Below are positions 1-64,000 of a stretch of 64,000 nucleotides of DNA, one piece after another. The translations under genes and the position numbers were made by a program. How positions within the stretch are numbered: position 1 is the first letter of the stretch; each line of letters starts with the position of its first letter. The notes under the pieces were generated by a model that did not search any database, was not told the DNA's origin, and saw only the letters and a list, made by a program, of their open reading frames with translations. The DNA is from Desulfovibrio sp. UCD-KL4C (GTDB lineage: Bacteria; Desulfobacterota; Desulfovibrionia; Desulfovibrionales; Desulfovibrionaceae): the NCBI RefSeq assembly GCF_006210265.1, contig NZ_VCNC01000001.1, positions 1-64,000 on the forward strand, given 5' to 3'.

Positions 1-167
1 TAAATCATAAAGACCTCTGCTTATTTTTTGCTAGCTTTATTAAATCCAAACCTGTTCTAAATATAATAAGGCTACCTGTGGCTGAATAAGCAGAGAATAT
101 CTGGCAGGCCGGACATGAATAAGCCGACTCAGGTCCGGCGAGTGAATTTGTATAAAATTAGCCATAA

Positions 168-199
168 AAAAGCCCGCTCCAATTAAGGAACGGGCTTTT
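168..199. terminator. Terminator downstream of dsrP
   Basis: Near-perfect inverted repeat (arms 168-180 and 187-199, one mismatch, loop AATTAA) with A-run on one side and T-run on the other. It can therefore end transcription in both directions. It lies about 30 bp beyond the dsrP stop codon and is the likely end of the dsrMKJOP transcript. Confidence 0.8.
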
Positions 200-227
200 A
201 AATTACCTGAAAGGTGAGCTTTCTTGA

Positions 228-1400
228 TTAATCAGAAGTAGTAAGCTCGCCAAGGTCACGCTTAATGTCTACGGCAATCTTATAAAGGATTGTCAGTACC
301 AGAGCACCAAGAGCGTAAATCATTATGGAAACCATCAACTCTTTGCCAGTAGGCCAGTAAGTTGTGATTTCGCCGAATGGGTTTGGAGTAAAACCACCGA
401 TCAGCAAGCCAAGCCCCTTATCGATCCATGTTGCAATAACGAGAATTGAGAGGGAGAATGGCAGAAGATTCTGGTTGTAACGCAGTTTTGGAGGAATAAG
501 CAGCGCAAGGCTGATCATTGCGAAAGCAACTGCGGTCCACATCCATGGCACAAGCTCGGTATGTCCATGCGAACCTACAAACAGGTACGCAAAGGAATGT
601 CCGTGAGCCGGAATATTGGAATAGAATGCGGTGAATACTTCAAGCAGGAAGAAGAAGACGTTCACGCACATTGCGTATGTGATAATAGTTGTGAGTGTTC
701 CGATAGCACCTTTGCCTGGTTCGTATTTTGTGAGCTTGCGAACAACAAATACTACAAGCAGAAGGATTGCTGGTCCGGAACAGAACGCAGATGCAAGGAA
801 ACGGGCTGCCAAAATGGCTGAGAGCCAGTAGTGGCGGCCTGGAAGTCCTGCGTAAAGGAATGCTGTTACAGTATGAATTGAGAACGCCCATATGATGGAA
901 GTGTATGCCAGAGGTCTAACCCATTTTGGAGGTTCAACGCGTTGGCGTTCACTTTCAAGACATGTCCATCCTACAACCACGTTCAAGAGCAGGTAACCGT
1001 TAAGAACGATCATATCCCAGAACAGAATTGAGTTGGGAGTTGGATGGAAAATCATGTTCATCATACGCTGTGGAGATCCGATGTCTACGATGATGAAACC
1101 GAGACACATCACGACAGCAGCAATAGCCATGAATTCACCCATAATTACCATGCCTTGAAACTTCTTATAATGGTGGAAGTAATAAGGCAGTACGATCATA
1201 ACACCAGAGGCGGCAAGACCGACTAAGTAGGTAAACTGGGCAATATAGAATCCCCAGGAGACATCACGACTCATGCCTGTGATGGTAAGTCCTTCCTGTA
1301 ACTGATTCAAATATACAGTGAAGCCGGCTCCGATGATAAGAAGCAGGAATATAATCCAGCTCCAATATTTCGGACCGCCTTTGAGAGCTTTTTCGAGCAT
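228..1400 (-). CDS. dsrP: DsrP, NrfD-family membrane subunit of DsrMKJOP
   Basis: 390-residue polytopic membrane protein with about ten hydrophobic segments, the first at about residues 15-31, and no cofactor-binding cysteine motif. It belongs to the NrfD/HmcC/PsrC family. By family knowledge it is the integral membrane quinone-interacting subunit of the DsrMKJOP sulfite-reduction complex, paired with the periplasmic Fe-S protein DsrO. It is the last gene of the cluster: it starts 12 bp after the dsrO stop and is followed by a terminator. Length and gene order match other Desulfovibrio dsrP genes. The assignment is firm; the direction of electron flow (menaquinol oxidation or reduction) cannot be read from sequence. 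Confidence 0.95.
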   Translation of the reverse strand: MLEKALKGGPKYWSWIIFLLLIIGAGFTVYLNQLQEGLTITGMSRDVSWGFYIAQFTYLVGLAASGVMIVLPYYFHHYKKFQGMVIMGEFMAIAAVVMCLGFIIVDIGSPQRMMNMIFHPTPNSILFWDMIVLNGYLLLNVVVGWTCLESERQRVEPPKWVRPLAYTSIIWAFSIHTVTAFLYAGLPGRHYWLSAILAARFLASAFCSGPAILLLVVFVVRKLTKYEPGKGAIGTLTTIITYAMCVNVFFFLLEVFTAFYSNIPAHGHSFAYLFVGSHGHTELVPWMWTAVAFAMISLALLIPPKLRYNQNLLPFSLSILVIATWIDKGLGLLIGGFTPNPFGEITTYWPTGKELMVSIMIYALGALVLTILYKIAVDIKRDLGELTTSD

Positions 1401-1412
1401 ATCAGACTCCCC

Positions 1413-2195
1413 CTAAATGATGTAGTAAACACCGGGCTCGGTGCCGGCTGCCGGGTTCCTACGAATGGTGAAGTTTTCCCTAAGAGCCTTTCTGACATTT
1501 GAATTAGGGTCTTTAAGATCACCAAAGGTCATCGCGCCATTAGACTTTTCCACACAGGCCGGCATTTCTCCGACTGCTAAACGCTCAACACAGAAGTTAC
1601 ATTTTTCAACAACTCCGCGCATGCGAGTAGGGAACTTCATGTTGATCTTATCCATGTCGAGATATTTTCTTGGACTCATGAAGTTAAAGCTGCGTGAACC
1701 GTAAGGGCAGGCCGCCATACAATAACGGCAGCCGATACAGCGATGGTAATCCATTGCAACAATTCCGTCAGGGCGTTTGAATGTAGCCTTTGTGGGGCAT
1801 ACTCTTACGCATGAAGGGCTTTCGCAATGGTTACACAATAGTGGGAACTTGCGTTTTTCAACATCCTCGGAAGGATAGTTGTCTTCCTGATTTGGGAATG
1901 CTTCTGCGTAAGTAGCTTCCCACAACCATTTGACGTTTTGTTTAGTAGGAATTGTCGGCACGTTATGGATGTGGTGACAAACTTCAGCCAGAGCGTTTAT
2001 TTCTTCTTCGGTATTGAGTTTGCGGGTGTCGATAACCATAGCCCAACGTTTGGCATGGAGTGAATTGGCGTTTACAACTTCGTGTGCTTTGCCGTGTCCA
2101 CCTTCTGATGCCAGAGCTGTAACTGAAGGCGCAAGACAAAGTCCTGCTGCCGAAAGCCCTGCAAACTTGAGGAAGTTTCTTCTACTCTGTTTCAT
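1413..2195 (-). CDS. dsrO: DsrO, Tat-exported ferredoxin-like Fe-S subunit
   Basis: 260-residue periplasmic iron-sulfur protein. I start it at the ATG at 2195, which gives MKQSRRNFLKFAG, a twin-arginine (Tat) signal. A longer frame upstream only reads through dsrJ. A GGAGG-type ribosome site lies inside the end of dsrJ, and the start overlaps the dsrJ stop by one base (TAATG). Cysteine clusters are CNHCESPSCVRVC, CIGCRYCMAAC and CNFC...C, consistent with several [4Fe-4S] clusters in a DmsB/HmcB-like fold. It is expected to pass electrons between the cytochrome DsrJ and the membrane subunit DsrP. Tail-to-head coupling with dsrJ suggests translational coupling. Confidence 0.95.
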   Translation of the reverse strand: MKQSRRNFLKFAGLSAAGLCLAPSVTALASEGGHGKAHEVVNANSLHAKRWAMVIDTRKLNTEEEINALAEVCHHIHNVPTIPTKQNVKWLWEATYAEAFPNQEDNYPSEDVEKRKFPLLCNHCESPSCVRVCPTKATFKRPDGIVAMDYHRCIGCRYCMAACPYGSRSFNFMSPRKYLDMDKINMKFPTRMRGVVEKCNFCVERLAVGEMPACVEKSNGAMTFGDLKDPNSNVRKALRENFTIRRNPAAGTEPGVYYII

Positions 2196-2572
2196 TATTT
2201 TGCCTCCTTTGGAGGTACGTGGCAGTCCCAGCAGTAAGGAGTAACACCAGCAGCAGTATGGCACTTATCGCAGAATTCCTTCTTGCTGTTATGACACTGC
2301 ATACAGGTATTAACGAGACTGATGGTGTATTCCTTGCCGTCTGCACTGATATATGTCCGCTTACCTTCACGAAGAGCCATGTCTCTCCATTCATCAAGAA
2401 GCTTCATATGCGATGTACGCATATCTTCAATAGGTGCGACGCATTCTTTAGCATTCTTAGGCAGTTCTACCTTAGGCTGCTCGTATTTTCCTCCCACATT
2501 GAACCAAAAAGGGAGGGACACGAGTCCTAGGAAAATAACCAGCCCAGCTATTATTTTTCCACCGTATTGCAT
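2195..2572 (-). CDS. dsrJ: DsrJ, triheme cytochrome c subunit
   Basis: 125-residue protein with one N-terminal membrane anchor or uncleaved signal (about residues 5-25) and three CXXCH heme c sites at residues 90-94 (CMQCH), 101-105 (CDKCH) and 114-118 (CWDCH). A lone Cys44 upstream of the heme sites is the likely cysteine ligand of the unusual His/Cys heme known for this family; that is inference from position. It is the periplasmic cytochrome of DsrMKJOP. It starts 3 bp after the dsrK stop and overlaps the dsrO start by one base, so the genes are tightly coupled. Confidence 0.95.
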   Translation of the reverse strand: MQYGGKIIAGLVIFLGLVSLPFWFNVGGKYEQPKVELPKNAKECVAPIEDMRTSHMKLLDEWRDMALREGKRTYISADGKEYTISLVNTCMQCHNSKKEFCDKCHTAAGVTPYCWDCHVPPKEAK

Positions 2573-2575
2573 ATG

Positions 2576-4183
2576 TTACTCCTCCTTCCCAGGCAGAGGG
2601 TTCAGACGAAGGTCAGTTTCTCTTTCTTTCTCGCCGTCGAGAATAAGGGCGTTACCGACCAGTTCGTGAACACCGCAGACGTCAACGCCCGGAGCCCAGT
2701 AATTGGAAAGCGGAATAAGCGTTGCACGGTCAATTGCGCAGATACAGGCCATCATGTTTACATCATGCTCTTCCTGTACTGATTTAAGTGCGTTGCCTCG
2801 TGGCAAGCCACCGCGCATGCGTATTTCCATGATTTCGTCAGTGTTCAGACCTGAACCGCCTGCGCAGCAGAAGGTCTGTTCGCGAATGGTCTGTTCCGGC
2901 ATTTCAAAGAAGTTCTTAACAACGTTGTTGATAATGTAACGCGGCTCTTCCAGGAGGCCCATGGCGCGAGCAGGGTTACAGGAATCATGGAAGGTTGCAC
3001 GAATATGATCGTTTCTGCTTGGATCAAGTGTCAGCTTGTTATGCTTCATAAGATCAGCTGTGAACTCGGCGATGTGAACCATCTTAGTCTGTGTCGCGCT
3101 GTGGAAAACAGTACCGGTAATCGGGCTTTTAGGAACTTGTAGGAAGTTCGCAGGTCCGTTCATTGTGTCCATGTACTGATTGATTACGCGCCACATGTGA
3201 CCGCATTCGCCGCCGAGGATCCATTTGGAGCCTAGGCGTTTTGCTTCAGCGTACATCTTACCGTTCAGTTTCTTCATCATGTCTGCAGAAGTGAAGAGAC
3301 CGAAGTTACCACCTTCAGATGCATAAGTAGACAGTGTATAATCGAGACCGATGTGATCAAAGAGCATCAGGTAACCCATAAAGGTATAGATGCCAGGATC
3401 AGCAAAAACGTCTCCGGAAGGGGTGATGAAGAGAACTTCATGTCCCTTTTCATTTATAGGAACGTTAAGTCTTTTGCCTGTGATTTCTTCAATATCGTCG
3501 ACCATAAATTCAACGATGTCTTTGAAAGCGTGCGGCTGGATACCAAGATGGTTACCTGTACGGTTACAGTTTGAAACCGGCTCAAGAATCCAGTTAATGT
3601 TCACACCACAAAGGTGGAGCAGTTCGCGTGCCATCATTGTTACTTCAGCTGTATCGATGCCGTAAGGGCAGAACAGAGAGCAGCGGCGGCACTCAGTACA
3701 CTGGTAAAAGTAGATGAACCACTCTTTTAAGACATCTTCGGTCATGACTCTGGAACCGGTAAGGGTACTCAGAATTTTTCCGGCCATGGTGAAGTCCTTG
3801 CGGTAAACAGAACGCATAAGTTCTGCACGAAGAACAGGCATGTTTTTAGGATCGCCGGAACCGATGAAAAAGTGGCATTTATCGGCGCAAGCACCGCAAC
3901 GCACACAGACGTCCATGAATACTTTAAGAGAACGGTATTTACCGAGTCTTTCTTTGAATCCCTGGTGGACTATGTCCTGCCAGTTTTCAGGTAATTTCCA
4001 GTCCACGTCAGATGGTTTCCAGTCACGTGGATTAGGAAATCCTAAGTATTCGAGTTTTTCTGCCTTAGCAGGGTAACACCAGTTTCCGGGAGAACAGTCT
4101 GCCGGAGTATCCATCCAACCTGTGGAAGGTGGTGTATAGTTAATGCTTTTAAAAAGCTCATCAGCTTTTGGGAGGTCAGCCAT
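2576..4183 (-). CDS. dsrK: DsrK, HdrD-like catalytic Fe-S subunit
   Basis: 535-residue cytoplasmic-facing iron-sulfur protein related to heterodisulfide reductase HdrD. Two ferredoxin-type motifs are visible: CVRCGACADKC at residues 93-103 and CTECRRCSLFC at 162-172. The C-terminal CCG-type site has HDSC (399-402), FCCAGG (438-443) and a further CIC near 480; in this family it binds the special catalytic [4Fe-4S] cluster. Known role: with DsrM it forms the module that reduces the DsrC trisulfide. It lies 62 bp after dsrM, separated by a hairpin, and 3 bp before dsrJ. A GAGGAG ribosome site precedes the ATG. Full length. Confidence 0.96.
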   Translation of the reverse strand: MADLPKADELFKSINYTPPSTGWMDTPADCSPGNWCYPAKAEKLEYLGFPNPRDWKPSDVDWKLPENWQDIVHQGFKERLGKYRSLKVFMDVCVRCGACADKCHFFIGSGDPKNMPVLRAELMRSVYRKDFTMAGKILSTLTGSRVMTEDVLKEWFIYFYQCTECRRCSLFCPYGIDTAEVTMMARELLHLCGVNINWILEPVSNCNRTGNHLGIQPHAFKDIVEFMVDDIEEITGKRLNVPINEKGHEVLFITPSGDVFADPGIYTFMGYLMLFDHIGLDYTLSTYASEGGNFGLFTSADMMKKLNGKMYAEAKRLGSKWILGGECGHMWRVINQYMDTMNGPANFLQVPKSPITGTVFHSATQTKMVHIAEFTADLMKHNKLTLDPSRNDHIRATFHDSCNPARAMGLLEEPRYIINNVVKNFFEMPEQTIREQTFCCAGGSGLNTDEIMEIRMRGGLPRGNALKSVQEEHDVNMMACICAIDRATLIPLSNYWAPGVDVCGVHELVGNALILDGEKERETDLRLNPLPGKEE

Positions 4184-4225
4184 GTCAACTCCTCAACAAA
4201 AGGTATTATAAGGTCCAACCAACAT

Positions 4226-4246
4226 ATAAAGTCCGCTGGACTTTAT
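4226..4246 (-). other. Intercistronic hairpin between dsrM and dsrK
   Basis: Perfect 9-bp inverted repeat (arms 4226-4234 and 4238-4246) with a 3-base loop, beginning at the dsrM stop codon. There is no T-tract, so it is not an ordinary terminator. It could stabilise or mark an RNA processing point between the membrane subunit mRNA and the rest of the operon. Confidence 0.5.
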
Positions 4247-5241
4247 TATGCCTCTTTATCCACAGGGAGACCCGCTTCAATCATAGGTTCCCTGAAGTCA
4301 TCTTCATAAGCCTCATAGCTATGTGGCTTGATGCTCGGATCATTCCAAGGGTTCTCGTGATGCTTAATGCGGGAGTTATTAGGCATATTCCTTGTAGGAG
4401 AAAGGAATATACCACCTGCATGCATAAGCTTACTGAATGGGAAGTAAATAAGCAGTGTACAGACCAGAACGATATGCACATAGAAAGATACATCCACATT
4501 TGCGGGGATTACTGGGTGGAATGTTACAAGTCCCATAGTCAGTTGCTTAATAGCCATAATATCTACTTTTGCGATAAAGCGCATGTAGATACCTGAAAGG
4601 GCAATGGAGATAATGAGCAACAATGGAAAATAGTCTGTAACAAGAGAAATGTACCTGAGTTTTGCGTCCCAAAGTCTGCGTGCGAGCAAGAATGCCACAC
4701 CTACAAGGATGAGAACATCACTCATGTACATTCTGGGTGTACCGATCTGCAAGATTCCGTCAAGCATTTCAACCCAGCCGATACAGGCGGGAATCGGTTC
4801 AAAGAAAAGTCTCATATGCCTGATTACAATAAGCAGGAATGAGTAATGGAACATGAGGGAAAACATCCACAACCATTTTGAGGAAGCGTATGTTACCCTG
4901 CCGTCTTTGAGAGCTACTTTTGTATTCCGAAACAAAGAACGGAAACAGCAGATCTCAAGAACCATACGGATAAAAGTTTGACCCGGAGTCACAGGGTTGT
5001 CGAACTTGTTATGGTGAATGAAGTCCAAAGACTTCATTTGTCCGCCCGTGGTCGGAATACTAAAAGGAACCGGACTTTTCGCCCATTTAATCATCCGGTA
5101 GGCAAAACCTACCAGAAATACGGCAACAGCTACCATTGGTAGGCTTATGCCGAATAGTTTTACCATATGCGCTGATCCTACTCCGAAAAGAGCCAGCAGC
5201 ACGAGGGCAAAAACTAAAACGAGTGAGTACAAAGCGTTCAT
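4246..5241 (-). CDS. dsrM: DsrM, cytochrome b (NarI-like) subunit
   Basis: 331-residue membrane protein with about six hydrophobic helices, the first two at about residues 3-20 and 28-48. It has scattered histidines in helices that can act as heme b ligands, such as the HYSFLLIVIRH stretch. It is the NarI-like diheme cytochrome b of DsrMKJOP that exchanges electrons with menaquinone and feeds DsrK. The start ATG at 5241 has an AAGG-type ribosome site 6-10 bases upstream. It lies 48 bp after the RsbRD-like gene. Identification rests on position next to dsrK plus the family pattern. Confidence 0.93.
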   Translation of the reverse strand: MNALYSLVLVFALVLLALFGVGSAHMVKLFGISLPMVAVAVFLVGFAYRMIKWAKSPVPFSIPTTGGQMKSLDFIHHNKFDNPVTPGQTFIRMVLEICCFRSLFRNTKVALKDGRVTYASSKWLWMFSLMFHYSFLLIVIRHMRLFFEPIPACIGWVEMLDGILQIGTPRMYMSDVLILVGVAFLLARRLWDAKLRYISLVTDYFPLLLIISIALSGIYMRFIAKVDIMAIKQLTMGLVTFHPVIPANVDVSFYVHIVLVCTLLIYFPFSKLMHAGGIFLSPTRNMPNNSRIKHHENPWNDPSIKPHSYEAYEDDFREPMIEAGLPVDKEA

Positions 5242-5289
5242 CTACCTTCACCTCGCTTATAACGTTTGGCTTCACGGGGAAGCCGGCCA

Positions 5290-5820
5290 CTACACCTGTT
5301 CGGCCCCTTTGGCCGAAGCTTCCTCGATTTTGTTGACACGCCTTAAGAGCATATGGTGGGAGCGTTTAACTTCACCAATTCTCATTTGCGTAATCAAATC
5401 CCTATTCTTGGTATAGATGTCAAACGCGATAAGTCCCAGGTTATCAACCCGGGTCTCAAACGCGAGCAACTCGTCAAGTTTTCCTTCCTTCTTAAGGTCC
5501 TGCATAAACTCATCTCGTAGCAGTTTCTTAAAAAGAAAAATAAAACTTAAAGCTCTTGATGGTGCAAATTCTTGAACAGCCCTTATTTTAATTAGGTCTT
5601 CCAAAGACTTTGCAATTGCGTCAACATCTTTCCAGTCAATAATTAGGTCAAAAAGTTCTCTAGTGACCCGTTGAGTGGTGATGCCAACAGGATTTGTAAA
5701 TTGATCGCTATTGCTTTTCCATATCTTCTGAGTTGCCTCAGGGTAGGAAGAAAGGACCAAATCAAACCATTTCTCTGTCAGAATCTCTTTTTTTTCTAAC
5801 AATCTTTCTTCAAGGTTCAT
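5290..5820 (-). CDS. RsbRD N-terminal-domain-like regulatory protein
   Basis: 176-residue soluble, mostly helical protein. It resembles the RsbRD/RsbT co-antagonist N-terminal (globin-like sensor) domain, with the typical opening LEEKLLEKKEILTEKWFDLVL-like segment and a long helical end. There is no STAS domain, so it would be a stand-alone sensor. It is the first gene of the dsr cluster, 48 bp before dsrM and in the same orientation. Genes of this kind are found in front of dsrM in other Desulfovibrio, as I recall. The role is unknown; regulation or assembly of the complex is inference. The recognition is from pattern only, without alignment. Confidence 0.65.
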   Translation of the reverse strand: MNLEERLLEKKEILTEKWFDLVLSSYPEATQKIWKSNSDQFTNPVGITTQRVTRELFDLIIDWKDVDAIAKSLEDLIKIRAVQEFAPSRALSFIFLFKKLLRDEFMQDLKKEGKLDELLAFETRVDNLGLIAFDIYTKNRDLITQMRIGEVKRSHHMLLRRVNKIEEASAKGAEQV

Positions 5821-6285
5821 TGTATGTTCCTGACTAAATTGACTGCAACAGAAGTAAGAGCCCTTAAGCGGACGCTTAGGCCTTACAAAGGTTTCCTGCC
5901 TGACAATGAGACGGAAAATTCAAATTCTGTCACTATGTGACTAACAGCACGATATTCCAGATACACTACGATTCGTCAAGGATTTTTACCGGAAAATATA
6001 GACCTCTCAGGGTATGAAAAACTCTAATTAGCAAGGATCTTAACCCTCCGTGAAGGGGGTTCTTAGCATAATGTCAGTCTGATTTAAGTAGTGCATATCA
6101 CGTTTTCTGGCAGATTAATCTGTTTTCGATCAGAAAAATTTATGTACGTAAAAACACGCAGATAAATTTTTTACGATATAAAATAATATCATGAGCATAG
6201 CTGGTTGAAGTGACTTTTTTACAGGAACGTGTATTCCCTTTTTCAAGGTTGCATCAATTAAAATGATTATGTCTAAGAGGAATAA
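5821..6285. other. Divergent non-coding region, dsr operon / sfsA
   Basis: 465 bp without a gene. It holds the dsr promoter candidate and palindromes on the minus strand. It also has a short inverted repeat TAAGC-GGAC-GCTTA near 5869-5882 in the dsr leader, an imperfect hairpin AACCC...GGGTT around 6042-6061, and AT-rich sequence toward sfsA. I could not choose a convincing sfsA promoter. Confidence 0.5.
5929..5979 (-). promoter_or_regulatory. Candidate dsr promoter with GTCAC-TAT-GTGAC palindrome
   Basis: On the minus strand a TTGACG (-35, plus coordinates 5974-5979) is followed at 16-18 bp by GAATAT/AATATC (-10, about 5950-5957). A perfect 5-bp dyad GTCACTATGTGAC (5929-5941) sits just downstream, about where transcription would start, and could be an operator. 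The regulator is unknown. Seen directly: the motifs. Inferred: their function. Confidence 0.45.
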
Positions 6286-6993
6286 ATGTCTAAGCCGTTA
6301 ATTGTTTATCCTAAAGGTTGTCGGAAAGCTTTGTTTTTAAAAAGATATAAAAGATTTACCGTTGAAGCGTTGCTTGATGGTGATATTATATCAATTCATA
6401 CCAATAACACCGGTTCAATGCTCGGATTGTTGCGTGAAGGGCAGGAAATATTTATTTCTCCGGCACTTAATCCTGCACGCAAGCTCAAGTGGACTTTAGA
6501 AATGGTCAATATTTCAGGAGCGTGGGTCGGCGTGAACACATCGGTCCCTAATAAAATGATACAGAGAGCTTTTGAGGAGAACGTTTTACCGGAGTTAAAA
6601 GGGTATACTTCTATAAAGCGAGAAGCTGTAGTCGGCAAAAGCCGACTTGATGCTAAATTTACCGATGAGTCCTCAAATCTACCTGATTTGTGGGTTGAGT
6701 GTAAGAACGTAACTCTAGTCGAAGATGACGTGGCTTGTTTCCCGGATGCTCCGACTGAGCGTGGTCAGAAACATCTTGAAGAGTTGATGGATCTTGCTTC
6801 CAAAGGATACAGAGTCGCAATGTTCTTCTTTATTCAGCGTAATGATGGAAAATGCTTTGGGCCAGCTGATTTTATTGACCAGAAATATGCTACACTTTTC
6901 AAGCAGGCTCTTGCCGAGGGAGTTGAATGCTGGCCGTATCAGGCAAGCCTAAGTGAAAAAGGTATTTCTGTAGGTGAGAAAATGAAATTTTAA
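6286..6993 (+). CDS. sfsA: SfsA family DNA/RNA nuclease-like protein
   Basis: 235-residue protein matching the sugar-fermentation-stimulation protein SfsA family. It has an N-terminal OB-like part with the HTNNTGSMLGLL segment. The C-terminal restriction-endonuclease-like part has an acidic/lysine set (RLDAKF, WVECKNVTLV, FPDAPTERGQKHLEEL) that matches the family core, where D, E and K residues form a nuclease-like site. The cellular role is poorly known; DNA binding or nuclease activity is reported for relatives. An AGAGGA ribosome site lies 6 bases before the ATG. It is a single gene flanked by a bidirectional terminator shared with the catalase gene. Confidence 0.9.
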   Translation: MSKPLIVYPKGCRKALFLKRYKRFTVEALLDGDIISIHTNNTGSMLGLLREGQEIFISPALNPARKLKWTLEMVNISGAWVGVNTSVPNKMIQRAFEENVLPELKGYTSIKREAVVGKSRLDAKFTDESSNLPDLWVECKNVTLVEDDVACFPDAPTERGQKHLEELMDLASKGYRVAMFFFIQRNDGKCFGPADFIDQKYATLFKQALAEGVECWPYQASLSEKGISVGEKMKF

Positions 6994-7026
6994 TTTTCCT
7001 TCAACTAATTAATATATAATAAGTAA

Positions 7027-7064
7027 AAAAGTCAGAAGAATTTTATGAAATTCTTCTGACTTTT
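7027..7064. terminator. Bidirectional terminator sfsA / catalase
   Basis: Perfect 17-bp inverted repeat (7027-7043 and 7048-7064) with a 4-base loop, A-run before and T-run after. It is placed between the convergent ends of sfsA and the catalase gene. Confidence 0.9.
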
Positions 7065-7085
7065 GCATTTAAGTGATCACAGTGA

Positions 7086-8591
7086 TTAAGAGGCTGTTGC
7101 TTTGACTCTTTCCGGCTGGTCCATGGCTGCTAGTTTTTCAACTTCGGCAATATCAAGGCCAAGTCCTTTCGCAACGCGAGTTCCATAGTCTTTGTCTGCT
7201 TTATAGAAGATTGCAGCTTGTCTGAGCTGAATGCGTTTCTGCGCTCCGCCAAGATGTCCGGTAATATTGCCGATCAGGTTTGCTCGGTCCTGATCACTCA
7301 TAACATTACGGTACAGGTTTCCAGCCTGCACAAAATCATCATCAACAAGAGCATAGGCATGCTCAGTAGCGCTGCCTTCAATCGGTAGAGGCGGCTCAAG
7401 AGCTGATTCGTCCGGTGAAGGTCCTCCGAAACTGTTTGGCCAGTAATTAGGACCTGAACCTCCGCCATTGTCTACACGCATAGCTCCATCGCGCTGGTAA
7501 TTAAGCTCAGGTGCGTTTTTAGGCATGTTTACGGGGATCAGTTGGTAATTTGTGCCAAGTCTGTGGATATGGGTGTCGTGATACGAAAAAATGCGACCCT
7601 GTAACATCTTGTCAGGCGAAGCCGCAATACCGGGTACAAAGTTGCTGGGGCAGAACGCGGATTGCTCAACTTCGGCAAAATAATTTTCAGGGTTTTTGTT
7701 CAAAACCATTTTACCTATGGTAATAGGCGGCACTTCTGAGTGAGGCCATACTTTAGTAATATCAAAGAGATCCCATCGGAAATCTTTGGCCTGCTCAGGT
7801 GTAAGTATCTGCATCTCGAGTGTCCAAGACGGGTAGTCTCCCTTTTCAATCGATTCATGCAGATCTCGCGTTGCATGATCTGGGTCTTTTGCGCACATAG
7901 CGTTAGCTTCGGACGCCGTCATCGTTTTTGAGCCTTGGTCAGTTTTGAAGTGATATTGAACCCAGACGTATTCGCCTTTTTCATTATACCATTTGTAGGT
8001 ATGGCTAGAGTAACCGTTCATATGGCGAAAGGTTGCAGGAGTTCCTCTGTCCGAGAAAAGAATTGTTACCTGATGAATTGATTCAGGTGTGAGAGATAGG
8101 AAATCCCAAAACATATCCGGATCTTTTAAATTTGTTGCGGGATTGCGTTTTTGCGTATGTATGAAGTCTGGGAATTTCATTGGATCGCGGATAAAAAAGA
8201 CAGGAGTATTATTACCAACTAAGTCGTAGTTGCCTTCTTCGGTGTAAAACTTAATTGCGAATCCGCGTGGATCACGTTCAGCATCAGCGGATCCTTTTTC
8301 TCCTCCAACGGTTGAAAAACGTACAAATAAGTCTGTTTTTTTGCCGATTTTAGATAAAAATGCAGCTTTTGTGTATTTCGTGATATCAGCCGTTACCTCA
8401 AAGTAACCGTATGCTCCGGCTCCTTTGGCGTGAACCACACGCTCAGGAATACGCTCACGGTCGAAGTGAGAAAGTTTTTCTACAAGATGCATATCCTGTA
8501 CTAAAATTGGCCCCTTAGCTCCGGCAGTTTGAGAATTAATGTCATCACCGACGGGCTTTCCGAAAGCTGTAGTCATTTTCTTTTTCTTCAT
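7086..8591 (-). CDS. katA: Monofunctional heme catalase
   Basis: 501-residue small-subunit heme catalase that converts hydrogen peroxide to water and oxygen in the cytoplasm. Visible signatures: the active-site segment around [17 protein letters not shown] with His54, the distal Asn in VGNNTP (about residue 127), and the proximal heme-binding stretch [17 protein letters not shown] with its Tyr. Length is typical of clade 3 catalases. There is no signal peptide; the N-terminus [14 protein letters not shown] is basic. A GGGAG ribosome site lies 8 bases before the start. It is a single transcription unit. Useful to an anaerobe meeting oxygen; I found no PerR box in the short upstream region. Confidence 0.95.
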
Positions 8592-8742
8592 AGCAGAACT
8601 CCCTTTATGTATGTCACTGGTTGGTTCTTTAACAGTCTTAAATGTACCACGCTGAAAGAGTAATTGAAACCGGAAATGGCAATTAATGTGAGGAGTGACA
8701 TAATGTTTGGGGTAAGTTGAGCTTTGTCTTTAAATAAAAAGG

Positions 8743-8781
8743 AAAAACCCAATTCTTTTATATTAAAAGAATTGGGTTTTT
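8743..8781. terminator. Strong terminator
   Basis: Perfect 18-bp inverted repeat (8743-8760 and 8764-8781), 3-base loop, with A-run and T-run arms. On the minus strand it would end the transcript coming from the thioesterase gene or from an RNA within 8790-8990. Confidence 0.85.
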
Positions 8782-8807
8782 CTGGCCTGAAGGGTGTTGA
8801 AAAGCTT

Positions 8808-8939
8808 GGCGTCCGGTCGGGATCGGGTTAATTCCGACCGGATGCCATTAGGAACTGGATGCCGAAAATTTTGCCGGGAGGGTGGAGCTCCCGGCATGAA
8901 ACCAGTCTCGGAGTAGCTTGCCTCAATATTAACGGGCAA
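8808..8939 (-). ncRNA. Structured RNA candidate (3' UTR or small RNA)
   Basis: Three successive inverted repeats: 13 bp with one G-U type pair (8808-8820 with 8834-8846), 9 bp (8872-8880 with 8888-8896) and 5 bp (8918-8922 with 8935-8939). An outer ACTGG/CCAGT pair flanks the second. Followed on the minus strand by the strong terminator at 8743-8781. It could be a 3' UTR, a stable small RNA or REP-like palindromes. I recognise no known RNA family. Confidence 0.35.
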
Positions 8940-8994
8940 CATGCAGAACGATGACTTTGGACGAGTTCTACATTATATCGAGCTGTTAAATCTT

Positions 8995-9483
8995 TTAGCT
9001 TTTTGAAGAAGCGCCCTCACGCAGCAATTCTTGCTTGCGTACAGCGCGTCTTTCTTTTGCTTCTTTATTGCGTCTATGGTCTTCGCCTGTTTCAAGAATT
9101 AAATCTGGCACGGGAGAAGGTTTTCCATCTTCGCCTATGGCAACAAAAGTCAGGTATGCCGAATTGGTATGCCTCATCTCTCCTGTCAGAAGATTTTCTG
9201 CTTCGACACGAACACCAATCTCCATTGATGTTTTGCCCACCATGTTAACATTTGCGTGTAAATTGATAAGCTCACCTACATAAGCAGGTCTCAGGAAATT
9301 CATTCTGTCGATAGAAGCTGTAACCACAGGCTTGCGTGCATGACGCATAGCACAGGTTGCCGCTATGAGATCTAACTGTTTCAATAAAATGCCGCCATGA
9401 AGGTTGCCCGCTGGATTCGTGTCTTGCGGCAGAACCCTGTAGGTTGTGTATGCTCTGCTTTCACTGACTTTTTTTTCTTTCAT
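8995..9483 (-). CDS. Hotdog-fold acyl-CoA thioesterase (YkhA/YciA type)
   Basis: About 162 residues from the chosen start. It is a single hotdog domain with the family core NPAGNLHGGILLKQLDLIAA, whose Asp and following helix form the thioesterase active site, and a highly charged C-terminal tail (about residues 130-162). Expected to hydrolyse acyl-CoA in the cytoplasm; chain-length preference is unknown. Start choice: the ATG at 9483 has a GGAA about 9 bases upstream. The longer starts at 9507 (ATG) or 9513 (TTG) have none and crowd the palindrome at 9524-9536. A family member of moderate certainty as to substrate. Confidence 0.82.
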   Translation of the reverse strand: MKEKKVSESRAYTTYRVLPQDTNPAGNLHGGILLKQLDLIAATCAMRHARKPVVTASIDRMNFLRPAYVGELINLHANVNMVGKTSMEIGVRVEAENLLTGEMRHTNSAYLTFVAIGEDGKPSPVPDLILETGEDHRRNKEAKERRAVRKQELLREGASSKS

Positions 9484-9523
9484 GAAACTGTTTTCCGAAC
9501 CGAACATCTTCAAAAGTGCTACT

Positions 9524-9536
9524 TTTGTATTACAAA
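9524..9536. promoter_or_regulatory. Palindromic box TTTGTATTACAAA upstream of thioesterase
   Basis: 13-bp palindrome (central base odd), 40-50 bp before the thioesterase start. A 15-bp version of the same palindrome stands in front of the neighbouring 78-residue gene. Likely binding site of one dimeric repressor; the regulator is not identified. Confidence 0.5.
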
Positions 9537-9593
9537 TTGCAATTAAAACGTAATGCCTAGTTGAGCTCTGCTAAAATTTGTGTCCTGACTAAT

Positions 9594-9830
9594 TTATTTA
9601 ATCTTACCATATTCAACTCTTGCTTCCCAGATCATTTTAGCAATCCGTTTGCCAAGGTCGAGCTGTCTAGTACTTAAAAGGGCTTCTGCCGCTTCACGGT
9701 TGCCTCCGGATTTAAGCAGTGTAGCAGATTCCAAGTCTCTAAGATAATTCTCACATTCTCGGATAAGTTTGGAGAGATTCAGTGTCTCAAGCTCAATTGG
9801 GATTCGTACGGATTTTACTTTTTTGCTCAT
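9594..9830 (-). CDS. Small unknown protein (78 aa)
   Basis: 78-residue, charged, probably all-helical protein (many Leu, Glu, Arg, Lys; no Cys, no membrane segment, no signal peptide). It opens with a short basic strand-like SKKVKSVRIPIE segment, then two or three helices. I do not recognise it. Codon use resembles neighbours and the frame is tight against flanking AT-rich DNA, so it is probably real, although the ribosome site is weak. It lies upstream of the thioesterase in the same orientation, and both are preceded by the same palindromic box, so they may be co-regulated. The ribbon-helix-helix-like opening is only a guess. Confidence 0.55.
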   Translation of the reverse strand: MSKKVKSVRIPIELETLNLSKLIRECENYLRDLESATLLKSGGNREAAEALLSTRQLDLGKRIAKMIWEARVEYGKIK

Positions 9831-10167
9831 GTTTTGCTTCGTTTTTTATGACTTTTGCCAGAATTAGAACAAATGTCAATACTTTTGTAATACAAAATAC
9901 AAAATAAAAAACAAAGAATATGTAAACTAAAAGTATTTATAAAAGTAATTATTAATTTATCAAATAAATTTCTATTTATATTATAAATGTATTACAAAAT
10001 AGATTACAAAAAGTATTCAAAATATTTTCAGAAGTTTGCAAAAAAGATGAAAACCTTAAAAACCTTTTGATTTTAGATGATTGTAGAGCTCCGCTTACTA
10101 AAATAAGAGGTTAGCAATAGGCTTGGTTGTAACTGAAAATGAATTATTGAGCTAAAAGAAGGAGGAA
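9831..10167. other. AT-rich non-coding region
   Basis: About 340 bp, very AT-rich. It contains the palindrome at 9883-9897 and related half-sites (GTATTACAAAAT near 9989-10000 and GATTACAAA near 10002-10010). Nothing else recognisable. Confidence 0.5.
9883..9897. promoter_or_regulatory. Palindromic box TTTTGTAATACAAAA
   Basis: Perfect 15-bp palindrome around one central base, about 53 bp upstream of the 78-residue gene. It shares TACTTTTGTAWTACAAA with the box at 9524-9536. A degenerate third copy lies near 9988-10000. Candidate operator. Confidence 0.55.
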
Positions 10168-11331
10168 TTATTCAAACAGAAAAGAGCGTGTTTCCGATTG
10201 AGCCGCACATATGAAAAACATAATCAGGATTATCCCTGAGGCTGGGTTGTAAAAAATAGGATCGAAGAATCCCGTAATGATAACAGCTGTAATAAGGGAT
10301 GCCATGATGCTCGATGAATACTTTATGGAGAGAGTCGTCAAAATTGCAGCCGCTCCAGCTATTCCGGCTATTCCCCATGTTGTCAGAATGTGAAGCCATA
10401 GCGGAGCGATATGGAAAAGGTACGTTCCCGAATCGGTCCAGAGAAAATTCTGTTTATGCCACAGTTGCCATATGGCCGCAGGAATATTCAGGGGCAACGG
10501 TGAAGATATATGATATCCGAATAGTAGTAAGTGCGGGTTTTTTTCAAACAGCCCTAGAATAGAGAACCAAAGCCAATAGGTCGGTAGATCGTTTGGATTA
10601 AAAAAGGTCATGTCTTGCGAGACGAGCACAAGAAAATTAAAAATAAAAAATACTGATGCAAATGCTAATTTTTTTAGAGCTTTCCCCGGGCCGAAAAGTG
10701 AAAGAACTAGAATCGCAGCAAAGCCGGCATCTCTGCTTAGAGTGCACATTATCCCTGTAAAGATAAGAGCTCTAGTGATTTTAAGCTTTGAAGGTTCATG
10801 CAACGTTGCGCATAATCCAGCTAATAAAATAGGGGCGTTTAGTTTTGCGTTTCCTAAAAGTTCGGGTGTGGTCACAACACCGTTCAGACAAAATAGGTAT
10901 ATAAACTCAGCGATTATGAGAGATGAAAGGCATGAAGCCCAGAAGTAAAAGTTCACCGGTTTCGGCATTGAAAAATTAGTTACCCATAGGGCCGCTACGA
11001 ATCCGTATAGAAACGGTCGTATTTCCATGAGAAAAGGCAATGACGGAGCTAATGGGGAAAGCATCGGGGTAATGTATTTCGAACATATCCAGAAAATTAA
11101 AATACTGGGGATGCCTGCTGTAAGCCAGAGCCTAGAACTTGTAGATTTTTCTTTTTTGCATGATTCAACAAGCAATCCTAGAATGGCAAGTCCTGCAACA
11201 AGGATATCCGCAAGGTTTTGGGGCGCAATAGAGCCGTTCATGCTGTAAGCTGCCGATAATAGCGGTAGCCCTACACTGAAAAGTGCTATTGGAAATTCTG
11301 AAGGAGAGATGGCTTTAGTCTTTAAGTTCAT
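10168..11331 (-). CDS. Polytopic membrane protein, O-antigen-ligase-like
   Basis: 387 residues with about ten to eleven hydrophobic segments spread along the whole length. The segment IMCTLSRDAGFAAILVLSLFG (about residues 190-210) resembles the SRG-type motif of the Wzy_C/O-antigen ligase family. It is followed by a large extracytoplasmic loop with conserved-looking Trp/His residues (about 245-320), as in that family. If so, it would join or polymerise cell-surface polysaccharide. There are no glycosyltransferase genes nearby, and the next gene upstream is an Fe-S protein, so context does not support a surface-polysaccharide operon. Treat the assignment as tentative. Confidence 0.5.
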   Translation of the reverse strand: MNLKTKAISPSEFPIALFSVGLPLLSAAYSMNGSIAPQNLADILVAGLAILGLLVESCKKEKSTSSRLWLTAGIPSILIFWICSKYITPMLSPLAPSLPFLMEIRPFLYGFVAALWVTNFSMPKPVNFYFWASCLSSLIIAEFIYLFCLNGVVTTPELLGNAKLNAPILLAGLCATLHEPSKLKITRALIFTGIMCTLSRDAGFAAILVLSLFGPGKALKKLAFASVFFIFNFLVLVSQDMTFFNPNDLPTYWLWFSILGLFEKNPHLLLFGYHISSPLPLNIPAAIWQLWHKQNFLWTDSGTYLFHIAPLWLHILTTWGIAGIAGAAAILTTLSIKYSSSIMASLITAVIITGFFDPIFYNPASGIILIMFFICAAQSETRSFLFE

Positions 11332-11398
11332 TTGTAAGAGGCTGTTACATTGATCTTTTTAGGATGAGAAGCACTAAAAATAAAAAATAATCAGATTT

Positions 11399-12475
11399 TT
11401 AAGTTAAACGGGCGGAAAATCTAATGTTTAATCGGTTAAAATAATTGAAAGGAAATCTGGGAAGCTGTGGAATTTTATTTCTTTTTACAAAAAGCAAATC
11501 AAGAATATGTGCTACGGGTTTGGCTGATGACAGAAAATTTGTACATCCGGCGCAATAGGTAACTATGGGGACACCCGTTTGCTCAGCTTCAGCAATTCGC
11601 TTGCTCTTCCATGCCTGTGCAAAATCTCTGTTATGAAATCCTACAGCCCCACCCTCACCGCAACAGATTGTTTTTTCGCGACTGTGGTCCATTTCGATCA
11701 GGCTGACTCCGCTTTTAGTGAGAAGGATTCTGATGCTTTCTTGTAACTCGGATTCGAAACGGGTGACGCATGGATCATGCACTGTTACTTCTTTTAACCA
11801 TGGTGTGTTCATAATGCTGATGTTTAAACTGAGCAATTCTTCGTAAATAGAGGTTATCTTAAATGAAGGAGAAAATTCTTTGAAAGTCATATGACAGTTT
11901 GGGCAAGCTGTTATAATTTTAGTTATTCCATTTGTTTCTATGAATTGTGATAGCTTTGAGATCGCTTCAGTATGGGGCTCGTAACAGCCAAGCATTTTAG
12001 AAGGTTTAGAGCAGCAATTAAGGATTAAACCCAAAGAGGGAACACGCTGTTTTAAAGTTGAATATACTGCGCGTGTCGCCACCGGGAATAACGCCGGTAG
12101 AGTACACCCTGGAAAGAATGCTGTTTTGCAACCTTCGGGCAGGATGTTATCTTTAAAGGGGAATATGCCACCTATTCGTTCATAATTTAAAAGTGGTGAA
12201 TACTGATCTAATCCAAATAATTTTTTTTCCTGAGCATGACGGCGAAGAGCTTCGAACATTTTAAAAGGCTGTGCATCAACAGGGCAGACGGCACTGCAAA
12301 GTGAGCATTCAGAACAATGATATGAATTAATTGCAGCTTCGTCATAGCTTTGAGCTGATGCCAGACATTTTTTTGCAATTTTATAGGGTGCACCAAATTG
12401 CTGCAAAAACAGGCATTCAGAAATACATTTGTCGCAAGATATGCAATTCTCGGCTGTATTTCTAATATTAAACAA
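11399..12475 (-). CDS. CCG-domain Fe-S oxidoreductase (HdrD/GlpC-like)
   Basis: 358-residue protein with two N-terminal [4Fe-4S] motifs, CISCDKCISEC at residues 11-21 and CSECSLCSAVC at about 55-65. Two cysteine-rich CCG domains follow (FFPGCTLPALF, NCCSKPSK, ACPNCHMTF; then HDPCVTRFE, TICCGEGGAVG, TYCAGCTNFL). The family includes HdrB/D, GlpC and LutA: electron-transfer subunits that handle disulfides or feed flavin dehydrogenases. No partner flavoprotein is adjacent. It starts with TTG and overlaps the upstream OB-fold gene by 8 bases, so the two are cotranscribed. Specific reaction unknown. Confidence 0.82.
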   Translation of the reverse strand: MFNIRNTAENCISCDKCISECLFLQQFGAPYKIAKKCLASAQSYDEAAINSYHCSECSLCSAVCPVDAQPFKMFEALRRHAQEKKLFGLDQYSPLLNYERIGGIFPFKDNILPEGCKTAFFPGCTLPALFPVATRAVYSTLKQRVPSLGLILNCCSKPSKMLGCYEPHTEAISKLSQFIETNGITKIITACPNCHMTFKEFSPSFKITSIYEELLSLNISIMNTPWLKEVTVHDPCVTRFESELQESIRILLTKSGVSLIEMDHSREKTICCGEGGAVGFHNRDFAQAWKSKRIAEAEQTGVPIVTYCAGCTNFLSSAKPVAHILDLLFVKRNKIPQLPRFPFNYFNRLNIRFSARLT

Positions 12476-13037
12476 CCCGGCAGCCCCAGAGTTTTACACG
12501 TTTATTGGTGTATTCTGTGCATTTACCTTTAATCTTAACTTTAACACCAGGTTTCATATTACTGACTATTGCGGTTTGATTTTTTGTAAAATGGCAGATT
12601 ACTTCAGCCGTAAAGTTTGAAATTCCTTTTAGCCCAATATGCAAGTCTCCGAATGTTTTTGCTGAAACATCAACGACTTCTCCTGAAATTTCTATGACTT
12701 CATTTAAATATTTACCGCTGGCAACAGTGTTGTTTTCTACAAAATCTATATAAAGTTTGTAAGAGCCGACACAAAGTTTTGGCTGGCTAGTACTGACTTC
12801 ATTTGCTATCCGTGCATGCCATGAGTTTAAAGTTTCTTTTTGATGTGGAGATGTTGATTGATGCGCTGTAGGCCCGGGTCTCTGTGTTTTTTGAAGGTCT
12901 ACTCGGTTGACCAGTTGTCCGTCTGAGTCAAAAACATCTGCTGTAGGCTTACCTTCGTCAGAAATATAAATTTTTGATCTGACACGCCCCATCGGGTCTA
13001 CCAGATGGAATTCTTCAGCTTTAACTATGTTGCTCAT
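12468..13037 (-). CDS. Unknown protein with OB-fold (tRNA_anti-like) domain
   Basis: 189-residue protein. The N-terminal 45 residues (LVDPMGRVRSKIYISDEGKP, DVFDSDGQLVNRV) look like two short beta repeats of a kind seen in small unknown proteins. A linker rich in Pro, Gln and Ser follows. The C-terminal part (about residues 85-189) is an all-beta segment ending in CTEYTNKRVKLWGCRVV that resembles OB-fold tRNA_anti-like domains. No signal peptide. GGGAG ribosome site 7 bases before the ATG. The stop overlaps the start of the CCG Fe-S gene by 8 bases. Function unknown; nucleic-acid binding is possible by fold only. Confidence 0.6.
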   Translation of the reverse strand: MSNIVKAEEFHLVDPMGRVRSKIYISDEGKPTADVFDSDGQLVNRVDLQKTQRPGPTAHQSTSPHQKETLNSWHARIANEVSTSQPKLCVGSYKLYIDFVENNTVASGKYLNEVIEISGEVVDVSAKTFGDLHIGLKGISNFTAEVICHFTKNQTAIVSNMKPGVKVKIKGKCTEYTNKRVKLWGCRVV

Positions 13038-13196
13038 TCACGTTTCTCCCTGTATCGCTTGTTAGCGTGCCTGATGATATTAGTTTAATTTACTAAGTCA
13101 TTATGAGAAAAAGCAAGAAATAATATAAATTAATTCATGGTTTTTCTCGGGCGAGAGTTTTTTTCTTTTTAAGAAAGTAGATAATGCTCTTAAAGC

Positions 13197-13225
13197 TTGA
13201 CTTGGATAAGCAGAAGCTTTAATAG
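13197..13225 (+). promoter_or_regulatory. Candidate ffh promoter
   Basis: TTGACT (13197-13202), 17-bp spacer, TAATAG (13220-13225): a good sigma70-type promoter about 100 bp before ffh. The leader that follows contains an inverted repeat TGATCACTA (13254-13262) / TAGTGATCA (13277-13285) that can form a 9-bp stem with a 14-base loop. Confidence 0.6.
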
Positions 13226-13323
13226 TCAACCCCTTTCTTTACGCAATCTTTATTGATCACTAAAGAGGTGGATTTTTAGTGATCACTGTGTGTAAAAATG
13301 CTCAATCCGGCGGAGTAAGATAA

Positions 13324-14826
13324 TTGTTCGATAGCCTATCAGATAGACTTTCCGAAGCCTTCAAAAATTTCAAGGGGCAGGGCCGACTGGATGAAAAAAA
13401 CATTCAGGCTGGTATGCGTGAGGTTAGGCTCGCTCTTTTAGAAGCGGACGTTAACTTCAAGGTCGTTAAAGAATTTGTAGAGAAAGTTAAAGAACGAGCC
13501 TTAGGGCAGGAAGTTCAAAAAAATCTTTCCGTCGGACAGCAGGTCATTAAGATCGTCAATGAAGAATTGACACTGTTGCTTGGTGGAGAACAGGAAGGAC
13601 TGGCTCTTAATAGTAAACCTGCCAAAATTATGATGGTCGGTTTGCAGGGCGCTGGTAAAACAACTTCAGCTGCAAAGATAGCCTTGTATCTTAGACGCAA
13701 GAAGTATAAGCCCTACCTCGTTCCTGCCGATGTTTATCGTCCTGCTGCTATTGAACAGCTTACTGTGCTGGCTAAGCAGCTGGATATGCCTGTTTATCCT
13801 TCCACAACAGAGATGAACCCTGTGGATATCTGCCGCGATGCAATAGCCAAAGCGGAAGAAGCTGGTTGCGACGTAATACTCCTCGATACAGCTGGACGAC
13901 TGCATATCGATGAGCTGCTCATGGAAGAGCTTGCAGGCATTAAAGAAGCTTGTTCTCCTGACGAAATACTTTTCGTAGCAGATGCAATGACAGGTCAGGA
14001 CGCTGTCAATGTTGCTGCAACGTTTGATGAGAAACTTGATGTCACCGGCGTGGTGCTGACTAAGATGGATGGTGACGCCCGAGGCGGTGCCGCTCTTTCA
14101 ATCAAGTCCGTTACTGGTAAGTGCGTTAAGTTTGTCGGTGTTGGTGAAAAGCTTTCTGAGCTGGAACTCTTCTACCCAGATAGGGCTGCCTCTAGAATTC
14201 TCGGAATGGGGGATGTCCTTTCCCTGATTGAGAAAGCTCAGTCCGTTATGGAAGAAGGGGAAGCTGAAAAGCTTACTGAAAAATTCCGCAAGGCAAAATT
14301 TGACCTTGAGGATTTTCGCACCCAGATGCGCAGAATGAAAAAGATCGGTTCTATGGGTAGCATTATGAAGCTCATTCCGGGTCTTGGCGGATTGTCCAAG
14401 CAACTCGGTGATATTGATATGCCGGACAAAGAACTGAACAGGATAGAGGCTATCATCTCCTCCATGACAATGGAGGAACGCAAGACGCCAAAGCTTATCA
14501 ATCCCAGCCGAAGGAAAAGAATTGCCAAAGGTTCTGGGGTTGAACTTGCGGATGTTAACTCAATGCTCAAAAATTTTGATCAGATGAGTAAGATGATGAA
14601 AAAAATGATGGGCGGAAAAGGCGGAAAGGGCAAAATGCCTCAGATGCCGAATATGCCCGGAATGCCCGGTTTAGGTGGCGGCGGAATGCCGGGACTCCCC
14701 GGTATGGAAGGAATGCAAGGCATGGAAGGCGTCGGTCAGCCTTCCAAAGAAAAAAGCAAGAAAACCATGCTCGCCCGTAAAAAGAAAAAATTACAGAAGA
14801 AAAATCGCAAGAAGCAGAAAAAATAA
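13324..14826 (+). CDS. ffh: Signal recognition particle GTPase Ffh
   Basis: 500-residue SRP54 homologue that binds signal peptides of nascent membrane proteins and 4.5S RNA and docks with FtsY. Domains: N domain (about 1-90), G domain with GLQGAGKTT (P-loop, about 105-113), DTAGRL and TKMDGDARGG, then M domain from about 300. The start is TTG with GGAG about 9 bases upstream. The tail is longer than in E. coli (453 residues). After about residue 425 it has a Met/Gly/Pro-rich repeat (MPQMPNMPGMPG..., GMPGLPGMEGMQGMEG) and a very basic Lys-rich end. It heads a translation-related gene run. Confidence 0.97.
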   Translation: MFDSLSDRLSEAFKNFKGQGRLDEKNIQAGMREVRLALLEADVNFKVVKEFVEKVKERALGQEVQKNLSVGQQVIKIVNEELTLLLGGEQEGLALNSKPAKIMMVGLQGAGKTTSAAKIALYLRRKKYKPYLVPADVYRPAAIEQLTVLAKQLDMPVYPSTTEMNPVDICRDAIAKAEEAGCDVILLDTAGRLHIDELLMEELAGIKEACSPDEILFVADAMTGQDAVNVAATFDEKLDVTGVVLTKMDGDARGGAALSIKSVTGKCVKFVGVGEKLSELELFYPDRAASRILGMGDVLSLIEKAQSVMEEGEAEKLTEKFRKAKFDLEDFRTQMRRMKKIGSMGSIMKLIPGLGGLSKQLGDIDMPDKELNRIEAIISSMTMEERKTPKLINPSRRKRIAKGSGVELADVNSMLKNFDQMSKMMKKMMGGKGGKGKMPQMPNMPGMPGLGGGGMPGLPGMEGMQGMEGVGQPSKEKSKKTMLARKKKKLQKKNRKKQKK

Positions 14827-14842
14827 CTTTTTGTGAACCTGC

Positions 14843-14871
14843 TTGCAATTTATTTATGAACAACTTAAATT
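14843..14871 (+). promoter_or_regulatory. Candidate rpsP promoter
   Basis: TTGCAA (14843-14848), 17-bp spacer, TAAATT (14866-14871), about 27 bp before rpsP. It would add a promoter for the rpsP-rplS group inside the larger run. Motif match only. Confidence 0.4.
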
Positions 14872-14897
14872 AAAGATTATATGGGGGAAAGTACAAA

Positions 14898-15134
14898 ATG
14901 GCTTTAAAACTCAGATTGACCCGCATGGGCTCCAAAAAACGCCCTTTTTACCGTCTTGTAGCTATCAACAGTGAAACCAGACGTGATGGTCGTCCTTTGG
15001 AATTTCTTGGACATTACAACCCAATGGTTGAACCTGTTGAACTTAAAATTGACATGGAAAAAGTTCAGAAGTGGATCGATAGAGGCGCATGCCCTAGTGA
15101 TACAGTTAAGGCACTTCTTAAGAAAAATTCTTAA
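14898..15134 (+). CDS. rpsP: 30S ribosomal protein S16
   Basis: 78-residue small-subunit ribosomal protein S16. The opening [21 protein letters not shown] and the segment [10 protein letters not shown] are hallmark family sequence. Strong GGGGGA ribosome site 9 bases before the ATG. First gene of the classical rpsP-KH-rimM-trmD-rplS cluster, as in many bacteria. Length is typical. No anomalies. Confidence 0.98.
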
Positions 15135-15209
15135 GGTTAGTTCTCACAACGGTTCGAAATTTTCTTCTTTCTCGGTTTATTCTCGACATTTGAAGCGGAG
15201 GTTGTTGGC

Positions 15210-15443
15210 ATGTTGAAGGATTTAGTAGAATTTATTGCGAAATCTCTTGTTGACAATCCGGATGATGTAGTCGTCACCGAGATTGAAGGAGAGCAGACAT
15301 CTGTAATCGAACTGAAGGTCGCAAAAGAGGACCTCGGTAAAGTTATAGGCAAGCAAGGTCGCACTGCACGAGCAATGAGAACTTTGCTTGGAGCTGCCTC
15401 AACCAAGGTGAGAAAACGTTCTGTTCTGGAAATTTTGGAATAG
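15210..15443 (+). CDS. khpA: KH-domain RNA-binding protein KhpA
   Basis: 77-residue single KH domain (YlqC/KhpA family). The GxxG RNA-binding loop is visible as [15 protein letters not shown] (about residues 47-61). In relatives it binds RNA, often with KhpB/Jag, and affects cell elongation and small RNAs. It sits between rpsP and rimM, its usual place in many phyla. The 75-bp gap to rpsP has no clear terminator, so cotranscription is likely. GCGGAGG ribosome site upstream. Confidence 0.93.
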
Positions 15444-15479
15444 ACGACTTCGACCCGGACCATAAAACTGTAGGCTGCT

Positions 15480-16013
15480 ATGGAAATGCTATTAGTAGCC
15501 GAGGTGGTCAAACCACATGGCCTGAGGGGGGAAGTTTGCATTGATTCCCATGCGGACTCCCCTTTTCTCTACGATGAGGTTGCTTGTCTTTATCTGAGAA
15601 GAGAAGGACAGAAGCCCCGTCGTTTTGGCGTGCAATCCTTTCGGATGCACAGCGGGCGGGCTTTAGTGACTTTCAAAGGCATAAATGACCGTGATAAGGC
15701 AGAAACGCTACGCGGCATGGACGTCTTGGTAAATAAGGCAGATCTTCCTAGGCTTAGGGATGATGAAGTCTATATGTACCAGTTGAAGGGTGCTGCCGTC
15801 GAACTTAAAGACGGAACAGCTGTGGGAACCATTTCGGATTTTCTTTTTGCGCCGGGTCAGGAGACTTGGGTGATCTCATCTCCAGATGGAAAAGAAATTC
15901 TTTTTCCTGCTGTAGCTGAGTTTGTATTGTCTGTGGATGTAGAGGCAGGAAAGGTTGTAATTGATCCGCCTGAAGGGCTTTTCGATATATATCTGACTGC
16001 ACCTGCGAAATAA
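15480..16013 (+). CDS. rimM: Ribosome maturation factor RimM
   Basis: 177-residue protein with an N-terminal RimM beta-barrel (EVVKPHGLRGEVCIDSHADSP) and a C-terminal PRC-barrel (about residues 95-170). It assists maturation of the 30S head through S19 and 16S rRNA. Position between khpA and trmD is canonical. The upstream gap of 36 bp has only a weak ribosome site. Normal length. Confidence 0.95.
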   Translation: MEMLLVAEVVKPHGLRGEVCIDSHADSPFLYDEVACLYLRREGQKPRRFGVQSFRMHSGRALVTFKGINDRDKAETLRGMDVLVNKADLPRLRDDEVYMYQLKGAAVELKDGTAVGTISDFLFAPGQETWVISSPDGKEILFPAVAEFVLSVDVEAGKVVIDPPEGLFDIYLTAPAK

Positions 16014-16054
16014 TGGGACGACCCTTGTCTTTTAAAAAGCCGGTTGATTAGTCT

Positions 16055-17365
16055 GTGAATTTCAATTTGATTACGCTTTTTCCGGAATTTTTCGATTCCC
16101 CTCTTTCAAACGGCCTTATGAGTAAGGCTGTTGAAAAAGATATCGTTTCATTCAATACTGTCAATCCTCGTGATTTCGCTGTCGATAATCATAAGAGCGT
16201 GGATGATCGTCCTTACGGGGGCGGACCGGGTATGGTCATGTTTATTGAGCCTATAGCTCGCAGTCTTGAATCTGTGGGTATTAAACCTGTTCGTCAGGGA
16301 GGCTGTGGCAAGGGTAAAAGGTTGCTGATGCTGTCACCGAAAGGTCGTCCGCTCACTCAGAAACTTGCTACTGAACTTGCCGGGGAAGATGAACTGACAC
16401 TTGTCTGTGGTCGGTATGAAGGAATTGACGCTCGCTTTGAAGAGATATTTCCCGTTGAGACTGTCTCTGTCGGAGATTTTGTTCTTAACGGAGGTGAAGC
16501 CGGAGCTTTGTGCCTTATTGAAGCCGTAGCCAGATTGCTGCCGGATTTCATGGGACATTCTGAATCAGGTACTGAGGAAAGTTTTTCTTCGGGACTTTTG
16601 GAGTATCCGCACTATACCCGTCCTGCAGAATATGAAGGACTGAGAGTGCCGGAAATTCTTTCTTCCGGGAATCATGCTCTGATCGAAGAATGGAGGAATA
16701 AAAGGTCTCTTGATGAGACTTTGAATTCCAGACCGGAATTGCTTTCTGAAGCTGACGGCTTAAAAAAAGAAGATGTTTATCATTTGCGGGCAATCCCCCG
16801 TAAACGTTTAGGAAAACATCTTTCAATGGCCTTAGTACACTATCCGGTGCTAAATAAATTTGGTGAAAAAGCCGCTGTTTCTTTGACAAACCTTGATATT
16901 CACGATATGTCCCGCGTTTCCCGCTCTTACTCATTGGCAGGGATGTATGCAGTGACTCCTATCGAGGACCAAAAGAAATTGGCTGACCGAATAATTTCTC
17001 ATTGGACTTCGGGACCGGGTAGCAGGACGAACCCGGACAGAGCTGCCGCTCTGGCAAAGGTCAGTGTGATGGACTCCCTGATCGATGTGGTGGAGCATAT
17101 TGAGTCGGGAACGGGTAAGAAACCGATACTGGTGACAACCAGTGCTCGGGGCGCGGGTAATGTGACTCCTAGTCAGGTCCGTGAAATGCTTTATGACAAT
17201 CCGGTGCTTCTGGTCTTCGGAACAGGACATGGATTGGCTCCCGAAATTCTTGAAATGGCAACGGGATGTCTTAGACCTCTCCGTTTCATGGATGGATATA
17301 ATCACTTATCAGTAAGAAGTGCGGTGGCAATTACGGTTGACAGGCTTTTGGGAGACGCTTGGTAG
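16055..17365 (+). CDS. trmD: TrmD tRNA m1G37 methyltransferase fused to a second SPOUT RNA methyltransferase
   Basis: 436 residues, almost twice the usual 240-255. Residues 1 to about 245 are a full TrmD: MNFNLITLFPEFFDSPL start, DNHKSVDDRPYGGGPGMV, LTLVCGRYEGIDARF, SVGDFVLNGGEAGALCLIEAVARLLP, GLLEYPHYTRP. They should make m1G at tRNA position 37. From about residue 252 comes a second domain (KHLSMALVHYPVLNKFGE..., SLTNLDIHDMSR, LVFGTGHGLAPEIL, YNHLSVRSAVAI) that matches the SAM-dependent RNA methyltransferase family Methyltrn_RNA_4 (stand-alone TM1570 beside trmD in Thermotoga). The target of that domain is unknown. GTG start. Uninterrupted frame, so a genuine fusion. Confidence 0.93.
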   Translation: MNFNLITLFPEFFDSPLSNGLMSKAVEKDIVSFNTVNPRDFAVDNHKSVDDRPYGGGPGMVMFIEPIARSLESVGIKPVRQGGCGKGKRLLMLSPKGRPLTQKLATELAGEDELTLVCGRYEGIDARFEEIFPVETVSVGDFVLNGGEAGALCLIEAVARLLPDFMGHSESGTEESFSSGLLEYPHYTRPAEYEGLRVPEILSSGNHALIEEWRNKRSLDETLNSRPELLSEADGLKKEDVYHLRAIPRKRLGKHLSMALVHYPVLNKFGEKAAVSLTNLDIHDMSRVSRSYSLAGMYAVTPIEDQKKLADRIISHWTSGPGSRTNPDRAAALAKVSVMDSLIDVVEHIESGTGKKPILVTTSARGAGNVTPSQVREMLYDNPVLLVFGTGHGLAPEILEMATGCLRPLRFMDGYNHLSVRSAVAITVDRLLGDAW

Positions 17366-17413
17366 ATTTCGTTTTTGGATACCGCAAATTGAATTTATAT
17401 AAGGAGTAGCAAC

Positions 17414-17761
17414 ATGAACGTAATTAAAAAGATCGAACGCGAACACATGCGTCTTGATATGCCTGCATTTAAAGCAGGTGACACTGTAAAAGTACATCTT
17501 CGCATTATCGAAGGTGAAAAAGAACGTATCCAGGTTTTTCAGGGTGTTGTTCTTCGTTACCGTAACGGTTCAACTGATTCAACTTTCACAGTACGTAAGA
17601 TCTCCGACGGTATCGGTGTAGAGCGCGTATTTGCAGTACATTCTCCCTACATTGAACGTGTAGAAGTTGTTACTGAAGGTAAAGTTCGTCGTAGCCGCAT
17701 TTACTATCTTCGTGACCTTAAAGGTAAAGCAGCACGTATCAAATCAAAGAACGCTTGGTAG
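17414..17761 (+). CDS. rplS: 50S ribosomal protein L19
   Basis: 115-residue large-subunit protein L19. Hallmarks: [30 protein letters not shown] and the basic end [20 protein letters not shown]. It contacts 16S rRNA at the subunit interface. AAGGAG ribosome site 6 bases before the ATG. Last ribosomal gene of the cluster, followed by an attenuator-like hairpin before rnhB. Confidence 0.98.
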
Positions 17762-17834
17762 CACCCGAAGATTTAAATCTTCTTGGTTCACTCATCCGGG
17801 CAATCTGTCCGGCGGAGTGCGCAACTACAAGTTG

Positions 17835-17882
17835 AAAACCGTCTCTCCCGGATCGAAAGATTCAGGAGCAGGCGGTTTTTTT
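17835..17882 (+). terminator. Terminator/attenuator between rplS and rnhB
   Basis: AAAACCG (17835-17841) pairs with CGGTTTT (17873-17879). An inner stem CTCC...GGAG with GGATC/GATTC is capped by a GAAA tetraloop, and a seven-T run follows. Likely a partial terminator that lowers expression of rnhB and later genes relative to rplS. Confidence 0.65.
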
Positions 17883-17908
17883 ATTGGTTTTACATTGGAG
17901 CATCAAAG

Positions 17909-18577
17909 ATGTCATACGAGTTGTCGAACGGTACATTGCCGGGAATGGGCGGAGAAGATGGACTCGTCGCAGGTATTGATGAAGCCGGCAGAGGGTGTCT
18001 GGCCGGTCCTGTCGTTGCCGGGGCTGTTATTTTGCCTGTTGAATATGACTTGCCAGGGCTTACTGATTCTAAAAAACTAACTGAGTCCGCGCGGGATATT
18101 TTAGCGCTGCAAATTCGCCAGCAGGCTCTTTGCTGGTCGCTTGGAGTTAGCAGAGCGCAAGTGGTAGACCGCATAAATATTCTTCAGGCAACGTTTAGAG
18201 CTATGGCTAGAGCATCAATTCATCTTAAAGTGCAGCCTACTGTTTTGCTAATTGATGGAAATAAGACTATTCCGTTAAGTCACTTTAACGGTCTTTCAGG
18301 GTTTCAGCAGGAATCGATAATTAAAGGTGATGAGAAAATACCAGCTATTTCGGCGGCCTCAATCCTTGCAAAAACTTTTAGAGACTCCTTGATGGTTAAA
18401 CTGGAAAAGAGATACCCGGGATACGGCTTTGCTGTGCATAAAGGGTATGGAACGAAATTTCATATGGATGCAGTCCGGGAAAAAGGTCCCTGCATGATCC
18501 ATCGACTCACTTTTAAAGGCGTTCGTCCTGAAAAGAAAAAATCAGGGCAGGAGAGAATGTGTCTCCCAGGCATTTAG
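17909..18577 (+). CDS. rnhB: Ribonuclease HII
   Basis: 222 residues from the ATG at 17909, which has GGAG 8 bases upstream. The frame stays open further upstream but that part runs through the terminator and has no family similarity. It removes ribonucleotides from DNA and RNA primers. Active-site motif [22 protein letters not shown] gives the Asp-Glu pair; DSKKL and the later LIDG and SILAKTFRD segments supply the rest. The last 19 bases overlap the yraN start. Confidence 0.96.
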
Positions 18578-18981
18578 ATTTCGGCGAGGCCGGAGAAAAT
18601 TTTGCTGCCTGTTATCTTGAGTGCAGAGGGTTCACCGTTCGTCACCGGAATTGGCGGTGGCGACAATGGGAGCTTGATATTATCTGTGAAGACCTACCCG
18701 ATTCTGACGGTGAGCGCGATCTTGTTTTTGTGGAAGTGAAGACCAGAACCGGAAATTCCGTGCAAAAAGGTTTGCAGGCGGTGACTCCTGCAAAGTGCCG
18801 TAAGTTAGTTAAAGCTGCTTCACATTATTTGTCGGCAATGGACCTGTGGCATAGACCGTGCCGTTTTGATCTTGTTATTGTAAATGATGCCGGAAACGGC
18901 ATGAATGCGGAGCACATAAAAAATGCCTTCGAAATCTCCGACTTTATGGGTAGTGGCAACACCGCTTGGCAACCTTGGTGA
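18559..18981 (+). CDS. yraN: YraN/UPF0102 family endonuclease-like protein
   Basis: 140-residue protein of the UPF0102 family with a restriction-endonuclease-like fold. The motif is [18 protein letters not shown], then E-L-D-I-I and [10 protein letters not shown], giving the E/D/E-V-K set. The family often sits beside rnhB, as here. GTG start at 18559 inside the end of rnhB; the end overlaps rsmI by 59 bases in another frame. The exact role is uncertain; a nucleic-acid processing role is inferred from the fold. Normal length. Confidence 0.9.
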
Positions 18982-19765
18982 TATTTCAGACCGTGCAAAG
19001 AAAGTCTTGGCTACGGCAGATGTAATTTTAGCCGAGGATACCCGCAGAACAGGTAAGCTGCTTACCGGACTTGATATTAAAGGTAACGGCTTTATAAGTC
19101 TTCATGATCATAACGAAGAAAAACGTATAGCAAAGGTGCTCGAATTTTTTGACGAGGGCGGAAGCGCCGCGCTTGTATCTGATGCTGGAACACCGCTCAT
19201 GAGTGATCCCGGTTACCGGCTTGTTAAAGCTTGCCGCGAGCATGGCGTGAAAATAGTTCCTGTACCCGGGCCATGTGCACCTGTTACAGCCTTAAGTGCT
19301 TGTGGTCTTCCTCCTTATCCATTTGTCTTTCTGGGATTTATGCCTCGTAAAGACGGACACATGACAAAACTTTTGGAAACGCACGGAGCAACAGGAGCTA
19401 CAATAGTTTTTTTTGAGCGTAAATCCAGACTTCGTGAAACTCTGGAAGTCGCTTACAGGGTGCTTGGAGACAGAGAATTTGCTATATGCCGCGAGCTGAC
19501 TAAAGACTATGAAGAGTTTATATCAGGGACTTTATCCGGCCATGCAGATGTTTCTGATGAGCTGAGAGGTGAGATAACAGTTGTGGTTGGACCACCGATT
19601 ATAAGTGGCCCGGCAAGCGAAGAAGAAATATTCCGTCTCATTGATGAAGAAATGCTGTCTGGTGAAAAGCCGAAAGTGGTAGCTAGAAACGTTGCTGATC
19701 GTGTTCAGGGGTGGACAGCCAAAGCTGTCTATGAAAAAGTGACTGAAAGAAAAACAAATAGTTAG
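18923..19765 (+). CDS. rsmI: 16S rRNA (cytidine-1402-2'-O)-methyltransferase RsmI
   Basis: 280-residue tetrapyrrole-methylase-fold enzyme. It starts [18 protein letters not shown] and continues AEDTRRTGKLL, SDAGTPLMSDPGYRLVKACRE and VPVPGPCAPVTALSACGLP, all RsmI family hallmarks. It methylates the ribose of C1402 in the decoding centre. The start lies within the end of yraN (59-base overlap), so translation is probably coupled. C-terminal helical extension (about 235-280) as in relatives. Confidence 0.96.
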   Translation: MPSKSPTLWVVATPLGNLGDISDRAKKVLATADVILAEDTRRTGKLLTGLDIKGNGFISLHDHNEEKRIAKVLEFFDEGGSAALVSDAGTPLMSDPGYRLVKACREHGVKIVPVPGPCAPVTALSACGLPPYPFVFLGFMPRKDGHMTKLLETHGATGATIVFFERKSRLRETLEVAYRVLGDREFAICRELTKDYEEFISGTLSGHADVSDELRGEITVVVGPPIISGPASEEEIFRLIDEEMLSGEKPKVVARNVADRVQGWTAKAVYEKVTERKTNS

Positions 19766-19824
19766 CGCGTTAGGATTGTTTGGCAGCGGTTTAAATATAA
19801 TCCGAAGCAGCGGTGGAAGCGGTC

Positions 19825-20580
19825 GTGAATGAAAAAGTGAAAGTGAAAAATTCTCTTGGCCTGGCTTTTGTCAGGTGTTTTCTTCGCAGTTATTTTGTAG
19901 GGGCGGGGTTCAATACTCGCGGATTGCAGAATATCGGATTCTCTTACGCCATGCAGCCCGGACTTGAAGCGCTCTATTCAGATCCTCTGGAGTTATCCAG
20001 AGCACGTAAACGGTATGTTAAGCATTATAACTCACATCCGTTTTGGGCTCCATTGTTGATAGCTATTTTTTTGGCGGTGGAAATACAGATTAAAGACGGT
20101 AAATTCCCAGTCGCTTTTTTGAATAAAGTAAAAAATACTACCAGCTATACACTTTCTGCTATAGGTGATTCTGTCTTTGCTGGAAGTGCTCTGATTTTTT
20201 GGGCTTTGGCAACGATCTCTTTATTGCTTGCTGGTAATACTACGGCGGCTATGCTACTCGGTTTAATATCGTTTGTGGCATTGCAAATATTTAAAGTGTA
20301 TATTTTCTGGTCTGGATTGCATAAGGGACTAGGATTTTTGAGTGAACTGAAAAAATGGAATTTGATTAATTTAGGTGAACGCTTGAAATTTGTTAATGCG
20401 TTTGTTCTTCTGTTAATCTGGATTCAGTTGTGGCCTTCAGATATGGGTATTTTTCAGTGGTATGGCGGAACTGCGATACTGGGATCGCTAGGGTGGCTTA
20501 TTGCAACCGGAAAGATCTCCAGAGAAATCGTTGCGGTACTTTTTTTTGTAGTAAGTGTGTTTTTGATAAATTTATTGTAA
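19825..20580 (+). CDS. PTS system mannose-family IID component
   Basis: About 251 residues. The N-terminal part carries the family pattern FLRSYFVGAGFNTRGLQNIGFSYAMQPGLEALY and HPFWAPLLIAIFLAVE; several hydrophobic segments follow (about 125-165, 190-250). EIID works with EIIC as membrane channel of mannose-type phosphotransferase systems. No IIA, IIB or IIC gene is in the window; instead ptsH and ptsI follow directly. I chose the GTG at 19825 because GGAAG lies five bases upstream; GTG at 19813 is an alternative. Whether it transports sugar or has a regulatory role is open. Confidence 0.85.
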   Translation: MNEKVKVKNSLGLAFVRCFLRSYFVGAGFNTRGLQNIGFSYAMQPGLEALYSDPLELSRARKRYVKHYNSHPFWAPLLIAIFLAVEIQIKDGKFPVAFLNKVKNTTSYTLSAIGDSVFAGSALIFWALATISLLLAGNTTAAMLLGLISFVALQIFKVYIFWSGLHKGLGFLSELKKWNLINLGERLKFVNAFVLLLIWIQLWPSDMGIFQWYGGTAILGSLGWLIATGKISREIVAVLFFVVSVFLINLL

Positions 20581-20626
20581 ATAAAAAAATTGCGTTGGCA
20601 TAATAGATATAAAGGAACGGTTGAAA

Positions 20627-20944
20627 ATGATTGATAATAGCGCGCTGCGTGAAGGTTCTCCAAATTCGGAAACCGCTGTAGCCCGGACTGTTATTGTAGT
20701 TAACCAATTAGGACTGCATGCTCGGCCTGCGGCTCAACTTGCTCAGGAAGCTCAAAATTTTCAGGCTGAGATCGCAATTTTGTGTGATTCTCAGGAAGTG
20801 GATGCTAAAAGCATTCTTGATATTTTGACGCTCGCCGCAGCACAGGGAAGTACTCTTGAACTTAGAGCTGAAGGTGTTGATGCCGTAGAAGCTCTCGATT
20901 GTCTGGAAGGGTTGTTTAAATCAAAATTCGGCGAGGATAAGTAA
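20627..20944 (+). CDS. ptsH: Phosphocarrier protein HPr
   Basis: 105 residues from the ATG at 20627 (AAGGAA about 10 bases upstream; TTG at 20621 is possible). The active-site histidine is His31 in LGLHARPAAQ, accepting phosphate from EI. Ser62 in DAKSILDIL occupies the place of the regulatory Ser46 of other HPr proteins. It has about 16 extra N-terminal residues compared with E. coli. The stop overlaps the ptsI start by one base (TAATG). Confidence 0.95.
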   Translation: MIDNSALREGSPNSETAVARTVIVVNQLGLHARPAAQLAQEAQNFQAEIAILCDSQEVDAKSILDILTLAAAQGSTLELRAEGVDAVEALDCLEGLFKSKFGEDK

Positions 20945-22728
20945 TGGCCAGAGAAGTCGTTACCGGTATTTCCGTTTCAACTGGCATTGCCATAGGTAAA
21001 GCCTATTTTTTGAATCGCAGCATCTCTTCCAACTTGCCTCGGCAGACTGTGCCGGAGCATATGGTTGCCGGAGAAAAAGAGCGACTTGTCTACGCCTTTA
21101 CTGAAGCTGTTAAAGAGTTGGCGGCCGTGCGACTGAAAGTCCCGGCAGAATTAAAAGAGCATCAGTTGATTATTGATTCACATTTAATGATGCTTAAGGA
21201 TCCGAAACTCTCTAAGTCTGCAATTAAATATATTGATGATCTTTGTATCAATGCTGAATGGGCTCTGGATAAAGCTGTAAATGACCTTGAAAAAGCTTTC
21301 GGGGTTCTGGAAGATAAATATATTCGAGAACGCATGCAGGACGTTAGTCAGGTTGCCCAGAGGGTTCAGGCTAAGCTTATTGGTGGAGAAGCGATTCTAA
21401 GCCCAATTGAGGGGCGCGCAGTGCTTATGGCACATGATCTTAGTCCTGCTGATACTATTGAGCTTGAAATTAATAAGCTGATGGCTTTTGTAACAACTCT
21501 AGGCGGTAAAACTTCACACACCGGTATTTTAGCTCGTACACTTAATATTCCTGCTTTGGTGGGTGCTGAGAAACTTGAAAATTCTGTTGTGGACGGTGAC
21601 CTTGTAATTGTAGACGGTCTTTCAGGTAAGATTATTGTTGATCCTGATGAAGAGGAGCTAGAGCATTATCATAACTTGCAAAGCCAGTTTGAAACTTATC
21701 AGGGCACGATTATAAGGAGCTGTCAGCTTCCTGCTGAAACTGAAGACGGGTACAGGGTTCAGGTTTTAGCTAATATAGAACTTTCGGAAGAAGTTTCAGC
21801 TGTTATTAATAACGGCGGTGAAGGGATCGGGCTGTTCAGAACAGAGTATGCATATTTGAACCGAAGCGATCTTCCTGACGAAGAAGAGCTAGCTGAAAAA
21901 TATATTGAACTTGCCACGATAATGTCTCCTCGTAAGGTTGTTTTAAGAACTCTTGATCTCGGCGCAGATAAATTTATGTCTTATTTTGGGCCGCTTGATG
22001 AGGCGAATCCTGCAATGGGACTTAGAGCTATAAGATTTTGTTTGAAGCATAAAGACCTTTTTCACACGCAGCTGAGAGCTATTTTGCGGGCCAGTACGTG
22101 TGGCAATGTTTCAGTCATGTTTCCTATGATTTCCGGGCTTAAAGAAATTCATCAGGCAAAAGATGCTTTGGAACGTGCTAAGGTTGAACTGACGGCAGAA
22201 GGTATTGATTATGATCATGACATGCAGGTAGGTATTATGATTGAACTTCCTGCTGCAGTTATGATTGCTGAGATTCTGGCCCAAGAAGTTGATTTTTTCA
22301 GTATTGGAACTAATGATTTGATCCAGTACAGTATCGGGATTGACCGTACTAATCCCCATGTTTCGTATCTGTATCAGCCTTTGCATCCGGCGATAGTTCG
22401 CTCTATCAAGTATGTTGTTGACGCAGGACACAGAGCAGGGATAGGCGTTAGCCTGTGCGGTGAAGTTGCTTCTGACCCCTATTGTGTACCTATCTTGATG
22501 GGTATGCAGATTGACAGTCTCAGCCTTACTCCGCAGGCAATTCCTGGCATTAAACGCATTTTGCGCCAGCTTAGAATGCCTGAATGCAAGCAGCTGTTAA
22601 AAGAGGTTTTGCACTGCCGAACTGTTGCACAAATTAATAAGCTTGTTACTAAAAATATTTATAAAAAATATCCGGAAGAACTAATGTTTTTTGCATCTCT
22701 TCTGGATAACGATGATATCGCAGGTTAA
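20944..22728 (+). CDS. ptsI: PTS enzyme I (phosphoenolpyruvate-protein phosphotransferase)
   Basis: 594-residue cytoplasmic enzyme that phosphorylates HPr from PEP. Visible: the swivelling His domain [21 protein letters not shown], the PEP-binding barrel with [15 protein letters not shown], the [12 protein letters not shown] segment and the active-site CGEVASDP cysteine near the C-terminus. Length matches the family. Its start overlaps ptsH by one base and its stop is 8 bp before smpB. Confidence 0.97.
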
Positions 22729-22736
22729 ATTTTATT

Positions 22737-23204
22737 ATGGCTAAAGCAAAAAAGAAAAGCCCTTCTTCCATTGCACGGAATAAGATTGCTCGTCGAAATT
22801 ATGATTTTGTAGATACTTTGGAAGCAGGTCTTGTACTTGTGGGAACTGAGGTTAAATCTCTGCGTCAGGGGCAAATAAGCTTCAATGACGGGTATATTAA
22901 TTTTCAAGACGGAGAAGCATGGCTGATAGGTATTCATATTGCTCCCTACGATCACGCAGGCCATACGCAGCATGATCCTGACCGTCCTCGTAAGCTGTTG
23001 CTGCATGATTATGAAATTGAAAAATTGCAGACAAAATCAGAGCAGAAAGGGCTGACAGTCATCCCCGTGAGCCTTTACTTTTCCAAAGGTAAGATTAAAT
23101 TACAAATAGCACTGGCAAAAGGTAAAAATGTTCATAGCCGCAAGGAAGAGCTGAAGAGGCGTGATATAGCAAGAGACACGGCCCGCCAATTAGCTAACTA
23201 TTAG
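22737..23204 (+). CDS. smpB: SsrA-binding protein SmpB
   Basis: 155-residue partner of tmRNA in ribosome rescue. Hallmarks: [34 protein letters not shown] near the start, DGYINF, and the basic tail [23 protein letters not shown] that reaches into the decoding centre. 8 bp after ptsI, so cotranscribed. I see no ssrA (tmRNA) gene in the following bases. Confidence 0.97.
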
Positions 23205-23207
23205 CTA

Positions 23208-23289
23208 ACGGACGAGCCGTAAAAAACTTTCACCACCCCTTGCCGGTAGGTGGATAAAGTATGGTATGGAATAGTAACTTTTCGTCCGT
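23208..23289. other. 82-base inverted-repeat-bounded element
   Basis: Perfect 8-bp repeat ACGGACGA (23208-23215) / TCGTCCGT (23282-23289) encloses an inner CCACC...GGTGG hairpin (about 23233-23253). The end of smpB and the bases after it also contain two TTAGCTAA palindromes. It could be the 3' end structure of the pts-smpB mRNA or a small RNA. No T-tract follows, so it is not a clear terminator. Confidence 0.3.
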
Positions 23290-23305
23290 CAAGGATCGAA
23301 AATTT

Positions 23306-23464
23306 TTACTGAAGTCTCGAAATTAAAACAGTTAGACCCATAGTAACTCCGATCCAGAAAAATAGTTTAATAGTACCTGTTACGGGATCAAGTCTGGTAT
23401 AGCCTGAAATGCTGTCTTCGGGAGTCAGAATTTCCATTACGAAGTTGCTTACGCTGTTAACCAT
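23306..23464 (-). CDS. Small single-helix membrane protein (52 aa)
   Basis: 52 residues from the ATG at 23464, which has a strong AAGGAGA ribosome site 6 bases upstream. The longer frame begins before that site. The N-terminal half is soluble (MVNSVSNFVMEILTPEDSIS...). The C-terminal half is one transmembrane helix (IKLFFWIGVTMGLTVLISRL, about 32-51). I do not recognise the family. Gene divergent from the LysR gene. Ribosome site and topology make it a likely real gene. Confidence 0.6.
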   Translation of the reverse strand: MVNSVSNFVMEILTPEDSISGYTRLDPVTGTIKLFFWIGVTMGLTVLISRLQ

Positions 23465-23643
23465 GACAATTCTCCTTTTTCGTGAAGTTGATTTAAAAAA
23501 AATCACGAACTTGATAAAAACTTAATGCCTGTTTTGTTTCATTCAATCCAACGGGAATAATAGAACCCCCCCTTTAACTTTTTCGATGGATAAAGAATTA
23601 AATTCATTCAATTGTAACAGATACGCCGTAAGTTGTTTAAACT

Positions 23644-24531
23644 ATGGAACTATATCAGATTAAAACCTTTGTGGTAGTAGCAGGAACTGGTAATTTAACC
23701 AGAGCTGCGAAACACTTGCATGCTAGCCAGTCAACAATAAGCTTGCATATTAAATCTCTTGAAGAAGAGCTTGGTGTATGTCTTTTTTTGCGTACTCCAA
23801 AAGGTATGGTTCCTACTCCAGAAGGAGAAGCCCTTGTAAAAAAGGCTCAGGATGTTCTTGACTCAGTTGAAAAAATGTATGCTGAAGCCTTAACTCTTTG
23901 CGGGGCTGTTTCAGGAGAAGCTCGAGTCGGATTACAAACATCTCCAGTCTACTTAAGAACCCCTCAGCTTATTAAATGTATTAAAGATAATTATCCCGGT
24001 CTTAACCTACAATTTGTACAGCATCAGACATGGACAATGCGTCGGGAAGTTGCAGGTAGATCAGTCGAAGGCGGATTTTTTTATTCAGTATCCCCTCCTG
24101 CGGAAGTTGAAGGAATTCTTTTAGAGAACACGGTGCTTAGAGTTGTCGGTCCTGCTTCATGGCGGGCTAAAATGGAAAATGCCAACTGGGCTGATCTTGC
24201 AAAATTACCGTGGATCTGGACTCCTTCTGAGTGTTCATTCAGTCAAAAATTGAACGAAAAATTTCATCTTCTAGGTCTTGAAGCCAGTAAATCCATGATT
24301 GCAGACAGTGAAGACGCACATAATACATTGGTTAGATCTGAAAACGGTGTAACCGTTATGCGTGATGATGAAGCTCGTGAAGGTGAAGATTCAGGGTCAT
24401 TTTACATCTGGCCCGGTGGGCACCTTGAAGTCGGATTGTATTTTGGGTTCCACAAGCAGCGAAAGGCTGATCCTATTGTGAAGGCGTTGATTGATTGTGT
24501 TAAAAAAGTCTGGAAGCCTTCAGTTTCTTAG
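23644..24531 (+). CDS. LysR-family transcriptional regulator
   Basis: 295-residue regulator. The N-terminal winged helix-turn-helix (MELYQIKTFVVVAGTGNLTRAAKHLHASQSTISLHIKSLEEELG, given here only as the recognisable LysR pattern in residues 1-44) is followed by the two-lobe effector domain (about 90-290). It stands 11 bp before the flavin dehydrogenase gene on the same strand, so it may be autoregulated and control that pair; LysR regulators usually respond to the substrate of the adjacent pathway. The ligand, perhaps lactate or a related 2-hydroxy acid, is inference. Confidence 0.93.
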   Translation: MELYQIKTFVVVAGTGNLTRAAKHLHASQSTISLHIKSLEEELGVCLFLRTPKGMVPTPEGEALVKKAQDVLDSVEKMYAEALTLCGAVSGEARVGLQTSPVYLRTPQLIKCIKDNYPGLNLQFVQHQTWTMRREVAGRSVEGGFFYSVSPPAEVEGILLENTVLRVVGPASWRAKMENANWADLAKLPWIWTPSECSFSQKLNEKFHLLGLEASKSMIADSEDAHNTLVRSENGVTVMRDDEAREGEDSGSFYIWPGGHLEVGLYFGFHKQRKADPIVKALIDCVKKVWKPSVS

Positions 24532-24542
24532 GCGGTTATATA

Positions 24543-25931
24543 ATGAAATCTTACCCTGAAAAATTATCCAGATCACAGCGCAAATTTTTAAAAGAACTTT
24601 TTCCTGACAGCGAAAGCGGTTTTTTAGATGGAGAACTTTTTTCGTGCGGCGTCGACGCTAGTCGTAAATACGCTAAACCATTAGCTCTTGTTAAACCGCA
24701 TTCCGTCGAACAGATCTCCGAATTATTGGTTTGGGCGCAGAAAGAGCGCATGCCTGTTTACCCGCGTGCAAGGGCCACTAATAAGGTTGGCGGTTGTGTT
24801 CCGGTTAAGAATGGTATTGTTATCTCTATGCTGAGTATGGGGTCTATTTTAGAGATAAATTCTAGTGATTTTGTGGCAGTAGTCCAGCCCGGTGTAATTA
24901 CGGCTGATTTACAGCGCAGTGTTGAAAAACAGGGACTATTTTATCCACCTGATCCTGCAAGTTTTAAAATTTCAACTATCGGTGGAAACATTTCCACCTG
25001 TGCCGGAGGAATGAGGGCCGTTAAATACGGTGTAACCCGTGATTATGTGCTCGGTCTTGAAGCTGTAATTCCTGGCGGGGAAATTATTCATACGGGCGGA
25101 CGAACTCATAAAAATGTTGTAGGTCTCGACCTTACGAGACTTTTTGTCGGTTCTGCAGGATCACTCGGCTTGATTACTAAGGCTACTTTGAAATTGCTCC
25201 CTCTTCCCGCTGCCTCCGCTTCTGTTCTTATCGGGTTCGAAAATTTAGCAGGGTGTCTGAAAGGAGCTGAGGCTGTTTTCGATTGCGGAATTTTGCCTAC
25301 AGCTATGGAGCTTATGGACAAGAATACGCTTAAAGCTTTGGAAATGCATTCGGATGTTCCGTGGCCTGTCGGTACCGGAGGAGTGTTGCTTCTTAAAATT
25401 GATGGATCTCATGAGTCCGTAGTAGCAGATCTGAAACAGATAGAAAAAGCACTATTATCAGCCTCCACAACTTTTCTTGAAAAGGGGAGCGGAGACGATC
25501 AGGAACGATTATGGGAGTTACGTAGGGTTATCAGTCCTGCCGCATTTAATCTTGCTCCGGATAAGCAAGGTGAGGATGTTGCTGTCCCTCGTGGTAAAGT
25601 AGCTCAGGCTATTGAAAGTTATCATAAAATTGGAACTCAACTAGGTGTTGTGGTCTTGTGTTTCGGCCATCTCGGTGATGGAAATATTCACGTAAGCGTA
25701 ATGTATGACAAGTCTGTACCTGGTCAATCTGAGAACGCGCTGAAAGCCAAAAGAGCAATTTTCAGCAAAACGTTGGCTCTTGGCGGAACATTATCAGGAG
25801 AGCATGGCATCGGTTTAACGAAAGCTGACTATGTTGGAATGCAACTTGGCAATGCTGAATTAAATTTAATGCACGGCATCAAAAATGTTTTTGATCCGCT
25901 TAATATTATGAATCCGGGGAAGGCTGTATAA
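24543..25931 (+). CDS. FAD-linked 2-hydroxyacid dehydrogenase (GlcD/D-LDH type)
   Basis: 462-residue flavoprotein of the GlcD/D-lactate dehydrogenase family. It has an N-terminal PCMH FAD-binding domain (KPHSVEQISELLVWAQ, VVQPGVITADLQRSVEKQGLFYPPDPAS, STIGGNISTCAGGMRAVKYGVTRDYVLG) and a C-terminal FAD-oxidase C domain with the metal/substrate-binding CFGHLGDGNIHV and GTLSGEHGIGLTKA segments. It should oxidise D-lactate or glycolate and pass electrons to the Fe-S partner encoded by the next gene, which overlaps by one base. Substrate cannot be fixed from sequence; lactate fits a sulfate reducer. Confidence 0.92.
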   Translation: MKSYPEKLSRSQRKFLKELFPDSESGFLDGELFSCGVDASRKYAKPLALVKPHSVEQISELLVWAQKERMPVYPRARATNKVGGCVPVKNGIVISMLSMGSILEINSSDFVAVVQPGVITADLQRSVEKQGLFYPPDPASFKISTIGGNISTCAGGMRAVKYGVTRDYVLGLEAVIPGGEIIHTGGRTHKNVVGLDLTRLFVGSAGSLGLITKATLKLLPLPAASASVLIGFENLAGCLKGAEAVFDCGILPTAMELMDKNTLKALEMHSDVPWPVGTGGVLLLKIDGSHESVVADLKQIEKALLSASTTFLEKGSGDDQERLWELRRVISPAAFNLAPDKQGEDVAVPRGKVAQAIESYHKIGTQLGVVVLCFGHLGDGNIHVSVMYDKSVPGQSENALKAKRAIFSKTLALGGTLSGEHGIGLTKADYVGMQLGNAELNLMHGIKNVFDPLNIMNPGKAV

Positions 25932-27067
25932 TGGCTGTCTCTAAAAACTGCGTTCAATGCGGTAAATGTCTTGAAGTCTGCCCTCTTTTTAAGGTCACAG
26001 GAAGAGAAGAGCTGACACCGCGCGCAAAATTTTTTTTGGAAAGTCTGGACCCATCTGCAGGGTTAAGCGAAAAAGATTTTAAATCTTTGGCCTCTATGTG
26101 TCTTTCGTGTGGACGGTGTGAAAAGAACTGTCCGCAGCATATGTCAGGACCTGATTTAGTATCGACATTAAGGTCCGAATCTAAAAAATTTACTCAGACC
26201 TGCTGGGATTTATGGCTTTCAAAACCCGGATTTATTTGGCCCCTAGCGGCGGCTTTATCAAAATTTACTCCAGAGACTTTGCTTGAACCTGTAGGGTCTT
26301 TAAAAAAAAGAATGGAAGCTCTTTTTAAAAAGAGCCCCGCTCCTTGGGTAAAGCTTACACCTGATATTAAATTTGATGAAAGAAGAGTTATTCTGTTTAA
26401 AGGCTGTGTAGGCACTTATGCTCGTCAGGATTGGGTGCTTAAGGCAGAACATCTGATGGACGGGGCTGGGCTGGTCAGGGCTGGAGAACCAAATTTTAAA
26501 TGCTGTGGGTCCTCCTACGGAAGTGCAGGACTACTGAGTAAGCAAAATTCCGTAAGAAAAGCCAATATTAGTGAATGGAAGAGGCTTGATTTTCCGCTCA
26601 TAATCATTTTCTGTACTACCTGCCTGAAAGGGCTTAAAGAATATTCTTTATCAGACTTCGACGGAGATGAAGATTCCTACAACCTCTGGCTGTCGAGCCT
26701 TGTTCCATTGTCCTCTTTGCTGCTTGATGCGGACGTTAAAATTCTAGAGAACAGTCCGTTGCAGGTTGTTTATCATAAACCATGTCATGCCCCCGAGCCT
26801 GATTATGATCAGGCCTTGGTTGAAGCTGTTGTGGGTGATAAACTTATGCCTGTTAAAAAGGATATCTGCTGCGGATTCGGTGGGATTATGCAGCTAGGTG
26901 CGCCTGATCTTTCTAAGCAGGTTGGAGATTACTGTATAAATGAACTGACAAAGTCAATATCGCCAGGTGCGCAGATTTTGACTGGATGCTCCGCCTGCGT
27001 TATTCAACTAACAACTTTAGCAAAAGCTGATTTTTTTACAGGCCATTGGCTTGATATTTTAGAATAA
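25931..27067 (+). CDS. Fe-S partner subunit (GlcF/LutA-like, CCG domains)
   Basis: 378-residue iron-sulfur protein: two ferredoxin motifs CVQCGKCLEVC (about residues 8-18) and CLSCGRCEKNC (about 58-68), then CCG-type cysteine clusters (FKCCGSS, CTTCLKG, HKPCHA, ICCGFGGIMQ, GCSACVIQL). It belongs to the GlcF/GlpC/HdrB-related family and is the electron acceptor of the upstream flavoprotein. Start overlaps the glcD-like stop (TAATG). It likely delivers electrons to menaquinone or a membrane carrier. Confidence 0.92.
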   Translation: MAVSKNCVQCGKCLEVCPLFKVTGREELTPRAKFFLESLDPSAGLSEKDFKSLASMCLSCGRCEKNCPQHMSGPDLVSTLRSESKKFTQTCWDLWLSKPGFIWPLAAALSKFTPETLLEPVGSLKKRMEALFKKSPAPWVKLTPDIKFDERRVILFKGCVGTYARQDWVLKAEHLMDGAGLVRAGEPNFKCCGSSYGSAGLLSKQNSVRKANISEWKRLDFPLIIIFCTTCLKGLKEYSLSDFDGDEDSYNLWLSSLVPLSSLLLDADVKILENSPLQVVYHKPCHAPEPDYDQALVEAVVGDKLMPVKKDICCGFGGIMQLGAPDLSKQVGDYCINELTKSISPGAQILTGCSACVIQLTTLAKADFFTGHWLDILE

Positions 27068-27144
27068 GGACTTATTTGAAAACAGTTGATCGTTTTTAAA
27101 AAAGAAAAATACGCGGATTCCCGCTGAGAAAAAAAGGATATTAA

Positions 27145-29658
27145 ATGTTTAACGCCATATTTTCGACAATTTTCGGTTCCAGAAATGATCGTTTCATTAA
27201 AAAGCTTAAGCCGCAAATTGATGCAATTGCGTCATTTGAACCTGAAATGGAAAAGTTGACCGATGAGCAATTTCCTCAGAAAATTTCTCAGTGGAAAGAA
27301 GAAGTCTCCGCAGGAAAAAAACTGGATGATCTCCTCCCTGAAGTATTTGCTTTAGTCCGTGAAGCTGGAAAACGATCTCTCGGTATGAGACATTACGATG
27401 TGCAGATGGTTGGTGGTATGGTCCTGCACGGTGGAAGAATTGCGGAAATGAAAACCGGTGAAGGTAAGACTCTCGTGGCAACTTTACCTGCGGTTTTAAA
27501 CGCGCTTTCCAGTAAAGGTGTTCACCTGATTACTGTTAACGATTACCTCGCTTCGCGTGATGCCGAGTGGATGGGGAAGCTTTATAATTTTCTCGGTCTT
27601 ACTGTAGGTGTTGTAGTTCATGGTCAAAATGATCAGGAACGTCAGGAAGCATACGCTTGTGACATCACATACGGTACGAACAACGAATTTGGTTTTGACC
27701 ATCTTCGTGACAATATGAAATTCTACAAAGAGCAACTTGTTCAGCGTGAACTGAACTTTGCTATTGTCGATGAAGTTGACTCAATTTTAATCGATGAAGC
27801 CCGTACGCCTCTTATTATTTCCGGTTCCTCTGATGAAGCTACAGGTATGTACGCTCAGGTTGACTCCATAATTCCTCTCCTTAAGAGAGATCAAGATTTT
27901 GAAGTTGATGAAAAAGGCCAATCAATCACCATGACTGATGAAGGTGTTAGTAAATGTGAAGAGATTCTTAAAATAGACAATCTTTATGATTCTCAGCACA
28001 TTTCATATCAGCATCACATCATGCAGGGGATCAAAGCGCATCATTTGTTTGCCCGTGATGTTGATTATATTGTTAAAGATGACCAAGTTGTAATCGTAGA
28101 TGAATTTACAGGTCGCTTAATGCCCGGCAGACGTTTTTCAGACGGATTGCATCAGGCTCTTGAAGCTAAGGAAGGGGTAAAAGTCGAGTCAGAAAATCAG
28201 ACTCTTGCTTCAATCACCTTTCAGAATTATTTCCGTATGTACAATAAGCTCTCCGGTATGACCGGAACAGCGGATACTGAAGCTGTCGAATTTTCACAGA
28301 TTTATAATCTGGAAGTAATTGTCATTCCAACTAATGCAAGTTTGCTTCGTAAAGATTTTCCAGACTCTATCTACAAGACTCAGCAAGAAAAATATGTGGC
28401 GATCGCTGATGAAATTGCTACCCTTTATAAGAAAGGACAGCCTGTTCTGGTTGGAACTGTTTCAATTGAAAAATCTGAACTGATCGGCTCCCTCCTCAAA
28501 AAACGCGGAATTCCTCATGATGTTTTGAATGCTAAACAGCATGAGAAGGAAGCTGAGATAGTTGCCGGAGCAGGGCACAAGGGCCATGTTACTATAGCAA
28601 CCAATATGGCTGGTCGTGGTACTGATATCGTGCTCGGTGAAGGTGTTAAAGAAATAGGCGGATTGCATATTATCGGAACAGAGCGGCATGAATCTCGTCG
28701 TATTGATAATCAGCTGCGTGGTCGTTCAGGTCGTCAGGGTGACCCGGGAAGTACTCGTTTCTATCTTGCGCTCGATGATGATCTGATGAGGCTTTTCGGT
28801 TCTGAGCGCATTGCCGGCATTATGGACAAACTTGGAATGCAGGAAGGCGAGCCTATTGAGAATAAGATGGTCTCCAAGGCTATTGAAAATTCCCAGAAGC
28901 GCGTTGAAGGGCATAACTTTGAAATACGTAAACAGTTGCTGGACTATGATGATGTAATGAATCAGCAGCGTGAAGTTATATATTCATTGCGTCGCGAAGT
29001 GATGTATTCTGAGAACATGGATGACATGATTTCAGAGTTTGTTGAAGAACTGCTTGATGAAAGTTATTTTCCGGTTGCTGAAGCTCATGGAAAGCCTTTA
29101 GACGAAGAAGTTGAGGAAATGATTAGAGTCGGCCTTGATGAAGTTTTCGGATTCAGTCGTATGGCTGAATTTAAGGAAGGCGTTCCATCGCGTGAGCAGG
29201 CTGATGAGTGGGTTAAGGATATTTTAGGTACACTCAAAAGTAATGCGGAAGATCACTTCAATGAAATTCAGCGGTATTTCATGCTCGAATCTCTTGATCG
29301 CAACTGGAAAGAGCATCTTTTGAATATGGACCATTTACGCGAAGGTATAGGCCTTCGCGGCTACGGTCAGAAAGATCCTAAGCACGAGTACAAGCGTGAA
29401 GGGTTTGACATGTTCCGTGATATGCTTGAGCGCATTAAAGAAAATACAGTAAGAGCCCTTTGTCATTTGCGTATTGAAGCTGAAGTTCGTGAAGAAGAGT
29501 TTCAGCATAAGGACCAAAAAGGTCTTGAATACTCTGACAGCGGTGAAGGTGAAGAAAAGAAAAAGCAACCCGTTCGCAGGTCTGAACCCAAAGTTGGCAG
29601 AAATGAAAACTGCCCTTGCGGAAGCGGAAAGAAATATAAGAAGTGTTGCGGCAAATAA
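27145..29658 (+). CDS. secA: Preprotein translocase ATPase SecA
   Basis: 837-residue motor of Sec export. Walker [14 protein letters not shown] (about residues 105-117), [15 protein letters not shown], the preprotein cross-linking domain, the second helicase domain with [13 protein letters not shown] and [23 protein letters not shown], and a C-terminal zinc SEC-C motif ([13 protein letters not shown]) that binds SecB or phospholipid. Full length. It is a separate unit after the Fe-S gene (77-bp gap) and followed by a strong terminator. Confidence 0.98.
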
Positions 29659-29681
29659 TTAAAGTTAAAAATATTTGATTT

Positions 29682-29716
29682 AGCCCCCTGATAGCTCTTG
29701 CTGTCAGGGGGCTTTT
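29682..29716 (+). terminator. secA terminator
   Basis: Perfect 10-bp GC-rich stem (29682-29691 with 29704-29713) followed by TTTT. It lies 24 bp after the secA stop. Confidence 0.85.
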
Positions 29717-29878
29717 ATGTTTTAAGGCCCCTTCTTTGCAGTTAATCATTATTTTTTGTTTAAAATAACTTTTAAAATTCTTTTACTGAATATATTAATT
29801 AATAAGCGTAGTTTGTAAAAGTTACGCACATAAATATATTAATCAGCGAAAGGAAAAAAATATTAGGCGGAATATAAA

Positions 29879-30478
29879 ATGGTAGGTTTATTTTTTCAAA
29901 CATATCTGAAATTATTTTTTGTTTTGACCCCGTTTTTTGCCGTATCAGCATTTTTATCCTTAACTCAGGATATGAGTCCTGCAGAGCGGAAAACAACGGC
30001 TATTAAGGTAACTCTGGCTGTCATAATAAGCTCTCTCATACTGTATTTATTTGGAAGATATATATTTGATTTGTTCGGCATAACACTTGATGCTTTCCGA
30101 ATTGGAGCTGGAGCAGTTCTTTTTATGTCTGCAATGAATATGGTTAGCGGCGGTGGTAAGAAATTTGATGCAGGTGGTGATGATGATGATATCGCTGTTG
30201 TCCCATTAGCTATTCCGATTGTTGTCGGTCCGGGAACCATTGGAGCTTTACTGGTAATGGGATCCTCTGTTCGGGGACTTAAAGATCAGGCTTTTGCTTG
30301 CACAGCGTTGCTATGCGCGGTATTAACAGTCGGTATTCTTTTGTTTATATCTTCGAGCCTTAAGCGTTTACTCGGTAAACGCGGGCTTAATATTATGAGT
30401 CGTTTGACGGGTTTATTTGTAGCTTCAATTGCAGCTCAGATATTCTTTACAGGACTGCGTAACTTTATGCAGGGCTAA
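29879..30478 (+). CDS. MarC family integral membrane protein
   Basis: 199 residues with six hydrophobic helices. The repeated PFFAVSAFLSLTQDMS and PLAIPIVVGPGTIGALLVM segments are typical of the MarC/YhgN (UPF0056, NAAT) family. A Gly/Asp-rich loop (about 95-105) lies between the two halves. The function of the family is unclear; early links to antibiotic resistance were not supported, and some members are described as amino acid transporters. About 220 bp after secA, own transcription unit likely; followed by a 73-residue gene. Confidence 0.85.
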   Translation: MVGLFFQTYLKLFFVLTPFFAVSAFLSLTQDMSPAERKTTAIKVTLAVIISSLILYLFGRYIFDLFGITLDAFRIGAGAVLFMSAMNMVSGGGKKFDAGGDDDDIAVVPLAIPIVVGPGTIGALLVMGSSVRGLKDQAFACTALLCAVLTVGILLFISSSLKRLLGKRGLNIMSRLTGLFVASIAAQIFFTGLRNFMQG

Positions 30479-30509
30479 GACCACCCCAGATTCAAAGGAG
30501 AAGTTTTAA

Positions 30510-30731
30510 ATGGACAACGGTAAGGCTCTTACAGAAAGATTTTTAGTAGCGCTTTTTAGGCGAGGAAAAGCTCCATATCTACCAATTGCGTATCTTAAAG
30601 AGCAGGGAGATAAAGTCCTTAGTAAAGGAGAGACTGATAAACTTCTTTCTATGCTTGAAGAAATGGCTGCTAAAGGGGTTTTGGAAGTAAAAGAGGATAA
30701 GTATAAGCTTATTAATGACCCTTTTGCTTAG
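30510..30731 (+). CDS. Small unknown protein (73 aa), winged-helix-like
   Basis: 73-residue charged, helical protein: ALTERFLVALFRRGKAPYLPIAYL, then helices and an amphipathic end KGVLEVKEDKYKLI that resembles the wing of a winged-helix domain. No Cys and no membrane segment. Strong AAAGGAG ribosome site upstream, 31 bp after marC, and a terminator about 70 bp after its stop. Real gene by these signals. A DNA-binding or protein-binding role is only suggested by the fold guess. Confidence 0.65.
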   Translation: MDNGKALTERFLVALFRRGKAPYLPIAYLKEQGDKVLSKGETDKLLSMLEEMAAKGVLEVKEDKYKLINDPFA

Positions 30732-30803
30732 AGGTCAAAATTAAGAGCAATTATAGATTCAATTGAAACTTTTTTTTGAATTTTTCTTGAGGGATATTTT
30801 TTA

Positions 30804-30837
30804 GCCGTTGAAGTTTTCTTCAACGGCCTTTTTTTTA
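30804..30837 (+). terminator. Terminator after the 73-residue gene
   Basis: Perfect 10-bp stem (30804-30813 with 30818-30827), 4-base loop, followed by CTTTTTTTTA. It also lies just beyond the convergent phosphodiesterase gene. Confidence 0.88.
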
Positions 30838-30843
30838 GCTGGA

Positions 30844-31335
30844 TTAGTCTACGGGAATAAATGAGCAGGAGGCTATTTCGGAGTTTTCAATTTCTAAAAT
30901 TGCGACGCTGGCAGGCTTGGCTTCTCTGGGGGAGGTCAGACTACCAGGATTAAGCATTTGAATGCCATTTACAATAGACCAGTCTTGAATATGAGTATGT
31001 CCGTAGCAGACAAGATCGTAATCACGCGGAAATGAATTGGCAACATTCTTTGAAACTTGAGAGCGGCTGCCCCATCCGTGGGCTATTCCTATTTTTAAGC
31101 CTTGAAAAGTGAGTGATTCGAGTGGACGTAATCTTTCTGATAGTCTCCATTCGTCACAATTACCGAGTGCTGCATGAAAATTTTGATGTTGGCAGAAAAA
31201 TTGCCATACTGAAAAAGTTGTACAATCACCGCAGTGAATAAGTAAGTCTGCATCAGCTAGATGGATATTAAAAATCTCCGTGAGTCTGGAATCAGGCTCA
31301 CGGAGATGTGTATCAGATATAACAGCTATTTTCAC
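30844..31335 (-). CDS. YfcE/MJ0936-like metallophosphodiesterase
   Basis: 163-residue calcineurin-like phosphoesterase with the metal-binding signature AVISDTHL, LIHCGDC, LGNCD, AHGWGS and CYGHTHI. Relatives (YfcE, MJ0936) hydrolyse phosphodiesters with Mn or Ni. Last gene of the minus-strand Mla operon, 6 bp after mlaA, so cotranscribed with it; a functional link to lipid transport is not obvious. Confidence 0.88.
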   Translation of the reverse strand: MKIAVISDTHLREPDSRLTEIFNIHLADADLLIHCGDCTTFSVWQFFCQHQNFHAALGNCDEWRLSERLRPLESLTFQGLKIGIAHGWGSRSQVSKNVANSFPRDYDLVCYGHTHIQDWSIVNGIQMLNPGSLTSPREAKPASVAILEIENSEIASCSFIPVD

Positions 31336-31341
31336 TGGTGC

Positions 31342-32277
31342 TTATTGAACTGGTTGAGCTTGTGCATTAGGGTTAGTTATGACGTTTGAAGCAGGGGCCG
31401 GACGTCGGTTCCTTTTCGTATCATGCAGTTGACGCGCTCTATACTGTAGGTATGCATCTTTTAAAGCTGCATAAGGATCAATTGCACCTTCTTTAAGAGA
31501 TTCATACTCACCAAGGTGGAATGAGAGTTTATTAATCTGGTTGTAAGCTCCGGCAGAAAGAGAATAATACCATGGAATGCCGAACCACCAGAAAGGATTA
31601 AGAGCAAAAGTGTCAATTCCAAGACCGACAGCATCACGTACTGTAGATGGTCCAAGTACTGGAATCATAAAGTAAGGTCCGTTTGGTATTCCCCAAACCC
31701 CGAAAGTCTGTCCCATGTCTTCGTTACCTAAGTAAAGAGGCATAGTTGACTGGCGCTCGCCTACTACATCACCAAGACCACCCAAGCCGACTATTGTATT
31801 CGCAACGAATTTAGAAGTCTCAGCGCCTGCTGTAAAGAATTTACCTTGAAGCAGACAACTTGTTACGCGAACAGGAGCAAGCATATTCTGGAAAAAATTA
31901 TTGATCCATGTTCTAGGGCGAAGCGGCATTACATACATGTATCCTTGAGTTACGGGCTTGGTTACTCCAAAGTACATAAAGTCATTAAATGAAAACATGG
32001 CACGGTTGTAACTTTCCCATGGGTCAGATTCACTTGTGTCCTGTGCTTCTAATGTATCGCCCCAGATATCATCATTAAAATCATCGTTTCCCTGAGATGA
32101 TTTATCCTGATCTTTAACAGCTCCAATAATACCGGAGCCAACTTGTGCAACAAGAACCGGATCATTTTTTTCAGCTGATCTTACCTGTGAAGGAAATGTA
32201 AGCAGTATGAAAGTCAGCACTAAAAAGGCCAGAAGCGCATTTGATGCAGAGTTTTTTATAGTCATGGATTTTTTCAT
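31342..32277 (-). CDS. mlaA: MlaA (VacJ) outer-membrane lipid transport protein, without lipobox
   Basis: 311 residues. The core (about 85-260) carries MlaA/VacJ hallmarks: ESDPWESYNRAMFSFNDFMYFG, RPRTWINNFFQNMLAPV and LGGLGDVVGER. It acts in the outer membrane to remove misplaced phospholipids. Here the N-terminus is a signal peptide (MKKSMTIKNSASNALLAFLVLTF...QVRSAEK) with no cysteine at all, so it cannot be a lipoprotein as in E. coli. The tail (about 285-311) is rich in Pro, Ala, Asn and Gln. 9 bp after mlaC. Confidence 0.93.
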   Translation of the reverse strand: MKKSMTIKNSASNALLAFLVLTFILLTFPSQVRSAEKNDPVLVAQVGSGIIGAVKDQDKSSQGNDDFNDDIWGDTLEAQDTSESDPWESYNRAMFSFNDFMYFGVTKPVTQGYMYVMPLRPRTWINNFFQNMLAPVRVTSCLLQGKFFTAGAETSKFVANTIVGLGGLGDVVGERQSTMPLYLGNEDMGQTFGVWGIPNGPYFMIPVLGPSTVRDAVGLGIDTFALNPFWWFGIPWYYSLSAGAYNQINKLSFHLGEYESLKEGAIDPYAALKDAYLQYRARQLHDTKRNRRPAPASNVITNPNAQAQPVQ

Positions 32278-32286
32278 TTTATTGAA

Positions 32287-32940
32287 TTACTTTTTATTTT
32301 GTTTATTCTTAAGATCTTGGCACTTCTGTTCAAGACGTTCAAACAGATTTTTTTTGCTGGTTTCAAATTTATCATTTGAACTGGTATCCAGTATTCCAGC
32401 GAATTGAGACCTGTAATTATTAACTAAACTTATTCCTTCGACTTTTACATCATAAACATCCCAAACACTATTAATAAGTTTGAGACGGTAAACTACGGGA
32501 ATAGATTTCGAGCTTGAAAGAATTCTTGTGTCTACCTGTGCATATTTATCTTGTATTATTGTCTCTTTGTCAAATGAGACCTTTTCAGAAGAATAACTTC
32601 CAATCTTGCCAAGGTAGGTTTCTTCTAAGAGTTGAGTGAAGAGAGAAATAAATCTATCTTGTTCTTTTGAAGAAAAATTAAGCCAAGGTCTGCCTATAGT
32701 CCTTTTAGAAAGTTCACGAAAATTGAAGAAATCTTTAATTATTTCTCTTACTTTGGCGTTCATTTCGCCTTGCTTGTCAGGAATGCCTTTATATTCAGGG
32801 TTGTTAAGGACATCTATAACTCCTTGTACTCCAGAGTGTAGTCGTTCCATAGGAGATACCGTTGTTGTAGATGCGACACAGTAACTTGCCGTTAGGCATG
32901 TAAGCACAAGAAAAAGGAAAATTGTTGTAATTCTTTTCAT
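32287..32940 (-). CDS. mlaC: MlaC periplasmic phospholipid-binding protein
   Basis: 217 residues with an N-terminal signal peptide (MKRITTIFLFLVLTCLTASYCVA). The mature part has the Ttg2D/MlaC family sequence (NFRELSKRTIGRPWLNFS, FISLFTQLLEETYLG). It shuttles phospholipid between MlaA at the outer membrane and MlaFEDB at the inner membrane. Lies 35 bp after mlaD and 9 bp before mlaA. Length typical. Confidence 0.93.
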   Translation of the reverse strand: MKRITTIFLFLVLTCLTASYCVASTTTVSPMERLHSGVQGVIDVLNNPEYKGIPDKQGEMNAKVREIIKDFFNFRELSKRTIGRPWLNFSSKEQDRFISLFTQLLEETYLGKIGSYSSEKVSFDKETIIQDKYAQVDTRILSSSKSIPVVYRLKLINSVWDVYDVKVEGISLVNNYRSQFAGILDTSSNDKFETSKKNLFERLEQKCQDLKNKQNKK

Positions 32941-32975
32941 ATAAATTCTACTTTTATTTTATTTCTAAATTATGG

Positions 32976-33422
32976 TTACACTTTGCCAAAAACATATTTA
33001 CTTATCAAGTCTTCGATATCAATTGCTGATTCTGTTTCAATAATAGTACCGCCGGGCTCAATAGGGTCTCCAACACCGCCGAGAGCTATTTTTACGTACT
33101 TATCACCGATCAATCCACTTGTTTTAATGGATGCAATCGCATCATCCGTAAGCGCGATCTTATTTTCAATACTCAGTCCCACAACCGCTTTCTGTGTTTT
33201 AAGGTCGAGGTGAATATCATCAACAAATCCAACCGTTACTCCCATTATTTCAATAGGAGCATTAATCCTCAGGCCGGAAACGTCATTAAAGTTTGCACTA
33301 ACGTGGTAGTGGCTGTCTGAAAATACGCGAATATCTCCAAGTTTAACACTCATATAGACGATGAGCATTAGACCGATGAATACAAATATCCCGACAGTTG
33401 TTTCTTTAGAGTATTTTTTCAT
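32976..33422 (-). CDS. mlaD: MlaD, MCE-domain lipid transport protein
   Basis: 148 residues from the ATG at 33422. GGA lies 6 bases upstream, and the longer frame overlaps mlaF. One N-terminal membrane anchor (KETTVGIFVFIGLMLIVYMSV) and one MCE domain (about 38-115; VSANFNDVSGLRINAPIEIMGVTVG). Forms a hexameric ring on the MlaFE transporter in the inner membrane. Follows mlaF by 16 bp. Confidence 0.93.
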   Translation of the reverse strand: MKKYSKETTVGIFVFIGLMLIVYMSVKLGDIRVFSDSHYHVSANFNDVSGLRINAPIEIMGVTVGFVDDIHLDLKTQKAVVGLSIENKIALTDDAIASIKTSGLIGDKYVKIALGGVGDPIEPGGTIIETESAIDIEDLISKYVFGKV

Positions 33423-33438
33423 GTCTAGTCCGTATAAT

Positions 33439-34278
33439 TCAATTATTGTCGTAATCGCCAAGGTATTTGGTGCAATCCATCTTCATCAGTGAAGGGTCGA
33501 GTTGTGGCATTGTGAGCCGCGGTGCAACCCTTTTTTTACCTCGCCTATCAAGGAACTGTCGTAAATAGGGATCTTTTGTCGCGAGGAGAGATTCCTTATT
33601 ACCTTCAAAAAGGGCTTTGCCTTCTCCGAGAACTAAAACATGGTCTGCAATTGTCTTCATACTGGCAAGGTCATGACTGACTACTACTATTGTCATGTCA
33701 AATCGTTCTTTCAGTTCCAAGAGTAATTCATCAAGTTCTGCAGAATTTATCGGATCAAGACCGGATGTAGGCTCATCGCAAAAAAGAATATCAGGATCCA
33801 TTACCATAGCTCTGGCAAGTCCTGCCCTTTTACGCATTCCGCCAGAAAGTTCATTTGGGAAATAATCAACAAAAGCTTCAAGCCCGACCAAGCTTAGTTT
33901 CGCTTTGACTATTTCTAAAATTTGGGCCGCTTTCAGCCTAGTATGTTCTCTAAGCGGAAGAGCCACATTGTCAAATAAATTAAGCGATCCGAGAAGAGCT
34001 CCATCTTGAAAGAGTACACCTATGCGTTGTTTCAAACATCTAAAAGGCTTTCGTTTCAAGGTTAAAATGTTGTGCTTACCAAGAAAAACAGATCCTCCGA
34101 GGGGAGTGTTTAACCTGAGTATATTTTTTAACAATGTTGATTTTCCGCATCCTGATCCGCCGAGAATTACGGTAATTCCTCCACCGGGTAAAGTTGCATT
34201 AATGTTATTAACTATAGGTATATTGCCATAACCGATAGTTAGGTCTTTAATGCGTATGTCTGGTGCTGATGTTTTCAT
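33439..34278 (-). CDS. mlaF: MlaF ABC transporter ATPase
   Basis: 279 residues. Walker A GGSGCGKST (about 36-44), signature LSGGMRKRAGLARAM, Walker B ILFCDEPTSGLD, switch His in VVVSHD: a complete ABC ATPase of the MlaF/Ttg2A type with the family-specific GGMRKR signature. Energises phospholipid transport with MlaE. C-terminal ~45 extra residues. 9 bp after mlaE. Confidence 0.94.
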   Translation of the reverse strand: MKTSAPDIRIKDLTIGYGNIPIVNNINATLPGGGITVILGGSGCGKSTLLKNILRLNTPLGGSVFLGKHNILTLKRKPFRCLKQRIGVLFQDGALLGSLNLFDNVALPLREHTRLKAAQILEIVKAKLSLVGLEAFVDYFPNELSGGMRKRAGLARAMVMDPDILFCDEPTSGLDPINSAELDELLLELKERFDMTIVVVSHDLASMKTIADHVLVLGEGKALFEGNKESLLATKDPYLRQFLDRRGKKRVAPRLTMPQLDPSLMKMDCTKYLGDYDNN

Positions 34279-34287
34279 GAAGAGTAA

Positions 34288-35100
34288 TTAAAAAAGTAAA
34301 GAGGTCAAAATATAGTCAGATATAAGTACTATTACACAAGACATGACAACTGCCGTAGTAGTTGCTTGACTGACTCCTTCAGGACCTTTTCCGTCTTTGC
34401 GGAAATGAGTGAAGTAGCCTTGAAAACAACAGACTGTACATACAATAACCGCAAAAACAAGTGACTTTGCGAATCCGGCAGAAATATCTTCAAAACTGAG
34501 TGATGTATATACTCTGTGAAAATAAACTCCAGAATTTCCGCCAAGTAGAGCAACTCCAGTCAAGTATCCGCCCGCAATCCCGATAATATCAAAAAGAGCA
34601 GTCAAGATTGGAAAAGAGATAAGTGATGCGATAAGTTTAGGGCTAACAAGATAGTTTATCGGGTTGATATCCATCAGTTCAAGTGCGTCGATCTGTTCGG
34701 AAATACGCATTACGCCGATTTCAGCTGTCATGGAAGAACCTGCTCGCCCTGTGAGCATGATTGCTGTCAGGACAGGACCCAGTTCTCTAACCAGTGAGAG
34801 GGCAACCGCAGCTCCGAGGAATCCTTCTGAGCCGAATTTTGAAAGAGCATAGTAAGTCTGAAGTCCGATAACCATCCCTGTAAATAATCCGATGAGGGAA
34901 ATTACAGTCAGGGATCTGACTCCTATGAAGTATAGTTCCTTAATGGTTTTAGGGAAAATGGATAAGGAACTGAAAATATGCAGAATTGCTTCGAAAAGAA
35001 AGATGAACATGGCACCTAGTTCTCCGAAGATATTTAAGCTGATCCTTCCCAGTAAAGCGAAAGGCTGCATGGTCTGTTTTTCTGAAGCATGATCTGACAT
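34288..35100 (-). CDS. mlaE: MlaE ABC transporter permease
   Basis: 270 residues with about five to six hydrophobic segments. Family hallmarks (LVRELGPVLTAIMLTGRAGSSMTAEIGVMRISEQIDALELM, here cited as the stretch at about 110-150) identify MlaE/Ttg2B. First gene of the operon mlaE-mlaF-mlaD-mlaC-mlaA-phosphodiesterase on the minus strand. No mlaB (STAS) gene is present between them. About 180 bp separate it from the HD gene upstream. Confidence 0.94.
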   Translation of the reverse strand: MSDHASEKQTMQPFALLGRISLNIFGELGAMFIFLFEAILHIFSSLSIFPKTIKELYFIGVRSLTVISLIGLFTGMVIGLQTYYALSKFGSEGFLGAAVALSLVRELGPVLTAIMLTGRAGSSMTAEIGVMRISEQIDALELMDINPINYLVSPKLIASLISFPILTALFDIIGIAGGYLTGVALLGGNSGVYFHRVYTSLSFEDISAGFAKSLVFAVIVCTVCCFQGYFTHFRKDGKGPEGVSQATTTAVVMSCVIVLISDYILTSLLF

Positions 35101-35284
35101 TTATTTATCTATTAAGCCGATTGTTGCTAATTATAATTGTTAAAAATGTTTTCCAGAGTAAGTTAAAATAAATATCATAATAATCTATGAAATAAAAGGT
35201 ACTACAAGAGGTAAAAGTAAAATTTATAACTAAGTGTTGTTAAAAGAATTAATGAGAATATATTTCCTGGTAAGCAAGGCCTAA

Positions 35285-35914
35285 TTAGTCGTCTTTGTTT
35301 TCGTTTTCGCCCTCAAGGCCTTCACGATTTTCCCACCATGATGCAGGGGGGCCGATATACCACCAGTCTTTATGGTCCGTCTTAGAAATTGTCGCCGCAA
35401 GTGCTTTGCCCTGTTCTGTACGCAAACGCTTAAGGGCTGATTCCATCCATGATTCAGCATATGGATTGCCCATGTCATGTTCTTCTTTAAGATTTAATAT
35501 AAAATCTATTTGATCAGCATCTTGTGCAAGAAGAGATTCAATGGATTCACTTTTCTCAAGTTCTTCCCAATGAGGAAAAATTTTGTTCTCAAGCCCAGTT
35601 CCGGCTAAAGTATGTCGAAGCGCTTTATTGCGTGAACTCTTATTGTACATCTGATTTACATAGTTGAAGTCCGCTGTGCGAGCTTCATGTAAATCATGGA
35701 AAAGACACATAAAGACAGTGCGAGCCATGTCTGCTTCTGCCATATCGGCAAGAACATAGCCAAGAACAGCAACCCTGTATGAATGGTCTGCAACAGATTC
35801 GGATCCGGTCCCTAGGAATTGATAACCTGTGCGAGGAGTTTTTTTAAGCATACCGACTTCAAATAGAAAGTCAGCGAGCCTTGTCATTCTGTCGCGGCTT
35901 TTAATATTTTTCAT
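35285..35914 (-). CDS. HD-domain phosphohydrolase (YfbR-like)
   Basis: 209 residues. HD motif: SVADHSYRVAVLGYVLADM, LFHDLHEARTAD and LAQDADQIDF give His, His-Asp and Asp metal ligands. Relatives such as YfbR remove phosphate from deoxynucleoside monophosphates. The C-terminus has an aromatic stretch (DHKDWWYIGPPASWWENR) and an acidic tail. Single gene with its own flanking non-coding DNA; substrate unproven. Confidence 0.85.
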   Translation of the reverse strand: MKNIKSRDRMTRLADFLFEVGMLKKTPRTGYQFLGTGSESVADHSYRVAVLGYVLADMAEADMARTVFMCLFHDLHEARTADFNYVNQMYNKSSRNKALRHTLAGTGLENKIFPHWEELEKSESIESLLAQDADQIDFILNLKEEHDMGNPYAESWMESALKRLRTEQGKALAATISKTDHKDWWYIGPPASWWENREGLEGENENKDD

Positions 35915-35934
35915 AATAAATCTCAGTGCAAAAA

Positions 35935-35959
35935 ATCAGCCCTGCAAAACAGGGCTGAT
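35935..35959 (-). terminator. argJ terminator
   Basis: Perfect 10-bp stem (35935-35944 with 35950-35959), 5-base loop. On the minus strand it is followed by a T-run. It lies 16 bp beyond the argJ stop. Confidence 0.85.
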
Positions 35960-35974
35960 CCATAATTATACGGA

Positions 35975-37159
35975 TTATGAGCGATAGTCTGCGTTGATAG
36001 CAATATATTCTTTGCTGAAGTCAGAAGCTAAAAGTGACGCTTTTCCGTCTCCGTCACCAAGAGTGATGATAACTTCTATGTCTTGCTTACGCATAATTGG
36101 TTCAAGCAGGGCGTCCATATCACCTTCAACAGGTTTGCCTTTTTCGAAAACAGTGATCTTTCCAAAGTGAAGAGTCAGATTGTCAGGATTAAATTCTGCT
36201 CCGCTTCTACCCGCAGCAGCGACGATTCTACCCCAGTTAGGGTCTTCGCCGAAGAGTGCTGTTTTGACCAATGGGGAATTACCGATAGCGCGGGCCATAA
36301 GGTTCGCGTCATTATCGCTTGCGGCTCCTAAAACGTTTAGGGACATTACCTTTGTTCCGCCTTCAGCGTCTTGAATTATCATATAAGATAGAGACTGGCA
36401 GACATCAAGAAGCGCAGCCTCAAGAGCTTCGCGAGTTTCAGTTGTATCTGCTTTAAAGTCTGATGCCCCATTAGCAAAGGCTAAAACTGTATCATTTGTG
36501 CTTGTGTCGCCATCAACAGTTATGCAGTTGAAAGATTTATCAATGCACCGTTTGACAGCTTCTTGCCACCAGACTGGATCTACTTCTGCATCGCATATAA
36601 TGAATCCAAGCAGGGTGGCCATGTCGGGACAGATCATGCCTGCACCTTTACACATACCTAGTATTTTAGCGGTGCCATTGTCTGCTTCGACTGATTCCCA
36701 TGCTAGTTTAGGGAATTTGTCAGTAGTCATAATCGCTTTAGCCGCTTGCACGGGATCCGCTTCTCCAACTGATTCAACAAGGCGAGGGGCAGCCAGTTCC
36801 CATTTATCCATGTCAAACCGAGGTCCAATAACACCTGTAGAAGCAGGAAGAAGTTCAGAAGGTTTAATATTTAAACCTTTTGCAACCAGTTCAAGGGTTT
36901 TCCTGCAATCTGTAATTCCTTCCTCGCCAGTACAAGCATTCGCTTGGCCTGCATTGATCAAAGCTCCTCGTACACTAGTAGAGTTCTTAAGAGTTTCCTT
37001 GCAGACAGTTACTGGAGCTGCTTGAAATTTATTTTTTGTAAAGACTCCTGCACCTACCGTAGGAGTGTCGCTGAGTATCAGGGTTAAGTCATGTCTATTT
37101 TTATATCTCAAACCTGAATTTACACAGGAAAACTTAAAACCTTTAGGGATGGATAGCAT
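35975..37159 (-). CDS. argJ: ArgJ, ornithine acetyltransferase / N-acetylglutamate synthase
   Basis: 394-residue enzyme of arginine synthesis that transfers the acetyl group from N-acetylornithine to glutamate. The precursor cleaves itself at an Ala-Thr bond; here the site is GMICPDM-A181-T182-LLGF, giving alpha and beta chains, with Thr182 as the new N-terminus. Substrate segment TVDGDTSTNDTV and the glycine-rich GEDPNWGRI follow. Length typical. Whether it also uses acetyl-CoA cannot be told from sequence. Lies alone with its own terminator. Confidence 0.96.
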   Translation of the reverse strand: MLSIPKGFKFSCVNSGLRYKNRHDLTLILSDTPTVGAGVFTKNKFQAAPVTVCKETLKNSTSVRGALINAGQANACTGEEGITDCRKTLELVAKGLNIKPSELLPASTGVIGPRFDMDKWELAAPRLVESVGEADPVQAAKAIMTTDKFPKLAWESVEADNGTAKILGMCKGAGMICPDMATLLGFIICDAEVDPVWWQEAVKRCIDKSFNCITVDGDTSTNDTVLAFANGASDFKADTTETREALEAALLDVCQSLSYMIIQDAEGGTKVMSLNVLGAASDNDANLMARAIGNSPLVKTALFGEDPNWGRIVAAAGRSGAEFNPDNLTLHFGKITVFEKGKPVEGDMDALLEPIMRKQDIEVIITLGDGDGKASLLASDFSKEYIAINADYRS

Positions 37160-37263
37160 ATGCAGTTCTCCAATTTAATATGTTCGCCAAGAGGGAAACT
37201 AGAAGTTTGAAGCAGATAGTTACGCTTTTGACGGAACACGTGCAAGAAGGTTGTTGTTAAAAA

Positions 37264-37295
37264 AAAAGGTCTGCTCCCGGAGGAACAGACCTTTT
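37264..37295 (-). terminator. Terminator of the PpiD-like gene
   Basis: Perfect 10-bp stem (37264-37273 with 37286-37295) plus an inner CTCC/GGAG pair, and A/T runs on both sides. It lies 20 bp beyond the stop at 37316. Confidence 0.85.
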
Positions 37296-37315
37296 AACTA
37301 ATCACTAACTATAGA

Positions 37316-39220
37316 CTAATTATTAAGTAAATCCGGGCGAACAACTTCAACTTTTGCTTTAGATCGCAATTCCTGCATAAATGAACTAATTATTTCATTT
37401 GCCTGCTGGCGTTCAAGGCTTGACATAATAGCTTGCTTCTGGCTTTCCCAAGTTTCGTCGCTTGGAGGAATAAGCTCATCAAGTCTTGCAACTATGTAAC
37501 CACCTGGAAGTTCAAAAGCCTGCTGCATCCAATTGTTTTTGGTTGAATCAAAAGCGGTTTCAGCAAGTTTAGGATTCATTCCAAGCCCAGGGATAAAACC
37601 GTCTCTACCAAAAGATTCAGATGTCTTAAGATCTTTCTTGATAGATTTAAGTTCTTTTTCCGCAGTAGCAGGTGTGGTTAGCTTGCCCATCACTATGGTT
37701 GCTTTAGCTTTTGCCAGCATCATAGCCTGTTTCTGAGAAAGGAATTCTTTGATGTCCTTTTTAACTTCATCAAGCGGACGAAGTGATGCAGGAGTTTCTT
37801 CTACTTTTTCAGCGACCAGATATCCGTTATCTACAGCAATAGGCATTTCAGTTGTATTGCCTTTTGGAAGTACAATAATTGATTTCGCAGCGTCTTCGGT
37901 CATGCCGAATGCGCGGGTAAGGTTTTTAAGAGTTGCTTTTTCACTTTTTTGAACAGCTACTCCAAGTTCTTCACCTACTGCATCAAGTTTCATACCTGAA
38001 GCAATAAGGTCTAGTGCATGATCAAGTTTTGCGCTGATTGAATCAGAAGCTTTTTCCTGAGCAATTGTATTTTTAATTTCAGATTTAACCTGGTCAAAAG
38101 ATTTTTGACCAGCTTCACGAGTATCTTCTACTTTAATAATATGGAACCCAAAGCGTGTACGGACAGGTTTACTGATTTCACCTTTTTTAAGCTTAAATGC
38201 AGCTTCTTCAAACGGTTTTACCATTGATCCTTTGCTGAACCAGCCTAATTCTCCACCCTTAGTCTTGCTTGGGCCTTCAGAGTATTTTTTTGCAAGTTTT
38301 GCAAAGTTCTGACCTGATTTTGCTTTCGCAAAGATTTTGTTGATTTTCTTTTCAGCTTTTTTAATTTCAGCAGGGCTGGCCTTTTCATCTACAAGGATAA
38401 GAATATGGCTGGCTTTAACCTGTGCATCCTGTTTGTAGCTCTCTTTATTAGCCGCATAGTATTTGTTCATTTCTTCAGGGCTGACATCTTCATATACAGC
38501 CAATTCTTCAGGAGTGAATGAAATGTACTTTACAATACTGCTGGCAGGAATCGTAAAATTATTTGGATTATCTTTGTAGTATTTTTTGATTTCAGAGTCA
38601 GTGACTTTTGCCTTGTTTAAAAAGTCTGCTCCGGAAACATAGTAATAATCTATCTGCGCTCTTTCGCCTGCCCAGTTGAATAACGCACGAGCATCAGCCT
38701 CCGTTGGGGCTGCTGGAATAGCTACGTATTCCTGAATCTTTTGAATTAGGTTGCTGTTACGCATGTCCTGTTCAAAAGTTGCGGCTGACATTTGTCTACC
38801 CTGTAGATATCTTTGGTAAAGAGATTTATCAAATTTACCATCAGAATTTGCAAAAGCAGGAATTTTACTAATTTCGTAGTAGAGTTCGCTGTTTGAAATG
38901 CCAATACCAAGTCGTTTAGCTTCAGATTCAAGAATTTTAGAATTAACCAGCTGATTCAGGATCGCTTTTTTAAATTCAGGAGACTGGAGTTGGTCAGGAT
39001 CAATCTTAGGATTCTGCTGTCTAAGCATTTCTGCTGTTTGCCGATAAACTTTAACAAATTCCTGAGTTGGAATAGGCTCATCGTTAACATAAGCTATGAC
39101 CGGATCAGTGTTACCGTTAAAACCGCTCATGCCGAAGGCAAAAATAAAAACCAGAATGATGATACCGAATAAAACTTTAATGCCCCATCCTTGGGCTTTT
39201 TGGCGCATAATGTCCAGCAT
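37316..39220 (-). CDS. ppiD: PpiD-like periplasmic peptidyl-prolyl isomerase/chaperone
   Basis: 634 residues: one N-terminal membrane anchor (VLFGIIILVFIFAFGM, about 16-31), a SurA-N-like chaperone region (about 40-190), a parvulin PpiC domain (about 265-365; ASHILILVDEKA, KYSEGPSKTKGGELGWFSKGSMV, RFGFHIIKVED), and a second helical chaperone region. PpiD is anchored at the inner membrane near SecYEG and folds exported proteins. Full length with no interruption. Confidence 0.93.
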   Translation of the reverse strand: MLDIMRQKAQGWGIKVLFGIIILVFIFAFGMSGFNGNTDPVIAYVNDEPIPTQEFVKVYRQTAEMLRQQNPKIDPDQLQSPEFKKAILNQLVNSKILESEAKRLGIGISNSELYYEISKIPAFANSDGKFDKSLYQRYLQGRQMSAATFEQDMRNSNLIQKIQEYVAIPAAPTEADARALFNWAGERAQIDYYYVSGADFLNKAKVTDSEIKKYYKDNPNNFTIPASSIVKYISFTPEELAVYEDVSPEEMNKYYAANKESYKQDAQVKASHILILVDEKASPAEIKKAEKKINKIFAKAKSGQNFAKLAKKYSEGPSKTKGGELGWFSKGSMVKPFEEAAFKLKKGEISKPVRTRFGFHIIKVEDTREAGQKSFDQVKSEIKNTIAQEKASDSISAKLDHALDLIASGMKLDAVGEELGVAVQKSEKATLKNLTRAFGMTEDAAKSIIVLPKGNTTEMPIAVDNGYLVAEKVEETPASLRPLDEVKKDIKEFLSQKQAMMLAKAKATIVMGKLTTPATAEKELKSIKKDLKTSESFGRDGFIPGLGMNPKLAETAFDSTKNNWMQQAFELPGGYIVARLDELIPPSDETWESQKQAIMSSLERQQANEIISSFMQELRSKAKVEVVRPDLLNN

Positions 39221-39322
39221 GTCGTCTCCGTACTCCAGTTGGCAGTTAGTACTGCTTTAAATGTTGGTATGCATGTAAGGCACCACAATCAAATTATTTA
39301 ACTGCGGTGCCATTCTCATTTA

Positions 39323-41239
39323 CTATTTTCTGCCCACGTAATTGAGCAGACCACCGGCTACAATAATAGCCAGTTCCTTTTCGGAAAGGTCATTTTTGAC
39401 CTTAACTTTAAAACCTTCTGTTGTGGTCATTTCTGCCACTCCGCCGGGAGTCAAAGTTGTTGTGTCGAGAGTCAGGCCGCTTCCTTCAGATAGTTTGTCG
39501 TAATCGCTCTTGTCGGATAGTACAAGGGGTAGGATGCCGAAATTGATAAGATTTGCTCTGTGAATGCGTGCAAGTGACTTAACAATGACAGCTACAACTC
39601 CAAGGTGACGTGGTCCGAGTGCAGCGTGCTCGCGGCTTGAGCCCTGTCCGTAGTTTTCACCGCCGAGAATAATTCCGTTGTCAGATTTTTTCATTCTATT
39701 GACAAAATTTTCGTCAACACGGCTGAAAATGTATTCGCTGATTGCTGGAATGTTAGAACGTAAAGCAGTGATTTGCGCTCCGGCAGGAAGAATATGGTCA
39801 GTTGTAATATCATCACCTACTTTAAGAAGTACTTTAGAAGCAATTTTTTCAGGCAGTGCTGAAAAACTTTCAAGCGGTATAATATTAGGTCCACGGACAA
39901 GTTCTACATTTTTACCGTTTTCAGGTGGGAAAATGAAGAGGTGGCGGATAGATGGAATCTCTTTAGGGAAGTCAATTTTTGCAGGAGGAGTTCCCCAAGT
40001 TGCAGGATCAGTGAATTCTCCTGCAAGTGCTAGGTTGGCTGCTGTCTGAGGTGATGCAAGGTAAATTTTTGCATCTTGGGTTCCGCTGCGGCCTTCAAAG
40101 TTTCGGTTGAAAGTTCTTACGCTGACACCTGCTGACACAGGTGAACCGCCCATGCCGATGCACGGGCCGCAAGTACATTCTAGAAGTCTAGCTCCTGAAT
40201 CAAGCAGGGGAGCAATCAGCCCGTCAGATGCGAGCATCTTTAAAACCTGCTTAGAGCCGGGAGAAATCATGAGGTCAACACCCTGCGGAAGCTGGTGGTC
40301 AGTCAAAATGAGCGCAGTTGTCTTGAGGTCTGAATATGAAGAGTTGGTACATGAGCCGATTGCCGCCTGACTGACTTTGAGTCCAGCAAGTGATTTTACG
40401 GTCACTACACGGTCCGGCATGTGTGGCTGTGCAACCAGAGGTTCAAGTTCAGAGAGATTTATTAGGATTGTTTCAGAATAAGTTGCATCTGCGTCAGCTA
40501 TAAGCTCACTGAAATCTTCAACGCGTCCCATGACTTTGAGGAATTTCTCGGTCTGGCTGTCGCTTGGGAAAATAGAGGTGGTCGCGCCGAGTTCTGCGCC
40601 CATATTCGTGATAACAGAGCGTTCAGGAACGGATAATGTTGCTACTCCTTCTCCTGCAAATTCAAAAACTTTTCCCACGCCTCCTTTGACTGTAAGCAGC
40701 CCAAGGAGGTGCAGGATAATATCTTTAGATGTAGCCCAGCCCGTAAGTTCTCCAGTCAGTTCAACCTTGACAACTTTAGGCATGGGGATGGAATAAGGCT
40801 GTCCCGCCATAGCAAGAGCTACAGATAGCCCGCCTGCTCCCATAGCCAGAGAACCGAGTCCGCCGGCAGTAGGTGTGTGGCTGTCAGAACCGATCAGAGT
40901 TGCGCCGGGTTTAGCGAAGTTTTCAAGGTGCAACTGATGACAGATGCCAGTTCCTGCTGGAGAGAAAACAACTCCATGTTTAGCTGCAACAGTTCTGAGG
41001 TATTGATGGTCATCAGGGTTACGGAAGCCCATCTGTAATGTGTTGTGGTCAACATAGCTTACAGAAAGGTCCGTCTGAACTTTATCAATACCCATGGCTT
41101 CAAATTGCAGGTAAGCCATAGTACCGGTGGCATCTTGAGTTAATGTCTGGTCAATTTTAAGCCCGATTTCAGAGCCCGGTTCCATTTTGCCGCTTACTAA
41201 ATGGCTGGAAATAATTTTCTCAGTAATATTAAAACCCAT
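39323..41239 (-). CDS. acnA: Aconitate hydratase (about 640 aa type)
   Basis: 638 residues. Interconverts citrate and isocitrate through a [4Fe-4S] cluster; the cluster cysteines are Cys297 (GSCTNSS) and Cys357/Cys360 (CTCGPC). Other hallmarks: DSHTPTAGGLGSLAMGAGG and, in the small domain, GGENYGQGSSREHAALGPR and HRANLINFGILPL. It is the shorter single-chain aconitase type found in many anaerobes. Homoaconitase or isopropylmalate isomerase are less likely given the single chain and length. Own unit with an upstream gap of about 70 bp. Confidence 0.92.
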   Translation of the reverse strand: MGFNITEKIISSHLVSGKMEPGSEIGLKIDQTLTQDATGTMAYLQFEAMGIDKVQTDLSVSYVDHNTLQMGFRNPDDHQYLRTVAAKHGVVFSPAGTGICHQLHLENFAKPGATLIGSDSHTPTAGGLGSLAMGAGGLSVALAMAGQPYSIPMPKVVKVELTGELTGWATSKDIILHLLGLLTVKGGVGKVFEFAGEGVATLSVPERSVITNMGAELGATTSIFPSDSQTEKFLKVMGRVEDFSELIADADATYSETILINLSELEPLVAQPHMPDRVVTVKSLAGLKVSQAAIGSCTNSSYSDLKTTALILTDHQLPQGVDLMISPGSKQVLKMLASDGLIAPLLDSGARLLECTCGPCIGMGGSPVSAGVSVRTFNRNFEGRSGTQDAKIYLASPQTAANLALAGEFTDPATWGTPPAKIDFPKEIPSIRHLFIFPPENGKNVELVRGPNIIPLESFSALPEKIASKVLLKVGDDITTDHILPAGAQITALRSNIPAISEYIFSRVDENFVNRMKKSDNGIILGGENYGQGSSREHAALGPRHLGVVAVIVKSLARIHRANLINFGILPLVLSDKSDYDKLSEGSGLTLDTTTLTPGGVAEMTTTEGFKVKVKNDLSEKELAIIVAGGLLNYVGRK

Positions 41240-41308
41240 GAGACCTCCAAAGTTGCTAATGCTCTATTGCAATTTAAAAATAAACAAGCCTACAATATAA
41301 TTTTAGGA

Positions 41309-41572
41309 TTACAATTCGGTCGTTCCGAGTTTGATCCGGTTAATTTTGTTTTTGCGAGATGTTATTTCAACTTCTAAGCGAAGTTTGTCTCTTTTGCTTT
41401 CAAATATTTCTTGAGCAAAATAAATCCCTTTCGCAGGATTTTCACTCTTGAGAAGTTTTTGAATTCTTTCTTTGCAAGCTTCAAGTTCTTTTTCAAAAGA
41501 CTTAATAGCTTTTTCGATTTCAGGAATACTAATCAATTTTGATTCTTCGTCTGTTTGATTTTGCGTCATCAT
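41309..41572 (-). CDS. Small unknown coiled-coil protein (about 87 aa)
   Basis: About 87 residues if it starts at the ATG at 41572; a start 12 residues earlier (41608) is also open. Highly charged helix (IPEIEKAIKSFEKELEACKERIQKLLKSENPAK) then a second charged segment. No membrane segment. The start lies inside the end of the upstream fusion gene (44-base overlap in another frame), so it would be translationally coupled to it. I do not recognise it. Confidence 0.5.
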   Translation of the reverse strand: MMTQNQTDEESKLISIPEIEKAIKSFEKELEACKERIQKLLKSENPAKGIYFAQEIFESKRDKLRLEVEITSRKNKINRIKLGTTEL

Positions 41573-43181
41573 TACGATCTTTAATCTCTGGGTCTTTAAG
41601 GCCGTCAATTTCAGGAAGACTATTATATAAGGTCCAGTAACGAGGCCATAGTTCGGTTATATCTCCGGGATTCTGCAAAGAAAGTCCTGGGCGAATCCAA
41701 GCCATCAGTCCCAGTGCTATACCAAAGTAAGGAGTTGGAGCACTCCAGGCATCTTCCCACTGCAATCTGCCGGGAGTGATTTGAACTCCGCTTTCAGTTC
41801 GGGCGTATTGGAGTCCCAGCCGTTCAAGAAGTTCAATTCCCTGTTCGAATAAGGTCGTGTCGTTAATTCCCTGAAGAGAACATTCTGTTCCGGAGTTTAC
41901 AGCCAGTGCAATTCCGATTGGGAAAAGATTTGAAGCCTGTCCGAAGTCAATATTAACTGATTGCGGTTGATCACCTTTAGTAGAACTTATTTCAGTGTCG
42001 GAAATCTTTACAATCAAACCACCTAAAGTGAGAGCCTTAAGAGCATCTTTTGCTTTAGGAGAAGTCTTCGGCCATGTTCCTTTAATGGTAACATTTCCGC
42101 CTGCAAAAGCAGGGATTGAAAGCAGCGCCGCGCTGAGTTCTGGGTCCAATGCAATGTTTGGCTGTTCAGGGAAAGAAAATGTTTTGGTCGGATAAACAGT
42201 ACATGATGTGTCAGTCAGATCTGTTTTGATTCCGCAAGCATTCAGAACGTCAACTGCATCGCGAATTTCTGAAATTCCAGACCAGTCTTTTTCATAATTA
42301 AGGGTTAAGCCTTTAGGATATGTCCAAGCTGCAAGGGTTAGAGCTGCTGCAAATTTAGGAGGAGTATCTTCGGTAATTGTGAGAGCAGATACCAAATTCC
42401 CGCCGCATTCCAGTCTAGCTGGTAATCCGTGACTCTGAAGGTCAAGAGTGTTGAGGCGGGCTCCGAGAGGTGCTAGCAAAGCAGTTAAAGGTCTTGAGTC
42501 GTACTGCTTGAGAATTGTTCCACCTGCTACTTTGAACTTGCCTGGGGACTTTAGTCCGAATGCAAGCACTAAAAACATGGTCATTTCATCATCGCCTGCA
42601 AAGACGAGTTTATCTTCGAAGGACACTCCATCTTCGGATGCGCGTGATTCAATAGTGTCATTTTCCCATGAAATATGAGCGCCAGCCTGATTGAACGCTT
42701 TTGCCAGTTCTGTCAGCTGATCATTAACAGATAGAGGTGACATTGTCGCATCAGCAGAGCACATTGCTGCAAGAGCAATCCATAGCTGAGACTGAAATAG
42801 AGAACATGGTCCGTCAATAACAACCTTTACTGGTCTTCTCGGAGGTGACAGTGCGTAAGAAGGCAGATTGCGGTTTTCAGGTTTGGCAACGCAAGTATAT
42901 GCAAGAGCATTGAGCTGCTCAAAAACTCTGCGAGCAGCCTTAATATTAAATTTTTTGTCAGTTGCTTCTGTGGTCCATGTCTCAAAGATACGTCTTTCCA
43001 TGTCCGGGTCGCCAAGAGGTAAACCTTTCAATTTTCTTTTAGAGGCAGCTTTACCCATAAGGTAGTTTCTGCGTGAAATCAGTGAAATTAGGCGTGCGTC
43101 CAGATCTTTAATTTCTTGAAGCAGGGAAGGCCTGCGCGGTGAGTCGTCACCATGGCTATCGAATTTTTTGTAATTGGGCAT
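41529..43181 (-). CDS. Chorismate-mutase-like / degenerate EPSP-synthase-like fusion
   Basis: 550 residues. Residues about 15-95 resemble a chorismate-mutase helix bundle (LLQEIKDLDARLISLISRRNYL, GDPDMERRIFETWT). From about 110 the repeated pattern fits EPSP synthase (GGTILKQYDSRPLTALLAPLGA; ALDPELSAALLSIPAFAGGNVTIKG). The usual catalytic residues are missing: GSKSxSNR is replaced by GPCSLFQSQ (Lys to Cys), NAGTAMR by AGDDEMT, SSQF by PPKF, and RVKExDR by PKTSPKAKD. One Arg (DSRP) remains. A functional EPSP synthase is therefore unlikely. It may bind a related ligand or regulate aromatic synthesis. Confidence 0.7.
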   Translation of the reverse strand: MPNYKKFDSHGDDSPRRPSLLQEIKDLDARLISLISRRNYLMGKAASKRKLKGLPLGDPDMERRIFETWTTEATDKKFNIKAARRVFEQLNALAYTCVAKPENRNLPSYALSPPRRPVKVVIDGPCSLFQSQLWIALAAMCSADATMSPLSVNDQLTELAKAFNQAGAHISWENDTIESRASEDGVSFEDKLVFAGDDEMTMFLVLAFGLKSPGKFKVAGGTILKQYDSRPLTALLAPLGARLNTLDLQSHGLPARLECGGNLVSALTITEDTPPKFAAALTLAAWTYPKGLTLNYEKDWSGISEIRDAVDVLNACGIKTDLTDTSCTVYPTKTFSFPEQPNIALDPELSAALLSIPAFAGGNVTIKGTWPKTSPKAKDALKALTLGGLIVKISDTEISSTKGDQPQSVNIDFGQASNLFPIGIALAVNSGTECSLQGINDTTLFEQGIELLERLGLQYARTESGVQITPGRLQWEDAWSAPTPYFGIALGLMAWIRPGLSLQNPGDITELWPRYWTLYNSLPEIDGLKDPEIKDRNDDAKSNRRRIKID

Positions 43182-43291
43182 TTTTTGTTCCTGATGTGTG
43201 ATATAGGGAAGAACGCCTTTCTAGCCTGAAATTCGCCGATGAGCAAGCCCCAAAAGGGGTACAAAGTACACTGTTTTTATTGCGCTGCAAA

Positions 43292-43332
43292 AAACTAAAA
43301 AAAAAGGGAGAAAGCGGTGACCGCCTCCTCCC
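43292..43332 (-). terminator. sat terminator
   Basis: Stem GGGAG...CTCCC (43306-43310 with 43328-43332) with inner GCGGT/ACCGC pairs, followed on the minus strand by about ten T. It lies 30 bp beyond the sat stop. Confidence 0.85.
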
Positions 43333-43361
43333 TATAAAAGCAAGTAGTGGTACTACTTTAA

Positions 43362-44639
43362 TTACATTGCGTCGCCGGAAGCTGCGCCCTGCATTTTGAC
43401 TTCAACCTTTTCGGTGAGGCCTTCGTAGTAAGCACGGAGAATAACGAGAACTTCGTCACGACCGAAATGGTCAGCAACTTCAGCACCGTCAGAAAGAGCT
43501 TTACGGAGTTTAGTTCCGGAAAGGATAACGCGATCTTCTTTACTATGAGGACAGGTGCGCAGAGAAGCCATACCGTCACATTTGTAGCAGTAGAAGGTCC
43601 AGTCAATTTTCATTGGCTCACAAAGGAGAGCTTTACCAGGTTCTGGACATGCTTCTTTTGCGTAAGGAATTTTGTCGAAGATTTCTTGAGCTTCAAATAA
43701 GCCGTAGAAGTCACCAACACCAGCGTGGTCACGACCGATCAACATTCTGTTAACACCGTAGTTCTGGCGGAAAGTTGCGTGGAGCAGACCTTCACGAGGA
43801 CCAGCATAACGCATATCAAGAGGGTAACCAGCCTGAATAACGTTATCTTTAACAAAGTATTTTTCAACGAGAGTATCAATAGCTTTAACACGAACGTCAG
43901 CAGGAATGTCTCCTGGTTTCAGGTTACCGATCAATGAGTGGATCAAGCAACCGTCGCAGACTTCAATAGAAATCTTAGCGAGGAATTCGTGTGAACGATG
44001 CATTGGGTTACGAAGCTGAAGTGCGGAAACTGTGGACCAGCCTTTTTCTTCAAAAGCTGCACGAGTTTCAGCAGGACGGAGGTAAACACCTTTGTACTGT
44101 TCAGGGTATTCGCCTTCGGAAAGAACTTTAACAGGGCCAGCGATGTTGAATTTCTTCTGAGCCATAACCATCTTGACACCAGGATGGTCTTCAAGGGCGA
44201 TTTTCCAGAAAACATCATCAGCAGATTCTTCGCCTTCACCTTTGAATACTTTTTCGCATTCCCATTTCTTATCTTCTTCAGTCATTTCATAGACTTCTTC
44301 GATCTTCATGGTAGCGTATACTTCGCCGTTACGGACGAGAGCAACTTCTTCGCCAACTTTAACGTCTTCATCAACGTCAAGAGTTACAGGAACTGGCCAG
44401 AATGTTCCGTCTGCCATCAGAAAGTTTTCACAAACGCCTTTCCAGTCAGCTTTTTTCATGAAGCCGTTAAGAGGGCTGAAACCACCACAACCCATCATGA
44501 TAAGGTCACCCTTAGCACGTCCGGAAATTTCGATCTGTTTTAGACCAGCAGCTTTCTTCTGTTCTGCTGCGAGTTCTGCGCCTTCGAGAAGGCAGCATAC
44601 AAGGCCTTTTCCACCGTGAGGGGCTACGAGCTTAGACAT
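43362..44639 (-). CDS. sat: Sulfate adenylyltransferase (ATP sulfurylase)
   Basis: 425 residues from the ATG at 44639, preceded by AAGGAG; the frame upstream has no family similarity. Activates sulfate with ATP to APS, the first step of sulfate reduction. Active-site motifs: [13 protein letters not shown] (HxxH-type) and [13 protein letters not shown] zinc-type cluster CYKC...CPH lies near the C-terminus, as in other Desulfovibrio enzymes. Divergent from aprBA across 890 bp. Monocistronic, strong terminator. Leader of at least 100 bases with two hairpins (GCCTC...GAGGC; CGCGG-TT-CCGCG). Confidence 0.97.
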
Positions 44640-45345
44640 GTGCGTCTCCTTACTTGTAATTATTTTCAACACCTGGGCCTGTCCGCGGAACCGCGAGGGA
44701 TATATCTCTGCCTCATATTAATAGAGGCTTGCTCTTCTTATTATATAGAAGGCATGGTCCGCAGAACGAAATTTTAAAACAAAGTATTATAGTAAAGCCT
44801 ACTTCGAAGCAGAAATGCCTCGTTATTTGCTTATTCATAATTCCTAAATGGACTTATGAATCCTTTGTGAAAGAAATGTCAAGGGTAAAATTGAAAGAGG
44901 TTTGATTTTTTCAGTAATAGGATATCAAAAAAAAAGTGATATTTAAATTTTAATAAATTAATCAAAGGTGTTATGTCTAGAAAAACCGCTTATTTGAACA
45001 ATGTGAAAATTATAACTCTATTCTTTTCTGATGTGAAGAGCTTTAGATAAAATGTTTTATTATTATTTAAGTTTTAAAATGATAACCAAAAGTCACAAAA
45101 GCGGCATTTTGTTTAGCTTTAATAAAGATTTTTTCGAAATATAGTCTAGATAAAATCTAATGCTAATTAAATAAAAAGTTCTTTATTACAGAGTATTAAA
45201 CAAAATAAATAATAAGTTAAACAAACTTAAAAAAAAGACTTGCATTGGAAGGTGGGAATGAACTAAAGCTCATGAAGGTGGAAAAATCAATGAAGTTCGT
45301 TAAGGCTTTTTGTTGTTTTTTCTCTCTTAATGCTCTAGCTAGATG

Positions 45346-45361
45346 TTGTGTTTTTTCACAA
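45346..45361. promoter_or_regulatory. Palindrome TTGTG-TTTTTT-CACAA upstream of aprB
   Basis: Perfect 5-bp dyad with 6-base spacer, about 50 bp upstream of the apr -35. It resembles Rex or HcpR sites (TTGTGA-N6-TCACAA) but is two bases shorter, so the regulator is uncertain. Confidence 0.4.
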
Positions 45362-45408
45362 ATACAATAGTTCTTTGACAAGAGCTTGTTCTAAATTTCA
45401 CTTTCGTC

Positions 45409-45443
45409 TTGACACCTTTTGTCGGGCTTGGTAGTCAATTGAC
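45409..45443 (+). promoter_or_regulatory. Candidate aprBA promoter with overlapping GTCAATTGAC palindrome
   Basis: TTGACA (45409-45414), 17-bp spacer, TAGTCA (45432-45437). A perfect 10-bp palindrome GTCAATTGAC (45434-45443) overlaps the -10 and could be an operator. About 90 bp of leader follow before aprB. Confidence 0.4.
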
Positions 45444-45529
45444 CACAGGCCTTGAATTTAAAGGCAAGAATATAAATGGTTAAGGATGTTGTCGGTGATT
45501 GATAACTTTAACTTTTAGGAGGACTAGGT

Positions 45530-46015
45530 ATGCCGACCTTTGTCAATCCAGAAAAGTGTGATGGCTGCAAGGGTGGAGAAAAAACCGCCTGTATGTACAT
45601 CTGCCCTAATGATCTTATGATATTGGACCCCGAAGAAATGCGGGCTTACAACCAGGAACCAGAAGCATGTTGGGAGTGTTACTCCTGCGTGAAAATTTGT
45701 CCTCAGGGCGCTATTGAAGCTCGTCCTTACGGTGACTTTGCTCCTATGGGTGGAACTTCTATCCCAATGCGTTCAGCAGAAGACATCATGTGGACTGTTA
45801 AGTTCCGTAATGGTGATGTTAAGCGTTTCAAGTTTCCTATCCGTACTACTCCTGAAGGTTCAATCAATCCTTACGAAGGAAAACCTGAACCAGCTGATCT
45901 GGATAGCGAACTTCTCTTTACCGAAACTGAACTTGCTGTACCGCAGGTCAATGCCGGAACTAAGGCTGAAGTTGGCGATGCAGGTAAGACTTTAGTAATA
46001 AAGGATCTGCTTTAA
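45530..46015 (+). CDS. aprB: APS reductase beta subunit
   Basis: 161-residue electron-transfer subunit of adenylylsulfate reductase. Two [4Fe-4S] motifs: CDGCKGGEKTACMYIC (residues 10-25) and CWECYSCVKIC with CPQGAIEARPYGD. The C-terminal part wraps around the alpha subunit in the known structures. Strong AGGAGG ribosome site. First gene of aprBA-qmoABCD. Confidence 0.97.
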   Translation: MPTFVNPEKCDGCKGGEKTACMYICPNDLMILDPEEMRAYNQEPEACWECYSCVKICPQGAIEARPYGDFAPMGGTSIPMRSAEDIMWTVKFRNGDVKRFKFPIRTTPEGSINPYEGKPEPADLDSELLFTETELAVPQVNAGTKAEVGDAGKTLVIKDLL

Positions 46016-46083
46016 TCATTAATTTGTCGTTATCGACAATTGTGATTAAATCTAAGAAATTTGTAACATTCTAAGGAGGACAC

Positions 46084-48075
46084 ATGCCTCTGCTCCCTAC
46101 TAAAGAAGCTGCAAAGGGCGTTGCACTTGCAGAACCAGAACTCATAGAAAAAGACGTAGATCTTCTTCTCGTCGGTGGTGGTATGGGTAACTGCGGTGTT
46201 GCTTACGAAGCATGCCGTTGGATCGAAAAAGCTGGTGGAAATCTTTCAATCATGCTTCTCGACAAAGCCGCTATGGAACGTTCCGGTGCTGTTGCACAGG
46301 GCCTTTCCGCTATCAACACATATCTTGGTGAAAACAATGCTGACGATTACGTTCGCATGGTTCGTACCGACCTCATGGGCATCGTCCGTGAAGACCTTAT
46401 TTTTGACTTAGGTCGTCACGTTGATGATTCCGTACATCTTTTTGAAGAGTGGGGCCTTCCTTGCTGGATCAAAAAAGATGGTAAAAACCTCGACGGTGCT
46501 CAGGCAAAGGCTGCTGGCCTCTCCCTGCGTAACGGCGATGCTTGCGTTCGTTCCGGACGTTGGCAGATGATGATCAACGGTGAATCCTACAAATGTATCG
46601 TTGCTGAAGCAGCTAAAATGGCTCTCGGCGAAGATAACTACATGGAACGTATCTTCATCGTTAAAATGCTTCTCGACGCTAACGAACCAAACCGCATCGC
46701 TGGTGCTGTTGGTTTCTCCACCCGTGAAAACAAAGTATACGTATTCAAATGCAACGCAGCTGTAGTAGCTTGTGGTGGTGCTGTAAACGTATACCGTCCT
46801 CGTTCCACTGGTGAAGGTATGGGTCGTGCATGGTATCCAGTATGGAACGCAGGTTCCACATACACCATGTGTGCTCAGGTTGGCGCTGAAATGACCATGA
46901 TGGAAAACCGCTTCGTACCTGCTCGTTTTAAAGACGGTTACGGACCTGTTGGTGCATGGTTCCTGCTTTTCAAAGCTAAAGCAACTAACTACAAAGGCGA
47001 AGACTATTGCGAAACAAACCGCGCAATGCTCAAACCTTATGAAGATCGCGGATACGCTAAAGGACATGTTATTCCTACTTGTCTGCGTAACCACATGATG
47101 CTTCGTGAAATGCGCGAAGGTCGCGGTCCTATTTATATGGATACTGCTACTGCACTTCAGAACACTTTCAAAGAACTCTCACCTGCTGAACAGAAACACC
47201 TCGAATCTGAAGCATGGGAAGATTTCCTTGACATGTGTGTTGGCCAGGCCAACCTTTGGGCAGCTATGAATATCAAACCAGAAGAATCTGGTTCTGAAAT
47301 CATGCCTACTGAACCTTACCTCCTCGGTTCACACTCCGGTTGCTGCGGTATCTGGGTTTCCGGACCTGACGAAGAATGGGTTCCTGAAGAATACAAAGTT
47401 AAAGCTGACAACGGTAAAATATACAACCGTATGACAACTGTTAATGGCCTCTTCACTTGCGCTGACGGTGTTGGTGCATCTGGTCATAAGTTCTCTTCCG
47501 GTTCACATGCTGAAGGCCGTATCGTTGGTAAGCAGATGGTTCGTTGGTGTGTAGATCACAAAGATTTCAAACCAACTTTGAAAGAAAATATCAAAGACCT
47601 CGCTAAAGAATTGTACCAGCCTTGGTACACTTACGAAGCAGGTAAATCCATCTCTACTGACCCAGTGGTCAACCCTAACTATATCACTCCTAAGAACTTC
47701 ATGATGCGCCTCGTAAAGTGCACCGATGAATACGGTGGTGGTGTTGGTACCATGTACGTCACATCTGATGCTCTTCTCGCAACAGGCTTCAAGCTTCTCG
47801 GAATGCTTGAAGAAGATAGCTTGAAATTGGCAGCACGTGACCTCCATGAACTGATGCGTTGTTGGGAACAGTTCCACAGATTGTGGACTGTACGCCTGCA
47901 TATGCAGCACATCAACTTCCGTGAAGAATCCCGTTATCCTGGATTCTACTATCGCGGAGACTTCATGGGTCTTGATGACGCCAACTGGAAATGCTTCGTA
48001 AACTCCAAATACGATGTTGAAAAAGGCGAAACCGTCATTTTCAAGAAAGCATACCACCAGATCATCCCTGTTTAA
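46084..48075 (+). CDS. aprA: APS reductase alpha subunit
   Basis: 663-residue FAD enzyme that reduces APS to sulfite and AMP. N-terminal FAD-binding LLLVGGGMGNCGVAYEACRW (about 29-48), then family segments SGAVAQGLSAINTYLG, VVACGGAVNVYRPRS and LLGSHSGCCGIWVSGP. It overlaps nothing; 68 bp after aprB with AAGGAGG upstream. Codon use looks strongly biased (highly expressed). Followed by a hairpin complex before qmoA. Confidence 0.98.
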   Translation: MPLLPTKEAAKGVALAEPELIEKDVDLLLVGGGMGNCGVAYEACRWIEKAGGNLSIMLLDKAAMERSGAVAQGLSAINTYLGENNADDYVRMVRTDLMGIVREDLIFDLGRHVDDSVHLFEEWGLPCWIKKDGKNLDGAQAKAAGLSLRNGDACVRSGRWQMMINGESYKCIVAEAAKMALGEDNYMERIFIVKMLLDANEPNRIAGAVGFSTRENKVYVFKCNAAVVACGGAVNVYRPRSTGEGMGRAWYPVWNAGSTYTMCAQVGAEMTMMENRFVPARFKDGYGPVGAWFLLFKAKATNYKGEDYCETNRAMLKPYEDRGYAKGHVIPTCLRNHMMLREMREGRGPIYMDTATALQNTFKELSPAEQKHLESEAWEDFLDMCVGQANLWAAMNIKPEESGSEIMPTEPYLLGSHSGCCGIWVSGPDEEWVPEEYKVKADNGKIYNRMTTVNGLFTCADGVGASGHKFSSGSHAEGRIVGKQMVRWCVDHKDFKPTLKENIKDLAKELYQPWYTYEAGKSISTDPVVNPNYITPKNFMMRLVKCTDEYGGGVGTMYVTSDALLATGFKLLGMLEEDSLKLAARDLHELMRCWEQFHRLWTVRLHMQHINFREESRYPGFYYRGDFMGLDDANWKCFVNSKYDVEKGETVIFKKAYHQIIPV

Positions 48076-48093
48076 TATAGGCATGATACTACG

Positions 48094-48191
48094 CGGCTGC
48101 GGACTTAACGGTCCGCAGCCGTTCTCATCTGGCGGCTGCGCTGAAATGGTCTGAATCCGAATTGCGACCGAAGGCGGTCGGTGTCCGGATT
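48094..48191 (+). other. Alternative-hairpin region between aprA and qmoA
   Basis: Arm A CGGCTGCGGAC (48094-48104) pairs with arm B GTCCGCAGCCG (48111-48121), 11 bp. The 3' part of arm B (CGCAGCCG, 48114-48121) can instead pair with arm C CGGCTGCG (48133-48140), 8 bp. A further compound hairpin follows (48154-48159 with 48186-48191 and inner CGACCG-AAGG-CGGTCG, 48165-48180). No T-run. Candidate mRNA processing, stability or switch element. Confidence 0.55.
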
Positions 48192-48239
48192 TGGGCCATT
48201 TTATGGCTAAGGGCCTTAAAGAGTTCAGGAGGATAGAGA

Positions 48240-49478
48240 ATGTCAAAAAGCATACTTGTCGTTGGTGGCGGGTTCAGTGGTATTACTGCTGCACTCGAAG
48301 CTGCTGAAGTAGGGCATGAAGTCTTCATCGTTGAGAAGGCGCCATTCCTGGGTGGCAGAGTGATGCAGCTGAATAAGTATTTTCCAAAGCTGTGTCCTCC
48401 TTCCTGCGGTCTGGAGATCCAATTTCAGAGAATTAAAAAAAATAAGAACGTTAAGTTCTTTACCTTGGCTGAAGTAGAATCCATCAGCGGTTCTAAAGGT
48501 GATTTTGAAGTCAAAATCCATATTAAGCCTAGGTATGTCGGTCCCGGTAGTGTTGAATTGTCTGAAGTCATCGCAAAACTTTCCAATAATGTTACTGATG
48601 AATTCGAATTCAAACTGTGTGACCGCAAAGCCCTTTACATGGATGTGCCTTTTGCGTTCCCCGCAAGATACGTTCTTGAAAAGGAAAACTGTACTGATGA
48701 AGACCTTAAGCTTCTTGAGGGAGTCGATGTTGTCGACCTTAAAGATGAAGAAAAGGTAATCACTCTCAATGTGGGTTCCATTGTATATGCGACCGGCTGG
48801 AAGCCTTATGATGTAACTAAACTTTCAAATCTCGGAGCTGGATCTGTCGCTAACTGCATTACTAATATGCAGATGGAACGTCTTGCAGCTCCAAGTGGTC
48901 CTACAAGCGGCATGATAGTCCGTCCTTCTGACGGAGCTCAGCCGAAAAACATCGCGTTCGTACAGTGTGCGGGGTCACGTGATGAAAATCATCTCAATTA
49001 CTGTTCATATATTTGCTGCATGGCTTCATTGAAGCAGGCTGCATATGTTCGTGACCAGTATCCTGATGCAAAGGTTACTGTTTATTACATCGACCTTCGT
49101 ACTCCGGGACGTTACGATAAGTTTGCCAAACGTATTCTTTCCGATGACAAGATCAATGCCGTTAAAGGTAAGGTCGCTGAAGTTATTGAAGTTTCCGGTT
49201 CCGGCAATGTTCTCGTCACAGTTGAGGATGCTGAAACCGGTATTAAGGCACAAAATGAGCATGACCTCATTGTCCTTGCTACCGGAATGCAGCCTAGCCT
49301 TGCTGGTGTTCCGGTTCCTACCGGAGTTCAGGTTGATGATCAGGGCTTCATTATTGGCGGAGAAGAACAAGGCATTTTCGCCGCCGGGTGTGCAAAGCAA
49401 CCTCTGGATGTCATGAAGACAGCTCAGTCAGGTACAGCTGCCGCTCTGAAAGCGATTCAAACGGTGATAGGGAGGTAA
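48240..49478 (+). CDS. qmoA: QmoA, flavoprotein of the quinone-interacting membrane complex
   Basis: 412 residues. HdrA-like FAD-binding protein: VVGGGFSGITAALEAAEVGHEV near the start, a second FAD segment toward the end (GIFAAGCAKQPLDVMKTAQSG) and conserved CPPSCGLEIQFQR. QmoA with QmoB forms the cytoplasmic part that hands electrons to AprAB. A GGAGG ribosome site precedes the ATG. Stop is 6 bp before qmoB. Confidence 0.96.
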   Translation: MSKSILVVGGGFSGITAALEAAEVGHEVFIVEKAPFLGGRVMQLNKYFPKLCPPSCGLEIQFQRIKKNKNVKFFTLAEVESISGSKGDFEVKIHIKPRYVGPGSVELSEVIAKLSNNVTDEFEFKLCDRKALYMDVPFAFPARYVLEKENCTDEDLKLLEGVDVVDLKDEEKVITLNVGSIVYATGWKPYDVTKLSNLGAGSVANCITNMQMERLAAPSGPTSGMIVRPSDGAQPKNIAFVQCAGSRDENHLNYCSYICCMASLKQAAYVRDQYPDAKVTVYYIDLRTPGRYDKFAKRILSDDKINAVKGKVAEVIEVSGSGNVLVTVEDAETGIKAQNEHDLIVLATGMQPSLAGVPVPTGVQVDDQGFIIGGEEQGIFAAGCAKQPLDVMKTAQSGTAAALKAIQTVIGR

Positions 49479-49484
49479 GTCGAC

Positions 49485-51788
49485 ATGCCCGAAAAAATCG
49501 GAGTTTATTTCGACCAAGCAAGCATTTCCCCTTACCTTAACGCTGAAGAACTTGCAGAAGTAGTCCGTAAGGTCTGTGCAAGTGAATGTCCGGTGGTCAA
49601 GTGCCACCCGAGACTTAACAGCGAGGAAGGCAGAAAGCTTATTCAGGAAGATATCGACGCTGGCAACGTTGATGCAGTATGTATCTGCGGCACAAGCCCT
49701 CGCGTAGATTGGGACATTTTCAATTTTGACAACGTCATGGTTGAACGTGTTAATCTGCGTGAACAGTGCATCAAGGTTTTCAGGAACCCTGACGGCACAT
49801 TGCCTGATCCAAATGGTGAAATCCCTGAACTCCTCAAAATAATGGCTAATGAATATGTCAGAATGGGAATCACTAAACTTACCAAAGGTAAAACCTCTGA
49901 AAATCAGGTTGTAGGTTCTACTAAGGTTGTTATGGTTCTTGGTGGTGGTTTTACTGGTCTTACTGCAGCTCTTTATGCAGCAAAGACTAACCACGACGTA
50001 ATTCTGGTTGAAAAGTCAGACGTTCTCGGTGGTAAAGCCGCCGGAATGTACAAGACTTTCCCACTCGCATATCCAAACACCGAAGCTCATGAAACAGGAA
50101 TTGAAGCTCTGATTGCTGAAGTTGAATCAAACTCCAAAATCAAAGTTTTTAAATCTGCTCATCTTGAGAATCTTGAAGGTGCTCCCGGTGATTACACCGC
50201 CAGCGTTAAAGTTGGTTCCGGTAAAGAAGAAATGCCCGTTGGTGCAGTTGTTCTTGCTACTGGTTGGGTCCCTCAGGATACCAAGTATGTTGAGCCTATG
50301 GGTTACGGTTCTTCCAAAGTTGTTACTGCTGCTGAATTTGAGAAAATGGTCAAGACAGGAAAAATGGACGCATCGTCTGTTGCTTTTGTTCTTGATACCC
50401 GTCTCAGTGAAGCAAAGTTTGCAGCTGAAGAAGATGCATATGCAAATCGTTCTGAAGAGCAGATTGCATCTGATGATGCTGACGCTAAAGCCGTATCTGA
50501 TGCTGCTAAAGCAGAAGGTGATGATGCAGAAGAATTTGTTTATGAGGATATGGAATCCTATAAACATCTTCCTTACAGCTCAGAACTTAGCAGTTTAGTA
50601 GCTCTTAAGCAGGCTAACTACGTTCGTGAACTTAACGACGAAGGCATTGCTTATATCATCTATGACCACATGATGGTTCCGGGTGTTAACGAGCGTTACT
50701 ATCGTGCTGCTCAGGATGATCCAGGTATTATGCTGACCAAAGGAACTGTCACTTCCATTCAGGAAGAAGGCAATTCCATGGTTGTTTCTGCCAGTAATAC
50801 TCTGATTGGCGAAAATATCGAAATTCAGGCTGATTTGGTCGTTGTTCCTACAGGCATGGTTCCAACCACTGCTCATGATCCGACCATCAACCTTGTATAT
50901 AGACAAGGACCTGCATTCCCAGACCTTCAACAGTTTGCAGGATATGCAGATTCCAACTACATCTGTTTCCCTTACGAAACACGCCGTACCGGTATTTATG
51001 CCGCTGGTTGTGTCCGTCAGCCCATGTCTATGGGACTTGCAAGGGAAGATGCTGCCGGTGCTGTTCTCAAAGCAATTCAGTGTATCAACTCCTCCAATCA
51101 TGGTGTAGCTGTTCACCCTCGCTCTGGAGATAACACTTACCCCGTTTTCAACTTCATGCGTTGCACACAGTGTAAACGTTGTACTGAAGAATGTCCTTTC
51201 GGTGCACTTGATGATGATGAAAAAGGAACACCAAAGCCGAATCCGTCACGCTGTCGCCGCTGCGGTACCTGTATGGGTGCCTGCCCTGAACGCGTAATCG
51301 GGTTTGACAATTACAATATCGACATGATCGGTTCCATGATCAAACAGGTTAAAGTTCCTGATGACATGGAAGTCGGCGGTCCTAGATTTATCGTACTTGC
51401 TTGTGAAAACGATGCTTATCCGGCACTCGACATGGCAGCTATGCGCGGTAAAGGCTGGTCTCCATATGTTCGTGTAATTCCTGTTCGCTGTCTTGGCTCT
51501 GTTAATACCATCTGGATTGCAGATGCTATGAGTAAGGGTATTGATGGAGTTCTATTGCTCGGATGTAAGTACGGTGAAGATTATCAGTGCCACTTTGTGA
51601 AAGGTTCCGAACTGTGTAATCGCCGTATGGAAAACGTTGCTGATTCTCTCAAGAGACTTGGCGTCGAACCTGAGCGTGTTGTCCAGTCTGAACTCGCTAT
51701 TGACGAATACGATAAAGTCCCTGACATGATCGATACCTTCGTCAATGACATGATCAAGATTGGTCCTAACCCGTTCAAGGGCTACTAG
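49485..51788 (+). CDS. qmoB: QmoB, HdrA/MvhD-like subunit
   Basis: 767 residues: N-terminal HdrA-like region, FAD-binding VLGGGFTGLTAALYAAKTN (about 151-169), an acidic Ala/Asp/Glu-rich insert (308-356), two ferredoxin motifs CTQCKRCTEEC (560-570) and CRRCGTCMGAC (590-600), and a C-terminal MvhD-like domain (630-767) with conserved Cys (LACEND, RCLGS, GCKYGEDYQCHF). Transfers electrons with QmoA and QmoC between menaquinol and AprAB. 14 bp before qmoC. Confidence 0.96.
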   Translation: MPEKIGVYFDQASISPYLNAEELAEVVRKVCASECPVVKCHPRLNSEEGRKLIQEDIDAGNVDAVCICGTSPRVDWDIFNFDNVMVERVNLREQCIKVFRNPDGTLPDPNGEIPELLKIMANEYVRMGITKLTKGKTSENQVVGSTKVVMVLGGGFTGLTAALYAAKTNHDVILVEKSDVLGGKAAGMYKTFPLAYPNTEAHETGIEALIAEVESNSKIKVFKSAHLENLEGAPGDYTASVKVGSGKEEMPVGAVVLATGWVPQDTKYVEPMGYGSSKVVTAAEFEKMVKTGKMDASSVAFVLDTRLSEAKFAAEEDAYANRSEEQIASDDADAKAVSDAAKAEGDDAEEFVYEDMESYKHLPYSSELSSLVALKQANYVRELNDEGIAYIIYDHMMVPGVNERYYRAAQDDPGIMLTKGTVTSIQEEGNSMVVSASNTLIGENIEIQADLVVVPTGMVPTTAHDPTINLVYRQGPAFPDLQQFAGYADSNYICFPYETRRTGIYAAGCVRQPMSMGLAREDAAGAVLKAIQCINSSNHGVAVHPRSGDNTYPVFNFMRCTQCKRCTEECPFGALDDDEKGTPKPNPSRCRRCGTCMGACPERVIGFDNYNIDMIGSMIKQVKVPDDMEVGGPRFIVLACENDAYPALDMAAMRGKGWSPYVRVIPVRCLGSVNTIWIADAMSKGIDGVLLLGCKYGEDYQCHFVKGSELCNRRMENVADSLKRLGVEPERVVQSELAIDEYDKVPDMIDTFVNDMIKIGPNPFKGY

Positions 51789-51802
51789 GAGGTAGACGCG
51801 AT

Positions 51803-53023
51803 ATGGAAAAAGATGTTCGCATCAAACCGGATCTGCAGTTTATCAAAGAACTCCAGGAAGTCGGTGGAGACGCAGTCAAAAAGTGTTATCAGTGCGCAAC
51901 TTGCTCTGTAGCATGTCCTTTGTCTCCTGCTGACAACCCTTATCCGCGTAAGGAAATGGTTTGGGCTCAGTGGGGCCTTAAAGATAAACTCGTTAATGAC
52001 ATCGATATATGGCTTTGTCATAACTGCGGACAATGTTCCGACCTGTGTCCTCGCGGCGCACGTCCTGCTGACATGCTCGCAGCTCTGCGTAACATGGCCT
52101 ACCAGAAGATGGTTACCCCGTCCTGCTTTGGTAAGTGGATGAGTTCTCCGAAACATCTGCCTAAATTAGCAGCTATTCCAGCAGTTCTTTATATGGTGAT
52201 TTGGTTCATCATGGCTGGAGTTCGCGGTTCTTTCTTCCCTCTTGAAGATGGCAAAATTGTCTACGGATATCTTTTCCCCGGCGATTTTACTATTGACCCG
52301 ATCTTTATGATTGCTTTCGGTTTCATGGCTTGGACCTTTTATAGGGGAGTCAAAAATCTTATTGCTTCATTTAAGGATCAACCGAAGGTCTTTGCTGTTG
52401 GTGACAAATCTGAAAGACCCAGCCTCTTGGAATGCTTCGTGGATGTGTGCAGAAAAGAAATTCTGACTCACTCCAAATGGAAAGAATGCGGAGATACTGA
52501 TGAAGCTGACGAACAGAAGTTTAATGGTCATAGACTCATTATGCTCGCTTTCGTCTGCCTGATGATTGTGACAGGCATAGTCGCTGTTGCTCATTGGGGA
52601 GGAAAGGTCATACCTCTCCTTCATGCTATCGGTCACACTCCAATGCCGCTGTGGCACCCGGTTAAGATTCTTGCCAACATTGGCGCAGTACTTCTTGTTT
52701 ACTCATTATTACTGCTTACCAAGCGCCGCTTGAATCAGGATGAATCCGCTCACGGTTCCAGTTATTATGACTGGTATCTACTCGGACTTATCTGGACAAT
52801 TGCAGGTACTGGCGTAATGAGTGAATTGCTCCGTCTTTTCGGAATCGCAATTCTTGCTTACCCTGTATACTATGTGCATCTTGTCGCCGTGTTTATGATG
52901 TTTGTCTATCTGCCGTGGTCCAAGCTTGGACATCTGGTCTACAGGACTGCAGCTTTAACTTATGCAAGATACATCGGCCGTCTACCAATGCCGGTCCGTG
53001 AAGAAAAGACTTTTACTCTGTAA
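51803..53023 (+). CDS. qmoC: QmoC, membrane HdrC/HdrE-like subunit
   Basis: 406 residues. N-terminal Fe-S part with CYQCATCSVAC and CHNCGQCSDLC (HdrC-like, about residues 31-80). The C-terminal cytochrome-b-like membrane part has about six helices and histidines for heme b (HRLIMLAFVCLMIVTG; AHWGGKVIPLLHAIGH; VHLVAVFMMFVY). Menaquinol oxidation site of Qmo. 21 bp before qmoD. Confidence 0.96.
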   Translation: MEKDVRIKPDLQFIKELQEVGGDAVKKCYQCATCSVACPLSPADNPYPRKEMVWAQWGLKDKLVNDIDIWLCHNCGQCSDLCPRGARPADMLAALRNMAYQKMVTPSCFGKWMSSPKHLPKLAAIPAVLYMVIWFIMAGVRGSFFPLEDGKIVYGYLFPGDFTIDPIFMIAFGFMAWTFYRGVKNLIASFKDQPKVFAVGDKSERPSLLECFVDVCRKEILTHSKWKECGDTDEADEQKFNGHRLIMLAFVCLMIVTGIVAVAHWGGKVIPLLHAIGHTPMPLWHPVKILANIGAVLLVYSLLLLTKRRLNQDESAHGSSYYDWYLLGLIWTIAGTGVMSELLRLFGIAILAYPVYYVHLVAVFMMFVYLPWSKLGHLVYRTAALTYARYIGRLPMPVREEKTFTL

Positions 53024-53044
53024 TAGAGCAAGGAGGATTTACCC

Positions 53045-53728
53045 ATGTCTGAAGCACGTAAAACTTTCCCTATGAGCACTTTTGTTGCTTATGTTAAAGG
53101 TGGAGAAAGCAATAATTCTGTTCAGGAACTTCTGTCTTACATGACACAGAAGGATATTAATGCTGAATTCGAACCTTTTGCAGCAGCGCTAGCAAAAGCT
53201 TGGATCTATGAACAGCATCCTGAACTTGCTAAAATGAAAACAGGTCAGGTCGCAGGACTTGGCGAAAATGTTTCTGTTGGTGCACTTCCAGCTGACGTAA
53301 TGGTACAGGTTGATAGTATTTTTACTAAACTTGCTGATTACCATACTACTATTAATGCACAGGCTGATACCGTCAAAGACCTCGAAGTTAAACTTGCTGC
53401 AGCTGAAGGAAAACTTAGTGTTTCTGAGAAAGCTCTCGCTGAATACAAAGGCAAATGTGAAGCTTTTGAAGCTGCAGGAAAAGGCGAAGGCGATAAAGTT
53501 ATAGTTACTTCACAGGAAAAAGTAGAAGAGTACATTGGCAAAGTAGATGAACTCCTCGCTATGATTGAAGATGTTAAAAAGAACGGTGTAGTCACTGTTG
53601 CTGCCGGTGCTCCTGCTGCCGGTGGTGCTGCTCCTGCAGCTGGAGATGCTAACGCTCCTGCAACTGGTGGTGCTCCTGATGATTCCTTCGGCTTCGGTAG
53701 TGATCCATTTGGTGATTCCTCTTGGTAA
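53045..53728 (+). CDS. qmoD: QmoD, Qmo-associated soluble protein
   Basis: 227 residues, no cofactor motif. N-terminal ~85 residues compact, then a coiled-coil (about 95-185) and a low-complexity tail rich in Ala, Gly, Pro, ending DDSFGFGSDPFGDSSW. The fourth gene of the apr-qmo operon corresponds to the qmoD described in Desulfovibrio vulgaris. Its exact role is not fixed. AGGAGG ribosome site; terminator 42 bp after the stop. Confidence 0.85.
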   Translation: MSEARKTFPMSTFVAYVKGGESNNSVQELLSYMTQKDINAEFEPFAAALAKAWIYEQHPELAKMKTGQVAGLGENVSVGALPADVMVQVDSIFTKLADYHTTINAQADTVKDLEVKLAAAEGKLSVSEKALAEYKGKCEAFEAAGKGEGDKVIVTSQEKVEEYIGKVDELLAMIEDVKKNGVVTVAAGAPAAGGAAPAAGDANAPATGGAPDDSFGFGSDPFGDSSW

Positions 53729-53769
53729 GTCGTTTGACTTGCTTTTAGCCGACTAAGGTTAAAGTTTTT

Positions 53770-53804
53770 AAAAGCCCTGTCCGCGTGCGGACAGGGCTTT
53801 TTTT
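53770..53804 (+). terminator. apr-qmo operon terminator
   Basis: Perfect 15-bp GC-rich stem (53770-53784 with 53787-53801), 2-base loop as drawn, followed by T-run. Confidence 0.9.
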
Positions 53805-54202
53805 GTCCTTAAAATTAATAAAAAAAGTCACTTATTACCTAAATACAATTCTGTACTTCATAAATACAAAATTGGATAAAAAAATTGTTGATAGAAAATT
53901 ATTAAATACTCAATAATAGCGATCTTTATACTTTAATAGCTCAAAATAAGCTTAGATAATACGTTGAAATGTAATAAGCGAATGTTTAATTAAAATCATG
54001 TGACTTTGACTAATATTGAATGTTTCAAAAATGTAAATTTTAAATGATGTTTGAAAGAAAAGAAGAATGATGCTATATATTCTAGCTAGATTGTTGAATA
54101 TAATCGGTTTCATCCAATAATAGTTTTGATTTGCGAATCACTTTTATTTACTGATACGTGGATATTTATTGTTATTTAATGGAAATGAAGCCGTATTAAT
54201 GT

Positions 54203-54230
54203 TTGAAAAGTTGATAATAGTGCGAATAAT
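54203..54230 (+). promoter_or_regulatory. Candidate liv operon promoter
   Basis: TTGAAA (54203-54208), 16-bp spacer, AATAAT (54225-54230): sigma70-like, about 85 bp before the livG ATG. Motif match only. Confidence 0.4.
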
Positions 54231-54314
54231 GGATCATTAAAGCGGTCCGATACGGAATAATAATCGTGTACATGCTTGATATCGAGAATTATAAAGTGTA
54301 TAGGTATAAGTAAT

Positions 54315-55070
54315 ATGGAAGAACTACATTTACACGACGTGAGCGTCCGCTTTGGTGGGCTTCAGGCTCTGGCTGAGGTTAACTTCTCTCTTCTGCCGGG
54401 AGAAATTGTAGGCCTTATCGGACCTAACGGTGCAGGTAAAACTACTGTATTTAATGTTATCACCGGAGTATATAATGCGTCTGGCGGTGATGTTGTTTAT
54501 GGAGGGGAAAGCCTTCGCGGACTCAAGCCTTATCAGGTTCTAGCAAAGGGTATTGCACGCACTTTTCAGAATATTCGTCTTTTTCAGAATATGACGGCTC
54601 TTGAGAATGTAATGGTCGCACAACATTCTCGCACTAATTGCGGTGTGCTTGGAGCAATTTTCCGTACTCCCACTCAAAAGCGTGAAGAAAAGAAAATTAA
54701 AGAAAGGGCGATGGGTGAGTTACGCTTTGCAGAACTGGAAGAGTTTGCAGATGAAGTAGCTTCCAGTCTGCCTTACGGCCATCAAAGGAGGCTTGAGATT
54801 GCTCGAGCTTTAGCCTCTGATCCTAGCACGATTCTTCTTGATGAGCCTGCTGCAGGTCTTAACCCCGCTGAAAGTTCCGAGTTAATGGAAACCATTCGTA
54901 AAATATCTGCTAGAGGGATTAATGTTTTGATGGTGGAACATGATATGAAAGTTGTCATGGGAATCTGTCAGAAACTTGTAGTTCTTGATCACGGAGTAAT
55001 GATTGCAAAGGGAAATCCAGAAGAAATTCAGAAGAATCCTGCTGTAATTGAGGCATATCTTGGTAATTAA
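54315..55070 (+). CDS. livG: LivG, branched-chain amino acid ABC ATPase
   Basis: 251 residues from the ATG at 54315 (a TTG start 13 codons earlier is open but adds no family sequence; the ribosome site is weak for both). ABC ATPase: Walker [10 protein letters not shown], signature [15 protein letters not shown], Walker [13 protein letters not shown], switch His VEHD. First gene of livGJHMF, unusually placing the ATPase ahead of the binding protein. Energises import with LivF. Confidence 0.93.
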
Positions 55071-55097
55071 CCATATTTACTTTTGGGAGGCGCTTTT

Positions 55098-56231
55098 ATG
55101 AAACGTTTATTTATGACAGCTTTGCTGTCCGCGGCATTATTAATGCTCGGTTCCGGCATGGCTTTTGCGAAAACTTTAAGAGTTGGTACAATGGGACCTC
55201 TTACCGGTCCTTACGCTGCTGATGGTAACGACATCAAAAACGGCGTTTTAACCGCTGTTGAAGTTTTTAAAGCCAATGGCGGCATTCCCGGTTTTGACGA
55301 AATCGAAGTCCTTCCGCAGGATACAGCATGTGAGCCTCGTCAGGCCGTTGCAACAGCAAATAAACTGATAAACGAAGGCGTAAACGGTGTTGTAGGTTCT
55401 TATTGTTCAAGCGCAACTCTCCCCGCATCAGAAGTTCTTGATGAAGAAAGCATCATCATGATTACACCTGCTTCTACTAATGAAAAAGTTACCTCCCGTG
55501 GTCTTCCTTATATGTTCCGTATGTGCGGACGTGATGATGATCAGGGCGCAATCGCTATCAAATTTATGAAGGACAAACTTGATGCTAAATCTGTTTATAT
55601 TGTTGATGATAAAACAGCATATTCACAGGGACTAGCAGACGGCATTGAGAAAATGAGCGCATCTGCAGGAATTAAAGTTCTTGGACATGAACACGTTAAT
55701 CAGGGCGATAAAGATTTCTCAGCGATTCTTACCAAAGTAAAGACAGACAAACCTGATGTTTTTTACATGAGTATGCAGAATTCAGCCACAGGTGCATTGA
55801 TGCTTATTCAAGCAAAGCGTATGGGGATTACTGCTGCCATTCTTGCTCAGGATGCAGTTTATCATCCTCAGTTGATTGAAATTGCAAAAGAAGCCGCTGA
55901 AAATGTGTATCTTACCTTTGGATTTATAGATGATAATGCTCCTGCATATAAAGAATTCTACTCTGCCTACCAGCCTAAGTTCGGTAGCCCTGGAGCTTAT
56001 TCTGGTTATGCATATGACAGCGCGATAGCATACCTGAAAGCTGTTAAAGCTGCAGGTTCTACCGATCCTGCAAAGGTTAAAGCTGAGCTTATGAAGCTTG
56101 ATTATGATGGTGCGACAAAGCATATCAAGTTTAAAGCTAATGGTGATTCCGGTTCAAACTACATCATTCGTACTGTTAAAAATGGAAAGTTCCGTAATTA
56201 TTGGAACCCTGCAACTGATGAACTTTACTAG
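55098..56231 (+). CDS. livJ: LivJ/LivK-type branched-chain amino acid-binding protein
   Basis: 377 residues from the ATG at 55098 with GGGAGG 7 bases upstream. Signal peptide MKRLFMTALLSAALLMLGSG...AFA, then a type I periplasmic binding fold (LRVGTMGPLTGPYAADG, ITPASTNEKVTSRGLPYMFRMCGRDDDQGAIA). Captures Leu/Ile/Val or related amino acids for LivHMGF. Ligand not certain. Followed by a strong hairpin region. Confidence 0.92.
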   Translation: MKRLFMTALLSAALLMLGSGMAFAKTLRVGTMGPLTGPYAADGNDIKNGVLTAVEVFKANGGIPGFDEIEVLPQDTACEPRQAVATANKLINEGVNGVVGSYCSSATLPASEVLDEESIIMITPASTNEKVTSRGLPYMFRMCGRDDDQGAIAIKFMKDKLDAKSVYIVDDKTAYSQGLADGIEKMSASAGIKVLGHEHVNQGDKDFSAILTKVKTDKPDVFYMSMQNSATGALMLIQAKRMGITAAILAQDAVYHPQLIEIAKEAAENVYLTFGFIDDNAPAYKEFYSAYQPKFGSPGAYSGYAYDSAIAYLKAVKAAGSTDPAKVKAELMKLDYDGATKHIKFKANGDSGSNYIIRTVKNGKFRNYWNPATDELY

Positions 56232-56248
56232 AGTCTAAGCAATGAACG

Positions 56249-56289
56249 GCCCCCGCTCATCGGAGCGGGGGCTATTACGAATAGCCCCC
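56249..56289 (+). other. Mutually exclusive hairpins between livJ and livH
   Basis: Arm 1 GCCCCCGCTC (56249-56258) pairs with arm 2 GAGCGGGGGC (56263-56272), 10 bp. The later part of arm 2 plus TAT (GGGGGCTAT, 56267-56275) pairs equally well with ATAGCCCCC (56281-56289), 9 bp, which touches the weak livH ribosome site (start at 56298). The two stems share five G and one C, so only one can form. No T-run. Confidence 0.6.
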
Positions 56290-56297
56290 GGATATCC

Positions 56298-57200
56298 ATG
56301 GAATATTTTTTTCAACAACTCATTAATGGTATAACACTCGGTAGCGTATATGCGCTTATCGCTCTTGGTTATACTATGGTGTACGGCATCATTCAGCTTA
56401 TTAACTTTGCTCATGGCGAATTTTTCGCAGCTGGCGGTTATGTCGGCGTTATTTTCATGAGTTACCTTGTTTCTCAAGGAGCACCGGCTTGGGTTTGCCT
56501 TTCTGGTTCGTTGATTTTGGCAATGGCATATTGTGCAATGCTTGCAGTTGCTGTTGAAAAAGTAGCATATAAACCGCTCCGTAACTCATCTAGGCTTTCT
56601 GTTCTGCTTTCTGCTCTTGGTATGTCCATATTTTTACAGAACGGCTTGATGTTAACACAGGGTGTGTATGACAAAGCTTATCCTACAGAACTTGCTCAGG
56701 GTGGCTTTGAGATGGGAAATGTAATGCTTTCCTATATGCAAATTTTTATAGTCAGTCTTACCGCATTCTTGCTGGTTGCCTTGAATGTGCTTGTTTTCAA
56801 AACTCGTATTGGTAAGGCTATGCGCTCAACAGCTCAGGATAAAATAATGTCTGCACTTGTTGGAATTAATTCTAACCGCACAATTAGCATTACCTTTGCA
56901 ATTGGAGCTGCTCTTGCTGCCGCTGCTGGAATAATGGTCGGGCTTTATTATGGTTCTGTCCGTTACGATATGGGATTTGTTCCAGGCATTAAAGCTTTTG
57001 CTGCCGCAGTCTTGGGTGGTATCGGAAACATTACCGGTGCAATGATCGGCGGTTTTATTATCGGAATGGTAGAAATTTTCGCCGCAGGCTATATTTCAGG
57101 CGAGTATAAGGACGTCTTTGCGTTTGTGATACTCATTGCGGTTCTTTATTTCAGACCTTCAGGAATCATGGGAGAGAACGTTGACGATACCAGAGTTTAA
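56298..57200 (+). CDS. livH: LivH, branched-chain amino acid permease
   Basis: 300 residues, about eight membrane helices. Family pattern LINGITLGSVYALIALGYTMVYGIIQLINFAHGEFF near the start and AAVLGGIGNITGAMIGGFIIG later. Membrane subunit of the Liv importer with LivM. Weak ribosome site next to the hairpin region. Overlaps livM by 20 bases if livM starts at 57181. Confidence 0.94.
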   Translation: MEYFFQQLINGITLGSVYALIALGYTMVYGIIQLINFAHGEFFAAGGYVGVIFMSYLVSQGAPAWVCLSGSLILAMAYCAMLAVAVEKVAYKPLRNSSRLSVLLSALGMSIFLQNGLMLTQGVYDKAYPTELAQGGFEMGNVMLSYMQIFIVSLTAFLLVALNVLVFKTRIGKAMRSTAQDKIMSALVGINSNRTISITFAIGAALAAAAGIMVGLYYGSVRYDMGFVPGIKAFAAAVLGGIGNITGAMIGGFIIGMVEIFAAGYISGEYKDVFAFVILIAVLYFRPSGIMGENVDDTRV

Positions 57201-58398
57201 AAAACACTGGACATCCCTAGGTATTGGGATGGTCTGGCTGTTCATCCTATTGTGGCCTTTGCTTGGCGTAAAGCCAGAAGGGCTTGAGGTTGCCAGCACT
57301 TTTAATGTCTGGTGGAGAATTGCTGTCGGTTGCTCATTTATTCTGTTTTTGTACCAGTTAAATAAGATCGGAACATTTAATTTTATATCCAGACCTGCGT
57401 CAGCAGTAGCAGGTAATATTAAAAAAGTTTCTTCCACTGTACCTGTTGTGGTCTGGTTTGTGGTCGGTATTGTCTGCGCTGGTTTAATTCCACAATTTGC
57501 AGGTCGTTATGCTCAGGATGTAGCTATAAACTGTATGATCTACGTCTGTCTCGGACTTGGATTGAATATAGTTGTCGGCCTAGCTGGTATGCTTGATCTT
57601 GGCTATATCGCATTTTATGGTATCGGTGCATACACATATGCTCTTCTTTCAGTTCAGTTCCAACTTTCATTTTGGATTTGTTTGCCAATTAGTGCCGCCG
57701 CAGCAGGTTTTGGAGCATGGCTTATCGGCTATTGTTCCATGAGAATGAGAGGTGATTATTTAGCTATTGTTACGCTGGGATTTGCTGAAATTGTTCGAAT
57801 GGTTTTCAATAACTGGATGAGCTTGACCAATGGGCCTAACGGTGTAACCGGTATTAAGGCTCCCGGGCTTTATTGGTTCGACTTTACCAATGGTATGACT
57901 TTGGAGCATATTTGGCTTAAAAAGCTTTCACTTGTATATTACGTAATTCTTCTTCTTGTGGCCTTCACTATTATTGCCGTCTACCGTTTACAGCATTCAC
58001 GTACAGGTAGAGCATGGGAAGCAATTCGTGAAGATGAGACTGCTGCTGAGGTTATGGGTGTCCCGACTTTTTATATGAAGCTTCTTGCATATTGTTCCGG
58101 AGCATGTTTCGGCGGGATGGCCGGAGCTTTTTATGCCGCGAGAATGAGATTTGTCAGCCCTGAGTCGTTTACCTTTCTAGAGTCAGCTATGGTTCTGTCT
58201 ATGGTTGTTCTAGGGGGTATGGGGTCGATTCCGGGTGTTATTTTGGGGGCACTCGCACTTATTGCCTTACCGGAAATATTCAGAGATTTTGAATTATACC
58301 GCATGCTGGTTTTCGGGGGAGTGATGACTCTTATGATGCTCTTCAGACCTCAGGGTATTTTGCCGCCCAAACGTAAAATGAGAGCCGGAAAGGAATAA
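57181..58398 (+). CDS. livM: LivM, branched-chain amino acid permease
   Basis: 405 residues. I place the start at TTG 57181 (MTIPEFKKHW...), since GGAGAG lies 5-6 bases upstream; a TTG at 57136 is possible. About ten helices; family pattern YVCLGLGLNIVVGLAGMLDLGYIAFYGIGAYTYALL and SLTNGPNGVTGI. Partner of LivH. Starts inside livH and ends 3 bp before livF. Confidence 0.93.
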   Translation: MTIPEFKKHWTSLGIGMVWLFILLWPLLGVKPEGLEVASTFNVWWRIAVGCSFILFLYQLNKIGTFNFISRPASAVAGNIKKVSSTVPVVVWFVVGIVCAGLIPQFAGRYAQDVAINCMIYVCLGLGLNIVVGLAGMLDLGYIAFYGIGAYTYALLSVQFQLSFWICLPISAAAAGFGAWLIGYCSMRMRGDYLAIVTLGFAEIVRMVFNNWMSLTNGPNGVTGIKAPGLYWFDFTNGMTLEHIWLKKLSLVYYVILLLVAFTIIAVYRLQHSRTGRAWEAIREDETAAEVMGVPTFYMKLLAYCSGACFGGMAGAFYAARMRFVSPESFTFLESAMVLSMVVLGGMGSIPGVILGALALIALPEIFRDFELYRMLVFGGVMTLMMLFRPQGILPPKRKMRAGKE

Positions 58399-58401
58399 GC
58401 C

Positions 58402-59115
58402 ATGACTGAACCAATATTAGAATTACGGGATGTTAAGTCCGGCTATGGGAGCATTCAGGCTCTTAAAGGAATAAATATTAAAGTATATGAAGGTGAAATT
58501 GTATCGATTATCGGAGCTAATGGTGCCGGTAAAAGTTCAACACTTATGACTATATGCAATATTGTTCACGCCACCAGCGGAGATATCTTTTATAAAGGTA
58601 AAAGAATAAACCAGATTGCATCAGATAAACTGCCTGCAATGGGACTTTGTCAGGTTCCGGAAGGGCGTAGGATTTTTCCGCGCTTAACGATTGAAGAGAA
58701 CCTTGATATGGGAGCTTTTTTTAGAAACGATAAGGAAATTGAAGATGACAAGGAAAGAATCTTCGGTATGTTTCCTATTCTACGCGAAAGATGTAAGCAG
58801 GCTGGCGGAACACTATCCGGTGGAGAACAGCAAATGCTTGCTATCGGCAGGGCCTTAATGAGCAGACCGAAAGTTCTTCTTCTTGATGAACCTTCCTTGG
58901 GGCTTGCTCCGCTGATTGTTAAACAGATTTTTGATATCATTAAAGAAATCAACAAGCTGGGAACAACCATTATTCTGGTTGAACAAAATGCTAAAGTTGC
59001 GCTTAGTATGGCGCATAGAGGCTATGTTCTTGAAACAGGTCATGTTGTCATGGAAGATGAAGCTCAGAAACTTTTAAATAATCCAGATATTCAAAAAGCA
59101 TATCTTGGAGAATAG
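58402..59115 (+). CDS. livF: LivF, branched-chain amino acid ABC ATPase
   Basis: 237 residues. Walker A GANGAGKSS, LivF-type VPEGRRIFPRLTIEENL, signature LSGGEQQMLAIGRALM, Walker B VLLLDEPSLGLAP. Second ATPase of the Liv importer. Last gene of the operon, followed by a terminator. Confidence 0.95.
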   Translation: MTEPILELRDVKSGYGSIQALKGINIKVYEGEIVSIIGANGAGKSSTLMTICNIVHATSGDIFYKGKRINQIASDKLPAMGLCQVPEGRRIFPRLTIEENLDMGAFFRNDKEIEDDKERIFGMFPILRERCKQAGGTLSGGEQQMLAIGRALMSRPKVLLLDEPSLGLAPLIVKQIFDIIKEINKLGTTIILVEQNAKVALSMAHRGYVLETGHVVMEDEAQKLLNNPDIQKAYLGE

Positions 59116-59153
59116 TTTTTTATTTAGTAAAATATTTGTTTTATATTTTAAGA

Positions 59154-59190
59154 GTCTCTCAGATTGTTACGGTTTGAGAGACCTTTTTTT
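59154..59190 (+). terminator. liv operon terminator
   Basis: 8-bp stem (59154-59161 with 59175-59182) followed by CTTTTTTTATT. Confidence 0.85.
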
Positions 59191-59392
59191 ATTATAAAAT
59201 GTTGAAAAAAGTAAATATTACAAAGTATTAATTCTCAAAAGTTGATCTATTTTTTTGTATAAATTGCGGGTTTACTTTTTATCAAGTGTTAAACTTGTAG
59301 TCGCAGGAAAGACTTGCAAAACATAAGTTGTTCATGTTTAATTTAATTCTTAAGTTTGTATTATACTTCTTCCAAAGATCTGGAGGGTTACA

Positions 59393-59584
59393 ATGGCTAA
59401 GAAAGTAGTGATTGATCACGATGAATGTATTGGTTGCGAAACCTGTGTTGAACTTTGTCCTGAAGTTTTCGCTCTTGATGCCGAGGGTGAAAAAGCTGAA
59501 GTTATTAAGGAAGATGCTATTGATTTAGACTGTGTTCAAGATTCTATAGATTCTTGTCCGGTAGAGTGCATATCTATAGAATAA
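59393..59584 (+). CDS. Ferredoxin, single [4Fe-4S], Desulfovibrio type
   Basis: 63-residue ferredoxin. Cluster ligands Cys12, Cys15, Cys18 (CIGCETC) and Cys54 (SCP). Cys22 and Cys47 stand where D. gigas ferredoxin II has its disulfide pair. Soluble low-potential electron carrier. GGAGGG ribosome site 7 bases before the ATG. Single transcription unit between liv and the larE-like gene. Confidence 0.93.
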
Positions 59585-59610
59585 AAGATCAGCTTTCATA
59601 TGTAGAACAA

Positions 59611-59640
59611 AAAAGGCGTCTTAGTTAGATGTCTTTTTTT
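59611..59640. terminator. Terminator between ferredoxin and LarE-like gene
   Basis: Stem 59611-59621 with 59627-59637 (G-U tolerant) and T-run; placed between convergent genes, both of which end near it. Confidence 0.75.
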
Positions 59641-60400
59641 ATGATTTTTTAAAGAACTTAATGTCCATTTGAATTAATGCCGGAAGCATTTTTATTATAT
59701 GAATTTTAGTGCAATCTTCATTTAGGATGGAATCCGCTCCGTATTCAATTTTAAATTTATTTCCGTCAATTCTTGCTCTGCACCATTTTGCTCCAGCCTC
59801 AAACATGCATTCTTCCGTAAGCTCCACCATTGTAAGATTTTGCTGAGTTAAAGATGTTCCTGTTTTTATTCTAGTCGCCAGACAACTGTTTGAAGGGCGG
59901 TTGAGGGAATAAAGCTTTAGGTGTTTGGCTGTATCGATGATCTTTTTTTTATTAAATCCGGCGAGAACTAAAGGTGAAATAACGCCAGCTTCGCGAATTG
60001 CTTTTAACCCCGGTCGATCATCAGTGTCGTCGACGTGGCTGCCGTCAAAAAGGGGCCGCTGAGCAATGGTCTTAATGATCTCTTTTTTGCAATAGTAGCA
60101 GCGTCGTTCTGTATTAGCACTGATCAGCATATTTCTAAGTGCCGATATTTTAATGACCTGATGATTGATACCTATCGATTTTGCTGACTCTCTCGCGAAT
60201 AAAATATCACGGTTGGCTGTAAGTTCAGATTCTATTGTAACAGCTATAGCCTTATTGCCTAATATATCAAATGCTGCTTTAGCCACCAAGGAGCTATCAA
60301 TTCCGCCTGAAAATGCGATGAAAGCTTTATCGTAATTACTAATAATATTGAGTAGGGATTTGTATTGAGTTTGAATAATATGATAATTTTTCATAGGCAT
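59639..60400 (-). CDS. larE: LarE-like ATP-dependent sulfur transferase
   Basis: 253 residues of the PP-loop/LarE family. ATP-binding FSGGIDSSLVAKAAF (about 30-44), NTERRCYYCKKEI, and PSNSCLATRI with a cysteine. LarE sacrifices a cysteine sulfur (or in some members uses an Fe-S cluster) to build the nickel-pincer cofactor of lactate racemase. Two extra Cys (RRCYYCKK) fit the cluster-type variant; inference. No larA/B/C is in the window. ATG 60400 or 60394 (no strong ribosome site). Confidence 0.8.
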   Translation of the reverse strand: MPMKNYHIIQTQYKSLLNIISNYDKAFIAFSGGIDSSLVAKAAFDILGNKAIAVTIESELTANRDILFARESAKSIGINHQVIKISALRNMLISANTERRCYYCKKEIIKTIAQRPLFDGSHVDDTDDRPGLKAIREAGVISPLVLAGFNKKKIIDTAKHLKLYSLNRPSNSCLATRIKTGTSLTQQNLTMVELTEECMFEAGAKWCRARIDGNKFKIEYGADSILNEDCTKIHIIKMLPALIQMDIKFFKKS

Positions 60401-60449
60401 GAATTTTGTTTAGATAAGGTTAAGATAAATAAAAATGTTGATCACATAA

Positions 60450-60478
60450 TCAATAAAAACCCTTAAGATGTAAGGGTT
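60450..60478 (-). terminator. Minus-strand terminator upstream of the LarE-like gene
   Basis: 8-bp stem (60458-60465 with 60471-60478) followed on the minus strand by TTTTTATT. It lies upstream, not downstream, of the minus-strand larE-like gene, so it could be a leader attenuator or the end of an antisense RNA. Confidence 0.5.
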
Positions 60479-60557
60479 GCCAATAATGTAATAAGTGATT
60501 AATTATTGTCGATACGTGTCTATTAAATGTTTCACGCAATCGAAAGGTAAATAAAAT

Positions 60558-61775
60558 ATGATCATTAATATGAGCCTGATGCGCTATCGGGTCTTTTCAG
60601 GAACTGTTATAACATTCGCAGTTCTCATAGCTCTTATGCTTACTTTAGGGGTGAGCAATGGATACTGCTCTACTTTTTCATCTAAAGAAAAAAGCAAAAA
60701 AAAAGTTAAACTCCCTAGTCCCGTTTCTAACGGTATTGACTATCTTCTGTCTACTTTATCATCAAAAACAAAAGATTTTGATGCCAATCAGGTAAATGAT
60801 TTGATTCGTTTTGTTGACGAATTTCCTCCTACAAATAAAATAATCGAACTGCCTAAATATGATTCCGCTAATGGTGCAGGAATGCGTATTGAAGTTAAGG
60901 CTCCTCTAAAGAGAATCCTTGAGTATACGTATAATCCTGAAATTCCGAATTACGCAATTTACCCTTCAGTTATTCGTTTAAGCGGGTGGTATCCTGAGAG
61001 TGAGTTTTTTGCAGATAAAGTTCAGCCATGGAAACATCTTGATGACTGCAATACTCCGAAAGTGTGGCGCGGAAAAGAGTTTGAGGTGAACACTCCGGAC
61101 TCATTCGGGGGAGCTTATTATAGATACGACCTGAACCGTTTATTAGTCCTTATGAAGTATGAAGGAAGGGATGTTTTCTTTTCAATATCCAGACAGGATG
61201 ACAAGTCCAGTGTTGGTATGAAAGGGCTTGTTATGGATGATAACCAGTGGAATTATTTTTATACTGGAATTCCCGGCTTAACAGCTGGAGGAATGGGCTG
61301 GATGGATACATTTATGTACGATTCCATTTCTGTTTCCGTTTACATACAAGATAAGAATAACCCTGAATATACTGTTAATTGTTTGTTCAAATGGCTCCGC
61401 GCTGGTTGGGCCGGACTTAATGTCGTTCGCCCTAAACATATCTTCGAAGGCAGTCAGCGGTTCGCCAAAGCTTTTATGGCTTTGATGGAATCAAATGATC
61501 TTCCTGAACCTGCAGTCTTTGCTGAAAAAGTTAAAGGCATAGAGGCCATGACTGATCAAAAAATCGATAAGTACATTTCAGAATATTCAAAAAATATACA
61601 AGCTCTTGCCTGTGAGAATCCGGTACTCGTCGATAAATTCCCTGAAGTTTATGCAGACGGTAAGTATGCGAATGGCTTTACGAGGGAAGAACGTATAGGT
61701 ATCCTTGTTAAGGAGTATGTGAAGAGGGCTATGGGCAAACAATGTTTGATTTATAACAAGGTTGTCCAAAATTAA
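60558..61775 (+). CDS. Exported protein of unknown function (405 aa)
   Basis: 405 residues with an N-terminal hydrophobic signal or anchor (VFSGTVITFAVLIALMLTLGV, about 12-32), a basic Lys-rich stretch, then a soluble region rich in Tyr and Trp. Segments such as LSGWYPESEFFADKVQPWKHL, SFGGAYYRYDLNRLLVLMKYEGRDVFFSISRQ and GLTAGGMGWMDTFMYDSISVSVYIQ look conserved and beta-rich. No known family recognised. An AAAGG-type site lies 11 bases before the ATG. Followed by the Cys-rich gene, 28 bp apart. Confidence 0.7.
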   Translation: MIINMSLMRYRVFSGTVITFAVLIALMLTLGVSNGYCSTFSSKEKSKKKVKLPSPVSNGIDYLLSTLSSKTKDFDANQVNDLIRFVDEFPPTNKIIELPKYDSANGAGMRIEVKAPLKRILEYTYNPEIPNYAIYPSVIRLSGWYPESEFFADKVQPWKHLDDCNTPKVWRGKEFEVNTPDSFGGAYYRYDLNRLLVLMKYEGRDVFFSISRQDDKSSVGMKGLVMDDNQWNYFYTGIPGLTAGGMGWMDTFMYDSISVSVYIQDKNNPEYTVNCLFKWLRAGWAGLNVVRPKHIFEGSQRFAKAFMALMESNDLPEPAVFAEKVKGIEAMTDQKIDKYISEYSKNIQALACENPVLVDKFPEVYADGKYANGFTREERIGILVKEYVKRAMGKQCLIYNKVVQN

Positions 61776-61803
61776 CCAAGACTCTTTTTTATGGGGGAGT
61801 TTG

Positions 61804-61968
61804 ATGATCTGTTCAGAAAGTGAGGCTAAGTTTAAATATTGCCCGTATCTTATGACAAGTGATGATAAAATGAAGTTTTGTCAGGGAACTATGTGTATGA
61901 TGTGGCGTTCCTGTGGTAGTGATAAAGGGTATTGTGGCCTTGCTGGTAAACCTGAAGCAAGCAAATAA
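61804..61968 (+). CDS. Cys-rich mini-protein (54 aa)
   Basis: 54 residues from the ATG at 61804 with GGGGGAG upstream. Seven tightly spaced conserved-looking positions: CSES, YCPYL, FCQGTMCMMWRSCG, GYCGLAG. Six or seven cysteines suggest a metal site or disulfide-rich fold. Similar short Cys/Trp/Gly proteins occur among phage and bacterial hypotheticals (the CPY...C.G..CM.WR...GYCGL pattern). Too small for a confident role. Between the exported protein and fliJ. Confidence 0.6.
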   Translation: MICSESEAKFKYCPYLMTSDDKMKFCQGTMCMMWRSCGSDKGYCGLAGKPEASK

Positions 61969-61995
61969 TCTGACTGTTTAGGATAATATTCTATA

Positions 61996-62433
61996 ATGCC
62001 CAAGCCTTATGCTTTTAAGCTTGAAAAAATTCTCGATTTTAGAAAGCAAGTTGAAGAGCAGGCTCGTTTAGCTCTGGCTGAAGCGACCAGACTTCATGCT
62101 GATCAAAAAAAAATTGTCGATGAAATTGAGCAGAAAAAAAATAATCATCAGAAAAAAGAGTATGAAAAACTGTCTGTTGATGATTTATGGCTATGGCGAC
62201 AGTACAATGAAGCTTTAACTAAAGATCTTCATTTTGCGCAAAATCGTCTCACACAATTGGCCCTCAATTTGCAAAGATGCCGTACAGAAGCTGTTCAAAA
62301 GTCAAAAGATCGTAAGTTGCTGGAAAAACTAAAAGAGAATCAGGCGAAAAAACACAATGAAGAAGAAAATCTTAAAGAACAAAAAGAGTATGACGAAATG
62401 GCAACGCTTCGGTTCAAACCTAAAACTTTCTAA
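61996..62433 (+). CDS. fliJ: Flagellar export chaperone FliJ
   Basis: 145 residues, one long coiled-coil with the FliJ opening FKLEKILDFRKQVEEQARLALAEATRLH. Soluble part of the flagellar type III export apparatus that works with FliI/FliH. It overlaps the next gene by 44 bases. Pairs with a MotE-like gene, as in other delta-proteobacteria. Confidence 0.85.
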   Translation: MPKPYAFKLEKILDFRKQVEEQARLALAEATRLHADQKKIVDEIEQKKNNHQKKEYEKLSVDDLWLWRQYNEALTKDLHFAQNRLTQLALNLQRCRTEAVQKSKDRKLLEKLKENQAKKHNEEENLKEQKEYDEMATLRFKPKTF

Positions 62434-63031
62434 AATTCTTATATGTTTGATTTTTCTTGCATTCTTTAAACTTTCTCTCATAGGTACTTTAGGCTTTAAT
62501 TTACTTGTCCCAACGCAGGGAGCGGTAAAAGCTGTAGTTGAAAGTAGTGTTGTCCGAAATGTGGTTTCTGCTCCAGAAGCCGTTGCCGCTGAATCTGATA
62601 AAAAGCCATCTAAGACGTCAACAACAAAAGGAACAAGTCGTCCTGAAAAAATGGCGGAAGCAGATTGGAAAGCTCTCAAAGCGAAAGAAGATGAACTGGC
62701 GCGTAAAGAAAGGTCACTCCGCACACTTGAGAAAAATTTAGATAAAAAACTTGCTGACCTGAACGGGCTTGAAGCCCGCTTGAAAAAGATGATTGCTGAG
62801 GCCGATGTTCTGAAAGATAAAAAAATTAAGCATCTGGTCGGCGTGTATACGGCGATGAAGCCTAAAAGTGCAGCTCTGGTTATTGAATCTCTCGATAAGG
62901 ATTTAGCTGTCAAAATTTTGTCCGGCATGCGAGGTCGTAATGCTGGTGAAATCCTAGGATTTGTTAATCCAAAGAAAGCGGCAAACCTTTCAGAGGCGTT
63001 GACCAGACTACAGGTTCCTCTTGAGCAGTAG
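62390..63031 (+). CDS. MotE-like flagellar protein (MgtE_N-like domain)
   Basis: 213 residues from the ATG at 62390 (an upstream ATG at 62357 is possible). One membrane helix (LSKILICLIFLAFFKLSLIGTLGF, about 12-35), periplasmic Pro/Ser/Lys linker, coiled-coil (about 85-150), and a C-terminal helical MgtE-N-like domain (LVGVYTAMKPKSAALVIESLDKDLAVKILSGM). Similar to MotE/FliG-like chaperones of the flagellar stator region. Starts inside fliJ; functional partner inferred from that coupling. Confidence 0.75.
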   Translation: MTKWQRFGSNLKLSKILICLIFLAFFKLSLIGTLGFNLLVPTQGAVKAVVESSVVRNVVSAPEAVAAESDKKPSKTSTTKGTSRPEKMAEADWKALKAKEDELARKERSLRTLEKNLDKKLADLNGLEARLKKMIAEADVLKDKKIKHLVGVYTAMKPKSAALVIESLDKDLAVKILSGMRGRNAGEILGFVNPKKAANLSEALTRLQVPLEQ

Positions 63032-63064
63032 TTGTTTGAGGTTTTGGAAATAGTTTTTAATAAT

Positions 63065-63094
63065 TGCTCCAGCCGTTTTTCGGCTGGAGCATTC
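63065..63094 (+). terminator. Terminator-like hairpin after the MotE-like gene
   Basis: Perfect 11-bp stem (63065-63075 with 63081-63091), loop of five T, but only a weak T-rich tail (TTCATATTT). About 33 bp after the stop. Confidence 0.55.
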
Positions 63095-63179
63095 ATATTT
63101 GTATGGTCTTGTATTAAATCCTGTAAAATAAAACCGGAGTTCGCAAGTTTGCAACTTAGCTTTTGCGAAAATATTTAAA

Positions 63180-63983
63180 TTGAAAAGAGTCAAAATAACA
63201 ATTGCTTATGATGGAACAAAGTTCTGTGGCTGGCAGATTCAGCCGGGTGTAAGGACAGTTCAAAATGAACTTGAGAAAGCCATTTCGCGTATAACTGGGG
63301 ATTCGGTGCGAGTATATGGTTCAGGCCGTACCGACAGCGGGGTACATGCCCTTGGGCAGGTGGTTCATTTTACAGTGCCAGACAACAAATCAAAAATTCC
63401 ATGGCAACGGGCTTTGAATTCCATTATGCCGAATGATGTTACTGTGTTGGACGTACAGTATGTGGATGAGTCTTTTCACGCTCAGTTCAGTTCTGTTCGT
63501 AAAACATATGTTTACACTCTCTGGCTGGAAAACAGCTTTTTGTTACCATGTCGACGTAACTATGTATGGGCATGTGGTCCACTTGATCTTAATGCACTTG
63601 ATCAGGGGATGGAGTCTTTTTGGGGCGAACATGATTTTGCGTCTTTTCAAAATGTGGGAACTCCGGTCAAGAATACGATTAGAACCATTTTTAATTTTTC
63701 ACGTCTTTCCGGTGAAAACGAGCATGAAATAAGACTTGAAGTATGCGGATCTGGCTTCTTGAAGCAAATGGTGCGTAATATGGTCGGCTGCCTTGTTGAG
63801 ATCGGTAGGGGTAAAGCAAATTCAGATTCAGTCCGATCAGTCTTAGAGGCGAAAGATCGAACTTTAGCACCAGCCACAGCTCCAGCGCAGGGGCTGTGTC
63901 TTGCTCACGTTTATTACGGGGAGCTTGAGCGTGGCGAATCTGAATCTGGACATAATGAATCTAATATTAACGGGGGCGACTGA
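63180..63983 (+). CDS. truA: tRNA pseudouridine(38-40) synthase TruA
   Basis: 267 residues. Catalytic Asp52 in SGRTDSGVHALGQV; other hallmarks YDGTKFCGWQIQPGVRTVQNELEKAI, AQFSSVRKTYVYTL, FLKQMVRNMVGCLVEIGRG. Modifies U38-U40 in tRNA anticodon arms. TTG start with weak ribosome site; the stop is inside the window. Complete. Confidence 0.95.
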   Translation: MKRVKITIAYDGTKFCGWQIQPGVRTVQNELEKAISRITGDSVRVYGSGRTDSGVHALGQVVHFTVPDNKSKIPWQRALNSIMPNDVTVLDVQYVDESFHAQFSSVRKTYVYTLWLENSFLLPCRRNYVWACGPLDLNALDQGMESFWGEHDFASFQNVGTPVKNTIRTIFNFSRLSGENEHEIRLEVCGSGFLKQMVRNMVGCLVEIGRGKANSDSVRSVLEAKDRTLAPATAPAQGLCLAHVYYGELERGESESGHNESNINGGD

Positions 63984-64000
63984 AACCGTTGAATCACCGC

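Follow-up and report, generated by a model that had tools for sequence, protein, structure and literature searches.

The AroQ fold of chorismate mutases usually forms dimers, and in AroQ-DAHP synthase enzymes the AroQ domain regulates the DAHP synthase. Pseudoenzymes derived from biosynthetic enzymes are also already known. Use of the EPSP-synthase fold for regulation has a precedent in plants, since PtrEPSP-TF, an EPSP synthase isoform of Populus, is reported to be a transcriptional repressor in passages of a review (PMC8416159). Here we describe a protein of Desulfovibrio sp. UCD-KL4C in which an AroQ-type domain is joined to an EPSP-synthase-type domain (the fusion), and its relatives across Desulfovibrionales, an order of sulfate reducers.

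With EPSP synthase (AroA; TIGR01356 / PF00275), the fusion shares a complete two-lobed fold, several glycines and prolines, and the terminal PxFW positions; it differs in having replaced site residues, in missing the equivalogue cut-off and in adding an N-terminal AroQ domain and a basic tail. Like AroQ chorismate mutases and the AroQ-DAHP synthases of Bacillus and Geobacillus (5go2, 5gmu and 5j6f), it has a three-helix fold (Z about 10) with invariant equivalents of Arg28 and Glu52, but it lacks equivalents of Arg11, Arg51 and Gln88 and is joined to an EPSP-type domain. PtrEPSP-TF, for which the passages of PMC8416159 give the regulatory role, is likewise related to EPSP synthase and carries additional sequence at its N terminus; it is, however, a plant protein with a helix-turn-helix motif, whereas the extra part of the fusion is AroQ. 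In the open-access PMC literature, including passages of PMC11237513, no paper on a CM-EPSP-like fusion and no description of this domain pairing as a pseudoenzyme was found among the listed entries and abstract openings. A text search of the main text of a D. vulgaris mutant library paper (PMC10102598) for six terms gave no match, and a literature search by a guessed D. vulgaris locus tag listed only papers on regulators.

Domains and predicted folds

The fusion gene lies in the window, the 64,000-nucleotide stretch of contig NZ_VCNC01000001.1 that was analysed, and its features are collected in Table 1. A sequence-only reading of this DNA had reported a long intact reading frame encoding a chorismate-mutase-like domain fused to an EPSP-synthase-like domain. 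Both claims were borne out. The frame is open over its whole length on the minus strand, while the plus strand over the same interval contains many stops. Since Pfam CM_2 (residues 22-90, 35.7 bits against a cut-off of 27, E = 1e-8) and EPSP_synthase (residues 130-474, 35.3 bits against a cut-off of 22.8, E = 7.3e-9) both exceeded their cut-offs, the fusion is not a chance assignment. Among single members of the family, EPSP_synthase was detected in 39/53 and CM_2 in 37/53. The aroA equivalogue TIGR01356 scored 48.2 bits, below its cut-off of 287.25, and the best curated chorismate-mutase equivalogue scored 28.6 bits, below its cut-off of 66.95.

Table 1. Positions in the window of the fusion gene, its parts and its neighbours
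Feature	Coordinates	Strand	Remarks
CM-EPSP-like fusion gene	41529..43181, stop included	-	550 aa, intact ORF
AroQ-type (chorismate mutase type II) domain	42885..43124	-	residues 20-99, three helices; Pfam CM_2; pLDDT 91.3; Z 10.3
EPSP-synthase-type domain	41604..42866	-	residues 106-526, catalytic residues replaced; Pfam; Z 37.3; residue table
Basic tail RRRI	41541..41552	-	residues 544-547, after low-confidence linker
Small coiled-coil-like ORF	41309..41572	-	87 aa if the start is the ATG at 41572; shares 44 nt with the 3' end of the fusion gene
Aconitate hydratase	39323..41239	-	downstream in predicted unit
SurA/PpiD-like peptidyl-prolyl isomerase	37316..39220	-	last gene of predicted unit
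Terminator-like hairpin after ATP sulfurylase gene	43305..43333	-	upstream edge of predicted unit
Terminator-like hairpin after isomerase gene	37264..37295	-	downstream edge of predicted unit

An AlphaFold2 model of the whole fusion, built with 32 sequences, had a mean pLDDT of 87.8 and a pTM of 0.82, with low confidence confined to residues 1-12, 102-104 and 532-550. The structure prediction called for by the earlier reading yielded a complete EPSP-synthase fold. When residues ~106-524 were compared with solved EPSP synthases, the best rows reached Z 36-37 (rmsd 2.6-3.5, 402-413 residues), and 2o0b gave Z 37.3 (rmsd 3.0, 408 residues aligned). MurA as the closest fold relative was ruled out, as its rows scored lower (Z about 30-31). 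The list from the whole-model search was filled by EPSP-type and MurA chains, and the AroQ domain was folded and searched separately. The best solved match of this model (pLDDT 91.3) was 5go2_D (Z 10.3, rmsd 2.8, 85 residues), a Z that is modest for a helical bundle. The first 36 rows comprised chorismate mutases, AroQ domains of DAHP synthases, isochorismate-pyruvate lyases and one "conserved hypothetical" protein (1ybz). Foldseek E-values were weak (best 0.012), and the profile match to 1ecm was 4.5e-6. The AroQ identification rests on the Pfam match, the 1ecm profile match and the fold list taken together. Collectively, profiles and models identify the fusion as an AroQ-type domain followed by a predicted complete EPSP-synthase-type fold.

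The protein ends in a basic tail. The motif [RK]3[IVFL] was found in the last 45 residues of 65/84 members, as compared with 8/937 other 45-residue stretches of the same proteins, and most of the 19 members without it carry a shorter basic form such as RRIRV; the 84 members pool two alignments in which at least four genomes occur twice and many are close relatives, and are not 84 independent cases. The tail might merely reflect a ribosome-binding site or the overlapping small ORF, but neither origin was favoured: it is kept in loci where no small ORF was found to overlap the gene (e.g., L047, L051 and L054), and its codons are CGN as well as AGA/AGG.

Residues of the two active sites

The fusion family was compared with AroA by profile-profile alignment (hhalign; probability 99.9%, E = 1.6e-34, 402 columns). 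The family set comprised the window sequence and one sequence from each of 54 other matching genomes (n = 55). The AroA set (n = 33) comprised the canonical AroA of the same genome, those of 29 relatives with a locus and three from outside the class. Of 18 active-site positions (E. coli numbering), 17 were identical in 33/33 AroAs and one in 31/33. In the fusion family, the AroA residue was kept at these positions in 0, 2, 0, 15, 0, 2, 0, 0, 12, 4, 0, 11, 4, 8, 0, 0, 3 and 2 of the 55 members; eight positions thus keep it in no member, and the best-kept position in 15. In E. coli numbering, the equivalents of Lys22, Arg27, Arg124, Gln171 and Arg344 were kept in 0/55 each, that of Asp313 in 11/55, Glu341 in 8/55, Arg386 in 3/55 and Lys411 in 2/55. 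The equivalents of Lys340, Glu341 and Arg344 lie in a loop that is shortened.

The alignment and these counts support the claim of the sequence-only reading that the EPSP catalytic motifs are replaced. Of the equivalents it had named, GPCSLFQSQ, AGDDEMT and PPKF stood, corresponding to SKSxSxR, DSGTT and SSQ in turn, but PKTSPKAKD (about residues 371-379) is not the counterpart of RVKExDR, which hhalign placed at a shortened stretch near 437-447 (GI-----NDTTLF). An Arg of DSRP (R230), said to remain, proved not to be a family trait: column 230 is less than 60% conserved, the family consensus at this position is DLxP, and hhalign puts Y227 opposite the Arg of AroA. The Asp of ALDPEL does persist, with D346 matching an AroA-invariant Asp and kept in 75% of the family.

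Fifty-five aligned columns were invariant in the 33 AroAs, and 12 of these keep their residue in at least half of the fusion family; they are mostly glycine, proline, leucine or aromatic, with S127 and D346 also included. Among 53 fusion members, the only invariant residues of the EPSP-type domain were R242, P254, E258 and W516, the last three being the usual residue in AroA too. Family-specific polar residues were found at positions that vary in AroA (R242 in 55/55, R256 in 49, K161 in 48 and K225 in 46).

Positions of the AroQ site in the fusion were set by equal-length matches to 1ecm, for the active-site set Arg11, Arg28, Lys39, Asp48, Arg51, Glu52, Ser84 and Gln88 (E. coli numbering). The equivalents of Arg28 and Glu52 (R38 and E62 in the fusion) were kept in 55/55 members. 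The Lys39 equivalent was Arg in 43/55 and Lys in 5/55; that of Asp48 was kept in 43/55 and that of Ser84 in 9/55. Across the 55 members, the equivalents of Arg11, Arg51 and Gln88 were lost, and other residues lead there. By alignment, half of the chorismate-mutase site of the fusion is lost. From this loss and the replaced AroA positions, we infer that the fusion probably lacks both activities.

Distribution, selection and genomic surroundings

The fusion was found in 55/58 relatives (missing from G021, G024 and G048), with no stop within any match among those 55 genomes, and in 179/199 genomes of the class (E 1e-10), where the weakest best match among those listed was 1.9e-34. Its occurrence in other Desulfovibrionaceae, which the earlier reading had proposed to check, thus extends across the order. 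In the class, 20/199 genomes lack the fusion, and four genera have no match. In some genomes of genus g32 (G123, G089, G082, G091 and G072), the profile match starts only at position 94-103 and the AroQ part is unrecognised, although the frame is long. Among the matches listed, four class matches had stops counted in them (G039, G148, G180 and G194); the one in G194, limited to positions 10-407, may represent a broken copy. In a search of the phylum, 62/297 genomes matched at E 1e-8, nine of them in the family of the window. The other 53 matched by the EPSP-type part only, in frames of about 420-620 aa; three such outside proteins (424-432 aa) align with AroA and have all 18 site residues or an alternative Asn at one. 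A DNA-pattern scan of genome contigs with alignment gave 32 fusion loci, in a set that overlaps that of the 58 relatives by at least four genomes. Named lineages among these loci were Desulfovibrio, Humidesulfovibrio, Desulfomicrobium, Desulfocurvus, Desulfovibrionaceae, Desulfomicrobiaceae, Desulfohalobiaceae, Desulfonatronaceae and Desulfovibrionales, and the remaining loci were labelled only delta-, Proteobacteria or Pseudomonadota.

Against five near relatives, dN/dS (Nei-Gojobori) of the fusion was 0.033, 0.070, 0.072, 0.124 and 0.101, and that of AroA in the same pairs 0.050, 0.057, 0.049, 0.064 and 0.079; in 4/5 fusion pairs and 3/5 AroA pairs dS exceeds 1, which makes the ratios of those pairs rough. 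Identity to the window was lower for the fusion than for AroA in 15/15 matched genomes. The codon comparisons indicate that the fusion is under strong purifying selection. The earlier view that this is not random decay is upheld by the fold, the residue counts, purifying selection and order-wide conservation.

In a site-mixture tree of 52 proteins, the 11 fusion members formed one clade (100/100) on a very long stem, which the midpoint divides into 2.78 and 1.46 changes per column. One clade with so long a stem suggests a single ancient loss of activity. With FastTree, the fusion family grouped with three AroAs from a different family of the phylum (0.93), and the site-mixture tree placed it elsewhere; an AU test did not reject a clade of the fusion with the AroAs of the order (p = 0.385). 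Because the stem is long, the place of the fusion in the AroA tree is unsure, as is its descent from a duplicated aroA of the order.

Genomes with the fusion usually also carry intact genes for both activities. A search of the genome for a canonical aroA, another check raised earlier, located one beside pheA (G000:C3), with an adjoining ORF that by eye resembles prephenate dehydrogenase. A separate murA-like gene is present. Three other CM_2 domains were found in the genome besides that of the fusion (L092, L093 and L002), in a DAHP-synthase-like ORF, a 97-aa stand-alone ORF after a LysR-like gene and a pheA-like ORF (neighbours assigned by eye). With its own AroA as the query, an aroA match was found in 53/56 relatives and in 51/53 fusion-bearing relatives searched, the match in G049 being partial. 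The two fusion-bearing relatives without a match were G009 (84% complete) and G026 (98% complete). In G026 (L047), neither an aroA match nor a CM_2 domain was found, in an assembly that may have gaps; unless it is gapped, this genome may speak against a role that needs the pathway. One CM_2 domain was found in each of 20 fusion-less genomes and 0 to 4 in 14 compared fusion-bearing ones, the fusion's own included where it scored. As a co-loss test of a link to aromatics, these CM_2 counts (20 genomes without and 14 with the fusion) revealed nothing unusual.

By eye, the ORF before pheA (L002 24-335) resembles the end of 3-dehydroquinate synthase II, and another (L092 1761-2849) resembles a classical 3-dehydroquinate synthase. 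Perhaps one genome holds two routes to dehydroquinate.

The fusion is predicted from sequence to start a transcription unit with the coiled-coil gene, the aconitase and the isomerase. A claim that it is cotranscribed holds, as a prediction, for the downstream genes but not for the upstream ATP sulfurylase gene, from which it is parted by a strong terminator-like hairpin (13 pairs, then T residues; -22.5 kcal/mol, z -4.77). Terminator-like sites numbered 7 in the scan against 7.1 in shuffles, and the two edge hairpins (13 and 14 pairs) were by far the longest. The aconitase passed the cut-offs of PRK07229 and "putative aconitate hydratase" TIGR01342 but not those of AcnA or AcnB. No aromatic-pathway gene was found among the conserved neighbours of the fusion (ATP sulfurylase, small ORF, aconitase and isomerase), and in L051-L054 no conserved neighbour was found within about 4-5 kb.

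By BLAST, the small ORF stood beside the fusion in 46/55 loci and in 31/32 loci. A further divergent copy was seen by eye in L048, and in L057 it follows the fusion without overlap. No Pfam or NCBIfam model reached its cut-off on the window copy, and NCBIfam gave only weak scattered matches over 23 copies. The small ORF, present in most of the order's genomes that were examined, has a conserved stretch like EIFxxQQDKLRLxxE. The small ORF was kept in 20/20 fusion-less genomes, with one stop counted in the match in G024 and in G120; among the 14 compared fusion-bearing genomes it was unmatched in four and weakly matched in one. In the phylum, it was found in 6/148 genomes, four of them from another family without a listed fusion. 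When the 20 fusion-less genomes were searched with a second profile, only partial EPSP-type matches and two weak AroQ-part ones were found (16/20 genomes, best 3.7e-18), and the match in G024 overlaps the canonical aroA. In 4/6 g9 genomes (L141, L146, L147 and L148), the small ORF is flanked by ATP sulfurylase and aconitase and no fusion match was found; the remaining two show one of these neighbours within the short flank. In 13/13 g33/g35 genomes (L142-L144, L152, L153 and L156-L163), it adjoins an aldehyde-dehydrogenase-like gene, and in G021, which lacks the fusion, it adjoins the aconitase. An obligate two-gene module of fusion and coiled-coil protein was ruled out, as each gene was found without the other. 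Any regulation by the fusion would be dispensable in 20/199 genomes, since there the gene is absent and the coiled-coil gene is kept.

Proposed role and alternatives

A non-catalytic role is the most likely one because both sites are lost, usually in genomes with intact copies of both activities, under strong selection. We consider it fairly probable that the fusion is a pseudoenzyme, a non-catalytic binding, scaffold or regulatory protein kept by selection. An ancestor of the order Desulfovibrionales would have carried AroQ and EPSP-synthase domains in one protein. Loss of the catalytic residues probably happened once and preceded the divergence of the order's families, after which the fusion would have been kept for a job without EPSP-synthase or chorismate-mutase chemistry. 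The AroQ helices would dimerise in the usual way, and a small molecule or a partner may bind to the two-lobed EPSP-type domain and possibly also to the AroQ pocket with the kept Arg38 and Glu62. The flexible linker with its conserved basic RRRI-type tail may dock on a target, and the whole would act as a binding, scaffold or regulatory subunit. This proposal, in which a protein for binding or regulation docks by its tail, draws on the likely non-catalytic role together with the regulation of DAHP synthase by AroQ and the plant precedent. The suggestion of the sequence-only reading, a regulator or ligand-binding homologue of the aromatic pathway, may fit. A narrower version, an order-wide metabolite sensor in which both domains read an aromatic-pathway intermediate and the tail signals to a nucleic-acid or protein target, is possible but rather unlikely.

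Strong purifying selection, the high-confidence fold and the conserved polar residues peculiar to the family would also suit a new enzyme, in which the EPSP-type cleft has been adapted to a different reaction and AroQ serves for dimerisation or as a second site. Only four EPSP-type residues are invariant among the 53 members, however, and three of these are also usual in AroA; by contrast, the 33 AroAs, a less divergent set, share 55 invariant columns. We regard a new enzyme as improbable, if conceivable. The idea that the fusion serves its operon neighbours (coiled-coil protein, aconitase and isomerase) as a partner or assembly factor, with no relation to aromatics, seems doubtful. Two long terminator-like hairpins bound the predicted unit and the small ORF adjoins the fusion in most loci of both sets, which share at least four genomes, but that ORF is kept in every fusion-less genome, is unmatched in 4/14 genomes with the fusion, and is present in a different family of the phylum in which no fusion was found.

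That the fusion works as both EPSP synthase and chorismate mutase by means of other residues is very improbable, even though the fold match spans the whole EPSP domain, half of the AroQ site is kept, and G026 has the fusion with no aroA or other chorismate-mutase domain found. The replaced AroA site positions, the lost AroQ residues, the shortened Lys340/Glu341/Arg344 loop and the aroA match in all but two of the fusion-bearing relatives searched, one match being partial, lead us to reject such an active enzyme. Least credible of all is a decaying pseudogene. Its identity to the window falls below that of AroA in all 15 matched comparisons, four genera have no fusion, and among the matches listed four in the class have stops and G194 is partial; yet dN/dS of 0.03-0.12 in five pairs argues strongly against decay for the genus of the window, and uninterrupted matches in the 55 genomes listed, with retention across the order, also lead us to reject it.

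What appears to be new in the putative pseudoenzyme is that two enzymes of one pathway are joined, both with damaged sites, and that most of a bacterial order retains the product, usually in genomes whose aroA looks functional. An annotation that follows family names could label the fusion as EPSP synthase or chorismate mutase, and so distort reconstructed pathways and glyphosate-target surveys. Genomes without the fusion but with its neighbours still in place offer a ready contrast for finding its function.
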